Shown here in pieces: positions 1 through 64,000 of a DNA stretch of 64,000 nucleotides. Origin of the DNA: Mesoaciditoga sp. (GTDB taxonomy: Bacteria > Thermotogota > Thermotogae > Mesoaciditogales > Mesoaciditogaceae). The notes beneath the pieces were generated by a model that was not told the DNA's origin, made no database searches, and was given only the letters and a program-made list of their open reading frames with translations. Every line of letters starts with the position of its first letter. Position 1 is the first letter of the stretch. The DNA is taken from NCBI GenBank assembly GCA_015491995.1, contig WGFY01000043.1, forward strand, positions 1 to 64,000. The letters are read 5' to 3'. The position numbers were made by a program, and so were the translations under genes.

Positions 1-82
1 CCGTTCATCCTCGAAGTTATTTTACCATAAAAAGATGAACGATTTGTTTATATGTGAATTTTTACTCATGACTCAAAATTTT

Positions 83-110
83 GTAGGGGCAATTCATGAA
101 TTGCCCCTAC
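83..110. repeat. Perfect 28-bp palindrome, REP-like element
   Basis: The arm GTAGGGGCAATTCA is followed immediately by its exact reverse complement, so the element is fully self-complementary and would form a long hairpin. It lies in the intergenic stretch left of the prepilin gene. There is no adjacent T-tract, so it does not look like a simple terminator. From memory, GTAGGGGC...GCCCCTAC palindromes are dispersed repeats in several bacterial phyla and resemble REP/IS200-derived elements; that link is inference. The rest of bases 1-155 shows no gene I can support. Confidence 0.75.
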
Positions 111-155
111 GCGATCGAATAACCTCTTCACAGCTATTGCGGATCAAAGCCACGT

Positions 156-180
156 AAAAAAACCCACCACAATGGGTGGG
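156..180 (-). terminator. Intrinsic terminator of the prepilin gene
   Basis: CCCACC and GGTGGG form a 6-bp GC stem with a 6-base loop. On the minus strand the stem is followed by seven T residues. It lies about 25 bases past the prepilin stop codon. Confidence 0.75.
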
Positions 181-206
181 AGATATTCACTTGAGTTAAC
201 GACGAA

Positions 207-620
207 TTACCAGTAAATAGAAATAGTACTATCGACAGTGGGTCCAGTACTACCTTTGGTAACTGCGCTCCATACATTTTCAACGTCTTTAGTGCTAGGT
301 GAACTTTTTGTATACCAAGCTTTGATGACATATTCATTTGCTGTAACTTTACTCGCTGTAACACCGTAATCAGAAGAATAATTAGAATTACCGGCAAGAT
401 ATGGCTTAAGGTCGCTAATTGTCACAGTTGTTGATTTTTGGGTATAAATGTATTGCTGCGCTGCTGTTGAAATTGCCCTTAAGTTCTCCGCCACTCTTGT
501 AGCATTTGCGTGGTTTATGGCATTAATTGCAACTGGTACCAATGCTCCCATCAACGCGGCTATAACTGCCATGACGATAAGAAGTTCTATTAACGTAAAA
601 CCTTCTTTCCTCTTTTTCAT
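207..620 (-). CDS. Type IV pilin-like protein (prepilin)
   Basis: A secreted or surface pilin/pseudopilin of 137 residues. The N-terminus has a basic leader (KKRKEG) and a class III signal: prepilin peptidase should cut between Gly7 and Phe8, giving a mature FTLIELL start with the usual Glu at position 5 and a hydrophobic helix to about residue 30. The rest is a soluble head domain rich in Ser, Thr and Tyr, with no cysteine pair visible. The ATG at 620 is chosen because GGAGGTG sits 8 bases upstream; a longer reading frame would begin inside that binding site. No pilus assembly genes are nearby, so this is an orphan pilin gene with its own promoter and terminator. Its job (adhesion, uptake or secretion) cannot be told from sequence. 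Confidence 0.88.
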   Translation of the reverse strand: MKKRKEGFTLIELLIVMAVIAALMGALVPVAINAINHANATRVAENLRAISTAAQQYIYTQKSTTVTISDLKPYLAGNSNYSSDYGVTASKVTANEYVIKAWYTKSSPSTKDVENVWSAVTKGSTGPTVDSTISIYW

Positions 621-661
621 AAATTTCACCTCCAAAGCTAAATTTCAAAATCATTATCATG

Positions 662-691
662 ATTCTATCATATTATCGGACAGGTTGCCAA
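662..691 (-). promoter_or_regulatory. Putative sigma-A promoter of the prepilin gene
   Basis: Read on the minus strand: TTGGCA (686-691), an 18-base spacer and TAGAAT (662-667), about 40 bases upstream of the prepilin start. The hexamers differ from consensus at one or two positions. Confidence 0.45.
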
Positions 692-697
692 AAAAAT

Positions 698-1906
698 TCA
701 ATTTCCCGTTTTCAATTTGCATATTTTTAAGACAAGCGTCGCGATTTCCTCTCGCCCATCTCCGAAAATATTCCACATACCTTTTGATGGAACTTTCGCA
801 TGTAAAATGGCTTCACAAAGCTTTGATTGAGTGTAGGCTTTTATACGATCGATTCCAAAATATTTTGCAGCGATTTCCAACATTGAAACGTTCAGATCAT
901 CAAAAGATGTAGATGGAACAATTTCCAATATCTTGGGCAATATTTTTTCATACACTGCAAAATCAATCGAACATCCGTTAGCGTTCACATTCAATATTTT
1001 TGCCAATTTCAAAATTTCATCTTTATTCGAATTCAGCATGTCGTCTATAAGGATATTTTTATCACAAGGATATATGTAATAATCACGGCCAACGAATTTT
1101 CCAAAACTTTTCATCGTGTCGAGATATCCCATCTTTTCCCAAAGCGCTTCTTTTTTCGGATCGAAATCCATGGCATTCCCAAGTTGGCCCGATGGGGTGA
1201 TGATCTTCAACATCACATCATTGGGAATTTTCGGTAAAAATATCGGTGTGTCGGACACGTTTATCAACAAAATGCGTTTGAATCCCTTTTTCAATGCCAT
1301 GGAAACCGGTGCGTTGTTGTAAAAGCCACCATCTATGTAAACGTTACCTTTTATTCTCCATCTTTGAAAAAGGGGATAGTTTGAGCTTGCCATGAGGTAG
1401 TCGATTAAGGATCCTTTTGGCATTTGGGATAAGTAAATCTCCACGGGTGAAAAATTTGAAAGATCGACGGTTACCAATCCAAAATCGATGCCGGACTCTC
1501 TGATCTTTTTTTCACTCAAATAAGTCTCTATCATTTCTTGCAATGGCTTGACGTTAAAGCCTTTTTCACTGATGAAAGTTTTTGTGAGATTGGAAAGGTT
1601 AAGCGTGCTTGTGGCAAGATTGGATGGAAGTTTTACAATATTGGAGAACGATAATTTTTCCCAAATTCTGTACATCTCATCGATCGAGCCCTGAGCAAAA
1701 AAGGCACCGTTAAGCGCACCAACGGATGTACCGTAAACTCCTTTCACATTTAAATTCAATTCTGTAATCGCTTTAAGCGCCCCCACTTCATATGCACCTC
1801 TTGCCCCTCCACCTGAAAGCACAACTGCCCATGGAGAGGCAAGAACAAAAACATTGACCAAGAACAAAAATGTTAAAAGAATAAGTGTAAATTTTGATTT
1901 CGACAA
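698..1906 (-). CDS. Patatin-like phospholipase family protein, exported
   Basis: A 402-residue serine acyl hydrolase of the patatin/RssA family, expected to hydrolyse acyl esters of phospholipids or other lipids. The first 24 residues are a signal peptide or membrane anchor (hydrophobic run ending VLAS). The catalytic domain shows the oxyanion motif GGGARG (32-37), the nucleophile elbow GTSVG with Ser61, and the partner aspartate in DGG (Asp192), so the Ser-Asp dyad is intact. The region after about residue 220 has no domain I recognise. The start is TTG, set by AGGAGGTG seven bases upstream. It is a single gene, divergent from the PAS-GGDEF gene and 77 bases upstream of the prepilin gene on the same strand. 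Family assignment is firm; substrate is unknown. Confidence 0.9.
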   Translation of the reverse strand: MSKSKFTLILLTFLFLVNVFVLASPWAVVLSGGGARGAYEVGALKAITELNLNVKGVYGTSVGALNGAFFAQGSIDEMYRIWEKLSFSNIVKLPSNLATSTLNLSNLTKTFISEKGFNVKPLQEMIETYLSEKKIRESGIDFGLVTVDLSNFSPVEIYLSQMPKGSLIDYLMASSNYPLFQRWRIKGNVYIDGGFYNNAPVSMALKKGFKRILLINVSDTPIFLPKIPNDVMLKIITPSGQLGNAMDFDPKKEALWEKMGYLDTMKSFGKFVGRDYYIYPCDKNILIDDMLNSNKDEILKLAKILNVNANGCSIDFAVYEKILPKILEIVPSTSFDDLNVSMLEIAAKYFGIDRIKAYTQSKLCEAILHAKVPSKGMWNIFGDGREEIATLVLKICKLKTGN

Positions 1907-1974
1907 AACGATTCACCTCCTGTTTCTTTCCACATTATACTATACTAAATTTTCTTTATGTACTCGACTCAAAA

Positions 1975-1983
1975 TGATATAAT
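1975..1983 (+). promoter_or_regulatory. Putative extended -10 promoter for the PAS-GGDEF gene
   Basis: TGATATAAT: a perfect TATAAT with an upstream TG, 37 bases before the TTG start. No convincing -35 box is visible. A second TATAAT on the minus strand (complement of 1934-1939) may serve the divergent patatin-like gene. Confidence 0.45.
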
Positions 1984-2019
1984 CAATCTCAAAGGGTGTC
2001 AGGATAAGGAGGACGGTAT

Positions 2020-2946
2020 TTGAATGAAGAAAAAATATTTTCAAAGATATCAGGGGTAAGTGCAGAAGACATACTGAACAGTATATCAACCGGAATTTAC
2101 TTTGTTACGCACGATCGGCAGATACTTTATTGGAACAAAGGCGCTGAAAGTATAACAGGATTCACTGAAAATGAAATCGTTGGAAAAAAGTGCTTTGAAA
2201 CTCCTTTAAAGCATTTGGATGACAAAGGAACCAACCTGTGTGAAGGATATTGCCCTTTGGTAGAAGCTATGGAAAAAAAGAAGAGAGTCGAAAAAAAAGT
2301 TTGGGTTCACACAAAAAGTGGAAATCTCAAGCATATAATCGTTAAAGCTGTCCCGATGTACGATAAAGTTGGACAACTGTTAGGAGCGGTTGAAACATTT
2401 GATGACATATCTCTAATAGACAAAATGAAAGATATGAACAAGAGACTCAAGGAACTCTCAATCAGAGATCCACTCACAAATCTTTACAACAAAAGGGAAA
2501 TGTATTTTCACTTGAAAAGAGCCATCGCAAAATCTTCCCGAGGATCTAAGATGGCTGTAATATTTATCGATTTGAATAATTTTAAAAAGGTTAACGATAT
2601 TTGTGGACATCTTGAAGGAGATAGAATTATAAAGGAATTTTCTCGAAAGATAAGAATGGCGTTGAGGGAAGAAGACATGCTGTTTAGGCCAAGAGCGTCG
2701 AGGTTTGGAGGAGATGAATTTGTAATTGTTTTAGAGGTGAATCGTTTTATGAATAAAAAAAATCTTACAAAAAGGATCGAAGAAATTATGAAAGGTTTCT
2801 CAATCGAAAGTTGTATTGGAAAGATCAATATGGCAATCGGGGTAACCAATGTAAACACAACAGACAGCATAGAAAAAATCTTTAAAAGGGTGGATTTGGC
2901 AATGTACAAATCGAAGAAAAGTGGAGAGGCAGAGTTCACCGATTGA
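2020..2946 (+). CDS. PAS domain diguanylate cyclase (GGDEF)
   Basis: A 308-residue cytosolic signalling protein predicted to make cyclic di-GMP. Residues about 12-125 form a PAS sensor domain (the TGIYFVTHDRQILYWN start is typical); a short helical linker follows, then a GGDEF domain from about 145 to 300. The active-site motif is intact (FGGDEF, residues 229-234). A likely inhibitory-site RxxD (REED) lies upstream, but about five extra residues (PRASR) sit between it and the active site compared with the usual spacing. There is no EAL domain and no transmembrane segment. The TTG start is supported by AAGGAGG eight bases upstream. The ligand of the PAS domain is not evident. Confidence 0.9.
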   Translation: MNEEKIFSKISGVSAEDILNSISTGIYFVTHDRQILYWNKGAESITGFTENEIVGKKCFETPLKHLDDKGTNLCEGYCPLVEAMEKKKRVEKKVWVHTKSGNLKHIIVKAVPMYDKVGQLLGAVETFDDISLIDKMKDMNKRLKELSIRDPLTNLYNKREMYFHLKRAIAKSSRGSKMAVIFIDLNNFKKVNDICGHLEGDRIIKEFSRKIRMALREEDMLFRPRASRFGGDEFVIVLEVNRFMNKKNLTKRIEEIMKGFSIESCIGKINMAIGVTNVNTTDSIEKIFKRVDLAMYKSKKSGEAEFTD

Positions 2947-2950
2947 GTTC

Positions 2951-2980
2951 AAAAAGAAAGGGTTCCTTTTGAAGAACCCT
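2951..2980 (-). terminator. Terminator between converging genes (mainly for the CLC gene)
   Basis: AGGGTTC and GAACCCT make a 7-bp stem with an 8-base loop. On the minus strand it is followed by TTTCTTTTT, so it best serves the CLC gene that ends at 3005. It may also slow transcription of the converging PAS-GGDEF gene. Confidence 0.65.
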
Positions 2981-3004
2981 CTTCCCAAAGAATTTTCTTT
3001 CTGA

Positions 3005-4768
3005 TCATTGCGTGAACAGTTCCACCTGTTCCGCAGCGGCTTCAGCGATCTCTTCTTTTGTGATCACACCTATGACATCGGAAATCGATGCACATTTCCC
3101 GTTCAAGGTCACAAGTGCCGTTGGACATTTCTTTTCTCTCATTCTTCCTATCACGTTGAAGAGCATATCATCTTCTCGTGCGATTACGTATTCTTTGCTC
3201 ATGACGTTTTTTATCTTCAACGTCTTATCAGCTTGTCTAAGGAGATATTTCATAGTAATAACGCCAATTACGCTGCTTCCATCCGTTACCACAAAGCTTA
3301 GAACTGCAGAATTAGCGCGTGCTTTTAGAACATCTTCGATCTTCATGGATTTTTTAACTGCAACCACACGTTTTTCCATTATGCTTTTTACCCTCTTTAC
3401 AAGAAGGATGTTCATGTGGAAAACTTCAGGTATCATGTGCCCACGCCTTGTGAGTTTTTTCGTGTATATGCTGTCTTGAGAGAAAATCCTTCTAACTCCA
3501 TCGGCAATGGCAACGGTTATTATTATGGGAAGAATGACGTTGTAATTTCGTGTCATTTCAAAAACCATCACTATGGCGGTGATCGCAGCTCCAGTTGTTC
3601 CACCGATCATCCCGGCCATTCCAACCACTCCAAAAGCTGCAGGGTTTGCGTGGATGGAAGGGAGAAACATGTTTAGAAATGATCCGTACATTGCACCTAA
3701 AGTCGCTCCCATAAAGAGAGAAGGTGAGAAAATTCCTCCGGAGGCTCCAGAGCCCAATGTCAGTGACGTGGCCAAAAGTTTGAGAAAAGCTATTAAAAGC
3801 AAGAAGTAAGGGTTCAAAAGTGTTCCCATCAGTACGTCCTGGATCGTACTGTAGCCAACACCTGCAACGTAATAATGACCGAAATTCACGAATAGAAAAT
3901 ACATGAGTATGCCTTGAATAAACATGCCGATGACATGGCGGGTATAATAGTTGCCTTTCATCTTGTCGAAGAAATCTTCAAACCCATATATAGCTTTCAC
4001 AAACAAAGCCGACGCTCCCCCAATTATCAAACCCAGCCCTAAGTAAGTTATCAAAAGATATGGATTGGAAAGTTGATCTTTTGGGATGGCAAATGAAGGT
4101 ATTACAAAGGAGGGATTGTTTCCAAAGAAGATGCGCCCTATAAACGTGGCGGTTGAAGTTGAAATCGCAATCGGAACGAAAGTCCTTACGCTTAATTCTG
4201 GAACCATTAGCTCTATTGCGAACAACAATCCCCCTATTGGAGTGTTGAAAGTTGCGGCTATTCCCGCACCTGCTCCTGCTCCAATCAACGTAACTTTTTG
4301 CCATACTGGCATTCGTACAAGCCTTCCAAGCATGGATCCGAAAGTTGCCCCAATTTGAACTATAGGACCTTCACGTCCAATGGAACCACCACTGCCTATG
4401 GACAAAGCAGAAGCAAGGGATTTTATGATTGCGACGACAGGTCTGATCTTCCCTTTGTCGTAGTAGATGGCATCCATGACTTCCGGGACACCGTGCCCTT
4501 TGGCCTCCGGCGCAAAATTCTTAACCAAGAATGCCACACCCAACGCTCCAAGAACTGGAACGAGCATGATGTACTTTCCCCACGGGCTGGCTGGTATATG
4601 CAGGTTGGCATTGTAAAGAAATGAGAACTTACCGAAGAACATGGCGTTGTGAAAAAAAGCTATGAGTACACGGAAGAACACCGCGCCGAATCCCGCAACT
4701 ATTCCCACCATTATTGCCAACATTGATAACTTGAACTGACTTAAACCTTTACCTCTTCTTCCATTCAA
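3005..4768 (-). CDS. CLC-family chloride channel/transporter with CBS domains
   Basis: A 587-residue membrane protein moving chloride or a related anion. Residues about 12-430 are the CLC core; residues about 455-587 are a CBS pair that probably senses nucleotides. The anion path motifs are GHGVP (91-95, with His where many CLCs have Ser), GREGP with the gating glutamate Glu133, GGIFSPS (344-350) and the pore tyrosine Tyr409 (RNYNVILP). The position matching the internal proton glutamate of E. coli CLC (Glu203) is Leu187 in FAIELM, while the preceding glutamate is kept as Glu186. That suggests channel-like or differently coupled transport; this is inference. The start is a TTG preceded by GGAGG. 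It is a single gene with its own terminator. Confidence 0.9.
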   Translation of the reverse strand: MNGRRGKGLSQFKLSMLAIMVGIVAGFGAVFFRVLIAFFHNAMFFGKFSFLYNANLHIPASPWGKYIMLVPVLGALGVAFLVKNFAPEAKGHGVPEVMDAIYYDKGKIRPVVAIIKSLASALSIGSGGSIGREGPIVQIGATFGSMLGRLVRMPVWQKVTLIGAGAGAGIAATFNTPIGGLLFAIELMVPELSVRTFVPIAISTSTATFIGRIFFGNNPSFVIPSFAIPKDQLSNPYLLITYLGLGLIIGGASALFVKAIYGFEDFFDKMKGNYYTRHVIGMFIQGILMYFLFVNFGHYYVAGVGYSTIQDVLMGTLLNPYFLLLIAFLKLLATSLTLGSGASGGIFSPSLFMGATLGAMYGSFLNMFLPSIHANPAAFGVVGMAGMIGGTTGAAITAIVMVFEMTRNYNVILPIIITVAIADGVRRIFSQDSIYTKKLTRRGHMIPEVFHMNILLVKRVKSIMEKRVVAVKKSMKIEDVLKARANSAVLSFVVTDGSSVIGVITMKYLLRQADKTLKIKNVMSKEYVIAREDDMLFNVIGRMREKKCPTALVTLNGKCASISDVIGVITKEEIAEAAAEQVELFTQ

Positions 4769-4889
4769 AAAAAATCGCCTCCAACAAAATGTCTTTACGA
4801 CACAGATTATATTCTTTCTTTGGCTAAAAAGGAAAAGCTTTTAATATTTTTCAGTAACAATAGATTTCCACAATTGTTTCAAAACCATT

Positions 4890-4917
4890 TTGAACCTCTA
4901 CTGTGTAGGGGTATAAT
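4890..4917 (+). promoter_or_regulatory. Promoter of the mbx-nfn operon
   Basis: TTGAAC (4890-4895), a 16-base spacer and a perfect TATAAT (4912-4917). It lies about 60 bases before the first mbx gene and is the only clear promoter ahead of the 12-kb operon. Confidence 0.65.
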
Positions 4918-4979
4918 ACGAAAGAAATGATTTTTTCGTTCAACCTAATGAGAACTTTTTCACAAAATGAGGTGATGAT

Positions 4980-5489
4980 GTGGAAAGAGCAGAAAGTTCC
5001 ATAGCAAGCCGTTACATTTATGCGGTGGTAATTTATTTTTTCTTGTGGATCGTGTTAACCTATCCATTTTCTATTCATGAATGGGAAGCGGGAGCGTTAA
5101 TTGCTTTTCTTGGTGCACTCCTTTCGTACAAACAACTGAGCATGTCGGGTGTTAAGAATATCAGGAGAATAGGAATCTTGTTGTTTTGGTATCTGCCTGT
5201 TTTCACCTGGGAGATGATCAAGGCCAATCTTCACGTGGCTTTAATCGTCCTTAACCCTAAAATGCCGATAAATCCTGGCATCGTAAAAATCAAAACGAAT
5301 TTAAAATCCCCCGTGGCACGCGTTTGGTTGGCAAATTCCATAACGCTTACACCTGGAACACTGTCGCTGGATATCGATGAACAGTATCTTTACATCCATT
5401 GGATAACAGTTGGCGCTGAAGATGTGGAAGGAGCCACAAAGGAGATAGCAGGAACCTTTGAAAAGATTTTGGAGGCGATGTTCAAATGA
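4980..5489 (+). CDS. mbxA: Mbx/Mrp complex subunit, MnhE-type
   Basis: A 169-residue membrane protein of the MnhE/MrpE family, first subunit of the ion-translocating antiporter module. Two or three hydrophobic segments fill the first 80 residues (YAVVIYFFLWIVLTYPF and following), then a soluble tail containing the family sequence LANSITLTPGTLSLDI. The start is GTG, with GAGGTG just upstream. It opens an operon in the order E-F-G-D-B-C-H-H'-M-J-K-L-N known for archaeal Mbx (also called Mbs) and Thermotoga clusters, and overlaps the next gene by four bases. It has no catalytic role of its own; it helps build the membrane sodium/proton path. Confidence 0.9.
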   Translation: MERAESSIASRYIYAVVIYFFLWIVLTYPFSIHEWEAGALIAFLGALLSYKQLSMSGVKNIRRIGILLFWYLPVFTWEMIKANLHVALIVLNPKMPINPGIVKIKTNLKSPVARVWLANSITLTPGTLSLDIDEQYLYIHWITVGAEDVEGATKEIAGTFEKILEAMFK

Positions 5490-5758
5490 GGATCGAAATA
5501 CCAACTGCCATATGGGTCATTTGGTTTGCCACCGTTTCATTGGCCACCGTTTTGGCCACGATAAGAGCCGTTGTTGGTCCAACCAATTCTGATAGGGTAG
5601 TTGCCCTTGACAACTGGACTACCATCACCACAGGTTTTTGGGTAATACTTGCTTTATTTTTCTTTCAATTTGTCCTTTTGAGCGTTGCCATGGTTTACGC
5701 AATCCTTTCATTTCTTGGCGGTTTGGTAATCGCCAGATACCTTGAAAGGGGGCTTTGA
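5486..5758 (+). CDS. mbxB: Mbx/Mrp complex subunit, MnhF-type
   Basis: A 90-residue MnhF/MrpF-like protein with three membrane helices covering nearly its whole length. The family signature VRAVVGPTNSDRVVALD appears here as IRAVVGPTNSDRVVALDN between helices one and two, so the assignment is firm. It overlaps mbxA by four bases (ATGA) and is translationally coupled. It belongs to the small-subunit part of the antiporter module. Confidence 0.92.
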   Translation: MRIEIPTAIWVIWFATVSLATVLATIRAVVGPTNSDRVVALDNWTTITTGFWVILALFFFQFVLLSVAMVYAILSFLGGLVIARYLERGL

Positions 5759-5760
5759 AC

Positions 5761-6120
5761 ATGCTTGACGCTTTTCTCGGATGGACAGGAGTGGTGTTCG
5801 TATTCATCGGTGTTTTCTTCCTTTTTTTAGGGGCACTTGGAATATTACGCCTTCCGGATCTTTTAAACAGGCTTCAAGCCGGGACGAAGTCCACGACTCT
5901 TGGCGTTGTGGCAACATCTATAGGAGTAGGATTGATCGTCAGAGGATGGATTTTGTTTGCAGCAGCGTTGGCCGTCTTTCTTCTCATGACCAATCCAATT
6001 TCCAGCCATGCAATAGCAAGGGCGTCTTATAGGGCTGGTGTGAAGCTTTATCCCGGTACACATCCAGATAAGTGTGAAGAAAGAAAGTGGAAACTTCCAG
6101 AGGATGGTGAAGAGAAATGA
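5761..6120 (+). CDS. mbxC: Mbx/Mrp complex subunit, MnhG-type
   Basis: A 119-residue MnhG/MrpG-like membrane protein with three helices. The conserved stretch LGILRLPDLLNRLQAGTKS following the first helix is the family hallmark. The ATG at 5761 is preferred because the AAAGGGGG binding site is eight bases upstream; a TTG two codons earlier would be too close to it. The C-terminal tail is polar. It overlaps the next gene by four bases. Role: structural component of the ion-translocating membrane arm. Confidence 0.92.
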   Translation: MLDAFLGWTGVVFVFIGVFFLFLGALGILRLPDLLNRLQAGTKSTTLGVVATSIGVGLIVRGWILFAAALAVFLLMTNPISSHAIARASYRAGVKLYPGTHPDKCEERKWKLPEDGEEK

Positions 6121-6371
6121 TAATATACATTGCGGCGTTGGTTGTAGCTGTGGTAATTACGACGGCCTTGATAGCCGTTTTTTCTAAAAAGCTGCTCTCT
6201 TCCATCATAGCAATGGGACTTGTAAGTCTCGGAGTTTCCGGCCTTTTTTTCTTTCTTCAAGCTCCAGATGTTGCGATAACTGAAGCGGCGATAGGTGCTG
6301 GGCTTTCAACTGCCATATTCGTTATAGCTTTAAAAAAAGTGAAGAAGGGAGAATCCGAAGATGAGGAATGA
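6117..6371 (+). CDS. mbxD: Mbx/Mrp complex subunit, MbhD-like (DUF4040)
   Basis: An 84-residue protein with three hydrophobic helices, matching the DUF4040/MbhD unit that in Mrp complexes forms part of the C-terminal region of MrpA. The sequence FFLQAPDVAITEAAIGAGLSTAI is the recognisable core (Asp in APDVA and the Glu in TEAA are the conserved charged residues), shown here at residues about 46-68. Start and stop overlap with both neighbours. Role: part of the membrane arm next to the antiporter-like subunits. Confidence 0.88.
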   Translation: MIIYIAALVVAVVITTALIAVFSKKLLSSIIAMGLVSLGVSGLFFFLQAPDVAITEAAIGAGLSTAIFVIALKKVKKGESEDEE

Positions 6372-7194
6372 TACTCCTATACTTGTCAAAAAAATAACAG
6401 CTCTATCACTTATAACCATACTAATGGTAGGTTTCTTTTGGGCGTTCACGGAGATGCCAAAGGGATCGTCTGTAAATGTCAACAATAGAGTATCAAGACT
6501 TTACATTCTAAAAAACGTGAAAGCGGCAACGAAATCCTTGAACTCAGGAAATTTTTTTGCAAAGGGCATGAAACCGTTACGTTCTGATGTGCCATACTCT
6601 CCCATCACTTTTGGCAAAAGCGCTAACCTTGAAGATGGTGCGGCGAATGTGGTTACATCTATAGTCGTTGACTACCGCGGATTCGATACGCTTGGCGAGG
6701 TTACCGTGCTTTTTCTTGCCGCAACAGGGGTTGCAATGTTGTTTTTTGGGAAACGAAAGAAAAACATCATAAAAGCACAGGCGAGTTTGATAATGTCAGT
6801 TGGGACAAGAATTGCGTATGCAGTGATACTCCTTTTTGGCATTTACATCTTCGTTCACGGACATCTCACACCAGGTGGGGGTTTCCCTGGAGGAGCGGTG
6901 ATAGCGTCCGGAGTGCTTGGACTTTTCTTGGGAAATGATCATTACGAGTCAAACCATTTGGGTTTGAAACTTTTTGAATCGCTTTCCGGAATGGCGTTTG
7001 TCATCATAGGCCTTACAGGCTTATTCAGTGTTAACTCTTTTCTTGCCAATTTTCTGCCAACAGGCGTGATCGGAGACCTTTACAGCGCGGGTTTCATAGC
7101 GTTGATCTACATAGCCATAGGAATGAAAGTTGGAGCAGAATTATCAGCCGTTGTCGATTCGATGATCGTTGATACGGAAGAGGAGTGGTCATGA
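6361..7194 (+). CDS. mbxF: Mbx/Mrp subunit: MbhE-like plus MnhB domains in one protein
   Basis: A 277-residue membrane protein that joins two modules. Residues 1 to about 130 resemble MbhE: a first helix, a periplasmic-type loop, then NVVTSIVVDYRGFDTLGE before a second helix. Residues about 138-270 are the MnhB domain with the hallmark GHLTPGGGFPGGAV. In archaeal Mbh these are two genes; in Mrp they correspond to the MrpA C-terminal part and MrpB. The start ATG at 6361 lies inside the end of mbxD and has GGGAGA nine bases upstream. Assignment is strong. It connects the small subunits to the large antiporter-like subunits. Confidence 0.9.
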   Translation: MRNDTPILVKKITALSLITILMVGFFWAFTEMPKGSSVNVNNRVSRLYILKNVKAATKSLNSGNFFAKGMKPLRSDVPYSPITFGKSANLEDGAANVVTSIVVDYRGFDTLGEVTVLFLAATGVAMLFFGKRKKNIIKAQASLIMSVGTRIAYAVILLFGIYIFVHGHLTPGGGFPGGAVIASGVLGLFLGNDHYESNHLGLKLFESLSGMAFVIIGLTGLFSVNSFLANFLPTGVIGDLYSAGFIALIYIAIGMKVGAELSAVVDSMIVDTEEEWS

Positions 7195-7568
7195 TGCAAG
7201 AATTCCTCCAAAATTATGTGTACTTGATAGGATCTATGTCCTTAATAGGGATAGGTTTGTACATAACCCTTACAGATGAGAATATTTTCAAAATCATCGT
7301 GGGGCTTAATATCATAGAAAGCGGAACAAATCTTTTTATGGTCGCAATAGCATGGTATCCAAAGGCCGTTATGCCGATATACACTTTGACCAACAAGCTA
7401 TCGATAAACGGAAAGGTAATAGCCGCAGATCCACTGCCTCAATCTCTCGTGCTGACTGCCATAGTCATAGGCTTGGGAACAACTGCGCTTGCCTTGACTA
7501 TAGGAATAAAGATATTTGAAAAATACGGCACGTTAGATGTTAGAAAGATCAAGGAGGCGGGAAGATGA
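7191..7568 (+). CDS. mbxG: Mbx/Mrp complex subunit, MnhC/NuoK-type
   Basis: A 125-residue, three-helix protein of the MnhC/MrpC family, related to NuoK of complex I. The pattern IGLYITLTDENIFKIIVGLNIIESG shows the conserved N-glycine-glutamate arrangement (GLNIIESG), split here between helices one and two, and LTAIVIGLGTTALAL in helix three. ATG at 7191 follows GAGGAG; a GTG two codons earlier is less likely. It overlaps mbxF and mbxH by four bases each. The glutamate in helix two is the expected proton/sodium path residue. Confidence 0.92.
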   Translation: MMQEFLQNYVYLIGSMSLIGIGLYITLTDENIFKIIVGLNIIESGTNLFMVAIAWYPKAVMPIYTLTNKLSINGKVIAADPLPQSLVLTAIVIGLGTTALALTIGIKIFEKYGTLDVRKIKEAGR

Positions 7569-9079
7569 GCATATTTAACAACGCGGCGTTACTTATAGGT
7601 GTCCCTTTACTTTTCGCCTTTTCAATTCCATTATTTGGGTTGATATCAAAGCAACTGACAAAATGGGTTACGCTGCTCACGATAAGTTTCAACGCCACAT
7701 TCAGCCTTTACATACTTCTCGCTCACAAGTATCCTTCCATCGTTGTTATGGGAAATTGGTTGCCACCCTTTGGTGAAAACTTGTACATCGGTCCAGTGGC
7801 TGCCTTACTCGTTTCACTTATATCCGTGATGGGATTGCTTATAGCCATATACAATCTATGGTCTATCAAAAAGGGAGACGTTACACGTTTCAGTGTTCTT
7901 TTTCTCATGTTCACCGCTGGGGCAAGTGGAATGGTGCTTACGGGAGACATATTTAACCTTTTCATATTCATGGAAATAACTGGAATATCTTCATTTGCAC
8001 TGGCAGCCTATGGCCCAGAGAAAAGAGCATTAGGTGGGGCCTTTAAATTCTTGGTCGTCAGTTCAATCGGATCTACCCTTTATCTTTTAGGTGTCACTCT
8101 TATCTACACACAGCTTGGCACACTCAACATTGCAGAGATAGCCGCAAGGATCAATCAAACAACTCCTGGTCTTTTGACTTTCGCGGGAGTGTTGATCGTA
8201 TCCGGGCTTGCCGTTGAAGCGGAATTGTTTCCATTCAACGGATGGGTACCAGATACTTACACGGGTGCTATCAACGGGGTATCTGCCGCTTTAAGCGGAA
8301 TAGGTGCGGTCTCAGGAGTCTACGCGCTCTTTAGAATAGCCATGACGGTGTTTGGAAAAGACGGCACATATGTTTCCAGCTATGGAAATCTCAATTTCAT
8401 GGCGGTGATAGCCGTACTCGCAACAGCAACCGTTGTAATAGGAGAACTTTCTGCACTTACACAGAAAAATGTCAAGAAAATGCTCGCGTATTCGTCGATG
8501 GCTCAAATGGGTCTTGTCGCTGTGGGTCTTTCCATAGGAAACGAATTGGGTGTTTACGGTGGAATATTCCAACTTGTCAACCATTCGATCGCAAAAACCA
8601 TGATGTTTTTGATATTGGGAGTTCTGGTAGCATCTGGTGTGGGAGAGAATATAGACGACTTCAGAGGATTGTGGAAAAGAAGTCCCTTCCTATCGCTGGC
8701 TTTCAGTGTGGGAGCGTTTAGCATGCTTGGCTTCCCGCTCTTTGGAGGTTTCTGGTCGAAGTTCGCAATTGTCGGAGCTTCCATTCAAAGAGGAGGATGG
8801 TATGATTTCATCATAGGCCTTGTCCTCTTCGCATCAATTGTAGAGGCATTCTACTATTTGAGAATCGTGGGTTACATGTTTTCATCTGATAGTAAGTTTC
8901 CGAAGCTTAAAACTCCTTGGACTCCAACAATTCCGATATTCATATTGGCTGTTTCTATAATCGCAATAGGTGTGTTTCCTCAGATCGTTGGAACTTTTTC
9001 TGCACAAGCAGCGAGTGAGTTTACACATAAGATGAGTGGATACGTGCTAAACGTTATTCCAACTATAGCGGCACACTGA
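7565..9079 (+). CDS. mbxH: Mbx antiporter-like subunit H (MrpD/NuoN family)
   Basis: A 504-residue polytopic membrane protein, about 14 helices, homologous to MrpD and NuoL/M/N and expected to carry one ion-translocation path. The helix-5 glutamate is present in FNLFIFMEITGISSFAL. The segment that normally reads like KAxxFPxHxWLPD appears as EAELFPFNGWVPDTY (residues 218-232), with Glu218 where most MrpD/NuoL-type proteins have lysine. The later KNVKKMLAYSSMAQMG motif is present. It is followed by a 18-base gap and mbxH'. Two antiporter-like subunits in a row is the feature that separates Mbx-type from Mbh-type clusters. Confidence 0.9.
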   Translation: MSIFNNAALLIGVPLLFAFSIPLFGLISKQLTKWVTLLTISFNATFSLYILLAHKYPSIVVMGNWLPPFGENLYIGPVAALLVSLISVMGLLIAIYNLWSIKKGDVTRFSVLFLMFTAGASGMVLTGDIFNLFIFMEITGISSFALAAYGPEKRALGGAFKFLVVSSIGSTLYLLGVTLIYTQLGTLNIAEIAARINQTTPGLLTFAGVLIVSGLAVEAELFPFNGWVPDTYTGAINGVSAALSGIGAVSGVYALFRIAMTVFGKDGTYVSSYGNLNFMAVIAVLATATVVIGELSALTQKNVKKMLAYSSMAQMGLVAVGLSIGNELGVYGGIFQLVNHSIAKTMMFLILGVLVASGVGENIDDFRGLWKRSPFLSLAFSVGAFSMLGFPLFGGFWSKFAIVGASIQRGGWYDFIIGLVLFASIVEAFYYLRIVGYMFSSDSKFPKLKTPWTPTIPIFILAVSIIAIGVFPQIVGTFSAQAASEFTHKMSGYVLNVIPTIAAH

Positions 9080-9097
9080 TGAGGAGGTGTTGAAAGT

Positions 9098-10963
9098 ATG
9101 AATTCGAATCTTATTTGGCTTGTCTTCACACCGTTGATTGGTTCGGCGATCGCCGCGATCCTTTACAATTATAAATTTCTTGATAGGCTTATCACGTTTT
9201 CGACTTTTGCGATAACTCTATTTTTGGTTTTTGGGACACATGTTGGCCAAACTTATTCCATGAATTTGAATTTCATGGGAAGAATGATTCCACTGAGCTG
9301 GAATGTAACTCACCTTTCGATCTTCATGTTGTATATAAGTATCGTATTTGGAACGATTCTTACCTTCTATTCCTTGATGGATAGATCGAGGATGAAAGGC
9401 TTTCTTCTCCTCCTGATCTTAGCAGCCAACAATTGGATATTCACCACCAACGATATGGTAGGGTTTTTCTTCGCTTGGGAGCTTATGGGATGGGCTTCCA
9501 TCGTATCGGTACTCGGAGGGAGAAAAGAAAGAAAATCGAGACACGCTGCCCTTTATTATGCCTTGATGAGTATAGGTGGATCGTACTCGATGTTCTTTGG
9601 CTTGTTCACCCTCTGGAGATTAACGGGAAGTTTTTCTATATCATCCAACCTCGCTTATCTTTCGTCAATTGTCGGTGTTCACCCTTGGTGGGTGCTTGGC
9701 ATAGTTTCCCTATTTTTCGTGACTTTCATGATAAAAGCCGGGATTTTCCCATTTCACACATGGGTGCCCATGGCTTACGCTTACGCACCTGATACGTTTA
9801 CTCCTTTTCTTTCGGCTGTGATGAGCAAATACGGTATTTATGGAATGTTGCTCTTTCTTCCGATTTCTTTGATGGAAAAAGGGATGCCAACTGTCTTCGG
9901 ATTGCCGTGGGTGAATTACATTTTCGTGTGGATAGGTGTTATAACGGCCGTTTTGGGAACAGTTCTTGCATTTTTTCAAGACGACGTAAAAAAACTTTTC
10001 GCCTATTCTTCACTAAGCAATCTTGGCTACATCGTGGCGGCAATATCACTTTTCACCTCCGTTGGCGTCACAGCTGGTATTTATCATGCCTTCAACCATT
10101 TGCTCTTCAAGGGGGCGTTGTTCATAACTTTGGCCGCCGTGATATCGAGAAGTGGGACTTCCAAATTAAGTGAGATGGGTGGGTTATGGAAAAAGATGCC
10201 GGTAACTTTTTTCACGTTTTTCATCGGAATTGCTTCAGCCGCTGGCATTCCTCCATTCAACGGTTTTGGTTCAAAATGGCTAATATATCAATCTATGATC
10301 AAACAGCACCTTTTGTTTGCCACTATCTTGCTTTTCTTGGCATCAACAGGGGCATTCTTGTACTTGTTCAAAGCTTTCCATTCCATCTTTCTTGGTCAGC
10401 TTTCTCACAATTACGATAACGTGAAAGAAGTACCTGTAATAGGGCAAATAGTGGAGTATCTTTTGATGTTCGCGATGATATTCTTCGGTATTCAACCAGG
10501 CTACATTCTTAGACCAGTCGGCTTAATAGTTAAATCCGTTGGATTGAACCCTTTGGCGGTTATGGGAAATGGCTACGTTACGGGGATGTTCTCAAATGTT
10601 GACATGCCTTTGATCGGTTGGTCTTTGGCGATCAGTTTTGTGTTCGGATTCATATTGTTCTTCATATCGGCAAAGCACAAATACGTTTCTCAAGAAGACA
10701 ATTACACAGCAGGACAAATTCCTCAAGATTGGGGATTAACTCCAGAGACTTATCAATTTAGTTGGAAATTTTACGAGCCGATGGAGAAACTCTTCGCGCC
10801 TTTTTACAGAATAAAAATCGATGGGTTCTTCAGAGGTTTAGGTGATTGGACGAGAATTACCGGTAGCGCTGTTAAACAAGTATTTGTTGGAAATGCTCAA
10901 ATATACACGCTCTTTGCCGTCGTTGGTTTGATAATACTCGTTATAGCGGGGTGGGTGGCATGA
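9098..10963 (+). CDS. mbxH': Mbx second antiporter-like subunit H' (MrpD/NuoL family)
   Basis: A 621-residue membrane protein, about 16 helices, longer than mbxH because of a C-terminal extension of roughly 110 residues ending in a final hydrophobic helix. It keeps the canonical translocation residues: glutamate in FFAWELMGW and lysine in MIKAGIFPFHTWVPM, plus DDVKKLFAYSSLSNLGY. The ATG at 9098 follows GAGGAGGTG. The duplication of the antiporter-like subunit fits the Mbx (Mbs) architecture. It overlaps mbxM by four bases. Confidence 0.9.
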   Translation: MNSNLIWLVFTPLIGSAIAAILYNYKFLDRLITFSTFAITLFLVFGTHVGQTYSMNLNFMGRMIPLSWNVTHLSIFMLYISIVFGTILTFYSLMDRSRMKGFLLLLILAANNWIFTTNDMVGFFFAWELMGWASIVSVLGGRKERKSRHAALYYALMSIGGSYSMFFGLFTLWRLTGSFSISSNLAYLSSIVGVHPWWVLGIVSLFFVTFMIKAGIFPFHTWVPMAYAYAPDTFTPFLSAVMSKYGIYGMLLFLPISLMEKGMPTVFGLPWVNYIFVWIGVITAVLGTVLAFFQDDVKKLFAYSSLSNLGYIVAAISLFTSVGVTAGIYHAFNHLLFKGALFITLAAVISRSGTSKLSEMGGLWKKMPVTFFTFFIGIASAAGIPPFNGFGSKWLIYQSMIKQHLLFATILLFLASTGAFLYLFKAFHSIFLGQLSHNYDNVKEVPVIGQIVEYLLMFAMIFFGIQPGYILRPVGLIVKSVGLNPLAVMGNGYVTGMFSNVDMPLIGWSLAISFVFGFILFFISAKHKYVSQEDNYTAGQIPQDWGLTPETYQFSWKFYEPMEKLFAPFYRIKIDGFFRGLGDWTRITGSAVKQVFVGNAQIYTLFAVVGLIILVIAGWVA

Positions 10964-11853
10964 TGTTCTTTTTAAAGTTGATTCAAAGTATAGGAGTTGG
11001 AGCGCTTTCCATTTCCGTAGGGCTTTTGTTCATGGGAATTGGTAGGAAGATCACGGCTCGTATTCATCGTAGGTACGGTCCTCCAGCAATTCAGAATTTC
11101 ATAGACGTTTTCAAACTTTTCTCTAAAAATTCCATAAGTCATGGATTCGCATACGATCTTGGCATTATAGCCGGCACATCCGCTTTGTTGGCAGCGGTCG
11201 TGTTCTTGCCAGTGGGACAGATAAACCTTTTCCCTGCCAATTCAAGTTTGATAATGATCTTGTATTTGATGACAATGGCATATCTTGGAATGGCAATGGG
11301 AGTTTCTTCATCAGGGAATCCGAATGCGACCATAGGTATTTCCAGAGCGTTGACGATGATGATGGGATACAAGGTGCCGTTTGCGGCGGTCATATTCTCA
11401 GTTTACATCTTCGCACGAACTGGCTCTCTTACGAATATAATCGCAGCTCAGTCAGGAGGACTTTTGAACTGGAACATGATACGCCTTCCATTTGGGTTTA
11501 TTGCAGCGGAGATAGCCCTCCAAGGAATGCTTGGAGAAAAGCCATTTGATATGGCAATTGCACCGGCTGAAATAGCATCAGGTCCTATGGTAGAAATGAG
11601 TGGAAAGTACTTGGGATTCGGAATGCTTCAACACGCCGTGGGAATATTCTTAGAAACAGGCATAATGGTCAATCTCTTTATGGGAGGGGCACCGAATGTT
11701 TGGATATTCGTCATAAAACAATTCGAATTGTTCTTCATAGCTTTGCTTGTAAATGCAATTTTGCCACGTTTCAGAGTGGAAGAGGGCGTAAGTTTCATGT
11801 GGAAGATACCGCTTTTACTCGGTGTAATTCAAGCCCTGATAGTTGTGCTTTGA
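10960..11853 (+). CDS. mbxM: Mbx membrane anchor subunit, NuoH/HycD-type
   Basis: A 297-residue protein with about eight helices, family of NuoH, HycD and MbhM, which anchors the hydrogenase-like peripheral arm to the membrane arm. Recognisable motifs are GIGRKITARIHRRYGPP near residue 28, the loop LGEKPFDMAIAPAEIASGP with its conserved acidic residues, and LFFIALLVNAILPRFRVEE near the end. ATG at 10960 overlaps the mbxH' stop. It is the coupling point between electron transfer and ion pumping. Confidence 0.92.
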   Translation: MMFFLKLIQSIGVGALSISVGLLFMGIGRKITARIHRRYGPPAIQNFIDVFKLFSKNSISHGFAYDLGIIAGTSALLAAVVFLPVGQINLFPANSSLIMILYLMTMAYLGMAMGVSSSGNPNATIGISRALTMMMGYKVPFAAVIFSVYIFARTGSLTNIIAAQSGGLLNWNMIRLPFGFIAAEIALQGMLGEKPFDMAIAPAEIASGPMVEMSGKYLGFGMLQHAVGIFLETGIMVNLFMGGAPNVWIFVIKQFELFFIALLVNAILPRFRVEEGVSFMWKIPLLLGVIQALIVVL

Positions 11854-11866
11854 GGAGGTGCTGATA

Positions 11867-12412
11867 GTGTCTGAATGGAAAGAACTGGCAGATTATTTTA
11901 GAGGAAGATCGATGTGGATGCTTCACTACTGTACGGGATGTGGAGCTATAGAATTGCCTCCAACGATGACGTCTCGTTGGGATATGGAAAGGTTTGGTGT
12001 AGTGCCTATGGCCACACCTCGGCAAGCTGATATACTGTTGATAACCGGTTATTTATCTATAAAATCCCTTAAAAGAGTTGTGTACACATACGAGCAAATG
12101 TCGGCACCAAAGTGGGTTCTTGGCTTTGGCTCATGTACGATAAATGGAGGTATTTATTGGGATTCTTACAGCGTGATTAAAAGACTCGATAAGTACATAC
12201 CTGTAGATCTCTATATCGCTGGATGTATGCCAAGACCTGAGGCAATATTGGATTCATTTGTGAAACTTAGGGAACTTATCAAGAAAGGCGAAGCCAAAGG
12301 GTATGAAAAATACGTCAAGAATTTCGAATGGTATAAAGCAAACCAGGACAAGGTTTTTCGTAGAACAACACCTGTTTTGAAAAAGCCGGAAGAGGTGACG
12401 AAAAGTGCTTAA
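11867..12412 (+). CDS. mbxJ: Mbx small subunit, NuoB-type 4Fe-4S protein
   Basis: A 181-residue soluble subunit of the NuoB/MbhJ family that binds the proximal [4Fe-4S] cluster. All four ligand cysteines are present: HYCTGCG (Cys22, Cys25), GSCTINGG and GCMPRPE. The start is the GTG at 11867, six bases after GAGGAGGTG; the reading frame extends further upstream but that part overlaps the binding site. It passes electrons toward the site in MbxL. The C-terminal 30 residues are charged and lysine-rich. It overlaps mbxK by eight bases. Confidence 0.93.
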   Translation: MSEWKELADYFRGRSMWMLHYCTGCGAIELPPTMTSRWDMERFGVVPMATPRQADILLITGYLSIKSLKRVVYTYEQMSAPKWVLGFGSCTINGGIYWDSYSVIKRLDKYIPVDLYIAGCMPRPEAILDSFVKLRELIKKGEAKGYEKYVKNFEWYKANQDKVFRRTTPVLKKPEEVTKSA

Positions 12413-12908
12413 GCACGTTGAAAAATTGAGAGGTATGGGGCTTGAGGCTAACCCTTTGAAAGATTGGGAATTTGAAGTTTCCGTTCCAAAGGAAAGAGTG
12501 GCTGAAGTGTTGTCTTATCTGAAGTCAACAGGCTTCAAAGCCTTTATACATCTTGCGTGTGTTGATTGGATAGATGAAGGAGAATTTGAACTTGTTTACA
12601 ATCTGGAATCTTATGAAGACGCACTTCAAGCCGTGGTTAAAACTCGAATTCCACGTAATAATCCCACAATGGAATCCATGATATCAATATGGGGATTATG
12701 TCAAGTTTACGAACGTGAAGTTCACGAATTTTTTGGAATAGAATTCGTAGGCAACCCGAATTTAAAGCCGTTTTTCCTCGAAAATTGGATGGACATTCCA
12801 CCTTTAAGAAAAGATTTTAACACCTTGGTTTATTCTGAGGAACTTTTTGAATTCAAGGAGGATGAGACGCATGGAATTAAGGCCCCTAAACGTATCGAAC
12901 ACAAATGA
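12405..12908 (+). CDS. mbxK: Mbx subunit K, NuoC-type
   Basis: A 167-residue NuoC/MbhK-like peripheral-arm protein without cofactor ligands. Family traits are the YNLESYEDALQAVVKTRIPRNNPTMES region and the following VYEREVHEFFGIEFVGNPNLKP, which corresponds to the ERE-x-x-D-x-FGI-x-F-x-x-HP motif of NuoC. The start is GTG with AGAGGTG upstream. Its last 38 bases overlap the beginning of mbxL in another frame. It packs against MbxL in the peripheral arm. Confidence 0.9.
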   Translation: MLKHVEKLRGMGLEANPLKDWEFEVSVPKERVAEVLSYLKSTGFKAFIHLACVDWIDEGEFELVYNLESYEDALQAVVKTRIPRNNPTMESMISIWGLCQVYEREVHEFFGIEFVGNPNLKPFFLENWMDIPPLRKDFNTLVYSEELFEFKEDETHGIKAPKRIEHK

Positions 12909-14010
12909 CAAGTACAAAACGTACGAATTATTTATAGGACCTAACCATCCAGGTATATCGGGGAATTTTTCATATGTTTTGGATATGGAGGGGCATAAAG
13001 TGGCCAATGTAACACCGGATCCAGGCCTCCTGCACCGTGGATTTGAAAAGCTGATGGAAAGAAGACTTTGGACGCAAAATCTTGCTTTGATTCCTCGGAT
13101 ATGTGTTCCAGAGCCAGATGTTAATGAAGTTGCATATTGTATGGGAGTTGAACATTTGGCCGGCATAGAGATTCCCAAACATGCGCAGTACATACGAGTT
13201 ATAGTTCTCGAAATGGCTAGAATTGCTGCTTTCTTGTTTAGCTTTGCTGGCCTTGGAGGATCAACAGGTTTGTACACGGCTCCAAATTGGTCTATAGGTG
13301 ATCGCGATTACATACTCGATCTTTTTGAATGGTTAACTGGCGGCCGTGTTTACCATATTTATCAATACCCCGGCGGAGTGAAAAAAGACATTCCAGATGG
13401 ATGGCTTGACAAACTATTAGAACTTTTGGACTACTTAGAGTCAAGACTTCCGGAATATGACAATCTTATATTCAGAAACCCCATTCTTCAGAAAAGAACA
13501 AAGGGAGTTGGATATTTACCGGCTGAAAAGGCTATAAAAAATGGAATAACAGGTCCAAATTTGAGAGCATCAGGCATTAAATGGGATATTAGAAAGGCAC
13601 AACCATATCTTGTTTATGATGAGCTGAATTTCGATATCCCTATAACCGGAGAAGGTGACGCCTTTGCACGGACTTTACAACGCAGACTTGAGCTTGAAGA
13701 ATCCATAAAAATCTTACGACAGTGCGCCAATCAAATACCGGATGGACCTTACAAGGTGAAGATCCCCAACCCGTTTCAATTCCGAGTACCTGCAGGATCG
13801 TATTACTCAAAAGTCGAGTCATCAAAAGGTGAATTCGGGTACTACATAGTTTCCGACGGAGATGTGAAACCTTATAGGGTGTATGTGAGAGGTCCTTCGT
13901 ATTCCGTTGGTCTTTACTACGCAAATGAAATAATGCGTGGCATGAGAATAGAGGACGTTCCTGTATGGATACACACAATGGATATCTGTCCTCCTGATTT
14001 TGATAGGTGA
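12871..14010 (+). CDS. mbxL: Mbx large subunit, NuoD/hydrogenase-like, two NiFe cysteines lost
   Basis: A 379-residue protein of the NuoD/[NiFe]-hydrogenase large-subunit family. Real group 4 hydrogenases have two CxxC pairs binding nickel-iron. Here the N-terminal pair reads RICVPE (Cys78 kept, Glu81 instead of the second Cys) and the C-terminal pair reads DICPPD (Cys373 kept, Asp376 instead). It therefore cannot bind the usual NiFe site and is not expected to make hydrogen. This matches the Mbx/Mbs branch, in which archaeal relatives reduce polysulfide or sulfane sulfur. The ATG at 12871 follows AAGGAGG. The protein ends four residues after the DICPPD motif, so no C-terminal processing extension is present. 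Confidence 0.93.
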   Translation: MELRPLNVSNTNDKYKTYELFIGPNHPGISGNFSYVLDMEGHKVANVTPDPGLLHRGFEKLMERRLWTQNLALIPRICVPEPDVNEVAYCMGVEHLAGIEIPKHAQYIRVIVLEMARIAAFLFSFAGLGGSTGLYTAPNWSIGDRDYILDLFEWLTGGRVYHIYQYPGGVKKDIPDGWLDKLLELLDYLESRLPEYDNLIFRNPILQKRTKGVGYLPAEKAIKNGITGPNLRASGIKWDIRKAQPYLVYDELNFDIPITGEGDAFARTLQRRLELEESIKILRQCANQIPDGPYKVKIPNPFQFRVPAGSYYSKVESSKGEFGYYIVSDGDVKPYRVYVRGPSYSVGLYYANEIMRGMRIEDVPVWIHTMDICPPDFDR

Positions 14011-14017
14011 GGTGATC

Positions 14018-14494
14018 ATGGTGAATTTCAAAAAAAACAGTTTAGCGCCCATAAGCGCTTTAAAGTACCTTTTCAAAAAACCGCACACGGTTCGGTATCC
14101 GAAAGAAGATTTGAACGTATTTTACTTAAAAGGTGTGTCACCAAGGTATCGTGGCTTGCACACAAACGATCTTTCAAAATGTATAGGGTGTGGAAGCTGT
14201 GCGAAAGTTTGTCCTGCCAATGCTATAATGATGGTGGAGTCAAAAGATGTAAAACCTGCAAACAAATTCGCAAAAACGGTAAGACCCGTGATCGATTATG
14301 GCAGATGCTGTTTTTGTGGGCAGTGCGTTGATGTGTGTCCAACTAGATCTTTGCAAATGTCCAGGGAATACATTCATTCGTTTCATCCAAAACTTTCAAC
14401 TTCATCGGAAAAGGAGCCAGAAACCGTCGTTGAGGATTTTATATGGAGGCCAGATCAAACGCATGCCGACAATCCTGGATACGTTAGAACGTAA
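14018..14494 (+). CDS. mbxN: Mbx subunit N, NuoI-type 2x[4Fe-4S] ferredoxin
   Basis: A 158-residue polyferredoxin that brings electrons from ferredoxin into the complex. Two complete cluster motifs are seen: CIGCGSCAKVCP (about residues 55-66) and CCFCGQCVDVCP (about 93-104). The ATG at 14018 follows GAGGTGATC. The frame stays open in meaning past the TAA: the next 15 codons read DDLLGKAIKFQEKRK, which looks like protein sequence rather than random spacer, so the stop may be a truncating mutation that removed a C-terminal tail. Both cluster motifs lie well before it, so the protein should still work. Confidence 0.9.
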   Translation: MVNFKKNSLAPISALKYLFKKPHTVRYPKEDLNVFYLKGVSPRYRGLHTNDLSKCIGCGSCAKVCPANAIMMVESKDVKPANKFAKTVRPVIDYGRCCFCGQCVDVCPTRSLQMSREYIHSFHPKLSTSSEKEPETVVEDFIWRPDQTHADNPGYVRT

Positions 14495-14535
14495 GACGAT
14501 TTGCTTGGAAAGGCGATAAAATTCCAAGAAAAACG

Positions 14536-14781
14536 AAAGTGGGTTACATCGTGGTGGCCATTGGACATCATACAAATCTTGATTTCTTACCAGATGACAT
14601 TGGAGAGGGAATTGAATTTGATGTAAGATGTGTACCAGTTGATGGTTTTGGTAGAACGAAAATAAACGGGCTTTTCTTTGGAGGAGATCTTTCCAATCGA
14701 AGGTAGGATATAATAAATGCAATTGGAGCAGGGCTGCGCGCAGCAAAAGGCGTTGATATGTACCTTGCATCACGAAAATAA
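14536..14781 (+). pseudogene. Relic of an NfnB/GltD-type flavoprotein gene (C-terminal part)
   Basis: Bases 14536-14781 read, in one frame with a single internal TAG (14704-14706), as the C-terminal end of an NfnB/GltD-like FAD-NADPH oxidoreductase: VVAIGHHTNLDFLP, then GLFFGGDLSN, then after the stop INAIGAGLRAAKGVDMYL and a TAA. These match the [21 protein letters not shown] and [18 protein letters not shown] stretches of the intact nfnB downstream. The N-terminal three quarters are missing and no start is visible. It lies between mbxN and nfnA, where some Thermotogota clusters carry such a subunit. I read it as a deleted and decayed copy, not a working gene. Confidence 0.75.
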
Positions 14782-14794
14782 GGGAGGAAGTTAG

Positions 14795-17046
<2,252 letters not shown>

Positions 17047-17067
17047 TTTTAAATTATCAACCTCATC

Positions 17068-17093
17068 ATGCGCCCGTCAGGGCGCATTTTTTT
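17068..17093 (+). terminator. Intrinsic terminator of the mbx-nfn operon
   Basis: ATGCGCCC and GGGCGCAT form a perfect 8-bp stem with a GTCA loop, followed by seven T residues. It is 20 bases past the nfnB stop. Confidence 0.9.
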
Positions 17094-17182
17094 GGTATAC
17101 TGTTTCTGTTTAAGAAATCATTGCCAGGTGGCGATTTTCATTTCAAAGCATGCCAAATTCAACTGTGAAGGGGGGATGAATA

Positions 17183-17848
17183 ATGAAATACGAAATAATT
17201 GGAAAACCGTCTTACAGTATGATAGATGTGAAACTTGAAGCGGGAGAAAAGATCATGGCTGAATCAGGTGCCATGGTCTCAATGAGTTCAAATGTAAAGA
17301 TGGAAACGAAAGCAAGAGGTGGAATGCTTAGCTCTTTAAAGAGAAGTGTACTTGGTGGAGAAAGTTTTTTTCTCAACACTTTTTACGCTGAAAATGATGA
17401 TGGAGAAATATCTCTTGCTCCAATGATGGTCGGGGATGTGCATGCCATAGAGCTTGTTGGACAAAATGTGTACGTCAGATCTGGTTCTTATTTGGCTTCT
17501 TTCGGTGATTTCACGATAGACACAAAATGGGGTGGGGCAAAAACTTTTTTCGGTGGAGAAGGGCTATTTCTTCTCAAGATAACTGGAACTGGAACGTTGT
17601 TCGTAAGCGCCTATGGTGCAATAGTTGATAAGAATATTGAAGGTTCTTACACCATCGATACCAGCCATATTGTAGCATTCGACGAAACACTCCGCTTTAA
17701 CGTTAAAAAAGCGGGAAATTGGAAGTCATTTTTCTTCAGTGGTGAGGGGTTAGTTTGCAATTTTCAAGGAAATGGTAAGGTTTTCATTCAAACAAGAAAC
17801 TTGGACGCATTTGTGAGCTGGATGCGTTCAAAATCGAAGAAAGACTGA
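17183..17848 (+). CDS. AIM24 family protein (TIGR00266-like)
   Basis: A 221-residue protein of the AIM24/DUF124 family, beta-rich with no signal peptide or membrane segment. The family pattern is clear: an N-terminal YEIIGKPSYSMIDVKLEAGEKIMAESGAMVSM-type opening, a glycine-rich middle (RGGMLSSLKRSVLGGESFFLNTF) and late repeats such as GEGLFLLKITGTGTLFVSAYG. The molecular function of bacterial members is not established. A GGGGGGATG binding site precedes the ATG. It stands alone, after the mbx terminator and convergent with a small membrane protein gene. Confidence 0.85.
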   Translation: MKYEIIGKPSYSMIDVKLEAGEKIMAESGAMVSMSSNVKMETKARGGMLSSLKRSVLGGESFFLNTFYAENDDGEISLAPMMVGDVHAIELVGQNVYVRSGSYLASFGDFTIDTKWGGAKTFFGGEGLFLLKITGTGTLFVSAYGAIVDKNIEGSYTIDTSHIVAFDETLRFNVKKAGNWKSFFFSGEGLVCNFQGNGKVFIQTRNLDAFVSWMRSKSKKD

Positions 17849-17850
17849 AG

Positions 17851-17869
17851 CTCATTTATGAGTTTTTTT
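17851..17869 (+). terminator. Weak terminator after the AIM24 gene
   Basis: CTCAT and ATGAG with a 2-base gap form a short hairpin followed directly by seven T residues. The stem is short and AT-rich, and it overlaps the stop codon of the converging gene, so confidence is modest. Confidence 0.4.
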
Positions 17870-18187
17870 CGAATATTTTTTTGTAAAAATCGGCGCCAAG
17901 GAGATGAAAAAACCACCAAAAAGTTCTAATCCTTTGAGCGTTGAACATTCTTTGAAATAAAGGTACGTGTTGAGCATGGACAAAAGCCCAAGGGCGAACA
18001 GAGCGTACGGAAGGTATTTTTGATACTTGATGGACGGTACAAAAATGACGAGCGCTGTGATGAAAATCATCAAGCCTGCCCAATTGAATTGTGTAAATAT
18101 GGAATTTGAAACCTGAGAAATGGAAAAAAATCCGAGGATTATTCCTATAAGGACAACACTTATGTACAATATTTTCAAATCAACCAT
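17852..18187 (-). CDS. Small hydrophobic membrane protein, unknown
   Basis: A 111-residue protein with four predicted membrane helices (about 5-25, 36-52, 58-74, 86-103) and a basic C-terminal tail (KKYSKKTHK). I do not recognise a family. The ribosome binding site is weak: AAAGGGATGG overlaps the ATG, and a TTG three codons later is an alternative start. It converges on the AIM24 gene with only three bases between the stops. Upstream lies a decayed lipoprotein gene, so this may be an isolated gene. The long hydrophobic reading frame supports it being real, but no homology-based function can be given. Confidence 0.6.
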   Translation of the reverse strand: MVDLKILYISVVLIGIILGFFSISQVSNSIFTQFNWAGLMIFITALVIFVPSIKYQKYLPYALFALGLLSMLNTYLYFKECSTLKGLELFGGFFISLAPIFTKKYSKKTHK

Positions 18188-18270
18188 CCCTTTAAGGGAG
18201 AATTCGATCTGTGAAGACCGGATTTCCTTTGAATTAGAACCTGATCTGTGGAACCTAGAATGAACTGAAT

Positions 18271-18566
18271 TCAGACTCCGTCTGAGGTATTGCCAACTTC
18301 CCTAACACCAAGACCACTTAAACCTGCAAAGTGGAAAACAATATCTGCACCTTGGAAGATTTGACTTTCCGTTAGAGGTTTTTCCGCATAGGGATCGTCA
18401 AAACTTCCAACGTAACCGGAAATAACTTGAACGTTGGTGCCATGTAAAACGTTGTAAGTCTTACATTAGCCTTGTATCCATACATATAGCTTCCAACAGG
18501 GGATATCGGTATTCCTCCGACTCCACCCTCTTTACATTTTTTAATCGAACATGCTACATTATACAC
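18271..18566 (-). pseudogene. Decayed BMP-family substrate-binding lipoprotein gene fragment
   Basis: On the minus strand this stretch reads in one frame GGVGGIPISPVGSYMYGYKA and, after a frameshift near 18440, in another frame TNVQVISGYVGSFDDPYAEK, ESQIFQGADIVFHFAGLSG and LGVREVG before a TGA at 18271-18273. These match the middle of BMP/PnrA-type (Med) nucleoside or purine-binding lipoproteins, where GGxxGxPxxPVxxYxxGY, GYVGSFDDP and GADVVFHxAGxSGLGV occur in this order. Both ends of the gene are missing and no transporter genes are nearby. The rest of 18188-18632 holds nothing else I can support. Confidence 0.75.
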
Positions 18567-18632
18567 AATTTAGATAGAAAATGGGAAGCGACTACGTTTT
18601 TTACAGCATTTGTTGTACGCTGTCAAAACTCT

Positions 18633-18662
18633 TTGACAAATTCCAGCAGGTAATGTTATCAT
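18633..18662 (+). promoter_or_regulatory. Promoter for the cysteine-rich protein and NMO genes
   Basis: A consensus TTGACA (18633-18638), an 18-base spacer and TATCAT (18657-18662) with TG just upstream. It lies 29 bases before the first start codon. Confidence 0.55.
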
Positions 18663-18691
18663 TAACCCATGTTGAATAAGGTATAAAAAAT

Positions 18692-18913
18692 GTGAAAGAA
18701 GATGTTCTTATGGCTAAAATATGTAAATGGTACCCTGTTTGCCCAATGAAGCGGTTTCATGAAGCCGGGAAGTTGGATGAGAAATGGATAAAGAAGTATT
18801 GCATGGGCAATTGGAAAAGTTGTGTCCGTTATCAAATGGAAGAAACAGGCAAATACCATTCAGATTGGATGCTCCCAGATGGAACATCAGACGAAAGCTT
18901 AAAGAGATTTTGA
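18692..18913 (+). CDS. Small conserved-type cysteine-rich protein
   Basis: A 73-residue protein, or 67 residues if it starts at the in-frame ATG at 18710. It has four cysteines in KICKWYPVCPMKRF, KKYCMGNW and SCVRYQMEE, followed by HSDWMLPDGT. From memory, similar short proteins in anaerobes are often labelled uracil-DNA glycosylase, but at this length no glycosylase fold is possible and that label should not be copied. The Cys pattern suggests metal or Fe-S binding; that is inference. AAGG lies 10 bases before the GTG at 18692. The next gene follows after 16 bases, so the two are probably cotranscribed. Confidence 0.75.
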   Translation: MKEDVLMAKICKWYPVCPMKRFHEAGKLDEKWIKKYCMGNWKSCVRYQMEETGKYHSDWMLPDGTSDESLKRF

Positions 18914-18929
18914 AGACAAGGAGTGAAAA

Positions 18930-20021
18930 ATGAGTAAGAGGAAGATGAAAAAATTACAAATTGGTGAATTGGTGGCTGACGTACCCATAATTCAAGGTGG
19001 TATGAGCGTCGGAGTTTCCTTGTCCGGGTTAGCTTCGACAGTTGCCAATGAAGGAGCAATAGGTGTTATCGGTGCAGCTGGAATTGGGATGTTTGAGCCG
19101 GATTTCGAAAAAAACTTTCAAGGAGCGAACAGAAGAGCTTTGAGAAAAGAGATCAGAAAAGCAAAGGAGAAAACGAATGGCATCATAGGTGTGAACATAC
19201 TCATGGCCCTTTCAGATGCAAAGGAGCTCATAAAGGTATCTGCGGAAGAAGGTGCAAATTTGGTTTTTCTCGGAGCTGGTTTACCTTTGAGACTCCCTGA
19301 TGAGGTGATACCAACTAAATCCGGTAGAACTTCTACAAAAGTGGTTCCCATAGTCTCTTCTGCAAGGGCAGCGAGGATCGTTTTCGAATATTGGTCAAAA
19401 AATTACAATTGTATACCCGACATGATGGTCGTCGAGGGACCAATGGCCGGTGGACACCTTGGTTTTAAAATAGGACAAATTGATGATCCGAATTATGCCT
19501 TGGAAAAGATTTTTCCTGAGATTTTAAAGGTGGTGAAGATTTATGAGAGGCGCTTTGAAAAAAAGGTTCCTCTGATCGCCGCGGGAGGTGTATTTACAGG
19601 AAAAGATATTTACAAGTACGTTCAAATCGGGGCAAGCGGTGTTCAAATGGGTACCAGGTTTGTGGCTACTTATGAATGTGACGCTTCCGAGGAATTCAAA
19701 AAAATGTACGTAAGATGTAAAAAAGAGGATCTTGAAATAATAAAAAGTCCTGTTGGTCTCCCAGGAAGGGCAATAAGAAATCAATTCATATTGGATGTTG
19801 AAAAGGGAATAAGAAAACCTTTTAGGTGTCCATGGAAGTGCCTAAAAACATGTGACTTCAGGAAGTCTCCTTATTGTATAGCCAGAGCATTGACCAACGC
19901 TCAAAAGGGGAATTTAAACGATGGTTTCACTTTTGCAGGTACCAACGCTTACAGGGTGAACAAGATAATTTCTGTTAAAGAGCTCATTGAAACTTTAAGA
20001 GACGAGTATGAAAATTCTTGA
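18930..20021 (+). CDS. Nitronate monooxygenase / FabK-like flavoenzyme
   Basis: A 363-residue FMN-dependent TIM-barrel protein of the 2-nitropropane dioxygenase family, which includes nitronate monooxygenases and FabK enoyl-ACP reductases. The opening PIIQGGMSVGVSLSGLASTVANEG, the phosphate-binding AAGGVFTGKDIYKYVQIGASGVQMGTRF and the EGPMAGGHLG loop (catalytic His region) are characteristic when read in short stretches. The C-terminal 75 residues add a cysteine-rich segment, CPWKCLKTCDFRKSPYC, seen in the anaerobe subgroup. The true substrate is uncertain; in an anaerobe a fatty-acid or detoxification role is equally possible. It follows the small cysteine-rich gene and ends before a strong bidirectional terminator. 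Confidence 0.85.
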   Translation: MSKRKMKKLQIGELVADVPIIQGGMSVGVSLSGLASTVANEGAIGVIGAAGIGMFEPDFEKNFQGANRRALRKEIRKAKEKTNGIIGVNILMALSDAKELIKVSAEEGANLVFLGAGLPLRLPDEVIPTKSGRTSTKVVPIVSSARAARIVFEYWSKNYNCIPDMMVVEGPMAGGHLGFKIGQIDDPNYALEKIFPEILKVVKIYERRFEKKVPLIAAGGVFTGKDIYKYVQIGASGVQMGTRFVATYECDASEEFKKMYVRCKKEDLEIIKSPVGLPGRAIRNQFILDVEKGIRKPFRCPWKCLKTCDFRKSPYCIARALTNAQKGNLNDGFTFAGTNAYRVNKIISVKELIETLRDEYENS

Positions 20022-20075
20022 TGCGAAAAACGTATTACCTTGCAAATGCGGCCTAAATTAAAAAACAAGTACAAC

Positions 20076-20112
20076 ATTCAAAAGCACGAGCAACATGCTC
20101 GTGCTTTTGAAT
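20076..20112. terminator. Bidirectional terminator, 17-bp perfect stem
   Basis: Arms 20076-20092 and 20096-20112 are perfect reverse complements around an ACA loop. The GC-rich core (GCACGAGCA) is flanked by A-rich and T-rich ends, so it can terminate the NMO gene on the plus strand and the SDR gene on the minus strand. Confidence 0.88.
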
Positions 20113-20125
20113 TCACTCCGAAGGG

Positions 20126-20896
20126 TCACAATGAGGATTTCACATACCCGCCATCTACTTTGAGCGTTGTACCGGTTATGTAGCTTGCCCTCTCAGAAAC
20201 CAAAAATGCAATTGCATTTGCGATTTCAAATGGCCGCGCAAGTCTTTTTATATCAGGTCTTTCAGCGATCTCGTTTTCAATAATTTTAGGATCTACCCTT
20301 CTAATTTTTGCAGTATCTTCAAAAAGTTTTTTCACTCTGTCAGTCAAAGTGTACCCAGGAGCAACACAATTGAAAGTTACCCCTGAAGATGCATGTTGAA
20401 CTGACAAACTCCTTATCAAACCCTCAACTGCCATCCGAATGGAATTAGACAGCAGAAGGCGCGATATCGGTTCAAAAACGGATATGGATGTTAAGGCTAT
20501 CACTCTGCCCCATCCTTTTGAAATCATTCCTGGCAGAAATGCCCTTGTCAGTTTTACTACACTCATCAACGTCAGATCATATGCCATGCGCCAGTCTTCA
20601 TTATCAAGGTCTTCCATTTCACCAGGCTTAGGGCCACCGGCATTTGCAAAGAGAATATCGATATTTCCGATTTCCTTCTTCAAAGAGATCACATCGTCTT
20701 TTGAAAGATCGAAATCATGGCCATGAGATGTTATACCAAATTTTTTGGATATTTCTTTTGCCACTTCTTGAGACGAATGCCTTGCTATTATTTCCAGGTT
20801 GACCCCTTCAGCTGCCAAGGTTTCAGCAACGGATCTCCCAATTCCACGAGTGCCACCACCTATCAAAGCCTTCTTTCCTCTTATCTCAAGATCCAT
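20126..20896 (-). CDS. Short-chain dehydrogenase/reductase, atypical active site
   Basis: A 256-residue Rossmann-fold SDR. The cofactor loop GGGTRGIG and NAGGPKPG are standard, and the arginine in GGGTRG suggests NADPH. The catalytic YxxxK is missing: the expected YSASKAA-like stretch reads LSNSIRMAVEG, so Tyr is replaced by Leu/Ser and Lys by Arg. The Ser in ALTSIS is kept. A subgroup of SDRs carries the same SNxxR pattern, so this is probably a family property, not a broken gene. ATG at 20896 lies nine bases after GGAGAA; a GTG three codons earlier is adjacent to that site and unlikely. It is the last gene of phoH-glpX-OYE-SDR. Confidence 0.85.
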   Translation of the reverse strand: MDLEIRGKKALIGGGTRGIGRSVAETLAAEGVNLEIIARHSSQEVAKEISKKFGITSHGHDFDLSKDDVISLKKEIGNIDILFANAGGPKPGEMEDLDNEDWRMAYDLTLMSVVKLTRAFLPGMISKGWGRVIALTSISVFEPISRLLLSNSIRMAVEGLIRSLSVQHASSGVTFNCVAPGYTLTDRVKKLFEDTAKIRRVDPKIIENEIAERPDIKRLARPFEIANAIAFLVSERASYITGTTLKVDGGYVKSSL

Positions 20897-20897
20897 A

Positions 20898-21932
20898 TCA
20901 AACACTTCTCCATTTTGCTTCGTACTTTCCTCTTTTGTATTGGAATGGCCATGGAAGTTCTACACTCATTTCAAAAGCCGATTTCAAAGGCCAATAAGGA
21001 TTTCTGAGCAATTCTTTTCCTAAATAGACGAGATCACAAGAATTAGACTGAAGGGCGTATTCCGCCATGTCAGCAGTGGTAATCCCTCCGCCGCCGATTG
21101 TTGAAATTGAACACTCATTTCTTATTTTAAAAGCATCTTCTAATTGATATCCAGGATATACAGCGGTTTTAGGAACATCCACCACACCACCAGTTGAGAC
21201 GTCTATTACATCTACACTCTTTTTTAACAACTCCACAATTTGGATCATGTCACTTACGTCATTTCCGCCTTTAGCATAGTCTTTAGATGAAACACGCATG
21301 AAGAGAGGTCGATCTTCCGGCCATTCTTTTTTCACGGCTCCTATCACCTCGCGTAAAAACTTTGTCCTATTTGCCAAACTCCCACCGTAGGAATCTTTTC
21401 GATGATTTGCAAGAGGAGAAAGAAATTCGTTTATAAGGTACCCGTGAGCTGCATGAATTTCAACGGCGTCAAAACCAGATAAAAAAGCCCTTCTTGCCGC
21501 ATGTTGAAAAGATGAAAGAATCTCTCTTATATCTTGCTCTTCCAACTGTTTGGGAATTCCGTAATCTGAGTTGAAAGCTTCCGAAGAAGGTGCTACGGAT
21601 GTGCTTGTTATCTTGGATTTTCTGCCAGCATGAGCAAGCTGAATTGATATCTTTGCACCGTTTTCATGAATCAACGATGTGAGTTCTTTAAGACCATCGA
21701 CGTGTTCATCACTCCATATACCAAGATCGTTCTTAGATATTCGTCCATAAGGAGATACGGCTGTTGCTTCTAACATTATCAGACCTACACCACCAATTGC
21801 TCTTGAAGTGTAATGAACAAGATGCCAGGGCTTTATTTCTCCTTTTTCATTGGAAGAATACTGGCACATTGGAGCCATAACGATCCTATTTCTTAATTCC
21901 AAACTCTTGATTTCAAATGATTCAAACAGCAT
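20898..21932 (-). CDS. Old Yellow Enzyme family NADH:flavin oxidoreductase (YqjM-like)
   Basis: A 344-residue FMN-containing ene-reductase of the YqjM/NamA type. The start LFESFEIKSLELRNRIVMAPMCQYS contains the conserved redox cysteine of the YqjM class (PMCQYS). The active-site pair is visible in QLAHAGRK and, later, in FDAVEIHAAHGYLINEFLSP, with the phosphate-binding STIGGGGITT toward the C-terminus. It reduces activated C=C bonds with NAD(P)H; the physiological substrate is unknown. ATG at 21932 follows GAGAGGTG and overlaps the glpX stop. Coupled with an SDR downstream, the two could act on the same unsaturated carbonyl compounds. Confidence 0.88.
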   Translation of the reverse strand: MLFESFEIKSLELRNRIVMAPMCQYSSNEKGEIKPWHLVHYTSRAIGGVGLIMLEATAVSPYGRISKNDLGIWSDEHVDGLKELTSLIHENGAKISIQLAHAGRKSKITSTSVAPSSEAFNSDYGIPKQLEEQDIREILSSFQHAARRAFLSGFDAVEIHAAHGYLINEFLSPLANHRKDSYGGSLANRTKFLREVIGAVKKEWPEDRPLFMRVSSKDYAKGGNDVSDMIQIVELLKKSVDVIDVSTGGVVDVPKTAVYPGYQLEDAFKIRNECSISTIGGGGITTADMAEYALQSNSCDLVYLGKELLRNPYWPLKSAFEMSVELPWPFQYKRGKYEAKWRSV

Positions 21933-21936
21933 TTCA

Positions 21937-22932
21937 TCACCTCTCAAGTTTCACGTTTATACCCAAGCTTTTAAGTGCGATAGTTTTGTGAGCAAGATCG
22001 TGAAAAGCCTCAACCTTTCGAATTGTACGAGTTTTAGATCTCATCGCTATGGTGTAAGTCACAACGAGGTTCTTGGAATAACGGACTCCTTTCAGAAGAT
22101 CACCATCGGTAACACCCGTTGCGGAGAATATAACGTTATCTCCCCCAGCCAAATCGTCTGTTAAGTAAACTTTTTCTACGTCCAGATCGTTGTTTTCTCC
22201 CTTTTCCTCGTCGGTGGGAAAGAGTTTAAGCTGTATCTCTCCGTCAATGGCTTTTAAAGCTGATGCTGCGAGTACAGCTTCAGGTGATCCACCTATTCCC
22301 ATGTAAAGGTTGATGCCACTATTTGGAAGAGCGGTGGCAATGGCCGCTGCGATATCACCGTCACTTATGAGCTTTATTCTTGCCCCAACTTTTCTTATGT
22401 TGTCTATGAGTTTTTCGTGTCGTTTTCGATTGAGTATCGCGACTGTTATTTCGTTGACATCCAATCCAAGAACTGCTGCCGCTATTTTCAAATTTTCTCT
22501 CACGCTTGCGTTTATGTCCAATTTCCCCTTAAGCTCTGGACCACATGCCAATTTTTGGCTGTAGAATGTTGGAAGGGATGCGAGTTTTCCGCGCTCTGCT
22601 GCGGCCATAACAGCTATGGCATTTGGCAATCCGTTTGCCACAAGGCGTGTACCGTCTATTGGATCCACCGCGATGTCCATTTCTGGAGAATTTTCGGACC
22701 AATTTCCAACTTGTTCGCCGACGTACAACATTGGGGCTTTGTCTTTTTCACCTTCTCCTATGACGACCGTTCCTTTCAGGTCGACCAATTCGAGCATTCC
22801 GCGCATTGCATCGACGGCCGCTTGATCGACCAATTCTTTATCTCCAAGCCCTAAGTGTTTACTGGCATTAAGTGCTGCGGCTTCGGTAACTCGAATCAGC
22901 TCAAGGGTTATCTCTCTCTCGTTTTCTTTCAT
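21937..22932 (-). CDS. glpX: Class II fructose-1,6-bisphosphatase GlpX
   Basis: A 331-residue enzyme that removes the 1-phosphate of fructose 1,6-bisphosphate in gluconeogenesis. Metal-binding motifs of the lithium-sensitive phosphatase superfamily are present: GEGEKDKAPML and the DPIDGT core (AVDPIDGTRLVANG). Length matches the family (about 320-335). The start ATG has GGAGGAAGATG upstream. It lies between phoH and the Old Yellow Enzyme gene, both on the same strand, and is translationally coupled to the latter. Confidence 0.93.
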   Translation of the reverse strand: MKENEREITLELIRVTEAAALNASKHLGLGDKELVDQAAVDAMRGMLELVDLKGTVVIGEGEKDKAPMLYVGEQVGNWSENSPEMDIAVDPIDGTRLVANGLPNAIAVMAAAERGKLASLPTFYSQKLACGPELKGKLDINASVRENLKIAAAVLGLDVNEITVAILNRKRHEKLIDNIRKVGARIKLISDGDIAAAIATALPNSGINLYMGIGGSPEAVLAASALKAIDGEIQLKLFPTDEEKGENNDLDVEKVYLTDDLAGGDNVIFSATGVTDGDLLKGVRYSKNLVVTYTIAMRSKTRTIRKVEAFHDLAHKTIALKSLGINVKLER

Positions 22933-22957
22933 GTCATCTTCCTCCCCATGATGATTT

Positions 22958-24214
22958 TTACAATATTTCAGACGCCAACGTGGCCAATTCAGATCTCACA
23001 CCATGAGTCAATTTTACATGACCCGCGATTCCGTGCTTTGAAAATTTCACGCTGCTGTAGGATAAGCCATTTGAAGATATATCCAAATATGGGCTGTCTA
23101 TTTGCGAAATATCACCAGTTAGAACTATTTTAGTCCCAACTCCGACACGAGTTATGATGGTCTTCACTTCGTGTGGAGTTAAATTTTGAGCTTCATCCAC
23201 TATGATGAATTGATGCGGGATGCTTCTTCCTCTTGTGTAGCTGAGCACTTCTATTTCAATGAATTTTTGGTTTTCAATTTTAGAAACGGATTTTCCTACA
23301 TTGTCAAACAAGAATTCGAGGTTGTCGTATATAGGCTGGATCCAAGGGCGCATTTTTTCTTCTGTGCTGCCAGGCAAGTATCCGATATCTTTTCCCATTG
23401 GAACGACTGGACGTGTAACGATCATCTTCTTGTACTTTTTTTCATTCGTTGTTTCATACAATCCGATCGCGAGCGCCAAGAGCGTCTTTCCCGTTCCGGC
23501 AGGCCCCAAAAGTGTAACAAATGCCACATCATCGTCGAGGAGTAAATCAAGTGCCATCAGTTGTTCTTCGTTCAACGCATGTATACCCCAAATTACCGTA
23601 TCGAAACCTACTTGAATTGGAACAAGTTTTCCATTTTTGTATCTGAATATTTTTGAATCTTTGAAGATCACAAATTCGTTTTCTAACATGTCGCCAAGCC
23701 CGACGGACTTCGGGTCACCATTTGGTGGTGAAAGAAGATCAACTTTTCTATATCCTGAAAGGATTTTGTCTTCGCTTGTACGATCGGTCAAGTAGTCTTG
23801 TGCTTCTAATCCTATCGCATCCGCTTTTACCCTCATGTTTATATCTTTACTGACAAGGACAGTTTTTAAAGAACTTCGTTTTGCAATTTGCATTGTGTAA
23901 AGCAATATCCAATCATCGGCTACTCTATCAGATAAAAAATGTGGCATCTGTCTATGATCCTCTATAACTTCGATTTTCAACGTGCCACCTTTTTCTAATT
24001 TTATGCCTTGATTGAGTTTCCCTCTACTTCTTAAGTTGTCAAGGTTACGGGCAATTTGACGGGCATTTCTTCCAACTTCACCAGGACGTGTTTTGAGTTT
24101 GTCAATTTCTTCTATAACCGTCAAAGGTATTATGATGTTGTTATCTTCAAAAGCTCTAATTGCCTCTGGATCGTGTATCAAAACGTTCGTATCAAGTACG
24201 TAATTCTTTATCAT
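22958..24214 (-). CDS. phoH2: PIN-PhoH fusion protein (YlaK-type PhoH ATPase)
   Basis: A 418-residue cytosolic protein with an N-terminal PIN ribonuclease domain (YVLDTNVLIHD, then EEIDKLK and later acidic residues; residues about 1-135) and a C-terminal PhoH ATPase/helicase domain (Walker A LLGPAGTGKT, Walker B FIIVDEAQNLT). This PIN-PhoH arrangement (PhoH2) has been shown in mycobacteria to unwind and cleave RNA. The ATG is preceded by GAGGAGG. It is the first gene of the phoH-glpX-OYE-SDR run; about 50 bases upstream lies the terminator of the nucleotidase gene. Confidence 0.92.
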   Translation of the reverse strand: MIKNYVLDTNVLIHDPEAIRAFEDNNIIIPLTVIEEIDKLKTRPGEVGRNARQIARNLDNLRSRGKLNQGIKLEKGGTLKIEVIEDHRQMPHFLSDRVADDWILLYTMQIAKRSSLKTVLVSKDINMRVKADAIGLEAQDYLTDRTSEDKILSGYRKVDLLSPPNGDPKSVGLGDMLENEFVIFKDSKIFRYKNGKLVPIQVGFDTVIWGIHALNEEQLMALDLLLDDDVAFVTLLGPAGTGKTLLALAIGLYETTNEKKYKKMIVTRPVVPMGKDIGYLPGSTEEKMRPWIQPIYDNLEFLFDNVGKSVSKIENQKFIEIEVLSYTRGRSIPHQFIIVDEAQNLTPHEVKTIITRVGVGTKIVLTGDISQIDSPYLDISSNGLSYSSVKFSKHGIAGHVKLTHGVRSELATLASEIL

Positions 24215-24240
24215 ATTTTTACCTCCTCTTCATTTTGGAT

Positions 24241-24267
24241 AAAAAACGCGCCTGAGGCGCGTTTTTT
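24241..24267 (-). terminator. Intrinsic terminator of the 5'-nucleotidase gene
   Basis: CGCGCC and GGCGCG pair around a TGA loop and are extended by A/T runs on both sides, giving a 12-bp stem. On the minus strand it ends in six T residues. It overlaps the nucleotidase stop codon. Confidence 0.88.
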
Positions 24268-25918
24268 ATTTCTCTTTCGTCCAGCGAGGAGTAAATGGAT
24301 AAGATTCTATTGGACTTATATGTTGTATGTACTCTTTAACGACATCCGCTAAAACGTAGTTCGTGTTGTACTGATCACCGTTTTTGAGCATGGAATAATG
24401 ATCTCCGCCGCTCGCCATGTAGTCATTTGTGGCAATGGTGTAAATTTTGTTCGGATCTATTGGCTTCCCATTTATGAGTATGTTTTTTACGCCCTTAGGG
24501 GTAACTATGTAAGTTAATCCCCATGGATTGAGCATGGCACCCGTATCATTTGGATGTGATATCGCGCCCCATTCCACAGCTTTAAGAAGGTATGAACCCT
24601 TCAACTTGATCGTCACAACGGTGTTCCCAAAAGGAAGAACTTTCAAAACATCACGATAAGTTATGGTTCCAGGAGCTATCGATGTGCGTAGACCTCCTCC
24701 GTTCATCAAAACCGCTTGAACTCCAACGTTTTTAAGTTTCCACGCAACGGCATCGGTAACAAGATGGCCTAAAGGGGTGTCCATGTGCCTTGTTTGCTCT
24801 TTGCCATTTTCAAAATTCACTTTTGATGTTCCTATTGGTTCGTTGAGTTTGGCAGCTCCCATCTGTTTATATCCAGCCAGTAAGGCCTTGATTTGAGGAT
24901 CTGGTTTTATCTCTTTCCCAACGTAAGTGTACGTGACTTTGCCATTTTTACCTTTATGGTAAACTTTAAGATTCACTGGAATGAGTTTATACGAATAATC
25001 CGTGACTTTGCCGTTTTTTACGATGAGATCAAGTCTGCCGACGTATTTGGAGAAAGATCCAGCCTGTACTATCAAAGTGCCCTTAACGTTAAGTGGCTCT
25101 TCTACAACAGTATGACTATGTCCATCAAGAATCGCGGTTATTCCTTTAACGCTTTCGGCTAAAGTAACGCTTCCGCCATAAGGATCGTTTGGTTTGTTGT
25201 ACGTTAACAAATTTTTCATCGTCAAAGGGGTGTCATAAAGTTTTGAGCCAGCGGTAAGACCTTTTCCAAAAATTCCCAAATGTGTTAAGGCTAAAACGAT
25301 TCCATCTTTTCCCATCATAGTATGAAGTATCGGAACGTATTTTTTGGCCACCACCACTGGTGATAGGAAATCATAATCCTTGACGTTCTTAGGATTTCCT
25401 ATGTACTCGGTGGTTTTTGTGGTTAATCCAAGGATGGCGACTTTAAGATCTGGAAAGTCCTTTATTATATAAGGACTTCCAACGGTCTCATTAGTTCCCT
25501 TGTAAACGATATTCGCAGAAAGAAATGGGAAATCTGCCCATGTCATTTGTCTCATTAAAGTGGACCACGAGTGATCGAATTCATGATTTCCTATTGCCAT
25601 TGCATCTAAACCCATTGCGTTTAAAGCAAGAATATCCGGTCTGGCATCAAGAAGATCGGATTCAGGTACTCCTGTATTCACATCACCAGCGTGTAAAAAG
25701 AGAAAATCCCAACCCTTTGCGGCCGCTTCCGCGCGGACTTGTTTGACTATGGTCGCAATTGCTGCAAAACCTCCTATACTCGGATCGTGCCATTCGTTGT
25801 ACGCCCAAGCATGACCATGTGTATCGTTTACTTCGAGTACAACCAAATGAGCAGCCATTGCCATTAATGAAAGTGCCAACAAGAACACCGTGAAGAACAA
25901 AAAGGTTTTTTTCAACAT
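24266..25918 (-). CDS. Secreted 5'-nucleotidase/UshA-family metallophosphatase
   Basis: A 550-residue exported enzyme that releases phosphate from nucleotides or related esters outside the cytoplasm. The first ~23 residues are a signal peptide (LKKTFLFFTVFLLALSLMAMA). The N-terminal metallophosphatase domain has VNDTHGH, GDVNTG, GNHEFDHS and GHSH motifs for the two-metal site. The C-terminal substrate domain has NGGGLRTSI, GNTVVTI and ATNDYMASGGDHYSM, the last forming the aromatic base-stacking region. ATG at 25918 is chosen because AAGGAGGG lies eight bases upstream; an ATG two codons earlier abuts that site. Single-gene unit with its own terminator. Confidence 0.92.
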   Translation of the reverse strand: MLKKTFLFFTVFLLALSLMAMAAHLVVLEVNDTHGHAWAYNEWHDPSIGGFAAIATIVKQVRAEAAAKGWDFLFLHAGDVNTGVPESDLLDARPDILALNAMGLDAMAIGNHEFDHSWSTLMRQMTWADFPFLSANIVYKGTNETVGSPYIIKDFPDLKVAILGLTTKTTEYIGNPKNVKDYDFLSPVVVAKKYVPILHTMMGKDGIVLALTHLGIFGKGLTAGSKLYDTPLTMKNLLTYNKPNDPYGGSVTLAESVKGITAILDGHSHTVVEEPLNVKGTLIVQAGSFSKYVGRLDLIVKNGKVTDYSYKLIPVNLKVYHKGKNGKVTYTYVGKEIKPDPQIKALLAGYKQMGAAKLNEPIGTSKVNFENGKEQTRHMDTPLGHLVTDAVAWKLKNVGVQAVLMNGGGLRTSIAPGTITYRDVLKVLPFGNTVVTIKLKGSYLLKAVEWGAISHPNDTGAMLNPWGLTYIVTPKGVKNILINGKPIDPNKIYTIATNDYMASGGDHYSMLKNGDQYNTNYVLADVVKEYIQHISPIESYPFTPRWTKEK

Positions 25919-25997
25919 GTACATCCCTCCTTATGATTTTTGAACACCACTTATTTTAACATCATCTCCACATTTTGGTCAAACAGTAGAAAACGTG

Positions 25998-26006
25998 TGC
26001 TAAAAT
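25998..26006 (+). promoter_or_regulatory. Possible extended -10 for the aldo/keto reductase gene
   Basis: TGCTAAAAT, an extended -10 box 17 bases before the TTG start. A TTGGTC 20 bases upstream is too far for a normal -35, so the call is tentative. Confidence 0.35.
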
Positions 26007-26022
26007 ATAAAAGGTGATCGAT

Positions 26023-26835
26023 TTGAAAAAGATGAGATTGGGGAAAAGTCAAGAAACTCTTTCCTGTGTGGGGATAGGTACATGGGGAATGGGAGGAAAG
26101 TTCGAAGCGGATTTTTTAAAGGACAATGAATGTGTTGAAGCTTTGATCAAAGCTGTGGAATTGGGCATGGATCATATAGATACTGCCGAATTTTACGGTA
26201 AAGGTCATACAGAAGAAATAGTTGGAAGGGCGTTAAAAATCATAGGAAGAGAACGTGTTTTCGTCACTTCAAAATTATGGCTAACTCATTTGGAACGTTC
26301 TATCGCTATAAACTCCATCAAGGAAAGTTTGAGAAAAATCGGCACGGATCACGTAGACCTTTACTTAATTCATTGGCCTCCGACAAAAGACAAATCCATT
26401 GAGGAAGCCGTTGATGTCATGAATGACATTTTGAATGCAGGATATACGCGCTACATTGGTGTCAGTAATTTTTCTGTGAGTGAGTTAGAACGTGCGATGA
26501 ATAGGACTAAATCGCGAATAGTTTGCAATCAAGTTCGCTACAACGTCCAAGATAGAAGCGTAGAAGAACCAGGATTGTTTGATTTTTGTAAATCAAACAA
26601 TATCAGTATCGTAGCCTATTCACCTCTAAACAGAATGGAATTTGACCCTTCTCTTAAAAAGAGGCTTGAAGAAGTCGGGAAGTTTCATAATGCAAGTATT
26701 ACTCAGGTAGTCCTTGCTTGGCTTATCAAAAAGGGTGCATTTGTCATTCCAAAAGCAATTGAAGAAGAACATCTTGTCGAAAATGCGAAGTCATGGAGTT
26801 TAGAGCTTAGCGATGAAGAAATGGAAATGATATGA
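26023..26835 (+). CDS. Aldo/keto reductase
   Basis: A 270-residue NADPH-dependent carbonyl reductase of the AKR superfamily. The catalytic tetrad is complete: Asp and Tyr in DTAEFYG, Lys in VTSKLW and His in YLIHWPP. Cofactor-binding residues are in VIPKAIEEEHL near the end. The protein stops at LELSDEEMEMI, a little shorter than most relatives, which run 5-15 residues further. The TTG at 26023 is chosen because AAGGTG lies six bases upstream; a GTG three codons earlier overlaps this site. Substrate unknown. It stands alone; 26836-26947 after it has no gene or clear terminator. Confidence 0.88.
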   Translation: MKKMRLGKSQETLSCVGIGTWGMGGKFEADFLKDNECVEALIKAVELGMDHIDTAEFYGKGHTEEIVGRALKIIGRERVFVTSKLWLTHLERSIAINSIKESLRKIGTDHVDLYLIHWPPTKDKSIEEAVDVMNDILNAGYTRYIGVSNFSVSELERAMNRTKSRIVCNQVRYNVQDRSVEEPGLFDFCKSNNISIVAYSPLNRMEFDPSLKKRLEEVGKFHNASITQVVLAWLIKKGAFVIPKAIEEEHLVENAKSWSLELSDEEMEMI

Positions 26836-26947
26836 TCTTTTTGAGGTTCACCAATACAATGTTCAGAGTGTACATCTTTCAAAGCGGTGTTCTGTCCTTT
26901 CATGTTGGATTTTGTTGCTTTCAGTACGGTGGGATTGTTTCGTGAAA

Positions 26948-26956
26948 TGGTATAAT
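26948..26956 (+). promoter_or_regulatory. Extended -10 promoter of the rrf2-rubredoxin operon
   Basis: TGGTATAAT: perfect TATAAT with an upstream TG, 16 bases before the Rrf2 start. No good -35 is visible, so it may need an activator. Rrf2 proteins often act on their own promoters, but I see no clear inverted-repeat operator here. Confidence 0.5.
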
Positions 26957-26972
26957 CAGTTGAGGTGATTTG

Positions 26973-27419
26973 ATGCTTGATCTTTCGACCAAAAGCGCTT
27001 ACGCGACCCGTGCAGTTTACGAATTGGCGCGAGCATGGAATAAAGAAATAAAAAAAATGACTCTCAAGGAGATAGTCGAAAAGCAAAGTGTGCCTTCCGA
27101 CTACATGGAGAAGTTACTATTCAGGCTTAAAAAATCAGGGGTGGTCAAGACTATACGAGGGAAAAATGGAGGTTATGTACTCTCAAAACCGCCAAAGGAT
27201 ATAAAAGTATCGGATATCGTGCTTGCCTTGGAAAACCCTATCAAGAGGTTGAACTGCATAGAATCCGGCAAAGACTTGGAGAGATGCAAAGGTTTTAGCG
27301 AATGTTCTATCAAATATGTATGGGAAGAAGCGTACAACGCGATGGTAGGAGTTTTTTCGAAATACACCTTTCAAGATCTTGTCGATATGGAAAAAACGGG
27401 AAGCGGGCTTGAAATTTGA
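26973..27419 (+). CDS. Rrf2-family transcriptional regulator with three cysteines
   Basis: A 148-residue winged-helix regulator of the Rrf2/IscR/NsrR family. The DNA-binding part is residues 1 to about 75 (KSAYATRAVYELAR start, VPSDYMEKLLFRLKKSGVV recognition helix, RGKNGGYVLSKPP wing). Three cysteines, Cys95, Cys105 and Cys111, sit in the region where IscR and NsrR bind an Fe-S cluster, though the first gap (10) is longer than in IscR. It probably senses iron-sulfur status, oxygen or nitric oxide. ATG at 26973 follows GAGGTG. It is the first of three genes with an unknown protein and rubredoxin, which fits redox control. Confidence 0.9.
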   Translation: MLDLSTKSAYATRAVYELARAWNKEIKKMTLKEIVEKQSVPSDYMEKLLFRLKKSGVVKTIRGKNGGYVLSKPPKDIKVSDIVLALENPIKRLNCIESGKDLERCKGFSECSIKYVWEEAYNAMVGVFSKYTFQDLVDMEKTGSGLEI

Positions 27420-27868
27420 AAAGCTTGTTTATCGATAGAAGCAAAGATTTTTTTAAAATGCTTTCATTTGATAAAGCGAAGTGGCCAGCCTTCTATTTTG
27501 AATACGTTAAAAATGCACCAAAAGCTTTTTCACTTTATCATAAAATGATAAATATCGATGAGAAAAAGATAGGTGAAAGGATTTCTTCGTTTGAGCGCAG
27601 ATACGTTGACAGCTGTTACCAATCAATCCATGCTCTTGCGCCATATGAATACGGAGCAGCGCGTGTGATTGTGAAACTTTCAAAAGGAGAGAAAATGGAT
27701 CTTTCAAAAGTAAAAGTTTACATAATGGGAGCGTTGCGGGTTGGAGCGATATTCTCCCTAGATGAAAGTAGTATTTTTGTTGATGTGCTTTCACTTTACG
27801 ATGTTGGATTTTCAAAATTGCCTGAAATAGTTGAAGATGCTTTTCAAATTAAGAAAGTTGAAGGCTGA
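27416..27868 (+). CDS. Unknown cytosolic protein between Rrf2 regulator and rubredoxin
   Basis: A 150-residue protein I do not recognise. It has no signal peptide, membrane helix or metal-binding cysteine cluster (one Cys only). It looks like a mixed alpha/beta globular protein: charged N-terminal half with aromatic residues (WPAFYFEYVKNAP), then VKVYIMGALRVGAIF and a hydrophobic SIFVDVLSLYDVGF. The TTG start overlaps the Rrf2 stop (TTGA), so translation is coupled. The rubredoxin gene follows after 14 bases. Position between a redox regulator and an electron carrier hints at a redox or stress role, which is inference only. Confidence 0.7.
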   Translation: MKSLFIDRSKDFFKMLSFDKAKWPAFYFEYVKNAPKAFSLYHKMINIDEKKIGERISSFERRYVDSCYQSIHALAPYEYGAARVIVKLSKGEKMDLSKVKVYIMGALRVGAIFSLDESSIFVDVLSLYDVGFSKLPEIVEDAFQIKKVEG

Positions 27869-27882
27869 AAGGAGGAAGTTAA

Positions 27883-28056
27883 ATGGCAGAGGATATGAAA
27901 AAGTACGTGTGCACACTTTGTGGGTACATATACGATCCAGAAAAAGGTGATCCAGATAACAATGTGGAAGTTGGAACCCCTTTTTCAAAGCTTCCAGATG
28001 ACTGGGTATGCCCTGACTGTGGTGCCCCGAAGGATGCCTTTGAACCAGTTGAATGA
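27883..28056 (+). CDS. Rubredoxin
   Basis: A 57-residue electron carrier with a single iron bound by four cysteines, in [12 protein letters not shown] and [10 protein letters not shown]. The conserved [13 protein letters not shown] and LPDDW stretches are present and the length is typical. AAGGAGGAAG precedes the ATG. It is third in the Rrf2-unknown-rubredoxin operon and is followed by a terminator. A likely reductase, the NADH:rubredoxin oxidoreductase-like flavoprotein, is encoded at 49.8-51.1 kb, and a ferritin-like acceptor protein lies next to that gene. Confidence 0.95.
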
Positions 28057-28071
28057 AATGCTTTAATGTTA

Positions 28072-28105
28072 AAAACAGCTCGGTCAACTAAGACTGAGCT
28101 GTTTT
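28072..28105. terminator. Terminator after rubredoxin, shared with converging htrA
   Basis: A 14-bp stem (AAAACAGCTC-GGTC with its partner, one G-T pair) and a 6-base loop. T-rich on the plus side and A-rich on the other, so it can act in both directions. Confidence 0.8.
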
Positions 28106-28121
28106 GGGAGGGTAGAGATTG

Positions 28122-29546
28122 TCACTTGTTGAATATCACTAACATTTCCATTCCCTGGGAATATACGGTCATCGCTATCGTACGTCCGTTTTTGATCTTG
28201 TCATAAACTCTTTCAAACTCTTTCAATGAAGAAACTCTTTTGTTGTTAATCGATGTGATGACGTCACCAAGTTGAAGTCCCGCCATTGCAGCTTGGCTAT
28301 TTTGGCTCACGCTTGTTACCACCACTCCTTTGATATTTGGCTGGATGGAGTACTTTGATATGTACGCATCGTTCAGATCTGCAACTTTGAATCCGTTTGC
28401 ATTGTAAGTCAAAGTGGTACGAAATACTTTGTTGGATGAAAGCCGCACTTTCAAAGTCAAATATTTGCCTTTACGATAGATCTTAACGCTTACCGTGTCA
28501 CCTGGTGCATACTCATGAATGGTGCTTACCAGCTTATCGGCGCTCGTGATCTTAACTTTGTTAAGTTCAACTATAACGTCTTTTATTCTTATTCCAGCTT
28601 TAGATGCACCTGAATTTGGTACCACACCAATAACCAGGGCACCTTTCACACCATCTAAGCCAAGGTTTTTGGACAGCTGAGAGGTGAGATTTCGCACTTC
28701 CACACCAAGATATCCAGTTCCTTGCCCCTTTATAAGCCTTTCAACCAGCACTTTTGCCGTGTTTATCGGTATGGCAAAACCTAATCCTTGACCTTGAGAA
28801 GGACTGATGATCGCCGTGTTTATTCCTATGACCCTTCCATGAATGTTGACAAGAGGGCCACCACTGTTTCCGGGGTTTATGGCCGCATCCGTTTGAATCA
28901 TGTTGTAGTAGTAGCCACTCCCATCTGGCTTTGGGACTTCTCTGTTTACAGCACTGACAATTCCTCGTGTAACCGTGTAATCAAGTCCGAATGGATTTCC
29001 TATTGTAATCACATACTCCCCTACACGTGCCTTGTTGGAATTTCCAAGGACGGCGGCTGGGAATGTTGTTCCGGCAGGTGCCTCAATTTTTATGACTGCG
29101 AGATCGTTCGTTGGATCTCCACCCAACACGATACCTTTGTATTTTTTTCCGTTCAACATGGTGATTTCGGCTTCTTTAGCACCTGCTATCACATGATAAT
29201 TAGTCAATATGTATCCTTTTGAATTAAAAATGATTCCAGACCCAAGGCTTTCTACCTCTTGCCGTTTTTGTTGTGGGCCAAATCCAAAAAATTGTTTAAA
29301 GAACGGATCGTTCATGAAGGGATTGGACGATGTGGCAATAGTTTTATGAACGACTACCCTTACAACGGACGGTGACACAGCTTTTGCCACTGCAATTGCC
29401 GGACTTTGAATGTTGGGGTTAAGATATCCGTATGCGCCGGAAGAGTTCGGTGTTACCACAGCTGTGGATGCACCGCTTGCGAAAGCTATGATGCCTAACA
29501 CGGACATCAAAGCGATCACGACTACGAAATTCCTGAATCTTTTCAT
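28122..29546 (-). CDS. htrA: HtrA/DegP-type periplasmic serine protease
   Basis: A 474-residue envelope protease and chaperone for misfolded exported proteins. Residues 1 to about 27 are a signal peptide or anchor. The trypsin-like domain has the full triad: His in TNYHVIAGA, Asp in TNDLAVIKI, Ser in NPGNSGGPL. Two PDZ domains follow (about residues 270-360 and 385-474), the first with GYLGVEVRNL and the second ending KIKNGRTIAMTVYSQG. ATG at 29546 is set by AGGAGGTG; the upstream open frame is leader. It sits 100 bases after wtpC on the same strand and could be read through or have its own weak promoter. Confidence 0.93.
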   Translation of the reverse strand: MKRFRNFVVVIALMSVLGIIAFASGASTAVVTPNSSGAYGYLNPNIQSPAIAVAKAVSPSVVRVVVHKTIATSSNPFMNDPFFKQFFGFGPQQKRQEVESLGSGIIFNSKGYILTNYHVIAGAKEAEITMLNGKKYKGIVLGGDPTNDLAVIKIEAPAGTTFPAAVLGNSNKARVGEYVITIGNPFGLDYTVTRGIVSAVNREVPKPDGSGYYYNMIQTDAAINPGNSGGPLVNIHGRVIGINTAIISPSQGQGLGFAIPINTAKVLVERLIKGQGTGYLGVEVRNLTSQLSKNLGLDGVKGALVIGVVPNSGASKAGIRIKDVIVELNKVKITSADKLVSTIHEYAPGDTVSVKIYRKGKYLTLKVRLSSNKVFRTTLTYNANGFKVADLNDAYISKYSIQPNIKGVVVTSVSQNSQAAMAGLQLGDVITSINNKRVSSLKEFERVYDKIKNGRTIAMTVYSQGMEMLVIFNK

Positions 29547-29646
29547 ATAAAACACACCTCCTGATTTTAATTGCTTTGCCGTAAGTTCTACGTTTTTGAC
29601 TGATGTTGTAGAATGGAGGTTCAAAATTTTCAAAGATTTAATCATT

Positions 29647-30708
29647 TCATTCAATTTTTACCAGATGTACTGCTGTGGCTTTGAATTCAACGTACATCTT
29701 TTTCCCCATGTCTATTCCAAATTTTTCCAACGATCCCTTTGTGATGAAAGATGTTATTTCAAATTCAACGTCAACTTTAACCTCTATCAGTGGCCCTTTT
29801 TTTAAGATGTTTATCACTTTTCCTTGAAAAAGATTTCTTGCGCTTGTTTTACAAGGTTCTTTCATGAGAACAACATCCTCTGGTCGTATGAACATTGTAA
29901 CTTCATCACCTTCAACAACTTTTCCCAGTGCCGTTACTGCCTTTCCGTTCACGTTTAGTACGACGCTGTCATTTTCGTTTTTCAGAACTGTTCCCTTAAA
30001 AACGTTAGTCGTTCCAAAGAATTTGGCGATCTTTTCAGATACTGGATGATAAAAGATCTCTCCACCTTTACCGATTTGTATTATTTTTCCTCTTTCAATG
30101 ATGGCTATTCGATCGCCTAACAAAAAAGCCTCGTTTTCGTTGTGTGTAACGAAAATGGCCGGTTTTTCAAGTTTTTTAAGAATTTTTTTTATTTCGATGC
30201 CAACCTTTTCTCTTTCTTTTATCGAAAGTGCCGATGTAGGTTCGTCAAAAAGTATGATTTTTGGATCTGTGATCAGAGTTCTTGCAAGTGCTACTTTCTG
30301 TTTTTCTCCTCCGCTCAACGTTTCAGGGGAACGATCGAGGATTTTTTTTACTCCAAAAATTTGGGCGATTTCTTCGAGCAAACGCTTTTTGCCTTCGATT
30401 TTGGAATATTTCAAACCGTACATGATGTTCTTTCTCACACTCATATGTGGAAAGAGTGCAAGATTTTGAAAGATAAATCCAATCCCTCTTTTTGAAGTGG
30501 GAGTGTAAGTGATATCTTTTCCGAATACCTCTATTTTCCCAGATTTAACTGGCAAAAATCCTGCGATAGTTTCCAGCAGTTTTGTTTTCCCAGCACCGTT
30601 ATCACCTACTATTACAAGTATTTCGCCTTTGCCTACGGAAAAAGAAATGTCACTAAGATCGAAATTTCCGATCGAAGCGTTGACTTTTTTCAACAAAATG
30701 GAACTCAT
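29647..30708 (-). CDS. wtpC: Tungstate/molybdate ABC transporter ATP-binding protein
   Basis: A 353-residue ATPase with an intact nucleotide-binding domain: Walker A GDNGAGKTK, signature LSGGEKQ, Walker B ILFDEPTSALS and switch His in FVTHNENEA. Residues about 235-353 form a TOBE-type regulatory/oxyanion-binding domain, as in ModC and WtpC. It powers import with WtpB and WtpA, whose genes lie directly upstream; start and stop overlap wtpB by four bases. The tungstate rather than molybdate call rests on the WtpA-like binding protein. Confidence 0.88.
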   Translation of the reverse strand: MSSILLKKVNASIGNFDLSDISFSVGKGEILVIVGDNGAGKTKLLETIAGFLPVKSGKIEVFGKDITYTPTSKRGIGFIFQNLALFPHMSVRKNIMYGLKYSKIEGKKRLLEEIAQIFGVKKILDRSPETLSGGEKQKVALARTLITDPKIILFDEPTSALSIKEREKVGIEIKKILKKLEKPAIFVTHNENEAFLLGDRIAIIERGKIIQIGKGGEIFYHPVSEKIAKFFGTTNVFKGTVLKNENDSVVLNVNGKAVTALGKVVEGDEVTMFIRPEDVVLMKEPCKTSARNLFQGKVINILKKGPLIEVKVDVEFEITSFITKGSLEKFGIDMGKKMYVEFKATAVHLVKIE

Positions 30709-31487
30709 CTTTTTTCACCTATGGCAAATCTCAGCGTAAGAAAAATGGACATACACATGAGCAATAGATAGGCCGCTATTGCACCTGACGTTGAAAGACT
30801 GTACTGCGTAAAAGCATCGTATATCTTAACAGGTGCCGTCATGGGATAATACGCTAAAATGACAACAGCACCAAATTCAGATATCGCTCTTGCCCAAGTG
30901 AGCATGAAGCCTGATAAGATAGAACTTCTTGAAAGTGGGAGATATATTGTCCCGAATATACTGTGAAGGGGAGCACCAAGCACTGTGGCTGCTTTTTCCA
31001 AGGAACGATCAACACTTTTAAATCCCTCACGTGCCGAATCGACGGTGTACGATAACGATACGAAAAGCATGGCAAGAACGATTGCAACACGAGTCCCTGT
31101 GATTTTGAAATCAAACGAATTGTATGCAATTGCTCCCAATATTCCACGCCTTCCAAAGATGAAAAGTAGAGCGATTCCGGCAACTGTGTGTGGAACTGCC
31201 AATGGAACATCCACGATCGTTTCGACAAATCTCTCGAATTTTCCAAAGCTTCTTTTTGACATCAAAAAAGCAAGGGGTACACCAAATACGGCAGAAATGA
31301 CGGCGGTGATAAAAGATAGGGATAAACTGTTCCAAAAAGACATCAAAACACTCCTGCTTTTTAGAACAGAAGCGTTTTGAGGAGTCAAAAAGAAAAAAAG
31401 CCTTATCAGCGGTAAGGAGATAAATGTGAGTACAATTGCCGAAATTATGAAGAAGATAGTGTATGTTAACTTGTCACTTTTTCTCAT
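30705..31487 (-). CDS. wtpB: Tungstate/molybdate ABC transporter permease
   Basis: A 260-residue inner-membrane protein with about six helices, family of ModB/WtpB permeases. The coupling loop with EAA-like motif is seen as EKAATVLGAPLHSIFGTIYLP (short form EKAATVLGAP), and the ending ARAISEFGAVVILAYYP is typical of ModB-type permeases. It overlaps wtpA by 14 bases and wtpC by four, so the three are made together. Confidence 0.88.
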   Translation of the reverse strand: MRKSDKLTYTIFFIISAIVLTFISLPLIRLFFFLTPQNASVLKSRSVLMSFWNSLSLSFITAVISAVFGVPLAFLMSKRSFGKFERFVETIVDVPLAVPHTVAGIALLFIFGRRGILGAIAYNSFDFKITGTRVAIVLAMLFVSLSYTVDSAREGFKSVDRSLEKAATVLGAPLHSIFGTIYLPLSRSSILSGFMLTWARAISEFGAVVILAYYPMTAPVKIYDAFTQYSLSTSGAIAAYLLLMCMSIFLTLRFAIGEKR

Positions 31488-32412
31488 TTTCTTCCTGAAT
31501 TACATTTTTAATGTCTTGCGGGAGTTGATCTAAGGCGACGTTGGTCTTCAATGCGATCGGTGGCTGCCCGTTTTTTTCGAATATCTCTTTCCCTTCCTTA
31601 CCAAGTAAAAAGGCGAGGAATTTCTGTGCTAATTTTTTGTGTGGGGCGTTATTTGGGATTGTCACGCCATAAATAATTGGCTTTCCAAAAACGCTTTTTC
31701 CATTTTCAAGTGTGAGAGCGGCTTGAGAGTAAAATTTCTCATACTTAGGGTCCCCAAAATTCAATGGTGATGGCAGTTCGACGTACTTAAGTTTGTTTTG
31801 TTTCGCTACCGAAAGATATTCAAATGCGTAATCGAGTTCTCCAGATTGTAAGTCAGCCACAAGCTGGATCGATTTTGGTTTCACGTTGTTAAGCGGACAT
31901 AGCGAGATGAGTTTTTTTGAAAGGTTTGGGACTTTGTAGTATTTTTGTGCAAGCTCAAACATCAATCTTGTTCTATAACCGCATGGATCAATATTTGGAT
32001 TTGAAAATCCAAATTCCACTCTTGGGCGTTGCAATATCTCATACCAATTTTTGGCGTTTATCTCGTTGGCATATTTGCTGTTTTTAGTGTAAGCGATGAC
32101 AAGCTTGTTTGTGGCAAATTGAATGTACCAACTCGTATACTTTGGAATGAGATATTGTGGTATTAGCGAGTAATCGGCAACGGCAACAACGTCCACAAGT
32201 TTCCCGAGTTCTGTTATGGACTTAACAACTCTTATGCTTCCATAAGATTCATCTTTGAAAAAAACGTTTGTGCCATATTCTTTGTTGAATGCGGTTTCAA
32301 CATCTCTTATAGGTCTTGTAAGACTACCTGCATGAAGTATCACCAGAGTTTCCCCCATGGCGAAAACACCAAGGAATAGAAAAAGTATTAAAACTGTCAA
32401 TTTGCTTTTCAT
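31474..32412 (-). CDS. wtpA: Tungstate-binding protein WtpA
   Basis: A 312-residue exported binding protein. Signal peptide about residues 1-19 (TVLILFLFLGVFAMG). The mature start ETLVILHAGSLTRPI is the WtpA signature; other anchor points are ESYGSIRVVKSITELG, SNPNIDPCGYRTRLMFELA and LDYAFEYLSVAKQN, which in WtpA line the oxyanion pocket. WtpA proteins bind tungstate, and usually molybdate, with high affinity. It is preceded by GGAGGGG and follows moeA by 45 bases, so it is probably in the same long transcript. The gene set implies pterin-dependent tungsten or molybdenum enzymes elsewhere in the genome. Confidence 0.9.
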   Translation of the reverse strand: MKSKLTVLILFLFLGVFAMGETLVILHAGSLTRPIRDVETAFNKEYGTNVFFKDESYGSIRVVKSITELGKLVDVVAVADYSLIPQYLIPKYTSWYIQFATNKLVIAYTKNSKYANEINAKNWYEILQRPRVEFGFSNPNIDPCGYRTRLMFELAQKYYKVPNLSKKLISLCPLNNVKPKSIQLVADLQSGELDYAFEYLSVAKQNKLKYVELPSPLNFGDPKYEKFYSQAALTLENGKSVFGKPIIYGVTIPNNAPHKKLAQKFLAFLLGKEGKEIFEKNGQPPIALKTNVALDQLPQDIKNVIQEENEKK

Positions 32413-32457
32413 AAAAACCCCTCCAATTGATAATTTTGAGTTGTGTACAAATTTGAA

Positions 32458-33666
32458 TTAAATGAAATAATATTTGACCTTACTCTCTTTAGAAATTTTC
32501 CCTGCTTCCTTAGGGGCAATAAAGAATGCATCTGCCTTTGCCAAAGCGGTGAAGTCACCTGAACCGTTGTACCTTAGAGGTTCTATTTGAATTTTTCCAT
32601 TTTCATTTGATACTTTGCATGGCACGAAGTGCATACGATCTCTTTTCTTCTCGAAATCGAAGTTCAAAGTGCCTGTCAATATTTTTGGAAGCAATCCGGA
32701 GGTTCCCAAAAGTTTTTCCACACTACGAGTTACAAACAACTTGAAAACTGAGAAAGTCGATACAGGGTTTCCGGGCATCCCGAATATCAAAACTTCCCTA
32801 CCAGATTTTTTCATTGTGGCTATTATAGTAGGTCTGCCCGGTTTTATGGCCATTTTTTTTACAAACACGCTTGCACCCATTTTTTCCAATATCTTCAACG
32901 TAAGATCTTTATCCCCAACGGACGAACCACCAGTTACAAGTACGATATCCCCTTCTAATCCTCTTTGAATGGCTTTTTGTATCTCTTTTTCATCGTCGTT
33001 CACCTTTCCGAGATCTACAAACTCTTGATTTATCTCTTTGATCTGTGATGCCAAAGCGTATTTTGACGAATTTCTTATCTTCCCATTGCCTATCTCTTCG
33101 TCTATATCCACCAGTTCATCTCCTGTTGAAAGCACGGCTATTTTCAATTTCCTCTTGACTTTTATATTTTTCATTCCCAAAGAACCTAATAGGTTTATCA
33201 CCTTGGGCTTTATTAACTCCCCTTTTTTAAGCGCCACTTCGTCCTTTTCTAAGTCTTCACCTTTTAAAGAGATGTTGTAAAATTTCTTTGGCATTTCCAA
33301 GAGTTTTACCCTTCCGCCATTTTCCTCACATTTTTCAAACTCTATAACCGTATCGCAGGAATCCGGAACTTTTCCACCAGTCATTATCCTAACGCATTCT
33401 CCCTTTTGAAGCTCCATTTCTTCTGGATGCCCCGCTAAAACGACTTCTTTTACCAAAAGAGTTGGATTCTTCAAATCTTTCACATCAGTGTAACGAAAGG
33501 CAAATCCGTCCATTGCAGATCTATCGAACGGTGGAAAATCGTAATTAGAAACTACGTTTTTTGCACTCACCCTGTTCAATGAGTCTAACATGTTAACCGT
33601 TTCAAAATCTTCTATCTCTTTAACTTCTTCATTTATGATCTTAATTGCATCATCAAAATCCGTCAT
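32458..33666 (-). CDS. moeA: Molybdopterin molybdotransferase MoeA
   Basis: A 402-residue enzyme that inserts molybdenum or tungsten into adenylated molybdopterin. Motifs include the N-terminal FPPFDRSAMDGFAFR-type loop (here YDFPPFDRSAMDGFA), VLSTGDELVD, TGGSSVGDKD and FGMPGNPVS of the MoaB/Mog-like domain. The ATG at 33666 follows GGAGGAG and lies just after the mogA stop; a longer frame would start within the mogA coding end. It is followed by wtpA. With mogA it gives the last two steps of cofactor synthesis; moaA/C/D/E are not in this window. Confidence 0.93.
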   Translation of the reverse strand: MTDFDDAIKIINEEVKEIEDFETVNMLDSLNRVSAKNVVSNYDFPPFDRSAMDGFAFRYTDVKDLKNPTLLVKEVVLAGHPEEMELQKGECVRIMTGGKVPDSCDTVIEFEKCEENGGRVKLLEMPKKFYNISLKGEDLEKDEVALKKGELIKPKVINLLGSLGMKNIKVKRKLKIAVLSTGDELVDIDEEIGNGKIRNSSKYALASQIKEINQEFVDLGKVNDDEKEIQKAIQRGLEGDIVLVTGGSSVGDKDLTLKILEKMGASVFVKKMAIKPGRPTIIATMKKSGREVLIFGMPGNPVSTFSVFKLFVTRSVEKLLGTSGLLPKILTGTLNFDFEKKRDRMHFVPCKVSNENGKIQIEPLRYNGSGDFTALAKADAFFIAPKEAGKISKESKVKYYFI

Positions 33667-33668
33667 TT

Positions 33669-34166
33669 TCACTCCTCCTTTCCACATTCAGCATCTTGAC
33701 CTTTTAGTATTTTTATACCATGCACCAACTGTTTGAGTACCACCTCCAAATTTTCTTTTACACCTTTGGGGCTTCCAGGAAGATTCACTATGAGGGTTTG
33801 ACCCCTTATGCCAGATATTTCCCTTGAAAGCACGGATTGCGGTGACTTTTTGAAAGAAACCATTCTCATAGCTTCAGGAATCCCAGGAACTTCTTTTTCT
33901 ATCACGGCCTTTGTAGCTTCTGGTGTGACATCCCTTGGACTGAATCCGGTACCACCCGTTGTCAGTACAAGATCAACTTTCATATCATCGCAAAACTCTA
34001 TGAGTTTTTGTGAAATCAGCTTTCTTTCGTCTGGAACCAAGGTGTATGCGATGACTTCTCCCACTTTTGAGACCATATCCCTTATAACCTGAGAGCTTGT
34101 ATCTTTTCTTTCACCTCTTGAACCTTTATCGCTTGCCGTTAATATCGCTATTTTGATCAACTTCAT
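33669..34166 (-). CDS. mogA: Molybdopterin adenylyltransferase MogA
   Basis: A 165-residue enzyme that adenylates molybdopterin before metal insertion by MoeA. Family motifs are ILTASDKGSRGERKD at the start, TTGGTGFSPRDVTPEAT (the MPT-binding loop) and LIVNLPGSPKG near the end. The ATG overlaps the stop of the HAD gene by four bases and moeA follows three bases after its stop. MoaB is a close relative; neighbouring moeA and wtpABC favour the MogA role. Confidence 0.9.
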   Translation of the reverse strand: MKLIKIAILTASDKGSRGERKDTSSQVIRDMVSKVGEVIAYTLVPDERKLISQKLIEFCDDMKVDLVLTTGGTGFSPRDVTPEATKAVIEKEVPGIPEAMRMVSFKKSPQSVLSREISGIRGQTLIVNLPGSPKGVKENLEVVLKQLVHGIKILKGQDAECGKEE

Positions 34167-34987
34167 TCACTCCTTAATATGTAATTATAGGTTGCGAACG
34201 CGACACCATCCTCATCGTTGGTGGCTGTTACAAAGCTGGCGATCTTCTTCAATTCATCAGGTGCGTTGCCCATAACGATTGGATGCCCGATCTTTTTCAA
34301 AACTTCCAAATCGTTGTAACTGTCTCCAATAAAAGCCGCATTTTTCGCATCTATGTCAAACTTTTCAAGAAGAAATTCCATGGCAGTTTCCTTTCCACAA
34401 CCTTTGCCAAAAAATTCGACAAAGGCTTCATCTTTTATCATCGTATTCAAGATCATCGTGAAGTTTTTAGATTTTAATTCAGGAGGTATTCTTTTAATCT
34501 TCTCCAAAGATCCCACGAGTGCGATCTCACAAACGTATTCGCTCACACATTTAGCCATGTCTTCAACTTTGAAGAGACGATACGAATTCCTTTCAAAGTA
34601 AGGCATGTAAGATGATTTTAGGGGCAATTGACCCTCGTAGATCATATCGGGTGTGTCCGTAAAATTCGTGAACAAAATTGCGAAAACACCGTATTTCCTT
34701 GCCTTTTCGATCACATCAACAGCGCTCTTGCGATCTAAAACCAATTTTCTAAGTGCCTTGTGGCTCCCCGTTGTGGCGATGTAAGCACCATTTTGAAATA
34801 CGGCTGGAATGTCAGGGGAGATGTTAGAAAGATAACCTTTGGCGGCAATCCAAGAACGACCGGTGAATATGGTTACCATGATCCCGCTGCGCTCCATTTC
34901 CTCTATTGCCTTTGAATTCATAAGAGGGACTTTCTTTTGCGAGTTAAGGAGCGTACCATCCAAATCTATGCCTATGAATTCGATCAA
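34163..34987 (-). CDS. Cof-type HAD-superfamily sugar phosphatase
   Basis: A 274-residue phosphatase of the Cof/YidA subfamily. HAD motifs: GIDLDGTLLNSQ (nucleophile and acid/base aspartates), TIFTGRSW, and the metal site GDSYNDLEVL. The cap domain is type C2B, inserted about residues 85-190. Substrate is probably a sugar phosphate or nucleotide; not deducible. The TTG start overlaps the rpiB stop, with GGAGATGG upstream. It may act with RpiB on pentose phosphates, but coexpression is the only evidence. Confidence 0.87.
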   Translation of the reverse strand: MIEFIGIDLDGTLLNSQKKVPLMNSKAIEEMERSGIMVTIFTGRSWIAAKGYLSNISPDIPAVFQNGAYIATTGSHKALRKLVLDRKSAVDVIEKARKYGVFAILFTNFTDTPDMIYEGQLPLKSSYMPYFERNSYRLFKVEDMAKCVSEYVCEIALVGSLEKIKRIPPELKSKNFTMILNTMIKDEAFVEFFGKGCGKETAMEFLLEKFDIDAKNAAFIGDSYNDLEVLKKIGHPIVMGNAPDELKKIASFVTATNDEDGVAFATYNYILRSE

Positions 34988-35421
34988 TTTTCCATCTCCT
35001 TTATCTCATCTATCCTTCTTGTATGTCTTCCTCCTTCGAAAGGTGTGCTCAAGAAGACGTCCACAGTTTCTTCAGCCAAAGTGGGACCCATCAACCTGCC
35101 CGCCATCACAAGAATATTTGCGTTGTTATGATGGCGGGCATACTTTGCCATCGTCGGATAAAGACAAAGCGCTGCATATGCACCTCGAACTTTGTTCGCC
35201 GATATCGACATGCCAAGCCCTGTACCACACAGCAATATACCGTAATCAACCTTTTCTTTCACAACATCATCTGCGACTTTCTTCGCGAAAATGGGATAAT
35301 CAACTGATTCTTCTGAGTAAGTTCCTTTATCCAACACCTTTATTCCTTTTGATTCAAGATAAAATTTCACATGTTCTTTCAGTGCGTAAGCGGCATGATC
35401 GCTTCCTATGGCTATTTTCAC
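34984..35421 (-). CDS. rpiB: Ribose-5-phosphate isomerase B
   Basis: A 145-residue RpiB/LacAB-family isomerase that interconverts ribose 5-phosphate and ribulose 5-phosphate in the pentose phosphate pathway. Signature stretches: IGSDHAAYALKEHVK at the start, ILLCGTGLGMSISANKVRG with the catalytic cysteine, and ARHHNNANILVMAGR. The GTG start overlaps the STAS gene stop. Length matches the family exactly. No RpiA-type gene is seen here. Confidence 0.94.
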   Translation of the reverse strand: MKIAIGSDHAAYALKEHVKFYLESKGIKVLDKGTYSEESVDYPIFAKKVADDVVKEKVDYGILLCGTGLGMSISANKVRGAYAALCLYPTMAKYARHHNNANILVMAGRLMGPTLAEETVDVFLSTPFEGGRHTRRIDEIKEMEN

Positions 35422-35744
35422 TTAAGTGCCTCCTTCAAGGTGTTGTACAATTCAAACAACTTGTCGATATTCGTCATTTTCATAACTCTTCTTATCTGTT
35501 CAGATGCGCCTACGATGCTTAAAGCGCCACCGTTGAACCTGGCAGCCTTTTGCAACGCTATTAAAGTTCCCAAGCCTGAGCTGTCCACGTAATCCACTTT
35601 TCTAAGATCGATCACCAAATTTGGATGTTCAGAGGATACCATATTTCTCACTTCATTTTTAAGAGAAGAAGAATTCTCAACGTCAAGTTCTCCTTCCAAG
35701 GATATTATTAAGAATTTTCCTTCAGTGTGCATTTTCGTTTTCAA
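35418..35744 (-). CDS. STAS-domain anti-sigma factor antagonist
   Basis: A 108-residue single-domain protein of the SpoIIAA/RsbV family. The phosphorylation site is intact: DYVDSSGLGTL, where the second Ser is the expected target of an anti-sigma kinase. The rest (FLIISLEGELDVENSSSL, SIVGASEQIRRVMKMTNI) matches the fold. TTG at 35744 has GGGGTG six bases upstream; GTG three codons earlier overlaps that site and ATG 12 bases later is also possible. No partner kinase or sigma factor is nearby, so its target is unknown. It overlaps the permease gene end and rpiB start. Confidence 0.85.
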   Translation of the reverse strand: MKTKMHTEGKFLIISLEGELDVENSSSLKNEVRNMVSSEHPNLVIDLRKVDYVDSSGLGTLIALQKAARFNGGALSIVGASEQIRRVMKMTNIDKLFELYNTLKEALK

Positions 35745-37323
35745 AAGGATCACCCCAATTCAAATTAACAATTTTTTTTCTGAGGAATAACGCAAAAATG
35801 ATTTCAATTGTAAAAGGTACGATCAAAAACAGAAGAAAAGATGTCAATCCTGAGAACATCCAGATCATGCCGTTTCCGAAAAGGTAAAGTGTTGGAGCTC
35901 CAACACAAATTGCTCCAACGAATCCGATCAACATGGAAATAAGACTTCCCGTGATGTTCAAAGGTTTTCTCGTTCCTCCGGATGGATTTGGCCATTTGGT
36001 AACCGCATACACTCCGAAAAAGGATGCTATCACGAATATTGGAAGAGATAATCCAATCATAAACAGTGCAAATCCTAATCCACCAAAGAAAATGGAAAGA
36101 ATCGAAAAAGTCAGCAGCATAACAGAGGTGTACGCTCCACTTACAACTACGACTTTTGCCCATAAGGGAGTGACCGTTTTTAAGGGCAACGTTTCCAAAA
36201 TCCACCTTGATTTTGCATCGATCGAAGTAAGAGAGGCAATTGAAAGTGACACGTACATGGACGCCATGAAAACGCTCGTGAGCTCTCCCATGATCACATT
36301 TTGTGTATGTGATGAATTGGACAGAATGATGAACAAAGGGAAAATAGCCGGATAAAGTATCATGAATAAAATCGATGGCTCCCTTCTAAACATTCTGAAT
36401 TCCTTGGAAAGGAGGGCTTCAAAAGCGCCATGCGAATGGTACTTTTTCACTTTGATGGATTTAGATGAGCTTTTCACGTTGGAAAAACCAGAGAGCAAGC
36501 TTCTCGTGGAAAGCAAGTATGAAAGTGCGAAAACGGTGAGTGACGCACCTACCAAAATCAACGTGAAAATAGGGCTTCCCTTTATCGATCTCAAAAACCA
36601 TGTTGAAGGCCAAAGAGAAAAATTCACTTTTGAAACGTAAGCACTCAAAGCGTCTTGCATGTTTTGAGGTTCAAAATTCGGCATGGTTGTGATGTTCATC
36701 ATCAAATATGCCAGCGTTAAAGTTGCCATGCTTGAAAAAAACATGAACTTACGCATTCCGCTTTTTGAAGCGAATTTTGAAAATATCATGGAAAGAAAAC
36801 CTGCAACCCCTGCGGAAAACAAGACGTAAAATACGTACATGATAAAAGAGAAAAGGATCGAATACCACGGCATTCTTGCAACATTCGCATAAGCTAAAAA
36901 GAGCGGTATGAAGAAAAGAGCTGGGAAAGCGCCTTCTATAAGCGTTTCAATAACTTTTGAGTAAAAAATGGCCGATCGCGAGATTGGCAATGTTAACAGG
37001 TATCCGACATCATTGCTCATGAAAACGTTTAAAATCACGGCTGGCGTGTCTATCATCAGAATCAAAGCGAGAATGCCAAGAAGCGATATCTCTAAAAAGA
37101 GATCCGCAAGCGTTGAAGTACCGATGAAGAACTGCGAGTATTTCACAAATGCTCCTCTCATCAAGAAATATCCAGGAATCCCGAAAGAAGCGACTACCAA
37201 AGCGAGTAAAAACACATAAAGCCAAATAGGCATGGAATGATTTCCTCGTCTTTTCGGTATGTTCATCCACATCAACAATCTATATTTCAACAGAGTGAGA
37301 AGATCCTTGAAAAAAGATCTCAT
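35722..37323 (-). CDS. ABC exporter permease, unknown substrate
   Basis: A 533-residue membrane protein with about twelve hydrophobic segments, forming the membrane part of an ABC-2-like transporter with the ATPase encoded just upstream (four-base overlap, ATGA). The N-terminus is basic and cytoplasmic (KYRLLMWMNIPKRRG), followed by helices from residue ~31. A long soluble linker (SSSKSIKVKKYHSHGAFEALLSKEF in short: residues about 285-315) separates two halves. No substrate-specific motif is visible. Candidates are a drug, lipid or peptide exporter. Confidence 0.82.
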   Translation of the reverse strand: MRSFFKDLLTLLKYRLLMWMNIPKRRGNHSMPIWLYVFLLALVVASFGIPGYFLMRGAFVKYSQFFIGTSTLADLFLEISLLGILALILMIDTPAVILNVFMSNDVGYLLTLPISRSAIFYSKVIETLIEGAFPALFFIPLFLAYANVARMPWYSILFSFIMYVFYVLFSAGVAGFLSMIFSKFASKSGMRKFMFFSSMATLTLAYLMMNITTMPNFEPQNMQDALSAYVSKVNFSLWPSTWFLRSIKGSPIFTLILVGASLTVFALSYLLSTRSLLSGFSNVKSSSKSIKVKKYHSHGAFEALLSKEFRMFRREPSILFMILYPAIFPLFIILSNSSHTQNVIMGELTSVFMASMYVSLSIASLTSIDAKSRWILETLPLKTVTPLWAKVVVVSGAYTSVMLLTFSILSIFFGGLGFALFMIGLSLPIFVIASFFGVYAVTKWPNPSGGTRKPLNITGSLISMLIGFVGAICVGAPTLYLFGNGMIWMFSGLTSFLLFLIVPFTIEIIFALFLRKKIVNLNWGDPFENENAH

Positions 37324-38072
37324 AAATTATCCACTATCTCCTTTATCTCATCTTCCCCAGTGAGATTAAGAAATATATCCTCGAGGGATTCTTTTCCGGA
37401 TCGACTTCTTAATTCGGATAAAGTGCCTTCTGCTATGAGTTCCCCTTTGTTTATTATTCCAATTCTGTCGCACATTTTTTCGGCGATTTCCAAAACATGA
37501 GTCGTCATGAAAATCGCAGAGCCTTCGTTAGCGTACTTTCTCAAAAGCATTTTCAAGATTTTGGCGCTCTTGGCATCCAATCCAACGGTTGGCTCATCAA
37601 GAAAGAGTACTCTTGGTTTTCTCATCAAAACGGATATCAACATGAGCTTTTGTTTCATGCCGTGAGAATAATCACCTATGAATTTGCCGAGAAAATTCAC
37701 ATCAAATGCATCGGATAACTCTTCCACACGTTGATTCAATTTTTCTTTTTTCATGGAGAAAACAGAGCCTATGAATTCAAGAAATTCTTGCCCTGTTAAG
37801 TTTTCATACATGTTAGGTTCATCAGGCACAACACCTGTTACGAATTTAACATCGATAGGTCTTTGAAGGACATCCATCCCACAAATTTCAGTGTCTCCTG
37901 AGGTTGGCTTAAGAACACCGGTCAACATACGCAACGTTGTCGTTTTTCCGGCACCATTTGGACCAAGAAATCCGTATATCTCATTTTTATAGACATGAAA
38001 GCTTACGGCTTTGACAGCTTCTACTTTGCCAAAAAGCTTTTTGAGTTCCCTTGCACTCACAAGCTTTTCCAT
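37320..38072 (-). CDS. ABC exporter ATP-binding protein
   Basis: A 250-residue ATPase of the ABC-2/CcmA class. Motifs are complete: Walker A GPNGAGKTTT, signature YSHGMKQKL (a known variant of LSGGQ), Walker B VLFLDEPTVGLD and switch His in MTTHVLEIA. It partners the 12-helix permease encoded next. GGGAGG precedes the ATG at 38072. It is the first gene after a good promoter, so it may head a transcript that continues through STAS, rpiB, HAD, mogA, moeA and wtpABC. Confidence 0.9.
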   Translation of the reverse strand: MEKLVSARELKKLFGKVEAVKAVSFHVYKNEIYGFLGPNGAGKTTTLRMLTGVLKPTSGDTEICGMDVLQRPIDVKFVTGVVPDEPNMYENLTGQEFLEFIGSVFSMKKEKLNQRVEELSDAFDVNFLGKFIGDYSHGMKQKLMLISVLMRKPRVLFLDEPTVGLDAKSAKILKMLLRKYANEGSAIFMTTHVLEIAEKMCDRIGIINKGELIAEGTLSELRSRSGKESLEDIFLNLTGEDEIKEIVDNL

Positions 38073-38107
38073 GTATTTCCTCCCGTCTTTTTTAACAATT
38101 CAGAGAT

Positions 38108-38136
38108 ATTATAATACACTCAACATGTCTTGAAAA
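38108..38136 (-). promoter_or_regulatory. Promoter of the ABC-STAS-rpiB-mog-moe-wtp run
   Basis: On the minus strand: TTTTCA (38131-38136), a 17-base spacer and a perfect TATAAT (38108-38113), 35 bases upstream of the ATPase start codon. Confidence 0.55.
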
Positions 38137-38149
38137 GATCATCATGTCT

Positions 38150-39070
38150 TTAAGACAAAGTGAATTTCCCAGACTGATTGTACTTAAGGTTTCCATCCAT
38201 TTCAAGCATCGTGAGCTTGACGTTTAACTCTTCCACTGATATGCCCGTGATTTGATGAATTTCTTCCACATTTTTTGCCCCATCTTTCAAACAGTTAACG
38301 ATAGGATCTCCAGTTTTTTCAGGTTTATCCACAATTTTAAGGTAACCAAATTCATCAAGAACGTCATCAGCCGATGTTACACATTTTGCACCTTGTTTGA
38401 TGAGACCGTTCGTCCCTTCACTTGTCTTTGAAAATATTTGGCCGGGCACGGCAAAGACTTCTCGTCCTTCCCCTAAAGCAAGGCGGGCTGTTATCAGTGA
38501 ACCGCTTCGTTGAGCCGCTTCCACCACGATAACTCCCATCGAAAGTCCTACTATTATCCTGTTACGTTTGGGAAATGTCCATTTTTGAGGGCGAACACCA
38601 AGCGGGAATTCGCTCACCAAACATCCGTGCTCTTTTACCTCTTCGAATAATTTCACATTTGCACGTGGGTAAACCACATCTATACCGTTGCCTAAAACGG
38701 CCACGGTTCTACCAGTTTTGATTGCTGCCGCGTGGGCAACGGAATCTATGCCGTATGCCAATCCACTTACGATAACGACTCCATTCTTCACCAAATCTGC
38801 AGAAATTCTCGACGCCGCCATCTTTCCATAAGAGGTTGCTTTTCTTGAACCTACTATTGAGATGGAAAAACCTTTTAGCGAATCGATCTGCTTTCCAACA
38901 ACGTACAAGATTTTTGGGGGATCGTATATTTCTCTAAGAGGTTTGGGATATCTCTCATCGTCATAAGTTATGAGTTTAACTCCAAGTTTTTGCGCCCTTT
39001 TCATCTCATCGTCTATTTTTTTCGTCGAAGGGCTGTCTAAAATACTAAAGAGCGCTTCTTCAACTTTCAT
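38150..39070 (-). CDS. dprA: DNA processing protein DprA (Smf)
   Basis: A 306-residue single-stranded-DNA-binding protein that loads RecA during natural transformation. The Rossmann core is clear: GSRKATSYGKMAA, VSGLAYGIDSVAHAAAIKTGRT, AVLGNGIDVVYP and FPKRNRIIVGLS. The C-terminal ~60 residues look like a small winged-helix (GAKNVEEIHQITGISVEELN), as in many DprA proteins. It lacks the long N-terminal SAM-like domain of some homologues. ATG overlaps the mutL stop by four bases. No com operon is in the window; the lone prepilin at the left end is far away. Confidence 0.92.
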   Translation of the reverse strand: MKVEEALFSILDSPSTKKIDDEMKRAQKLGVKLITYDDERYPKPLREIYDPPKILYVVGKQIDSLKGFSISIVGSRKATSYGKMAASRISADLVKNGVVIVSGLAYGIDSVAHAAAIKTGRTVAVLGNGIDVVYPRANVKLFEEVKEHGCLVSEFPLGVRPQKWTFPKRNRIIVGLSMGVIVVEAAQRSGSLITARLALGEGREVFAVPGQIFSKTSEGTNGLIKQGAKCVTSADDVLDEFGYLKIVDKPEKTGDPIVNCLKDGAKNVEEIHQITGISVEELNVKLTMLEMDGNLKYNQSGKFTLS

Positions 39071-40818
39071 CTACCGAAGTACCTATCCAATCTTTTGAAA
39101 TCGATGGAATAAACCAAAGGCCGTCCATGGGGGCAAGACCAGACCTCGAGTTGATCAAGATCCTTAACAATTTGGTATAGCTCATCATCTGATACTCTTT
39201 CTCCGCTTTTTACGGCGGCTTTGCAAGCAATCGTCGCTAAAAATTCATCGCGTGGATCTTGTGCAAATAACAATCTGAAAGATTCCAAAGTTGACAAAAA
39301 GATTTCTTTCCAATCAACGACCTTTTTGAATTGTGGCACTCCGATGAGTTCATCTTCTTTCCACTCGAAGCCGAATCCTTTCAAATTTTTTTCATTTTCT
39401 TTTAAAATTTCTTTTTGGGTTTCATCCAATTCAAGCTTTATTGGGGTTGTAAGGCTTTGCGAGGTTTTGAATGATATCGATTTGAATTTGTCATAGAGAA
39501 TCCTTTCATGTGCTGCATGCATGTCTATCAAATATAAGGCATTCTTTCCCTCACACGCTATGTACCTTCCATGTAGTATAGACAATATTTTTGTCTCCGA
39601 CAGTTTTTCTCTTTCCATGGGGTTGATCTCTTTTGAAGTTTTTATTTCCGTGTCAAATGCGTATGCCGTTGAGTTGGAAGGATTCCATTTTTTGATTGGC
39701 ATGTTTTTAGAATTTCGAGATCTTTTGTCTTTGTGGGTGATTTTATCTACAAATTTTTCTTCTTTTTCTTCGGAAAAACGCCTCTCAATTCGCTGTACAT
39801 TCTCAGAAACCTTTGGCTGAAAGCTTTCAGTTGGAAGTTGAAAAACGGATGGGGAAGCCAAGGCTTTTTTGATGGCTTCCATGACCATGACGAATATCTT
39901 TGACTGATCGCTGAATTTCACTTCCAATTTTTGCGGATGAACGTTCACATCAACCAATTGTGGCGGGAGATCCACGAAAATTATTGCCGTTGGGAATTCT
40001 CCTTTTTTCAAATGCTCAGCGTATCCCGTTTCTATGGCCTTCATCAGAAGGCCACTTCTGATATATCTACCATTTACAAAAATGATCTCGTTTACTCTGT
40101 TCTTCCTTCCAACGTAAGGAGTGCTGATGTATCCGTGTACCCTTACACCACCAAATGTGGAATTCACAGCGATAAGATCGTAATCACCGAAGACATTTTT
40201 GATTCTATTTTCAAGGGCCACATCTGCTTTCACGCTGTACACCTCTTGATCGTCATGTACGTAGACAAAGCCAACTCTTTCGGAAAGAATGAACTTTTGA
40301 ACTATTTCTGTTATCATTCTTGTTTCTACCGAGATCGAGCTGAGAAATTTTCTTCTCGCCGGAACGTTGAAGAAGAGGTCGAAAACACTTACCCTTGTTC
40401 CTTTGCTCTTTGCAACGGTCGTTACCTTGCCAACATCACCGCCTATCACCTTTATTGACGAGCCAATTTCACCTGTGATCGATGTTTCAACCTTCATCTT
40501 CGAAATGGCACCTATTGACGCCAACGCTTCTCCTCTGAATCCAAAGGAATTTATATCAAAAAGATCCCCAAATTTCTTTATCTTCGATGTGGTGTGTGGA
40601 AGAACTGCCACGCTCAAATCTTCCGTAGTCATTCCTTCTCCGTCGTCTTCAACGACGATCTTGGATTTTCCGCCTGAATCCACGGATATTTTGATGTTTT
40701 CAGCGCTGGCATCCATGCTGTTCTCTACCAATTCTTTTATAACCGAGGAAGGATGGTCGACAACTTCTCCAGCTGCGATCCGACGTACGAGATCTTCAGG
40801 AAGTTTAACTATCGACAT
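39067..40818 (-). CDS. mutL: DNA mismatch repair protein MutL
   Basis: A 583-residue mismatch repair ATPase. N-terminal GHKL motifs: AAGEVVDHPSSVIKELVEN, DDGEGM, GFRGEALASI. Residues about 320-400 are a lysine- and serine-rich linker. The C-terminal domain has the endonuclease-type metal motif as DMHAAHERILYD, where the final Glu of the consensus is Asp, plus the SCPHGRP motif near the end, so it is likely a latent endonuclease. The gene overlaps rlmB by 14 bases and dprA by four. mutS is not in this window. Confidence 0.94.
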   Translation of the reverse strand: MSIVKLPEDLVRRIAAGEVVDHPSSVIKELVENSMDASAENIKISVDSGGKSKIVVEDDGEGMTTEDLSVAVLPHTTSKIKKFGDLFDINSFGFRGEALASIGAISKMKVETSITGEIGSSIKVIGGDVGKVTTVAKSKGTRVSVFDLFFNVPARRKFLSSISVETRMITEIVQKFILSERVGFVYVHDDQEVYSVKADVALENRIKNVFGDYDLIAVNSTFGGVRVHGYISTPYVGRKNRVNEIIFVNGRYIRSGLLMKAIETGYAEHLKKGEFPTAIIFVDLPPQLVDVNVHPQKLEVKFSDQSKIFVMVMEAIKKALASPSVFQLPTESFQPKVSENVQRIERRFSEEKEEKFVDKITHKDKRSRNSKNMPIKKWNPSNSTAYAFDTEIKTSKEINPMEREKLSETKILSILHGRYIACEGKNALYLIDMHAAHERILYDKFKSISFKTSQSLTTPIKLELDETQKEILKENEKNLKGFGFEWKEDELIGVPQFKKVVDWKEIFLSTLESFRLLFAQDPRDEFLATIACKAAVKSGERVSDDELYQIVKDLDQLEVWSCPHGRPLVYSIDFKRLDRYFGR

Positions 40819-41533
40819 TTTTTCTCACTTCCATAGCATGAAAAAGCATCACGGCCACGCTGACCGAAACGTTAAGCGAATTCATCTTTCTATCCATTGG
40901 TATGGAAACAACACCATCGCTTTTTTCTTTCAACAATTTTCGTACTCCTTCTCCTTCGTTACCGAATATGAATGCAATTGGTCCCTTCATATCCACCTTG
41001 TCATAGGCTTTACCATCCATCGTTGCGGAATACACCCAAACTCCCTGTTTTTTGAGATCCTCCACCACACGTGTGAGATTCACTTCCATGGATATCGGCA
41101 TTTTAAAAGCGTACCCTGCTGATGTCTTTAAAACAGCGGGTGTTACAGGACATCCACCACGTTCGGGGATCACTATAAGGTCCACTCCGGCACCATATGC
41201 ACTTCTTATTATCGCACCAAAATTGTGTGGATCTTGAACGCGATCAAGAATAACGATGAACGGGGAATGATCAATCTTATCCAAAACATCAGACATTTTC
41301 AAATATTTGTAGTCCTTTACCTTGGCAGCTATTCCCTGGTGATCTTTTGAATGAGTAACGGCTTCCAATCTTCTTGAATCCACTTTTTCGACTGTAACGT
41401 GTATGTGCCTCAAATCATTTTCGATCTGCTTCATCTCTTGAGATATCCTTTTTGAGTCGATCATGTACACCCTGTTCATATGTATTTTGGCGTTCAGCGC
41501 TTCTTTTACAACGTTTCTCCCATAAATTATCAT
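40805..41533 (-). CDS. rlmB: 23S rRNA (guanosine-2'-O-)-methyltransferase RlmB (SpoU family)
   Basis: A 242-residue SpoU/TrmH-family methyltransferase. An N-terminal substrate-binding domain begins MIIYGRNVVKEALNA; the knotted catalytic domain carries motif 1 ILDRVQDPHNFGAIIRSA, motif 2 AFIFGNEGEGVRK and motif 3 SIPMDRKMNSLNVSVSVAVML (recognised by SIPM and NSLNVSVS). ATG at 41533 follows AAGGAAG; the frame is open further but starts in that site. It methylates rRNA 2'-hydroxyl groups; RlmB is the best fit among close relatives. First gene of the rlmB-mutL-dprA unit. Confidence 0.9.
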   Translation of the reverse strand: MIIYGRNVVKEALNAKIHMNRVYMIDSKRISQEMKQIENDLRHIHVTVEKVDSRRLEAVTHSKDHQGIAAKVKDYKYLKMSDVLDKIDHSPFIVILDRVQDPHNFGAIIRSAYGAGVDLIVIPERGGCPVTPAVLKTSAGYAFKMPISMEVNLTRVVEDLKKQGVWVYSATMDGKAYDKVDMKGPIAFIFGNEGEGVRKLLKEKSDGVVSIPMDRKMNSLNVSVSVAVMLFHAMEVRKNVDS

Positions 41534-41620
41534 GGCTTTTCTTCCTTTCAAATTACCCCTTGATTTGTTAAAATCATCGTGTGCACCATAAACATTTTAA
41601 CATGAAAGGAAGTTGCTTTT

Positions 41621-42025
41621 ATGAATTTTGAAAATATAATAAAGGGTGATGTAAAGGAAGTTGAATTCTTGGTAACAGATGAGATGGTTAGAGAATTCGC
41701 AAAAATCACAGGTGATAACAATCCGTTGCATTTAGATGAGGAATTTGCGAAGAAGTCTATCTTCGGTAGAAGAATAGCGCATGGCATGCTCGTTGCCTCT
41801 CTTATTTCAAAGGTTTTGGGTCATGATTTTCCTGGAGCTGGAACCATATACATTTCCCAATCGGTGAAATTTAGAAAACCAGTTTACGTTGGGGATGATG
41901 TTAAAGTACATGTTGAAGTAAAAGACAAAAACGCCGTGAGAAGAAGGGTATTTCTTGTCACCAATGTGATAGACAACGGTGCAATTGTGATAAGTGGAGA
42001 AGCTGAGGTGTACCTACCAGTTTGA
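41621..42025 (+). CDS. MaoC-like (R)-specific enoyl-CoA hydratase
   Basis: A 134-residue hot-dog-fold hydratase similar to PhaJ and MaoC-type dehydratases. The catalytic Asp/His pair is in TGDNNPLHLDEEFA (Asp then His five residues later), followed by the typical RRIAHGMLVASL. It hydrates trans-2-enoyl-CoA or a related thioester; the pathway is not visible from neighbours. AAGGAAGTTG lies before the ATG. It is divergent from rlmB; the 87 bases between have no clear promoter. Confidence 0.88.
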   Translation: MNFENIIKGDVKEVEFLVTDEMVREFAKITGDNNPLHLDEEFAKKSIFGRRIAHGMLVASLISKVLGHDFPGAGTIYISQSVKFRKPVYVGDDVKVHVEVKDKNAVRRRVFLVTNVIDNGAIVISGEAEVYLPV

Positions 42026-42100
42026 ATGGATGAAAGTGTATGTGTGATATAGTAAGTAAATGCGTACTCAACATATTTTAAAATTAAAGGGGGAATTTCA

Positions 42101-43309
42101 ATGGATATTGGAAGCGCAAAACTGGAATGGGTTGCGCAAAGAATGCAAGTCATAAACAAGTTGGTGGAGAAGTACGAAGATGAGCAACCGTTAAAAGGAG
42201 TGAAAGTTGCCATTTCAGTGCATTTGGAAGCGAAAACGGGCTATCTTGCTCTCTCGATTGCGAAGCTTGGGGCAGATGTCAGCGTGACCGGATCAAATCC
42301 TCTCAGTACCCAAGATGAAATAGTGACAGAATTGAAGAAGCGTGGCCTTAAGGTTAACGCTGAAAGAACACATGATAGCGGTGTTTACGAAAGAAACCTC
42401 AACGCTACGCTTGATTTCAGGCCGAATGTGATTGTGGATGACGGTGCCGATCTCACGGTTGCAGTTCATGAGAAAAGACCAGATTTATTGGAAGAACTGT
42501 GGGGTGTCTGCGAAGAAACCACGACAGGTGTTAAGAGAATAAAAGCCCTTGAAAATGTTGGGAAATTGAAAGTCCCAGCCATATTGGTAAACGATGCGGC
42601 TACTAAACATCTTTTCGATAACCGCTATGGAACCGGACAATCCGTATGGGACTCGATAATGCGCAATACGAATATGAATGTCGCGGAAAAAAGGGTAGTT
42701 GTGGCTGGCTATGGATGGTGTGGAAAGGGTGTAGCCATGCGTGCGAAGGGTCTTGGTGCTCGTGTGATAGTCACAGAGATAGATGCTATAAAGTCGCTGG
42801 AAGCTTTGATGGATGGCTTTGAGATCATGCCAATGAAAAAGGCTGCACGTTTGGGAGATATATTCGTCACCGTAACTGGTAACACATCGGTGATACGTGA
42901 GGAGCATTTCAAAGAGATGAAAGATGGTGCGATCCTCACAAATGCCGGTCACTTTGACGTGGAAGTGTCCGTTGCAGATTTAGAAAGGATCACGGAGTCA
43001 AAGCACGAGGCAAGACCAAACGTCACAGAATACGTTGTTGATGGGAAAAGATTGTACCTTATAGGAGAAGGAAGACTTGTGAATTTGGCAGCTGCCGATG
43101 GGCATCCAGTTGAAATAATGGATCTGTCTTTTTCCGTGCAACTTTTGAGTGCCATGAAAATCGCCAAAGATCACGAGAGGATGAAAGCAAAGACATATGC
43201 CGTTCCCGCAGAAATAGATTATGAGATAGCGACGACAAAACTCGCACTCTTAGGAATAGAGATAGACTCTTTAACGGAGGAACAGAAGAAGTATCTGAAC
43301 AGCTGGTAG
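42101..43309 (+). CDS. ahcY: S-adenosylhomocysteinase
   Basis: A 402-residue NAD-dependent hydrolase that splits S-adenosylhomocysteine into adenosine and homocysteine in the activated methyl cycle. Key motifs: HLEAKTGYLALSIAKLGA, the NAD loop VVAGYGWCGKGVAMRAKGLGA and TNAGHFDVEV with the conserved His. It is of the short bacterial/archaeal type. AAAGGGGG precedes the ATG. A possible extended -10 (TGATATAGT, 42045-42053) lies upstream. Bases 42026-42100 are too short for a SAH riboswitch and show no such fold. It converges on the hydrolase gene with 19 bases between. Confidence 0.94.
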   Translation: MDIGSAKLEWVAQRMQVINKLVEKYEDEQPLKGVKVAISVHLEAKTGYLALSIAKLGADVSVTGSNPLSTQDEIVTELKKRGLKVNAERTHDSGVYERNLNATLDFRPNVIVDDGADLTVAVHEKRPDLLEELWGVCEETTTGVKRIKALENVGKLKVPAILVNDAATKHLFDNRYGTGQSVWDSIMRNTNMNVAEKRVVVAGYGWCGKGVAMRAKGLGARVIVTEIDAIKSLEALMDGFEIMPMKKAARLGDIFVTVTGNTSVIREEHFKEMKDGAILTNAGHFDVEVSVADLERITESKHEARPNVTEYVVDGKRLYLIGEGRLVNLAAADGHPVEIMDLSFSVQLLSAMKIAKDHERMKAKTYAVPAEIDYEIATTKLALLGIEIDSLTEEQKKYLNSW

Positions 43310-43328
43310 TGTTTTATAACTTTCGGAT

Positions 43329-44174
43329 TCAATTTGCTTTTTGCCATAATCCTGGTGTGATTTGTTCTACTTCTTTAAGCGTTTCTAAGTAAGATAAATT
43401 GGCGCTTATGAACGATCTGAAAAGATAAAAAGTCCCCAAGCTAAGCTGTATTGACATTTTTTGGGAAATATGTGAGCAAACTTCTTCAACGTATTTTTGA
43501 GTGTTGAGAGATTCAAGAGTGGCGTTTACGAAATTATCGACTGTCGCTCTTGTTTTTTCTATATCCTCGTGAGGATCGTCCGTTGGTTCTCCATGTGATG
43601 GAACGTACCATTTGGAGTCAATTTTTTCCAAAATGGTTAAAGAATCGAGAAATTTTTTCACATCCACAAGATATGGATAAGAGTACTTTTCCAACACAGT
43701 TGATCCGAAGTAAGCATCTCCACAAAAAATGACGTCTTCAACTTTTACTGCCGTCATTTCCAAGGAATGTCCCGGCAAAGAGATCAATTCAAACTGTGAA
43801 GGAAGGATGATTTCGCTGAAAGGATGCGCATTTGAAGATTTGGCTTTGTAAAAACTCAGCTTTAAAGCTTTGGGAGATTTCGCGCCGTAGAGGTAAAATC
43901 CTTCAAGTTGTGGATTTCGTATGAATGGAACTTCCAAATCACTTGCATACACTTTTGCGCCTGCGTTTTCGAATATGCGATTTCCCTGTATGTGATCGGC
44001 ATGTGAATGCGTGTTCAAGACGATTTTCTGACCTTTACCAATTTCTAAAAGCAGTTCTTTTGCGAATTTAGCGTTTGATCCCGTGTCTATGATATACACT
44101 ATATCGTCAAAGTTGGCTATCCCAACGTTTGTACTCCCGCCTTTCATCCATATATCATTACCAAGCTTATTCAA
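43329..44174 (-). CDS. Metallo-beta-lactamase-fold hydrolase
   Basis: A 281-residue metal-dependent hydrolase. The metal site is LNTHSHADHIQGN, with further ligands in SLPGHSLEMTAV, FCGDAYFG and VPSHGEP. Residues about 210-281 add a helical domain found in the subgroup containing CoA- and alkylsulfatase-like members, but I cannot name the substrate. The start is TTG with GGGAGATG upstream. It follows the tRNA gene terminator on the same strand and has no operon partner. Confidence 0.85.
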   Translation of the reverse strand: MNKLGNDIWMKGGSTNVGIANFDDIVYIIDTGSNAKFAKELLLEIGKGQKIVLNTHSHADHIQGNRIFENAGAKVYASDLEVPFIRNPQLEGFYLYGAKSPKALKLSFYKAKSSNAHPFSEIILPSQFELISLPGHSLEMTAVKVEDVIFCGDAYFGSTVLEKYSYPYLVDVKKFLDSLTILEKIDSKWYVPSHGEPTDDPHEDIEKTRATVDNFVNATLESLNTQKYVEEVCSHISQKMSIQLSLGTFYLFRSFISANLSYLETLKEVEQITPGLWQKAN

Positions 44175-44190
44175 CTAAGCCATCTCCCTA

Positions 44191-44214
44191 TAAAAAATGC
44201 CCTCTTGTGAGGGC
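44191..44214 (-). terminator. Intrinsic terminator of the tRNA-Gly gene
   Basis: GCCCTC and GAGGGC pair around a TTGT loop. On the minus strand the stem is followed by A and then six T residues. It lies three bases beyond the tRNA CCA end. Confidence 0.85.
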
Positions 44215-44216
44215 TT

Positions 44217-44292
44217 TGGAGCGGCCAACGGGGCTCGAACCCGCGACCCCCAGCTTGGGAAGCTGATGCTCTACCAACTGAGCTATAGCCGC
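44217..44292 (-). tRNA. tRNA-Gly (anticodon CCC)
   Basis: A complete cloverleaf on the minus strand, 76 bases with an encoded CCA. Acceptor stem GCGGCTA pairs with TGGCCGC (one G-T), discriminator base T. The D arm is GCTC...GAGC, the anticodon arm TCAGC-TTCCCAA-GCTGG gives anticodon CCC, and the T arm is GCGGG-TTCGAGC-CCCGT (one G-T pair). It reads GGG glycine codons. It stands alone between a promoter and a terminator. Confidence 0.95.
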
Positions 44293-44301
44293 GCACATAG
44301 A

Positions 44302-44330
44302 ATTCTACCACAACAGAGTTCACAGATCAA
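44302..44330 (-). promoter_or_regulatory. Promoter of the tRNA-Gly gene
   Basis: On the minus strand: TTGATC (44325-44330), a 17-base spacer and TAGAAT (44302-44307). The expected start point is only about three bases before the mature tRNA 5' end, so the transcript has almost no leader. Confidence 0.65.
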
Positions 44331-44431
44331 ATGTTTTTCGTGATAACATATACTTAACACGCGTTAAAACCGAATAAGTGTGCGGCATGTTGATTTTTTC
44401 TAATTCTGAACGGAAGAAGGAGGATGTTGAG

Positions 44432-46132
44432 TTGAATGTGATGTTCTTTCATGATATGGAGGAATTGTTCTCTTTTTTGCAAAAAGAATATGGCTCAACT
44501 TGGTACAACAGGGTTTCTGTTAAAGTTTTAGACCGTTCTTCTAAAGTGGAAGATGGGAAATCCATGATCGAAGTTAGAATATCAGAATTGGATGAAATGG
44601 ATGGAGAGTTAAGCTTCGAAGAGATAAAAGATCTTTTGAAAAGCGAGGACAATTCGATTGAAGAGAGTGACAGAGAGGTTGAAGAGAATCTAAAAGAATA
44701 CGCGGAGCCAAGAGTCGTGATCAGCATTTCTTCTGACAGCAAGAAAGCTTATGCAACCATTTACCCTGGAATTGAAAGGGAAATGCCATCTGATGATGAG
44801 ATCTTGAAAATTGTTGAAAATAAAGGGATAAAGTACGGACTTAAGAAAGAGGAGATCGAGAAAGCTGTTGAAAAACGTTGTATTCTTAAGCCCTTTTTGA
44901 TAGCTGAGGGGACGAACCCTGCCAACTCTAAAGATGCCCAATTGAAATTGCTTTTTCCATCAAGTGGTGTTAAGCTGAAAAAAATAGATGAAGAAGATAA
45001 AGTGGACTACGCCTCAATGTACGAGGTCGTACATTGTTATGAGGGGGAGAGGCTTGCGATCAAGGCTCCTTCTAAAAAGGGGGAAAGTGGTTACGATGTT
45101 TTTGGAAAGGAGACTCCATCTAAGGAGCCAAAAGAGATCAATCTGTTGAAATTTGTCGGTGAAAATGTAAAACTTTCCAAGGACGGTAATTCGATCGTAT
45201 CTTCTGTTAAAGGTCAACCTTATTTTTCAAAAGAAAAAAAGATCAACGTGAGAGAAATATACGTTATTGAAGGTGATTTGGATTACAGTATTGGAAATAT
45301 CGATTTTTTGGGAACGATTTGGATAAAAGGAAATGCGGAAGAGGAATTCAAGATTAAAGCTGGGAAAGACGTTATAATAGATGGAATAGTTGGTGAGGTG
45401 GATGTGGAAGCTACAGGATCTGTCATCATCAAAGGCGGAGTGTTTGGCAAATTAAAAGGAAAAATAGTTTCACACAAAGATTTCAAGGCCAAATTTCTGA
45501 ATGAGGCGTTCATTATATCCTATGGTGATGTCAGTATAGATGAATACATCATGAACTCGCGAGTTATCTCAAAAGGTAACGTTGTGGTAAGGGGAAAAGG
45601 ATGGATAACCGGGGAAAGCGTAAAAGCATCTGGCGATGTTATAACGAATGTAATTGGGAGCATTTCAAAGGTTCCAACGCATATATCTGCCGGAATTAAT
45701 TTTGAGTTTTCCAGGAAAGCCGAAGAAGTGGAGATAAGTTTACAATCATATCTGACGAAACTCGGAGAAATATCTTCCATGATCAACAAGACCCTGTCTG
45801 CCTTCAAAAAGATCACCGATGGTATTCAAAAAGGAAACTTGTTGAGTTTTGCGAAGAGTTTGGAGAAAAGGAAAACTGAAGTTTTAGAAGAGATCGAACG
45901 GCTAAAAAATGAGTCCAAAGTTTTAAGACGCTCTGTGCAAATCGACGAAAGTGAAAAAAACTCAAAAGTGATCGTCAAAAAAAAGTGTTTTGAAGGGGCA
46001 CGAATCACCATTGCAAATGAAACGATAACCATTCATTCTGACATAGGGCCAACGATTTTCTCGTTAGATCAATTGAAACGGAAGATCATTGCCTCACCTT
46101 CTAAATCATGGAATGATGAGTCAAAGGATTAA
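44432..46132 (+). CDS. FapA / DUF342 family protein
   Basis: A 566-residue protein of the FapA (DUF342) family. An N-terminal domain of about 100 residues precedes the DUF342 core, opened by KAYATIYPGIEREMPSDDEI. Residues about 280-430 are a right-handed beta-helix-like region with repeated glycine and short strands (DVIIDGIVGEVDVEATGSV, GDVSIDEYIM, GNVVVRGKGWI). A coiled-coil helix (about 450-510) and a short beta domain follow. Named after a flagellar assembly role in Vibrio, but no flagellar genes are seen here and the function outside flagellates is unknown. TTG at 44432 has AAGGAGG seven bases upstream; an ATG three codons later is possible. Confidence 0.85.
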   Translation: MNVMFFHDMEELFSFLQKEYGSTWYNRVSVKVLDRSSKVEDGKSMIEVRISELDEMDGELSFEEIKDLLKSEDNSIEESDREVEENLKEYAEPRVVISISSDSKKAYATIYPGIEREMPSDDEILKIVENKGIKYGLKKEEIEKAVEKRCILKPFLIAEGTNPANSKDAQLKLLFPSSGVKLKKIDEEDKVDYASMYEVVHCYEGERLAIKAPSKKGESGYDVFGKETPSKEPKEINLLKFVGENVKLSKDGNSIVSSVKGQPYFSKEKKINVREIYVIEGDLDYSIGNIDFLGTIWIKGNAEEEFKIKAGKDVIIDGIVGEVDVEATGSVIIKGGVFGKLKGKIVSHKDFKAKFLNEAFIISYGDVSIDEYIMNSRVISKGNVVVRGKGWITGESVKASGDVITNVIGSISKVPTHISAGINFEFSRKAEEVEISLQSYLTKLGEISSMINKTLSAFKKITDGIQKGNLLSFAKSLEKRKTEVLEEIERLKNESKVLRRSVQIDESEKNSKVIVKKKCFEGARITIANETITIHSDIGPTIFSLDQLKRKIIASPSKSWNDESKD

Positions 46133-46141
46133 ACCTCCTTT

Positions 46142-46690
46142 TCACTTTGTCGATGTTTTTGAAAATATCTGTTCTTTGAATTCAGGTACACGCTTCATGA
46201 TTTCCAAGATCAACAGCGGGTACACCAGCAGCATGGCAAAGTATCCAACAATTCTTGAGGGCATGAGTACGGTGTAAGGAATTCTAAAAAGAGTGTGAAG
46301 AAAGTAAGGAACCATCACGACATCGGTTATAAATTGACCACTTCCCGTCGTAATCATAAGAGTTAAAAAATTCAATTTGCGTTTGAAAATATATTTATAC
46401 ATTGCCGCGGGAATCCAACCTGTCAATGCGGATGTTAACGTAAACTGTGGCATGTAGATACCCATTGGACTGACGAAAAAACCAATGATATCTGCCAATG
46501 CACCAACGATCAAGCCATCAACTGGATCGTACATAAATCCCGCAAGAAAAATGGGAAGTGCCCCAAAACCGATTCTTATCCCTTCCACACCGTAAAAGGA
46601 AATTCTGATAGACAGATACCTTGTTAAGACGATGCTTAGTGCTATGAGCATTGAATTCATGACCAACCTTTTCACTTTTGTCTCTTGCAA
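46142..46690 (-). CDS. folT: Folate-type ECF transporter S component (FolT-like)
   Basis: A 182-residue membrane protein with about six helices, substrate-binding component of an energy-coupling factor importer, FolT-like by its opening LVMNSMLIALSIVLTRYLSIRI and GIRIGFGALPIFLAGF. It should bind folate and work with shared EcfA/A'/T proteins encoded elsewhere. The TTG at 46690 is chosen because AAGGAGGAG lies eight bases upstream. A longer frame reaches 46777, but that would translate a terminator hairpin (46709-46755), so those 29 extra residues are rejected. It is convergent with the FapA gene, 9 bases apart. Confidence 0.85.
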   Translation of the reverse strand: MQETKVKRLVMNSMLIALSIVLTRYLSIRISFYGVEGIRIGFGALPIFLAGFMYDPVDGLIVGALADIIGFFVSPMGIYMPQFTLTSALTGWIPAAMYKYIFKRKLNFLTLMITTGSGQFITDVVMVPYFLHTLFRIPYTVLMPSRIVGYFAMLLVYPLLILEIMKRVPEFKEQIFSKTSTK

Positions 46691-46708
46691 CTTCTTCTCC
46701 TCCTTTTC

Positions 46709-46755
46709 AAAAACAAAGGAAACGGGATCATCAAGATCCCGTTTCCTTTGTTTTT
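46709..46755 (-). terminator. Strong terminator after the aminotransferase gene
   Basis: Two perfectly complementary 21-base arms (46709-46729 and 46735-46755) flank an ATCAA loop. The core is AAACGGGATC. On the minus strand the stem ends in a T-run. It separates the aminotransferase gene from folT and lies within a spurious N-terminal extension of the folT frame. Confidence 0.88.
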
Positions 46756-46812
46756 GGGGCTGGAAACGTTGAAACAACGCCCTTTTTCTCTTAAAACACG
46801 TATGCTAATATA

Positions 46813-47964
46813 TCATCTTTTCAGATATGATGTCAACCTTTCAACACCTTTTTTGATCAGCGCTTGCGATGTGGCAAATGATATCCTCGCAAATCCCAAT
46901 GTTCCAAATCCATCACCTGGAATCATTGCAACGCCAGCGTTTTCCATCAGATCCATACAAAGCTCCTCTGTTGTGCGAGCGTTCAGAAATTCGTTGAGAT
47001 CTATCATCACGTAAAAAGCACCTTTTGGTTTAAAAAATTTGAATTCAGCTTTTGAAAGCATTTGAACGATCAGATCACGTCGTTTTTTGTACTCATCCAT
47101 CATGTACTTCGTATCAACGCTAAGAGCTTTAAGCGCAGCCATCTGCGCAATTGAATTTATATTTGATGTGGTGTGCGATTGAATTTTTGCTATCTCTTTG
47201 GAAATTTCGAGCGGTGTGACAGAATAGCCCACACGCCATCCGGTCATGGCATGGCTCTTGGAAAAACCGTTGATTACTAGAGTTCTTTCTTTCATTTCAT
47301 CGAACGAAGCTATGGAAAGATGGGGAAGATCGTAAACCATTTTTTCATAAACTTCATCGGCCACGACGTATAGATCATGTGTTTTTGCGAAAAAGGCTAT
47401 CATTTTCAAAGTCTCCTCGTCGTAAACAGCTCCAGTTGGATTGTTTGGAGAATTGAAAAGTATCGCTTTTGTTTTGATGGTAACAGCTTTTTCCAGAGAT
47501 TCTTCCGTTGGAAGGTAATCATTTTCTGCAAATGTCTCAACTTGGACCGATTTTGCTTTCCACATTTCAATCTGAGGAATGTAGCTCACCCATGCTGGAG
47601 TTAAAACGATCACCTCGTCATCGGGATTCAATATTGCGCCAAATATGTTGAAAAGAGCTTGTTTTCCACCGTTAGATACCACTATTTCATCAGGTGAGTA
47701 CAAAAGTCCGTTGTCCTTTTTCAGCTTTTGGCATATTCCTTCACGTAATTCCAAAATTCCACTGGATTTCGTGTATTTGGTAAAATTTTTATTTATGGCT
47801 TCGATTGCAGCTTTTTTTACCTCGTTTGGTGTTGCAAAATCTGGTTCTCCTGCTGTGAATAAAACAAGATCTTTTCCTTGCTTTTTCAAACTTTTCGCTC
47901 TTGAATCGATCCTCAAAGTTACAGACGATTTTATGAATTCTATCGTTTGCGAAAGCTTTTGCAT
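46813..47964 (-). CDS. aspC: Aspartate aminotransferase-type PLP enzyme
   Basis: A 383-residue class I/II aminotransferase. The PLP lysine is in NGFSKSHAMTGWRVGY; other anchors are NNPTGAVY, VVADEVYEKMVYD and the C-terminal arginine region GFGTLGFARISFA. It matches the aspartate/prephenate aminotransferase subgroup Ib of thermophiles. The likely reaction is aspartate plus 2-oxoglutarate to oxaloacetate plus glutamate; other amino acids are possible. GAGGTG precedes the ATG. It follows the large secreted-protein gene by only four bases, so they share a transcript ending at the hairpin at 46.7 kb. Confidence 0.9.
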   Translation of the reverse strand: MQKLSQTIEFIKSSVTLRIDSRAKSLKKQGKDLVLFTAGEPDFATPNEVKKAAIEAINKNFTKYTKSSGILELREGICQKLKKDNGLLYSPDEIVVSNGGKQALFNIFGAILNPDDEVIVLTPAWVSYIPQIEMWKAKSVQVETFAENDYLPTEESLEKAVTIKTKAILFNSPNNPTGAVYDEETLKMIAFFAKTHDLYVVADEVYEKMVYDLPHLSIASFDEMKERTLVINGFSKSHAMTGWRVGYSVTPLEISKEIAKIQSHTTSNINSIAQMAALKALSVDTKYMMDEYKKRRDLIVQMLSKAEFKFFKPKGAFYVMIDLNEFLNARTTEELCMDLMENAGVAMIPGDGFGTLGFARISFATSQALIKKGVERLTSYLKR

Positions 47965-47968
47965 TTTA

Positions 47969-49345
47969 TCACCTCAATATAAGTTGCCAGATAAAATTTG
48001 CGTTTTTGTCCATCTTCATCTGGAAAATACCTCCGGATTGAAGTGGATATTGAAGAGTTTCTTTTATCATTTTTCCAATATCAACATATCCGATTAGAAA
48101 TGCGTTGCTCCAAATTTGACTTGAGAAATCCATGTAATTTCCGATTTTTTTTGCCTTGGGAGAGGAGTTTAAATAATTCATCGTCTCATTTGGAGCCATA
48201 TCGCTGAAAATGACTTTGCCAGGGTAGAAGATGGTGTAATCAGATGTTGTAACGGTACCCTCGATCGTATCATCTCTCAAGACGGTGTGACCCTTCCAAG
48301 TGAAGGTAGCGGAAGCGCTTTTAGATATTTCAGGTATGTACTTGGATATATCTTTTGAAAGATATGCCGTTGCAATGTAATGTGATGATTTCGAAGAGAT
48401 GTTCATACTCATTAAAGCCTTTCCATTCCAATGATCTGCCAGTTCACGTGCCTCTTCTTTTGTAACTTTACCGTTTTTTTCAAGGCCAAGGTCTTTTGAG
48501 TAATCTTTCAGTATTTCATATAATTCTGATGGGTCTGCAACGTCTGCGGCTATCCAAAAATCTCCAGTTGCCGGTTTATCCTCCAGCAATTTTGCGTTTG
48601 GCTTGAAAGACAGAATTTTTGTCTTAAGCGTTAGATTCTTGTATTCAAATTTCGAAATACCTGTTATCATTAAGGAACCATTTTTCACCTCTCCGTAAGC
48701 ATACGTATCACTTGGTATCATATCCAAAGTTGAATTGTCTGTCAAGTTGGCATTCGTGTATACGCTGAACCAAGCATCTTTGGGTATATTCCCTTTGAAC
48801 ACAAAGGTTGAATTCTTCCCGTCGTAAGAGTTCATGGATTCTTCCTCGAATCTCGGAGAATTAGATATCAAAACGTATCCATCATGGTCGAGAGTGTAAA
48901 ATGTGAGATCTCCTGTGCTAAAAGTTTTGAAAGTGGTACCGTTTATCGTTTTAGAGCCGACATTTCCTCCCACTAAAGATGAAAGCAGGTTCAGTATCGT
49001 TTTGGAATTGTTTTTGAGCGCAATAGCGAGATCGAATTGGGAATTTGAAATATTTGCTTTTCCGAAAATCACGAAGTCGTTTTCTGTGGCCATCCATATT
49101 TGTGATGCTTTTGTTCCCATGGAGACGGCTGTTTGACTGACTGAAGCTTGAATCAGATTTTCTATGCCAAGATCATTTAGCAGAAAGGAAAAGACATCTA
49201 CTTTTTTCAAAGCGGCGTAATTTTGAGAGTTGTTTTTGAAAGCGGCTACGAAGTCGATTTTCTTTGGCACAAAATTCATAACACCTTGTGCAAATGCAAG
49301 AGCAGAAAAAAGAACTATTAACACACTAAAGTACACTTTTTTCAT
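47969..49345 (-). CDS. Large exported protein of unknown function
   Basis: A 458-residue secreted or periplasmic protein. Signal peptide about residues 1-19 (SVLIVLFSALAFAQ). The mature part is beta-rich with repeated short strands and many Asn, Ser and Lys; there are no cysteines and no catalytic motif I recognise. The opening MNFVPKKIDFVAAFKNN and the alternation of strand pairs resemble DUF3352-type proteins, which is a weak guess. AGGGAGG precedes the ATG. It is cotranscribed with the aminotransferase downstream and with the ferritin-like gene upstream (15 bases). Confidence 0.75.
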   Translation of the reverse strand: MKKVYFSVLIVLFSALAFAQGVMNFVPKKIDFVAAFKNNSQNYAALKKVDVFSFLLNDLGIENLIQASVSQTAVSMGTKASQIWMATENDFVIFGKANISNSQFDLAIALKNNSKTILNLLSSLVGGNVGSKTINGTTFKTFSTGDLTFYTLDHDGYVLISNSPRFEEESMNSYDGKNSTFVFKGNIPKDAWFSVYTNANLTDNSTLDMIPSDTYAYGEVKNGSLMITGISKFEYKNLTLKTKILSFKPNAKLLEDKPATGDFWIAADVADPSELYEILKDYSKDLGLEKNGKVTKEEARELADHWNGKALMSMNISSKSSHYIATAYLSKDISKYIPEISKSASATFTWKGHTVLRDDTIEGTVTTSDYTIFYPGKVIFSDMAPNETMNYLNSSPKAKKIGNYMDFSSQIWSNAFLIGYVDIGKMIKETLQYPLQSGGIFQMKMDKNANFIWQLILR

Positions 49346-49360
49346 GGTGAAACCTCCCTT

Positions 49361-49840
49361 TTAATTTTGTTGAGATTTCAAGGCGAAAAGATTTCGGACA
49401 TGCCCGACTTCCTCACGTATGATCCTTGATAAAACCTCTTTTGATCTTTTCTCCCGTACGAGATCGTACAATTCCTCGTAAAAGATGACCGTTTCTTTTT
49501 CAATGCCAATGGAGAAATTGAGAATATCGTCAAGGGTCATTTTCTTGGATTTTTCTATCATTTCCCCTACATTTGGAAATATTTTGTCTTCAACTAAACT
49601 TTTCACGTATTTTGATGCTTCTTCCCAAAATGTTGGTTCTATCTCTTCTGTAAGCCCTTGTAAAAGTCTTTTAAAATCTTTGGCGTGCTGTTTTTCTTGG
49701 GATGCAAGGTAAGAAAAGAACTCTTTTTTTTTGAGATCGTCAAATGTTTTTGAAAGATGATCGTAAAATTTCTCTCCGTCTTCTTCTATTTTAAGAGCCA
49801 TTTCAAGCAATTCGTTCGAAGAGTAAAGAAAATCGTTCAT
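49361..49840 (-). CDS. Ferritin-like / rubrerythrin-domain diiron protein
   Basis: A 159-residue four-helix protein with a complete diiron ligand set for the rubrerythrin-type family: Glu20 in KIEEDGEKFY, Glu49-x-x-His52 in EKQH, Glu114/Glu116 in GIEKETVIFY, and Glu144-x-x-His147 in EEVGH. It lacks the rubredoxin domain of true rubrerythrin, so electrons would have to come from a separate rubredoxin. Probable role: reduction of peroxide or oxygen, or iron handling. ATG overlaps the stop of the flavoprotein gene by four bases, so the pair is coupled. Confidence 0.88.
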   Translation of the reverse strand: MNDFLYSSNELLEMALKIEEDGEKFYDHLSKTFDDLKKKEFFSYLASQEKQHAKDFKRLLQGLTEEIEPTFWEEASKYVKSLVEDKIFPNVGEMIEKSKKMTLDDILNFSIGIEKETVIFYEELYDLVREKRSKEVLSRIIREEVGHVRNLFALKSQQN

Positions 49841-51054
49841 ATCATTCCTCCTTCGCTCAATTCAGCCAATTCAACGTATTTCAAGATATCAGATCTGATA
49901 CTTTCTCCATTTTCAACCAATTTTTTCATTCTCAAAGCTTCCTGAGTCTTAATTCCTATTGCTATGGAGCCAACGAACCTCCCTTTTTCAAGGATCACTT
50001 TCTTGTAAATACCTCTACTCATATCCCCTTGAGAAGCGAAACGAAAATTCCCATCATCCGGATTTGTTTTGCCTGTTGACAACAAATTTATTCCAGCTAC
50101 TTTTAACATGTTAGACATGATGGAACCTGTGTAAGTTCTATTTTGAGAAGCCAGAACTCCGGCAAGCGCCCGCGCCTGTTCTACTGAGGGTGGGACAGTC
50201 CCATAAACAACGTTATCGTATTGAGCGACATCTCCTACAGCGTAAACGCCGTTAGCATTTGTCTTCAAATGTTCGTCGATGACTATGCCTCTTTCAACCT
50301 TTATACCGCTTTTTTTGGCTACGTTTGTGTTGGAGCGCACCCCAACCGAAAAAATGACAACGTCGGCATTTATCGATGTTTTGTCCGAGAAGGAAATTTT
50401 CTCTACTTTTTTCTCTCCACCGAGCTCAGCTGTGGCTTTTCCAAGTAAAAAGTTTATACCGTATGATCTTTCGAGTTGTTTTTTTAAAACGGTGGCAGCC
50501 TGCTTATCAAGTTGGCGTGGAAGAAGGTAAGGGAAAAATTCCACAACGCTAACTTCATTTTCGCCAGCTTGTTTCAGTGCGGCAGCCATCTCTATGCCGA
50601 GTATTCCACCACCTATCACGACAATTTTCGTAGAGTGACCGTAGTGCTTTTTGATATTCTCGACATCATCATAATCTCTAAGTGTATAAATATTTTCCAG
50701 ATCATTTCCTTTTATTGGTAAAACGAAACATTTTGAGCCATTTGCGAAGATGAAAGCGTCATATGACATGATTTTACCAGCTTTACTCCTTGCTTTCTTG
50801 TCGTTGATGTTCAGCTCCACGATCGGATCTGAAAGGTGAAGTTTTACGTTGTGAGAATCGTACCATTTTTCATTGTAAGGGGTTATGTCTTTTATCGTCG
50901 CTTCGTTAGCCAACACTTCTATAAGCCTTGGTCTCCAATAAAAAGGACGTTTTTCATCTGTGAAAACATCTATCTTGGCATCAAAATTCAACTTTTTTAG
51001 CTCTTTTATCAAAGTTACAGATCCTACTCCATTTCCGGCAATCACCAACTTCAT
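49837..51054 (-). CDS. NAD(P)H:rubredoxin oxidoreductase-like FAD enzyme
   Basis: A 405-residue two-dinucleotide-fold flavoprotein. FAD motif: KLVIAGNGVGSVTLIKEL at the start and GVYAVGDVAQYD later. NAD(P)H motif: KIVVIGGGILGIEMAAALKQ. It is related to NADH oxidases, nitrite reductase flavin subunits and NADH:rubredoxin oxidoreductase (NROR). There is no redox-active cysteine near residue 42, so it is not a CoA-disulfide reductase. Coupling with a rubrerythrin-like gene favours a rubredoxin reductase role in oxygen defence. ATG at 51054 lies eight bases after GGAGG; an ATG two codons earlier is too close. Confidence 0.87.
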   Translation of the reverse strand: MKLVIAGNGVGSVTLIKELKKLNFDAKIDVFTDEKRPFYWRPRLIEVLANEATIKDITPYNEKWYDSHNVKLHLSDPIVELNINDKKARSKAGKIMSYDAFIFANGSKCFVLPIKGNDLENIYTLRDYDDVENIKKHYGHSTKIVVIGGGILGIEMAAALKQAGENEVSVVEFFPYLLPRQLDKQAATVLKKQLERSYGINFLLGKATAELGGEKKVEKISFSDKTSINADVVIFSVGVRSNTNVAKKSGIKVERGIVIDEHLKTNANGVYAVGDVAQYDNVVYGTVPPSVEQARALAGVLASQNRTYTGSIMSNMLKVAGINLLSTGKTNPDDGNFRFASQGDMSRGIYKKVILEKGRFVGSIAIGIKTQEALRMKKLVENGESIRSDILKYVELAELSEGGMI

Positions 51055-51124
51055 ATCCATCTCCTCCTTTGGAGTGAACTTGTTAATGTTTTTTTACTGA
51101 GAAAACGAACGAAATCCCCTATTT

Positions 51125-51152
51125 ATTTTACCATTTTGTTAAGCTCAATCAA
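51125..51152 (-). promoter_or_regulatory. Promoter of the flavoprotein/ferritin-like operon
   Basis: On the minus strand: TTGATT (51147-51152), a 16-base spacer and TAAAAT (51125-51130) with TG one base upstream of the -10 box. Confidence 0.55.
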
Positions 51153-51174
51153 AGCACGTGCACTCTATCAAATA

Positions 51175-51183
51175 TGTTATAAT
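51175..51183 (+). promoter_or_regulatory. Extended -10 promoter of the rimO-recA-rny operon
   Basis: TGTTATAAT: perfect TATAAT with an upstream TG, 17 bases before the first start codon. No clear -35. It is divergent from the flavoprotein promoter, sharing a 45-base region. Confidence 0.5.
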
Positions 51184-51200
51184 TTCAAAGGTGATTTGAA

Positions 51201-51737
51201 TTGGGAAAAGTTAAGACTCCAGATTTGGTGAATTTGGTTTGTGTGGTTTTTGGAAACAATTTTAAATACAGGCTTAAAAGTGTTTTAGATCTTCTTGTTC
51301 CTGAATTCGGACAGGTTGATTTTGTCTCTAAGCCATTGGATTTTTCTTCGTTCACTTCCTATTACAAAAAAGAGATGGGCGAAGGATTGGAAAGTCGCAT
51401 AGTGAGTTTTGAGCCTTTGATCCACCCTTATGAGCTTGCTAACGCAAAAAAAATCACTAACTCTGTGGAGAACGAGCTTTCAATAAGCGGTAAGAGAATT
51501 GTGAACATCGATGCCGGTTATGTTCACCATAGTCAATTCGTACTTGCCTCCACCAAACAATGGGGCAGTAGGGTGTATCTCAGGCATGGAATATATGCCG
51601 AAGTTACACTTCTCTTCCTTAAAGGGCATTTTCGCTCCTGGGAAATGACTTATCCCAATTACAGAACTATCGAGTACATAGAAGAGTTGGAAAAGGTAAG
51701 AGCTCTGTACATGAAGAAAAAGAGGAAGAGGAATTAG
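51201..51737 (+). CDS. DUF4416 family protein
   Basis: A 178-residue soluble protein matching DUF4416, found mainly in Thermotogota and deltaproteobacterial-type genomes (from memory). Recognisable parts are PDLVNLVCVVFGNNF at the start, YYKKEMG, the middle NIDAGYVHHSQFVLASTKQ and LRHGIYAEVTLLFLKG, and SWEMTYPNYRT. The conserved His and acidic residues suggest an enzyme or ligand-binding fold, but no function is established. The start is TTG with AAAGGTG upstream. It opens a seven-gene-plus run with rimO, pgsA, thpR, recA, recX, rny and glpP. Confidence 0.85.
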   Translation: MGKVKTPDLVNLVCVVFGNNFKYRLKSVLDLLVPEFGQVDFVSKPLDFSSFTSYYKKEMGEGLESRIVSFEPLIHPYELANAKKITNSVENELSISGKRIVNIDAGYVHHSQFVLASTKQWGSRVYLRHGIYAEVTLLFLKGHFRSWEMTYPNYRTIEYIEELEKVRALYMKKKRKRN

Positions 51738-51739
51738 AT

Positions 51740-53011
51740 GTGAAAGTATGGATTGATGTTCTTGGCTGTCCCAAAAACGAGGCAGATTCTTCTGCAATAA
51801 TGGCACTTTTGATGAAAAAAGGCCATGAAATTGTTAAGGATCCCGCAGAAGCTGATGTCATTGTGGTAAACACGTGCGGTTTTATAGCCTCCGCCAAAGA
51901 AGAATCTGTGGATGAGATTTTCAAAGTGTTGAATTACAAAAAGAGAACGATAGTTCATGGTTGTCTTATCCAAAGATACTCAAAAGAGATGAGGAAAGGG
52001 ATACCTGAAGTAGACGCTTTTTTGGGAGTTGTGACCCCTCAAAAAGTCGTAAAAGCCGTTGAAAATCCACAGGATTTTGTTTCAATTCCAGAACCGATTT
52101 ATGAGTTTGCTGGAAGAGGTTTTGGCGATAAGTCTTACGCTTATCTAAAAGTCGGAGATGGTTGTAACAGAAGATGTGCCTTCTGTGCCATACCCTTGAT
52201 AAAAGGTTCTTTGAAAAACAGAAGAATCGTGGATCTTGTTAAAGAGGCAAAAGAATTGATCGCCATGGGAAAGCGGGAAATCATTCTTGTGTCTCAAGAT
52301 TTGACTCAATATTGCGATGGCAATGAAAAAATCGTGGAACTCATGAAAGAACTGGACAAGATAGACGGTGATTTCTACATTCGTTTGCTTTATCTTTATC
52401 CGGACGGCGTAGATGATGAGTTGATTGATTTCGTTGGACATTCTCGTCATTTTTTACACTATTTTGACATTCCCATTCAACATGCTTCCTCAAAAATTCT
52501 TAACGCCATGAATAGAAATTCGAATGTGAATGAACTAAGAACTAAATTCTTGAAGATCCGGAATTCCATTGATGACGCGATCTTGCGTACAACGGTGATG
52601 GTTGGCTTTCCTTCTGAAGGTGATGATGAATTCGAAGAACTGTTGAACTTTATAACCGATGTGAAATTCGACAGACTTGGAGCATTTATCTATTCCGAAG
52701 AAGAAAGAACTGGCGCGTGCTCAATCGAGCCCAAAATCCCTAAACAGGTGGCTCAAGAACGTTATGATAGACTGATGAGCGTTCAGAGGGAAATAAGCCT
52801 TGAAAGGAACAAAAAATATCTTGGAAAGATCTTCAAAACACTTGTTGAGGGCATAGAAGAAGAAATGTATTATGGAAGGACTTACATGGATGCGCCTGAA
52901 ATAGATGGATACGTGCATTTTTCATCTGAAAAGTGTTTAAAAGTTGGGGATTTTGTGAATGTCAAGATCGAAGATTACGAATTTTATGATTTAGAAGGAA
53001 TTGAATCATGA
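51740..53011 (+). CDS. rimO: Ribosomal protein S12 methylthiotransferase RimO
   Basis: A 423-residue radical-SAM enzyme that methylthiolates the conserved aspartate of ribosomal protein S12. Domains: N-terminal UPF0004 with three cluster cysteines (DVLGCPKNEADS, VNTCGFI, HGCLIQRY), radical SAM with GDGCNRRCAFCAIP, and a C-terminal TRAM domain. The LGCPKN form of the first motif distinguishes RimO from the tRNA-modifying MiaB and MtaB. It starts with GTG two bases after the DUF4416 stop and overlaps pgsA by four bases. A paralogue, mtaB, lies at 60 kb. Confidence 0.94.
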   Translation: MKVWIDVLGCPKNEADSSAIMALLMKKGHEIVKDPAEADVIVVNTCGFIASAKEESVDEIFKVLNYKKRTIVHGCLIQRYSKEMRKGIPEVDAFLGVVTPQKVVKAVENPQDFVSIPEPIYEFAGRGFGDKSYAYLKVGDGCNRRCAFCAIPLIKGSLKNRRIVDLVKEAKELIAMGKREIILVSQDLTQYCDGNEKIVELMKELDKIDGDFYIRLLYLYPDGVDDELIDFVGHSRHFLHYFDIPIQHASSKILNAMNRNSNVNELRTKFLKIRNSIDDAILRTTVMVGFPSEGDDEFEELLNFITDVKFDRLGAFIYSEEERTGACSIEPKIPKQVAQERYDRLMSVQREISLERNKKYLGKIFKTLVEGIEEEMYYGRTYMDAPEIDGYVHFSSEKCLKVGDFVNVKIEDYEFYDLEGIES

Positions 53012-53538
53012 GAGTCACAACGGCCACCCGTGTAACTTTTATTCGTGTTCTTCTCGTAATACCATTTATGTACGCGTCCCTTAAAAGCATGGATGGTATT
53101 GCTCTCTTCATCTTTTTAATTGCGTCTTTTACGGATTACCTTGATGGGAAGCTTGCAAGAAGTATGAACGAGGTTACGACGCTTGGCAAGTTCGTCGACC
53201 AGCTTGCCGACAAAGTCCTGATAGATGCGGCTCTTCTGGTTTTTCTTCAAAAAGGTGAGATTGGAAGTTGGTTTGTGATCACCATCATCACAAGGGATAT
53301 AGCCGTAAGCGGACTTAGGATGATTGCGGCGAGTAAGTTACATGTTATCGCTGCAAGTTGGTGGGGAAAGATGAAAACAGTTTCACAAATGACCTTTGTA
53401 ATTGTCATGTTGCTTTATAAAGTAACTCCTTTTTTAGGTCAAAACTTGAACATAACTCTGATGTGGATCGCTTTTGCCATGACTGTATGGTCGGGAATTG
53501 ATTATTTCATAAAGAATTTAGAGGCCCTTGAAGAATGA
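53008..53538 (+). CDS. pgsA: CDP-diacylglycerol-glycerol-3-phosphate phosphatidyltransferase
   Basis: A 176-residue membrane enzyme making phosphatidylglycerol phosphate from CDP-diacylglycerol and glycerol 3-phosphate. The CDP-alcohol phosphotransferase motif is complete: TDYLDGKLARSMNEVTTLG followed by KFVDQLADK, giving D-x2-DG-x2-AR-x8-G-x3-D-x3-D. About five or six hydrophobic helices. It overlaps rimO and thpR by four bases each. Confidence 0.93.
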   Translation: MRVTTATRVTFIRVLLVIPFMYASLKSMDGIALFIFLIASFTDYLDGKLARSMNEVTTLGKFVDQLADKVLIDAALLVFLQKGEIGSWFVITIITRDIAVSGLRMIAASKLHVIAASWWGKMKTVSQMTFVIVMLLYKVTPFLGQNLNITLMWIAFAMTVWSGIDYFIKNLEALEE

Positions 53539-54095
53539 GAGTTTTTATGGCATTGAGGACTTCTTTTGAAGTTTCATCTTTGATATCTAACATGCAGGAT
53601 GAGCTGAAAAAAAACGGATTTTATGGAAGCTGGCCGGTACAAGATAACGTGCATTTGACTTTGTTTTTCTTCGGAGAAATAGGGGCTGACAAATCTAAGC
53701 AGATTGCCGAGATCATGGATGAAATCGTGTTGAAGAGCGATAAATTTTCTTTAACTTTGAATACAGTTGGATTTTTTCCACTTAAGGGGCTTCCGAGAGT
53801 GGTGTGGATGGGATGCGAAAAAGATGAAGATGTACAAGATCTGTATGAAAAGACAAATGTTTTTTTGAAAAAACGTGGTTTTGAGTTCAGAGAAAAGATC
53901 ATTCCTCACATAACTGTTGGAAGGATAAAGGGCGTACCAAAGGGGTGGAGGAAAATTTTATCTGAAATGAAGCATAGACCTGTGGAATTCAAGTGTGAGG
54001 ATGTGGAGTTGTTTTCGTCCGAATTAACGCCAAATGGTTCTATATACACACTTATCCATAGAAGTGAATTGGGAGGTTTACGTGATGAAAGATGA
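53535..54095 (+). CDS. thpR: RNA 2',3'-cyclic phosphodiesterase ThpR (LigT family)
   Basis: A 186-residue 2H phosphoesterase. The two catalytic HxTx motifs are HLTLFFFG and HITVGRIKG. Members hydrolyse 2',3'-cyclic phosphate ends of RNA to 2'-phosphates and were first described as 2'-5' RNA ligases. The start overlaps pgsA by four bases, and the last 11 bases overlap the beginning of recA. Physiological role is unclear; position next to recA is shared by other Thermotogota as far as I recall. Confidence 0.92.
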
Positions 54096-55152
54096 AAAAA
54101 AACCAGATAAGGAAAAAGCACTTGAAAGTGCCATAAAGCAAATAGAAAAAGATTTTGGTAAAGGCTCAATAATGATCCTCGGAGAAGATCAAGTTGTAAA
54201 GAACATAGAAGTAATTCCGTCTGGTTCCCTCTCTCTTAACGTGGCACTTGGAGTGGGGGGATACCCTAGGGGAAGAGTTGTGGAGATATACGGGCCGGAG
54301 TCGAGTGGCAAGACGACTCTTACACTTCATGCGTTGGCCGAAGCACAAAAACTCGGTGGAGTTGTAGCATTTGTCGATGCTGAGCATGCACTTGATGTTG
54401 TGTATGCCAGAAATTTAGGTGTAGATGTGAATCATCTTCTTATCTCTCAACCAGATAGTGGAGAACAGGCATTGGAAATCGTTGACACATTGGTTAGATC
54501 GAATGCAATTGATATGATAGTTGTAGATTCAGTCGCCGCCTTGGTTCCACGGGCAGAGATAGAGGGGGCAATGGGTGATGCACAGATGGGCCTTCAAGCT
54601 CGCCTCATGTCTCAAGCCTTAAGAAAGTTAACCGCAAGTGTTAGCAAATCAAAGACCACCGTGGTTTTTACCAATCAGATGAGAATGAAAATAGGGGTTA
54701 TGTTTGGAAATCCAGAAACCACAAGCGGTGGCAACGCTTTGAAATTCTACGCGACTATACGACTTGATATAAGAAGAAGAAGCCCCATAAAAGAAGGCGA
54801 TAAGATCGTAGGGAACGAAACACAGGTTAAAGTGGTGAAAAACAAAGTGGCTCCGCCATTCCGAGAAGCGCGATTTGACATAATATACGGTAGAGGTATA
54901 GTGAGGGAGAATGAGCTGATCGAGTTGGGAATAAACGATGAAATCGTTTCAAAGCGGGGGTCTTGGTTGAGTTATATAACACCTGATGGCGAAGAGGTAA
55001 GTTTGGGTCAAGGGAAGAACAAAGCGGTTCAGTTTTTGGTAGAGAATCCTGAAGTGGCGAATGATATTGAAAATAGAATAAGAAAGGCACATGGCCTTTT
55101 GAAAGAAGAAAATCCGGAAGAGAAAAAAGATGGATCAGAGCAAAACACTTGA
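54085..55152 (+). CDS. recA: Recombinase RecA
   Basis: A 355-residue homologous recombination ATPase and SOS coprotease. Walker A is [10 protein letters not shown], Walker [11 protein letters not shown]; the DNA-binding loops include [21 protein letters not shown] (loop 1, shown by its [11 protein letters not shown] start) and [15 protein letters not shown] (loop 2). The acidic, lysine-rich C-terminus (KKDGSEQNT) is normal. ATG at 54085 follows GGGAGG; the upstream frame belongs to thpR. It overlaps recX by 23 bases. No LexA-type box was seen at the operon promoter. Confidence 0.97.
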
Positions 55153-55717
55153 AAAAGCTCGTTCGTATGCCCTTAGGCTTTTAAAGGTAAGGCTTAGATC
55201 CGAAAAGGAACTGGCACAAAGGATGAAAATCAAAAATTATTCATCTGAAAACATAGAAAAGGTCATTTCCGAATTAAAAGGGTACGGGATGTTAAACGAT
55301 TTAAGATTTGCGATTTTTTTTACATTCGATGAAGTGAAACTCAAATTCAAAGGTCCAAGGTATATAAGATACAAGTTGAAGATGTTTGGAGTTAACGATG
55401 ACGACGTGTCTAAAGCTTTAGAAGATGTGATGAAAGAGATGGATTTGAAAGAGGTATTTTCGCATTTTATACGTTCTCATCGGTCTAAAACTCAAAGAGA
55501 AATCAAAGAAATGCTGATAAAAAGAGGATTTGATTCGCAGACGGTGCATGAAACTTTGCTTGCGATCTACGAAGATTGGAGGTGTGACGATGAATCAAGA
55601 ACTAATGCTCGTGTTGATATTCGTCCCGATAGCCATTCTGGCTGTGATAATGGGTTACCATATGGGAAAAACGAAAGTGTTAAACGAGCAGAAAAGGGCG
55701 AAAGAAAGTGCAAATGA
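55130..55717 (+). CDS. recX: Regulatory protein RecX with out-of-family C-terminal extension
   Basis: A 195-residue frame of which residues 1 to about 153 are RecX, the small helical modulator of RecA filaments ([48 protein letters not shown]). From residue 154 on, the frame runs through the first 128 bases of rny in another register and the sequence turns polar and low in hydrophobic residues. The natural end was probably near the rny ribosome binding site (GGAGGTGTGA), which contains a TGA one frame away. So either recX lost its stop by a small indel or the protein carries an extra 42-residue tail. It starts inside the recA end. Confidence 0.85.
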
Positions 55718-57134
55718 GATATTAAAATCTGCCGAACAAGAAGCTCAGAAAACTAAAAAAGAAATGGTTCTCGATGCCAAGCAAGAAATAGCATCAATGA
55801 GAAATGATTTCAATAGGGAAATGCAAAAGCAAAGAAATGAGCTTAAGCAATTTGAAGAACGTTTGAATAAACGTGAAGAGGCTTTTACCAAAAGAGAAGA
55901 AGTTTTTGCAAGAAAAGAAGATAAGTTTGAAGAGATGAAAGAGGAAATTGAAAGGAAAAAAGAAGAAATCGAAGAAACTTTGAAGAGTCAAAAAGAAAAG
56001 TTACAAAATATATCCGGATTGAGCACTCAAGAGGCCAGGGAATTGGTTTTGAAATCGACGAAGGAAGATATGGAAAGGAATCTTGCAAAAATGTACTCTC
56101 AAATGAAAGAGAGGTACGAGGAAGAAGCGGAAGAAAACGCAAAATGGTTGATGTCAACGGCAATACAAAGATATGCGAGTAGTTACATCAACGAAATTGC
56201 CGTTTCTTCTGTTGAACTTCCAAATGATGATATGAAGGGAAGGATTATAGGACGAGAGGGTAGAAACATTCGCGCTTTTGAAAATTTAACCGGTGTTGAT
56301 CTGATCATAGATGATACGCCTGAAACTGTTGTTCTGTCGTCTTTTAACCCACTACGCAGAGAGATAGCCAGAATGACTCTCGAGAGATTGATAATCGATG
56401 GTAGAATACACCCCGCAATGATCGAAGAGATTTATGAGAAATCGAAAAAAGAAGTGGAAAAACTGGTACGTGACGAGGGGAAAAAAGCAATATTAACTGT
56501 TGGGATTTCCACAATGCACCAAGAACTTCTCAAATTGCTTGGAAGATTGAAATTCCGTACAAGCTTTGGGCAAAACGTACTTCATCACTCGATAGAAGTG
56601 GCACAAATAGCTGCCATGATGGCGGAAGAATTGGGTTTGAATGTTGAAAAGGTGAAGCGCGGTGCGTTGCTTCATGACATAGGTAAGGCCGTTGATCACG
56701 AGGTTCAGGGGACGCATGCGATTATAGGAGGAGAGCTGGCAAGACGCTATCGTGAAAAAAATATGGTTGTCAACATGATACAAGCTCATCACGAAGAGGT
56801 GGCATTCGAAAGCCCAGAGGCTGTCTTGATCTCAGCTGCTGATGCCATAAGTGCTGCGAGGCCTGGAGCACGTCGGGAGAGTTTGGATATATACATGAAA
56901 AGGCTTCAAAAACTTGAAGAAATAGCCACAAACCATAAATACGTTACCAAAGCGTATGCCATACAGGCCGGACGTGAAATAAGAGTTATAGTTGAACCTG
57001 ATAAGGTAGATGACGAAATGGCTGATAAGATGTCTTACGATATAGCGCGCAAAATAGAAGAGACCATGGAATACCCCGGACAGCTTAAAGTTGTGGTAAT
57101 CAGGGAAAAAAGAAGCATAGAGTACGCAAAGTGA
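55590..57134 (+). CDS. rny: Ribonuclease Y
   Basis: A 514-residue membrane-anchored endoribonuclease that initiates mRNA decay. One N-terminal helix ([19 protein letters not shown]), a long coiled coil rich in Glu and Lys (about 28-200), a KH RNA-binding domain (GRIIGREGRNIRAFENLTG region, seen as IIGREGRNIRA) and an HD domain with ALLHDIGKAVDHE. Length is typical. ATG at 55590 follows GGAGGTGTGACG; the longer frame overlaps recX. The stop overlaps the GTG of glpP. Confidence 0.96.
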   Translation: MNQELMLVLIFVPIAILAVIMGYHMGKTKVLNEQKRAKESANEILKSAEQEAQKTKKEMVLDAKQEIASMRNDFNREMQKQRNELKQFEERLNKREEAFTKREEVFARKEDKFEEMKEEIERKKEEIEETLKSQKEKLQNISGLSTQEARELVLKSTKEDMERNLAKMYSQMKERYEEEAEENAKWLMSTAIQRYASSYINEIAVSSVELPNDDMKGRIIGREGRNIRAFENLTGVDLIIDDTPETVVLSSFNPLRREIARMTLERLIIDGRIHPAMIEEIYEKSKKEVEKLVRDEGKKAILTVGISTMHQELLKLLGRLKFRTSFGQNVLHHSIEVAQIAAMMAEELGLNVEKVKRGALLHDIGKAVDHEVQGTHAIIGGELARRYREKNMVVNMIQAHHEEVAFESPEAVLISAADAISAARPGARRESLDIYMKRLQKLEEIATNHKYVTKAYAIQAGREIRVIVEPDKVDDEMADKMSYDIARKIEETMEYPGQLKVVVIREKRSIEYAK

Positions 57135-57676
57135 GAAAAAAAGAGATAATAGCCGCAATTTGGCAAGATACGCATGTAGAGGATATTCCTCAAGAGTGTA
57201 CGACGATTTTTTTATTGGGCACCACGATCTCCAATGTTGGAGATCGTGTGCGCCTTTTTTCATCCAAAGAGGTGTGGGTAGATATAGATTTTGTGGAAGG
57301 GCTTGAAAAAAATAGGGCAGGTGTAAAATTTTTAAAAGACAAGGGGACTTATGGCATAATAACGACAAAGCTTTCACTGCTTAACGAATGTGAAAAAATT
57401 GGAATGCCTGTTATTTTAAGATTTTTTGCCCTTGATTCTCATGCGGTTAGAAGTGGTCTGCGCCACTTGATGCATATTAAACGCATAGAGGTATTGCCTG
57501 CAGACGTGCTACCAAAACTCGTGGATACTTTTAAGAGTATAAACCCCAAGGTGTTCATAATAGCGGCCGGGCTTATTTCTTCAGCGGACGAGGTTAGAAC
57601 ACTTTTTAAAGAAGGCGTTGATGCGGTGTCAATTGGTGGTGAAATCAAAAAAGTTTGGAAAGAATACTATCATTGA
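57131..57676 (+). CDS. glpP: GlpP-family glycerol-3-phosphate responsive antiterminator
   Basis: A 181-residue TIM-barrel-like protein. In Bacillus, GlpP binds glycerol 3-phosphate and the leader RNA of glpD/glpFK to prevent termination. Family features: an IFLLGTTISNVG beginning, VWVDIDFVEGL, GTYGIITTKLSLL, and a late PKVFIIAAGLISSADEV and GVDAVSIGGEIKKVW. GTG start overlaps the rny stop. A strong terminator-like hairpin lies inside its own coding region (57218-57260). Target genes are not in this window. Confidence 0.88.
   Translation: MRKKEIIAAIWQDTHVEDIPQECTTIFLLGTTISNVGDRVRLFSSKEVWVDIDFVEGLEKNRAGVKFLKDKGTYGIITTKLSLLNECEKIGMPVILRFFALDSHAVRSGLRHLMHIKRIEVLPADVLPKLVDTFKSINPKVFIIAAGLISSADEVRTLFKEGVDAVSIGGEIKKVWKEYYH
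57218..57260 (+). terminator. Terminator-like hairpin within glpP
   Basis: CACGATCTCCAA (57223-57234) pairs perfectly with TTGGAGATCGTG (57237-57248). Outer GGC/GCC pairs extend the stem after a small internal loop, and six T residues follow at 57255-57260. It sits about 30 codons into glpP. It has every mark of an intrinsic terminator, and could end part of the recA-rny transcript or be a regulatory site for glpP. Confidence 0.6.
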
Positions 57677-57770
57677 ATCTTAATGAACTATTCAAAGACA
57701 GTATAAGCTAAAGAAAAACCTTCTCTGTATACTTTAAAATGGAAGTCAACAAAGAAGGGAAGGTGTTTCG

Positions 57771-57923
57771 ATGAGCAAGTTCAAGAAAGTTTTAAACAAT
57801 CCACGAATTGTGTCCCAATTTGAATTGCTGAAGATGATGAGGATGAACAAAAAAGAAGCAAATGTTGAATTTGTTCGACGTTCTCTCGAAGGATATGGAG
57901 CACAAAGGGAATCGAAGAAGTGA
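57771..57923 (+). CDS. Small basic protein of 50 residues, unknown
   Basis: A short ORF starting ATG with AAGGTG seven bases upstream and ending TGA. The product (SKFKKVLNNPRIVSQFELL at the start, FVRRSLEGYGAQRESKK at the end) is highly basic and probably helical, with no cysteine, signal or membrane segment. I do not recognise it. The degenerate ATPase gene starts six bases after its stop, so they are likely coexpressed. The strong binding site and tight spacing support it as a real gene. Bases 57677-57770 upstream hold only a possible -10 (TATACT, 57729-57734). Confidence 0.65.
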   Translation: MSKFKKVLNNPRIVSQFELLKMMRMNKKEANVEFVRRSLEGYGAQRESKK

Positions 57924-57929
57924 ATTGTC

Positions 57930-58649
57930 ATGGAAATTCCACTACTTGAATTTAAAAACTTCTCTTTATGGACAGAAAAAAGAAAGTTCGTCGACGATTT
58001 TTCTTTAAGCGTGAAAAAAGGAAATGTGATTTTGATATATGGACCAAGGGATTCTGGAAAATCTGCTATTTTAAGAAGTACTGTACATTTGAATGAAGAG
58101 CTTTTCGAATCTATCAACAGTGGAGGGAATATATTCTTCAAAGGAAAAGATATAAGCAATTGGGATAGAAAGGAACTGAGAAAGAAAATTTCTTACGTTG
58201 ACACTTCCTTCATTGAAAGTCTTTCTTCTTTAACCGTTGACCGAATAATCAGACTTGTTAAGGGTAACAACGTCGATCTTTATTACGATTCCATGATAGA
58301 ACTTCTCAAAAAATTGGGGATCTTGGATCTTTTAAAGAAAGGACTTCATACACGTGTGGGGGATCTTCATGGAAATATAAGAGTGCTGTTTCTCCTTTTT
58401 ATGGCCTTGCTAAGAGAGCCCGAAATCGTGGCCCTTGATTGTATCGTAGATCATCTTGATGATGATGCTGCTTTGAAAGTTCAAAATGTTGTGCTATCAT
58501 TAAAGGAAAAATACACTTTGATACTGGCCACTAGAAGATTACCTAATTTTCTCGCCATAGCCGATCGGATAATAGTGCTTCGAAATGGGAAAACCCAGTT
58601 TTCTGGGAGCAAGAAGGAGATGATATTGACTTTCAGCGAGGAGGAATAA
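57930..58649 (+). CDS. Degenerate ABC-type ATPase (PstB-like), catalytic motifs lost
   Basis: A 239-residue ABC ATP-binding-domain protein closest in layout to PstB. Walker A is present (GPRDSGKS, 38-45) and overall length and order fit. But the Q-loop Gln is absent (SYVDTSF), the signature reads DLHGNIR (146-151) instead of LSGGQ, Walker B is IVALDC with Cys171 replacing the catalytic Glu, and the switch His is Arg202 (LATRRLPNF). It may bind but should not hydrolyse ATP normally. The frame is fully open, so it looks maintained, perhaps as a regulatory or structural protein. No permease gene is near. Neighbours: the 50-residue ORF and a PfkB kinase. Confidence 0.85.
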   Translation: MEIPLLEFKNFSLWTEKRKFVDDFSLSVKKGNVILIYGPRDSGKSAILRSTVHLNEELFESINSGGNIFFKGKDISNWDRKELRKKISYVDTSFIESLSSLTVDRIIRLVKGNNVDLYYDSMIELLKKLGILDLLKKGLHTRVGDLHGNIRVLFLLFMALLREPEIVALDCIVDHLDDDAALKVQNVVLSLKEKYTLILATRRLPNFLAIADRIIVLRNGKTQFSGSKKEMILTFSEEE

Positions 58650-58652
58650 AAA

Positions 58653-59612
58653 ATGGATGTTTTAACCGTTACCCTTAATCCTGCTCTTGATAGGCTCATA
58701 GAGATTGATAATCTCGAAATAGGTACAATTCATCGTATATTTGAAAGCGAAAAAACTCATATTTCTCCTGGCGGAAAAGGAATAAACGTTTCGCTGTATT
58801 TGGATCAATTGGGAATAGAATCCACGGCACTTGGCATACTCGGTGGGTTGACTGGAAGGATGTTTCAAGTAAGGATGAAAAGGGACTTTGACAACAGGAT
58901 ATTCACCAGTTTTCTCTACGTAAAAGATGAGACGAGGGAAAATTTGACGTTGGTTGACAGAAAATCAAAAACAATAACAGCGCTCAACCTTCCTGGTCCA
59001 AAAGTTGATCAAAGGAGCTTTGAACTCTTCATGAAAAAATATGTGGCGTTGCTTTCAAGGGTGAAAATCTGTGAGATAGGTGGCACAATTCCAAGTGGGA
59101 TTTCCCTTGAAGTGTATAACAAAATGGTTAATATGGCTAAAAAAGCTAATGTGATGACGATCGTAAATGCTCATGGAGAACCGTTATCCCATGCGATAGA
59201 GGCGGGACCAGACATCGTCAAGCCAGATATACGGGGTTCAAAAGTGGTGTTAGGGAAAACTCTTAACACGCTTGATGATTATGTATCGTCTGCGAAGGAG
59301 ATAATAGACAAAGGCGCTCGGATGGTGATATATTCGTTTGAGGTTAAAAATGATTTGGTTGTAACTCCTGAATGGACATATCTTTTTAAGATGAAAGGTG
59401 AAATAAAGCGGATCAACCTTATGGGCACGGGTGATGCTTACATCGCAGGCTTGATTTACGGGATTTCGAATGGAAAAGATTTTTTTGAAAGTGTAAGATA
59501 TGGTATGGCCGCTGCAATTGCAGATGAATTGACAGAAGAAAAAAATATTGGTGGCATAGATGGAATGAATGCTGCGATGAAGCTCATAGAGATGGAGCGT
59601 GTGTTGTCATGA
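58653..59612 (+). CDS. 1-phosphofructokinase-family (PfkB) sugar kinase
   Basis: A 319-residue kinase of the PfkB family, subgroup of 1-phosphofructokinase, tagatose-6-phosphate kinase and Pfk-2. It begins TLNPALDRLIEID, followed by the substrate motif SPGGKGINVSLYLDQLG, and ends with the anion-hole and catalytic aspartate in LMGTGDAYIAGL. It phosphorylates a sugar phosphate, probably fructose 1-phosphate or fructose 6-phosphate. GAGGAGG precedes the ATG. It is three bases after the degenerate ATPase and overlaps the CBS gene by four. Confidence 0.88.
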   Translation: MDVLTVTLNPALDRLIEIDNLEIGTIHRIFESEKTHISPGGKGINVSLYLDQLGIESTALGILGGLTGRMFQVRMKRDFDNRIFTSFLYVKDETRENLTLVDRKSKTITALNLPGPKVDQRSFELFMKKYVALLSRVKICEIGGTIPSGISLEVYNKMVNMAKKANVMTIVNAHGEPLSHAIEAGPDIVKPDIRGSKVVLGKTLNTLDDYVSSAKEIIDKGARMVIYSFEVKNDLVVTPEWTYLFKMKGEIKRINLMGTGDAYIAGLIYGISNGKDFFESVRYGMAAAIADELTEEKNIGGIDGMNAAMKLIEMERVLS

Positions 59613-60046
59613 AGGTTAAGGATTTCATGGAAAGAGATGTCACGGCTGTATTTTCAGATGAAACTGTTGAAGAATTCATTCATGCATGTGTTCATCAATT
59701 TCGTTCGGGACTCCCCGTGGTGGATAGCGAAATGCGTGTCGTTGGCGTGATGACAGAAAGCGATGTCATGCATGCGATAATTCCAAGTTATATGGAAATG
59801 CTGCACTCTACTTCTTTCATTCCAGACACGAATATCACGAAGAAACGTTTGGAAGAGATAAAAAATAAACATATATCTCAATATATGAGGGAAAATGTTG
59901 AAGCCTTGAAAACAACCGATACGCTTTTAAGCGCTGCCACTTTGATAATAAAAAAAAGCCATAGATTCTTGCCAGTCGTGGACGAAGATGGACATTTGGC
60001 GGGTATAGTAACTCGTGCGCTCATTTTGGAGGCGCTCCTGATTTGA
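59609..60046 (+). CDS. CBS-pair protein
   Basis: A 145-residue protein made of two CBS repeats (about 1-55 and 85-145), separated by a linker. Repeat one: KVKDFMERDVTAVFSDETV and VVDSEMRVVGVMTESDVM. Repeat two: ISQYMRENVEALKTTDTL and VVDEDGHLAGIVTRALIL. Such free-standing CBS pairs bind adenine nucleotides and regulate partners. The target may be the neighbouring kinase, given the overlapping genes; that is inference. It overlaps mtaB by four bases. Confidence 0.9.
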   Translation: MKVKDFMERDVTAVFSDETVEEFIHACVHQFRSGLPVVDSEMRVVGVMTESDVMHAIIPSYMEMLHSTSFIPDTNITKKRLEEIKNKHISQYMRENVEALKTTDTLLSAATLIIKKSHRFLPVVDEDGHLAGIVTRALILEALLI

Positions 60047-61275
60047 AATATCATATACACACATTAGGATGTAAATTCAATCAATATGAAAGCGCCAAGA
60101 TCGATGAAATTTTTAGGGAAAATGGTCATGTAAACTCCAACGCAAAAGATGCTGACATCGTGATCGTGAACAGTTGTGCCGTAACTAAAGAAGCTTCAAG
60201 GAAATCGCTTCAGATAGCCAGGCATTTTAAAAAAATAAATCCAAATTCCCAAATAATTTTCACAGGTTGTGCCGTTCATGATAGAGATATCAAGGGTTTT
60301 GACTTGGTCATTGGAAACGGCGAGAAATTAAGAATGCTTGATTTTCTTGATAAAAATGGAGAATTTCTCAATTCATCCTATTTCCTTGAAGATGACTTGA
60401 ATTACTCTGTAAAAGAAATTCCAAATCATACACGTGCTTTCTTAAGTATAGAAAATGGTTGTAATTGGGGATGTGCTTACTGTGCGATACCTCATTTTCG
60501 TGGTACAAAAATACGCTCAAAATCTTCAAAAATTGTCACAGAAGAAACACGTCTTATGGTGAAAAATGGTGTTAAAGAAATTGTGATCACCGGAATAAAC
60601 ATCGCTTTGTACGACGATGAGGGAACAGATCTTCATAATTTGATAGGTGAGATTCTCAAAGTAAACGGAGATTTCAGATTAAGGCTCGGCTCAATAGACC
60701 CTGTTAGCTTGAGGAAGTTGGTGGATCTCTTTGAAGATTCAAAGCTTTGCAATCATGCGCATATGTCATTGCAAAGTGGCTCGGATGCCACCCTGAAAAG
60801 GATGAGAAGAATGTACACTTCGAAGGATATAACAGATTGTGTTAAAATCCTTCGGAAAAGTGATGATTTGTTTGCCTTTTCGGTCGATGTGATAGTTGGT
60901 TTTCCAGGTGAAACGGAAGAAGAATTTCGACAGACGTATGAAATTCTTAAAGAAATAGGTGCTTCGAGAATACATGTTTTTCCGTTTTCAGCACGTCCCC
61001 ATACCGTAGCCGCATCGATGTCAAATCAAGTGGAAAATGCTGTCAAAATTGAGAGAGCAAGGAGATTGAGAAAATTATCCGACCAACTTTCAAGTGATTA
61101 TTTTAGAAAGAGCGAGAATGTGAACCGTAGGGTATTAATAGAACAAGTTGAAAATGGAATCTCAGAAGGTTTAGATCAATATTATGTACGCCACAAAATT
61201 TGTCGTGTGGCCACGGTAGGCGAGTTTTTTGAGTACAAAAGTGAGGGGGTCGTTGGTAATGAAAATATACTTTAA
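60043..61275 (+). CDS. mtaB: tRNA t6A37 methylthiotransferase MtaB
   Basis: A 410-residue radical-SAM methylthiotransferase converting t6A to ms2t6A at position 37 of tRNAs. First motif TLGCKFNQYES is the MtaB/e-MtaB form; other cluster residues are VNSCAVT and FTGCAVHD. The radical SAM motif is ENGCNWGCAYCAIP. A TRAM domain is expected at the end (from about 350). TTG start overlaps the CBS gene. It differs from RimO at 51.7 kb by the first motif. Confidence 0.92.
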   Translation: MKYHIHTLGCKFNQYESAKIDEIFRENGHVNSNAKDADIVIVNSCAVTKEASRKSLQIARHFKKINPNSQIIFTGCAVHDRDIKGFDLVIGNGEKLRMLDFLDKNGEFLNSSYFLEDDLNYSVKEIPNHTRAFLSIENGCNWGCAYCAIPHFRGTKIRSKSSKIVTEETRLMVKNGVKEIVITGINIALYDDEGTDLHNLIGEILKVNGDFRLRLGSIDPVSLRKLVDLFEDSKLCNHAHMSLQSGSDATLKRMRRMYTSKDITDCVKILRKSDDLFAFSVDVIVGFPGETEEEFRQTYEILKEIGASRIHVFPFSARPHTVAASMSNQVENAVKIERARRLRKLSDQLSSDYFRKSENVNRRVLIEQVENGISEGLDQYYVRHKICRVATVGEFFEYKSEGVVGNENIL

Positions 61276-62092
61276 CGGTCAGTGGATGGATGAAGCGTAT
61301 GTAAGTGCTACCGATAGGGCTTTTATGTATGGGGAGGGAGTGTACGAGAGCTTGAGGACGTACAACAAAAAACTCTTCGCCCCTCACCAGCATTACGAAA
61401 GACTTAAACGCTCACTTGAAATATTGGCATTGCCTGTTGAATTGAGTTTTTCGAGATTTGAAAAAATCATTTACGATGGTCTCAAAGATGTTGAAAAAGA
61501 TTGCACGATAAGGGTTATGGTCAGCAGTGGTGATGAAGATGAACCAGATAACCCTAACCTAATCGTATACATAATGGAGCTTCAAGCTCCCAATGAGGAT
61601 CTTTACACTTACGGTGTGAATGTAGGCATATCTCATTTGCGTGCAATTCCATCCGTTTCCGTGCCATCAATTCTAAAAACCTCATCTCATGCTTACTTAA
61701 GGATAGCTCGACGTGAAAAGAAAGAATTTTACGAAGTTATATTTTTGAGTTACGAAGGATTTGTGGCAGAGGGAAGTATGAGTAACATCTTCTTGATAGA
61801 AGATGACACAATTGTGACACCTTCAATTGAGACTGGAATACTTGATGGTGTGACACGAAATGTCGTCATAAAACTTGCACGTTCTTTTGGAATGCCTGTG
61901 GAAGAAAGATTTATCAACGTGGATGAGCTGTTTAACTGCTCTGAGATCTTTCTTACAAGGACCAGTGCTGAGATAATACCTGTAAGAAAGATAGAAAGTA
62001 GGGTGCTTTTTGAAAATGAGCCAAATGGTTTAACAACGCTTCTTGCGGAGAATTTCAAATCCTACATTCTTAACGAACCATCATTTTGGTAA
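61259..62092 (+). CDS. Class IV aminotransferase (BCAT/D-amino-acid type)
   Basis: A 277-residue fold-type IV PLP enzyme. It starts MKIYFNGQWMDEAYVSATDRAFMYGEGVYESLRTY-like, seen as DRAFMYGEGVYESLRTY, and the PLP lysine is expected at LKTSSHAYLRIARR; later motifs EGSMSNIFLI and TPSIETGILDGVTR fit the family. It could be a branched-chain or D-alanine aminotransferase or an aminodeoxychorismate lyase; sequence alone does not decide. ATG at 61259 lies within the mtaB end (17-base overlap), preceded by GAGGGGG. Confidence 0.87.
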   Translation: MKIYFNGQWMDEAYVSATDRAFMYGEGVYESLRTYNKKLFAPHQHYERLKRSLEILALPVELSFSRFEKIIYDGLKDVEKDCTIRVMVSSGDEDEPDNPNLIVYIMELQAPNEDLYTYGVNVGISHLRAIPSVSVPSILKTSSHAYLRIARREKKEFYEVIFLSYEGFVAEGSMSNIFLIEDDTIVTPSIETGILDGVTRNVVIKLARSFGMPVEERFINVDELFNCSEIFLTRTSAEIIPVRKIESRVLFENEPNGLTTLLAENFKSYILNEPSFW

Positions 62093-62216
62093 AACGGTGA
62101 TTTTGGTTAAGATTCTTCGAAATTTACCCAGCATTGGCGGTAATTGGCTTTTTATCCCCTGTTTTTTTGATTTTTCTTCAATTCGCGTGAGTTAACTCTG
62201 TTTTTCTTGCAGATGA

Positions 62217-62225
62217 TGATATAAT
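62217..62225 (+). promoter_or_regulatory. Extended -10 promoter of the yicC-remA-gmk operon
   Basis: TGATATAAT: perfect TATAAT with an upstream TG, 50 bases before yicC. The -35 region has no good match. The rest of 62093-62274 shows no gene; a T-rich stretch at 62143-62173 may include a weak terminator for the preceding operon. Confidence 0.5.
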
Positions 62226-62274
62226 ACGACATACTCCACGATAACGTAAAAATGTTCTTAAAAAAGGTGATAAG

Positions 62275-63147
62275 ATGAAAAGCATGACTGGTTACTCTCG
62301 AATTACCGAAAGTGCGAACGGTGTTACGTATTCTTTAGAGCTTAAGGGAGTGAATCATAAATATTTTACGGCATCTTTTGCCCTTTCTCCACTTTTTTCC
62401 TCTTTTGAAGTCAGATCACTTCCTGTTATACGTGAATACGTCAAGCGTGGCAGTATTTTTGTTAAAACGGATATTCAAGGAGATTTTGAATCAGATCTCG
62501 TAAAACCTGATATTGCCCTTGCCAAAGCGTACTACAAAGCCATAGTCAGTGTAAAAGAGGAATTGGGCATCAAATCCAATGACGTAAACGTCAGTGATAT
62601 TATAGGCGTAAGAGACCTTTTCAAAATGGAATTGTCCCCCAAAATTGAAGAGCGTATTTGGAATGGATTCGAGAATGCTTTAAAAAAAGCGTTGAATTTT
62701 TACAACATCTCACGAGAGATAGAGGGGGAAAAACTCAAGAAATATTTAACGGATTATCTCAACGATTTTGAAACTCTTGTAAGAACCATGCACTCTTACG
62801 AAGAAGCCAATCGTGAAAAATACAGAGAAATGATAACTGAAAAGATCGAAAAATTCTCGAGTGTTGAAATGGACAGAGAGCGACTTGAACAAGAGGTTAT
62901 ACTGATGATTCAACGTTCCGATATCGGTGAAGAGCTTTCTCGGCTTGAGGGTCATATATCTCGTGCAAGGGAACTTATGAATTCAAGCGATCCTACAGGA
63001 GGAGAACTGGATTTTATATTTCAAGAGTTCGGTCGCGAGATGAATACGCTTTCGAACAAATCGAAGATACATGAAGTTCTTAACTCGGTGGTCAAAGGAA
63101 AGACTTTGATAAAGAAGCTTAGGGAACAAGTCCAAAATATCGAATAA
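62275..63147 (+). CDS. yicC: YicC-family endoribonuclease
   Basis: A 290-residue YicC/YloC-type protein; E. coli YicC is an RNase acting on small RNAs. The start MKSMTGYSRITES is the family signature (MTGYG/SR). Further conserved stretches: ELKGVNHKYF, and the C-terminal DIGEELSRLEGHISRARELM, FIFQEFGREMNTLSNKS and KTLIKKLREQVQNIE. AAAGGTGATAAG precedes the ATG. First gene of the conserved yicC-remA-gmk order. Confidence 0.92.
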   Translation: MKSMTGYSRITESANGVTYSLELKGVNHKYFTASFALSPLFSSFEVRSLPVIREYVKRGSIFVKTDIQGDFESDLVKPDIALAKAYYKAIVSVKEELGIKSNDVNVSDIIGVRDLFKMELSPKIEERIWNGFENALKKALNFYNISREIEGEKLKKYLTDYLNDFETLVRTMHSYEEANREKYREMITEKIEKFSSVEMDRERLEQEVILMIQRSDIGEELSRLEGHISRARELMNSSDPTGGELDFIFQEFGREMNTLSNKSKIHEVLNSVVKGKTLIKKLREQVQNIE

Positions 63148-63165
63148 GAGGTTGGAGGGATAGGT

Positions 63166-63462
63166 ATGTATGGGCTTATAAACATTGGATTTGGAAATGT
63201 CGTTATAGGGGATAGAGTTATAGTGATCGTCAATCCAGAATCAGCCCCACTTAAAAGGCTAAAAGATGGGGCAAAAGATGGTAGAAAGTTGATAGACGCC
63301 ACTTACGGTCGAAAGACCAGATCGATCCTCATCACAGACAGCAATCATGTGATTTTAAGTGCAATACAGCCCGAAACGATAGCTCAGCGATTTCAAGAGT
63401 CTTTTACGCAGATGGAAGAAGCTTTAAGGGTTGCGGAATCCAAAGTTCAGAGCAGATCGTAA
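63166..63462 (+). CDS. remA: RemA / DUF370 family regulator
   Basis: A 98-residue protein of the RemA (DUF370) family; the Bacillus protein is a DNA-binding activator of matrix genes. Typical parts are [42 protein letters not shown] and [11 protein letters not shown]. It is placed between yicC and gmk as in many Firmicutes and Thermotogota. GTTGGAGGG lies upstream of the ATG. The gmk ATG follows the TAA directly. Confidence 0.92.
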
Positions 63463-64000
63463 ATGGAAGGAATTTTATTTGTAATGAGCGGCCCTTCTGG
63501 AGCCGGAAAGACAACTATAGTTAAAGGTTCTTTAAACGAGTTAGAAGATGTGGAGTTTTCCATTTCTTACACTACACGACCTCGGCGTAAAGGAGAGAGA
63601 AATGGAAAGGATTATTTTTTCATTAGCGAAGAAGAATTCAAAGCGTTAACAGAAAAAAAAGAGTTTTTGGAATGGCAAGCAGTGCATGGTCATCTTTACG
63701 GTACATCTAAGCACTATGTCCGTTCTAAGGTGAGTTTGGGTGTTAACGTTCTTCTTGACATAGATGTTAAAGGTGCTATGAACGTCAAGAAGCAGATAAA
63801 AGATGCCGTGTTTGTGTTCGTCGCTCCGCCTTCTTTCAAGGAGCTTAAAGAGCGACTTGTAAAACGCCATACAGAGAATCAAAAAGAACTGAAAAAAAGG
63901 ATAGAAGATGCAAAACATGAGCTTTCTCAAATAGCCGAGTTTGACTATCTTATAGTGAATCATGACATTCAGCAATCCATAAAGCAACTTGAGTCCATAA
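63463..64000 (+). CDS. gmk: Guanylate kinase, 3' end beyond the window
   Basis: The first 179 codons of GMP kinase, which makes GDP from GMP. P-loop GPSGAGKTT near the start, then SISYTTRPRRKGERNGKDYFF (GMP-binding part: TTRPRR and the later EFLEWQAVHG), DIDVKGAMNVKK and a lid region KRHTENQKELKKR. The ATG follows the remA stop with no gap, so translation is probably coupled; no strong binding site is visible. About 25 residues are missing because the window ends. Confidence 0.95.
   Translation, partial: MEGILFVMSGPSGAGKTTIVKGSLNELEDVEFSISYTTRPRRKGERNGKDYFFISEEEFKALTEKKEFLEWQAVHGHLYGTSKHYVRSKVSLGVNVLLDIDVKGAMNVKKQIKDAVFVFVAPPSFKELKERLVKRHTENQKELKKRIEDAKHELSQIAEFDYLIVNHDIQQSIKQLESI

Follow-up and report, generated by a model that had tools for sequence, protein, structure and literature searches.

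The window, the whole stretch of 64,000 nucleotides from Mesoaciditoga sp. that was analysed, carries a run of closely spaced genes on the forward strand, among them an ATP-binding cassette (ABC) protein with replaced catalytic motifs, which we call the pseudo-ABC ATPase. The genes, and the sites within the pseudo-ABC gene, are as follows.

57771–57923, plus strand: ORF50, a 50-residue basic protein (net charge +8), with an AGGTG ribosome-binding site just upstream
57930–58649, plus strand: pseudo-ABC ATPase, 239 amino acids, ATG start, frame intact
58041–58064, plus strand: Walker A, residues 38–45 (G-P-R-D-S-G-K-S), with Gly38, Gly43, Lys44 and Ser45 kept
58194–58211, plus strand: former Q-loop, residues 89–94 (Y-V-D-T-S-F), Gln absent
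58365–58379, plus strand: former signature motif, residues 146–150 (L-H-G-N-I), LSGGQ replaced by LHGNI, a motif that the family does not conserve
58425–58463, plus strand: Walker B and rebuilt D-loop, residues 166–178 (I-V-A-L-D-C-I-V-D-H-L-D-D)
58527–58535, plus strand: former H-loop, residues 200–202 (A-T-R), switch His replaced by Arg202
58653–59612, plus strand: PfkB-family sugar kinase of the 1-PFK subfamily, the usual yet separable neighbour of the pseudo-ABC
59609–60046, plus strand: two-CBS protein, strictly paired with PfkB and separable from the pseudo-ABC
60043–61275, plus strand: MtaB-like radical-SAM protein, the next operon gene, named from sequence
61229–62092, plus strand: branched-chain-aminotransferase-like protein, the conserved last gene of the shared order, likewise named from sequence

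The 50-residue basic ORF, the PfkB kinase and the CBS protein that a first-pass annotation had placed in an operon with the ABC gene are present as it described them. Six bases separate ORF50 from the pseudo-ABC and three separate the latter from PfkB, followed by 4-base overlaps; the listed TTG start of the aminotransferase-like gene may lie upstream of its true start. Scans around the operon for promoters gave matches at chance level and found no terminator. A glycerol-3-phosphate antiterminator (G3P_antiterm, window 57131–57676, 120 bits) was detected between a gene read as rny and ORF50, a position that it occupies only in some genomes of the window's family.

The protein is a member of the ABC superfamily, scoring 48.8 bits against Pfam ABC_tran (PF00005; gathering cut-off 25), and the top Foldseek matches of its model were ABC nucleotide-binding domains (NBDs; E ~1e-19). 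The elements of the Walker A pattern GxxxxGK[ST] and the Walker B aspartate are present in the window copy (G38, K44, S45 and D170). Against a PstB-like paralogue (L117) as the normal reference, the region of the Q-loop Gln reads Y-x-[D/E]-[T/P], Arg40 of Walker A stands where the paralogue has Ser, the catalytic Glu171 is replaced by Cys171 and SALDP of the D-loop by DHLDD; the A-loop aromatic is likewise not conserved. All four hallmarks of an active ATPase (LSGGQ, the Q-loop Gln, the catalytic Glu and the switch His) were replaced in 60 of 60 aligned orthologues. The alignment with the paralogue therefore bears out the earlier claim that these four are replaced in an intact frame; the accompanying statement that only Walker A survives was too strong, because Asp170 of Walker B and Asp177 of the D-loop are also kept.

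Orthologues of the pseudo-ABC were found in 90 of 103 Thermotogota genomes, one copy per genome; this count comprises 89 single-copy genomes at E<=1e-30 in a family profile search, in which the next paralogue scored 8e-31, and one genome (G020) with a decayed copy. Among the carriers is G093, a genome that we take to be Thermotoga maritima. A pattern scan that took a single genome from each of 84,980 species found no true relative beyond Thermotogota; three weak matches outside the phylum proved to be ordinary ABC proteins with LSGGQ.

Residue counts were taken from an alignment of 60 orthologues from eight families, in which the REPLACEMENTS form the conserved part. Lys44, Tyr89, Asp170, Asp174, Asp177 and Arg202 were present in all 60, as was Ser or Thr at position 45, and Gly43 was found in 59. 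Such uniformity across eight families is not a matter of chance. Residue 91 was always acidic (43 Asp, 17 Glu), and His175 and Asp178 were each conserved in 59 sequences (98%) and Arg40 of the P-loop in 57 (95%). At position 171 we found Cys in 35, Ser in 14, Asn in 9, Gly in 2 and Glu in none, and the signature motif varied freely. Arg40, Tyr89, Asp174-His175-x-Asp177-Asp178 and Arg202 rank among the most conserved columns of the alignment, and the replaced sites map to positions that make the nucleotide and dimer interface in ABC proteins. Between close relatives, dN/dS of the pseudo-ABC was 0.03–0.10, within the range of PfkB and CBS. Judged from these sequences, the pattern is one of constraint for a new function and not of decay: the replaced motifs are conserved phylum-wide and under strong purifying selection, which gives good support to a retained non-ATPase role, as the first-pass annotation had supposed from motif loss in an open frame. 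The homologue search that it had proposed returned the same replaced sites in every aligned orthologue, and no orthologue with normal motifs, which it would have taken as the sign of a pseudogene, was found in the same context. In one orthologue (L078, genome G041) Arg40 is replaced by Tyr and His175 by Lys; this is the sole case of Lys175 and one of three without Arg40, a possible sign, from a single sequence, that the two sites are coupled.

The constant neighbour of the pseudo-ABC is ORF50. An ORF50 orthologue lies directly upstream at 59 of 60 loci, the 60th being at a contig edge. The family comprises proteins of 47–71 amino acids in which an S-Q-[YIF]-[DE] core precedes a helix; 56 of 58 orthologues are basic, and dN/dS is about 0.05–0.17. 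Across the 103 genomes, 89 carry both genes, one the pseudo-ABC only, none ORF50 only and 13 neither (Fisher p = 1e-15, in a test that ignores relatedness). On a tree of PfkB and CBS the genomes without the pseudo-ABC fall into three clades, with three changes forced by well-supported branches, and ORF50 is missing in each; it has been lost together with the pseudo-ABC in at least three clades. The two very probably make up a unit that has not been described before and does not serve transport. Neighbour conservation and joint loss amount to a functional link, not to contact. As a separate observation, G047, an assembly of 640 contigs, lacks the pseudo-ABC, ORF50, PfkB and CBS, all four of which its congeners carry; the joint absence probably reflects contamination or a fault of the assembly.

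The genes on the 5' side of ORF50 differ between families, with rny-glpP, radical-SAM genes and an rpoD-like gene among those read by eye, so that the unit appears to begin with ORF50. Searches of the family against Pfam and NCBIfam returned nothing convincing, with scattered weak matches; HTH_16 (PF12645) matched two members out of 35, with a best E of 0.0012, and did not match the window ORF. In family f9 (L041, L042, L079–L084 and L113), ORF50 follows genes read by eye as a primase and a primary sigma factor. Together, this context and the HTH_16 matches provide a faint link of ORF50 to transcription. For AlphaFold we used a read-through chain of ORF50 and the pseudo-ABC, which share a frame (TGA read as W), giving a linker of 3 residues. 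The ABC part was predicted confidently (block means mostly 90–98). With few ORF50 rows, ORF50 reached a pLDDT of about 34–50; with its rows correctly aligned, five of them paired, and the same 3-residue linker, it reached a moderate 66–82 or so, at a pTM of 0.78, which falls short of a confident docking of ORF50 on the ABC.

For the PfkB kinase and its operon neighbours, the first-pass annotation had instead raised the possibility of a metabolic control module in which the ABC protein would sense ATP or act as a scaffold. The order ABC-PfkB-CBS-MtaB-aminotransferase does recur in seven of the eight families with the pseudo-ABC that were examined (f1, f2, f4, f6, f9, f10 and f11), the spacing in the window is tight, and PfkB and CBS are strictly paired (92 of 92 genomes). 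However, the presence of the pseudo-ABC is not significantly tied to that of PfkB: 82 genomes have both, 8 the pseudo-ABC only, 10 PfkB only and 3 neither, an association that is not significant (Fisher p = 0.14, again ignoring relatedness). Four genomes of the Athalassotoga group and four Petrotogaceae carry the pseudo-ABC with no PfkB or CBS match above the cut-offs used, ten genomes keep PfkB and CBS with no pseudo-ABC, and in the remaining Petrotogaceae the ORF50-ABC and PfkB-CBS pairs occupy separate loci, ORF50 staying with the pseudo-ABC and away from PfkB. A dedicated partnership with PfkB or CBS is therefore not supported and we consider it unlikely; what stands of the proposed module is the recurring gene order, but the inseparable partner is ORF50, which had been listed only in passing.

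PfkB and the two-CBS protein form a pair of their own, their profiles matching the identical 92 of 103 Thermotogota genomes and the genes being adjacent wherever checked; the pair may be a sugar-phosphate kinase under CBS regulation. Among solved structures the window PfkB is closest to PDB 2ajr ('sugar kinase, pfkB family'), and it is this operon neighbour, not the pseudo-ABC itself, that belongs with the 1-phosphofructokinase-like enzymes of the PfkB family (TIGR03168).

Phosphate and Mg binding in ABC proteins falls to the Walker A Lys and Ser together with the Walker B Asp, and the Glu and His drive hydrolysis. The signature and the D-loop form the dimer sandwich; the roles of the D-loop and of the A-loop are described in PMC7756269. 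The pseudo-ABC keeps the phosphate and Mg set, and most residues of hydrolysis and of the dimer interface have given way to fixed charged residues. The reading that we put forward, with about even confidence, is that of a Thermotogota-specific cytosolic dimer that binds nucleotide, hydrolyses it barely or not at all, is obligately paired with ORF50 and is neither a transporter motor nor a partner of PfkB and CBS. Normal ATP hydrolysis would have been given up, with the fold, the phosphate-binding loop and the Mg-binding Asp kept, and nucleotide would be bound with very slow turnover or none. Dimers would form through a rebuilt interface in which Arg40, Asp174-His175-x-Asp177-Asp178 and Arg202 take the place of the usual ATP-sandwich contacts, and ORF50, a small basic helical protein, may touch the pseudo-ABC as a subunit or effector and relay its nucleotide state as a switch or scaffold.

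Given the loss of the A-loop aromatic and the signature, nucleotide could also no longer be bound at all. The protein would then be a nucleotide-independent scaffold joining ORF50 to a client, with the P-loop kept for folding only; the loss of the catalytic Glu and the switch His, and the replacement of the final Gly of Walker A by Ser in one aligned f10 genome (G040), fit such a role. Against it, invariant Lys44, Ser/Thr45 and Asp170 and the near-invariant Gly43 would be unexpected with no phosphate or Mg ligand. Moreover, the only copy that lacks Walker A, the decayed orthologue in G020 (L122, 5440–6141, minus strand; 98.6 bits; upstream of PfkB), lacks the D-loop and H-loop features as well. 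We find this scaffold improbable. In G020, where the ABC gene has decayed, ORF50 is still detected (E 6e-11), a natural stage of late loss.

As to its origin, the best NCBIfam model of the pseudo-ABC was PstB (TIGR00972), at 89.6 bits far below the cut-off of 343.2, whereas PstB from the presumed T. maritima genome scored 418; for each of two models, PstB was also the top fold hit in the PDB (9k3x_C and 9k3s_C). In a tree with the ABC ATPases of that genome and of the window genome, the pseudo-ABC family formed one clade (100/100) on a long stem (1.13), with PstB as the nearest branch. Derivation from PstB is likely on these comparisons, not proved, because the fork separating PstB from the rest has a support of only 85/70. 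Both share R49, N55 and E57 after Walker A, but the pseudo-ABC differs in its replaced Q-loop, signature, Glu, D-loop and His, and no PstA, PstC, PstS or PhoU genes were seen beside it, its neighbours being ORF50, PfkB and CBS or unrelated genes.

Other ABC ATPases that work outside transport, such as UvrA, Rad50, SufC and ABC-F, are soluble, permease-free and have dedicated partners, and they keep the catalytic motifs and ATP hydrolysis; the pseudo-ABC family has lost those motifs. In the degenerate NBDs of heterodimeric exporters (TM287/288, TAP and BmrCD), catalytic residues are likewise replaced and Walker A and the Walker B Asp persist. NBDs that hold ATP and do not hydrolyse it are known, including in TM287/288 of Thermotoga (PMC7756269), and these genomes encode many other ABC ATPases, so that the pseudo-ABC might be the degenerate half of a heterodimeric transporter with its partner ATPase and permease encoded elsewhere. 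However, the exporter NBDs cooperate with transmembrane domains and a second, active NBD or are fused to them, whereas the 239 residues of the pseudo-ABC hold an NBD only, with neither a transmembrane domain nor a permease encoded alongside; no recurring permease gene is adjacent in any lineage examined. The strict pairing is with a soluble protein of about 50 residues, and the signature residues needed to complete the site of a partner have gone too, which makes this reading very improbable. That the gene is a pseudogene or a recently decaying copy, as the one decayed orthologue in G020 might suggest, can be dismissed for the window copy on the orthologue alignment and dN/dS (0.03–0.10), with frames intact in essentially all orthologues and identical sites substituted throughout the phylum.

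A bolder form of our reading, which we regard as doubtful, is that the phylum has a class of soluble ABC proteins of its own, whose ATP sandwich would be rebuilt round a centre of Arg from the P-loop, Asp-His-x-Asp-Asp from the D-loop and Arg from the H-loop, as a new nucleotide-gated switch or even a new active site, with a 50–60-residue protein as the sole obligate partner. The literature searched for pseudo-ABC proteins yielded degenerate transporter NBDs or unrelated papers only, and does not name TM0826–TM0829, presumably the locus numbers of this unit in T. maritima. Since ORF50 has no convincing Pfam or NCBIfam family, annotation would show the pair merely as an 'ABC transporter ATP-binding protein', a label that is probably wrong for the pseudo-ABC. 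ORF50 and the pseudo-ABC are a core gene pair that carries no functional annotation in an ancient phylum, present even in the genome taken for T. maritima. ABC-fold pseudo-ATPases are known mainly as the silent halves of transporters; a stand-alone, near-universal, single-copy pseudo-ABC with invariant residues at the replaced sites and a fixed micro-protein partner would be a separate use of the ABC fold.
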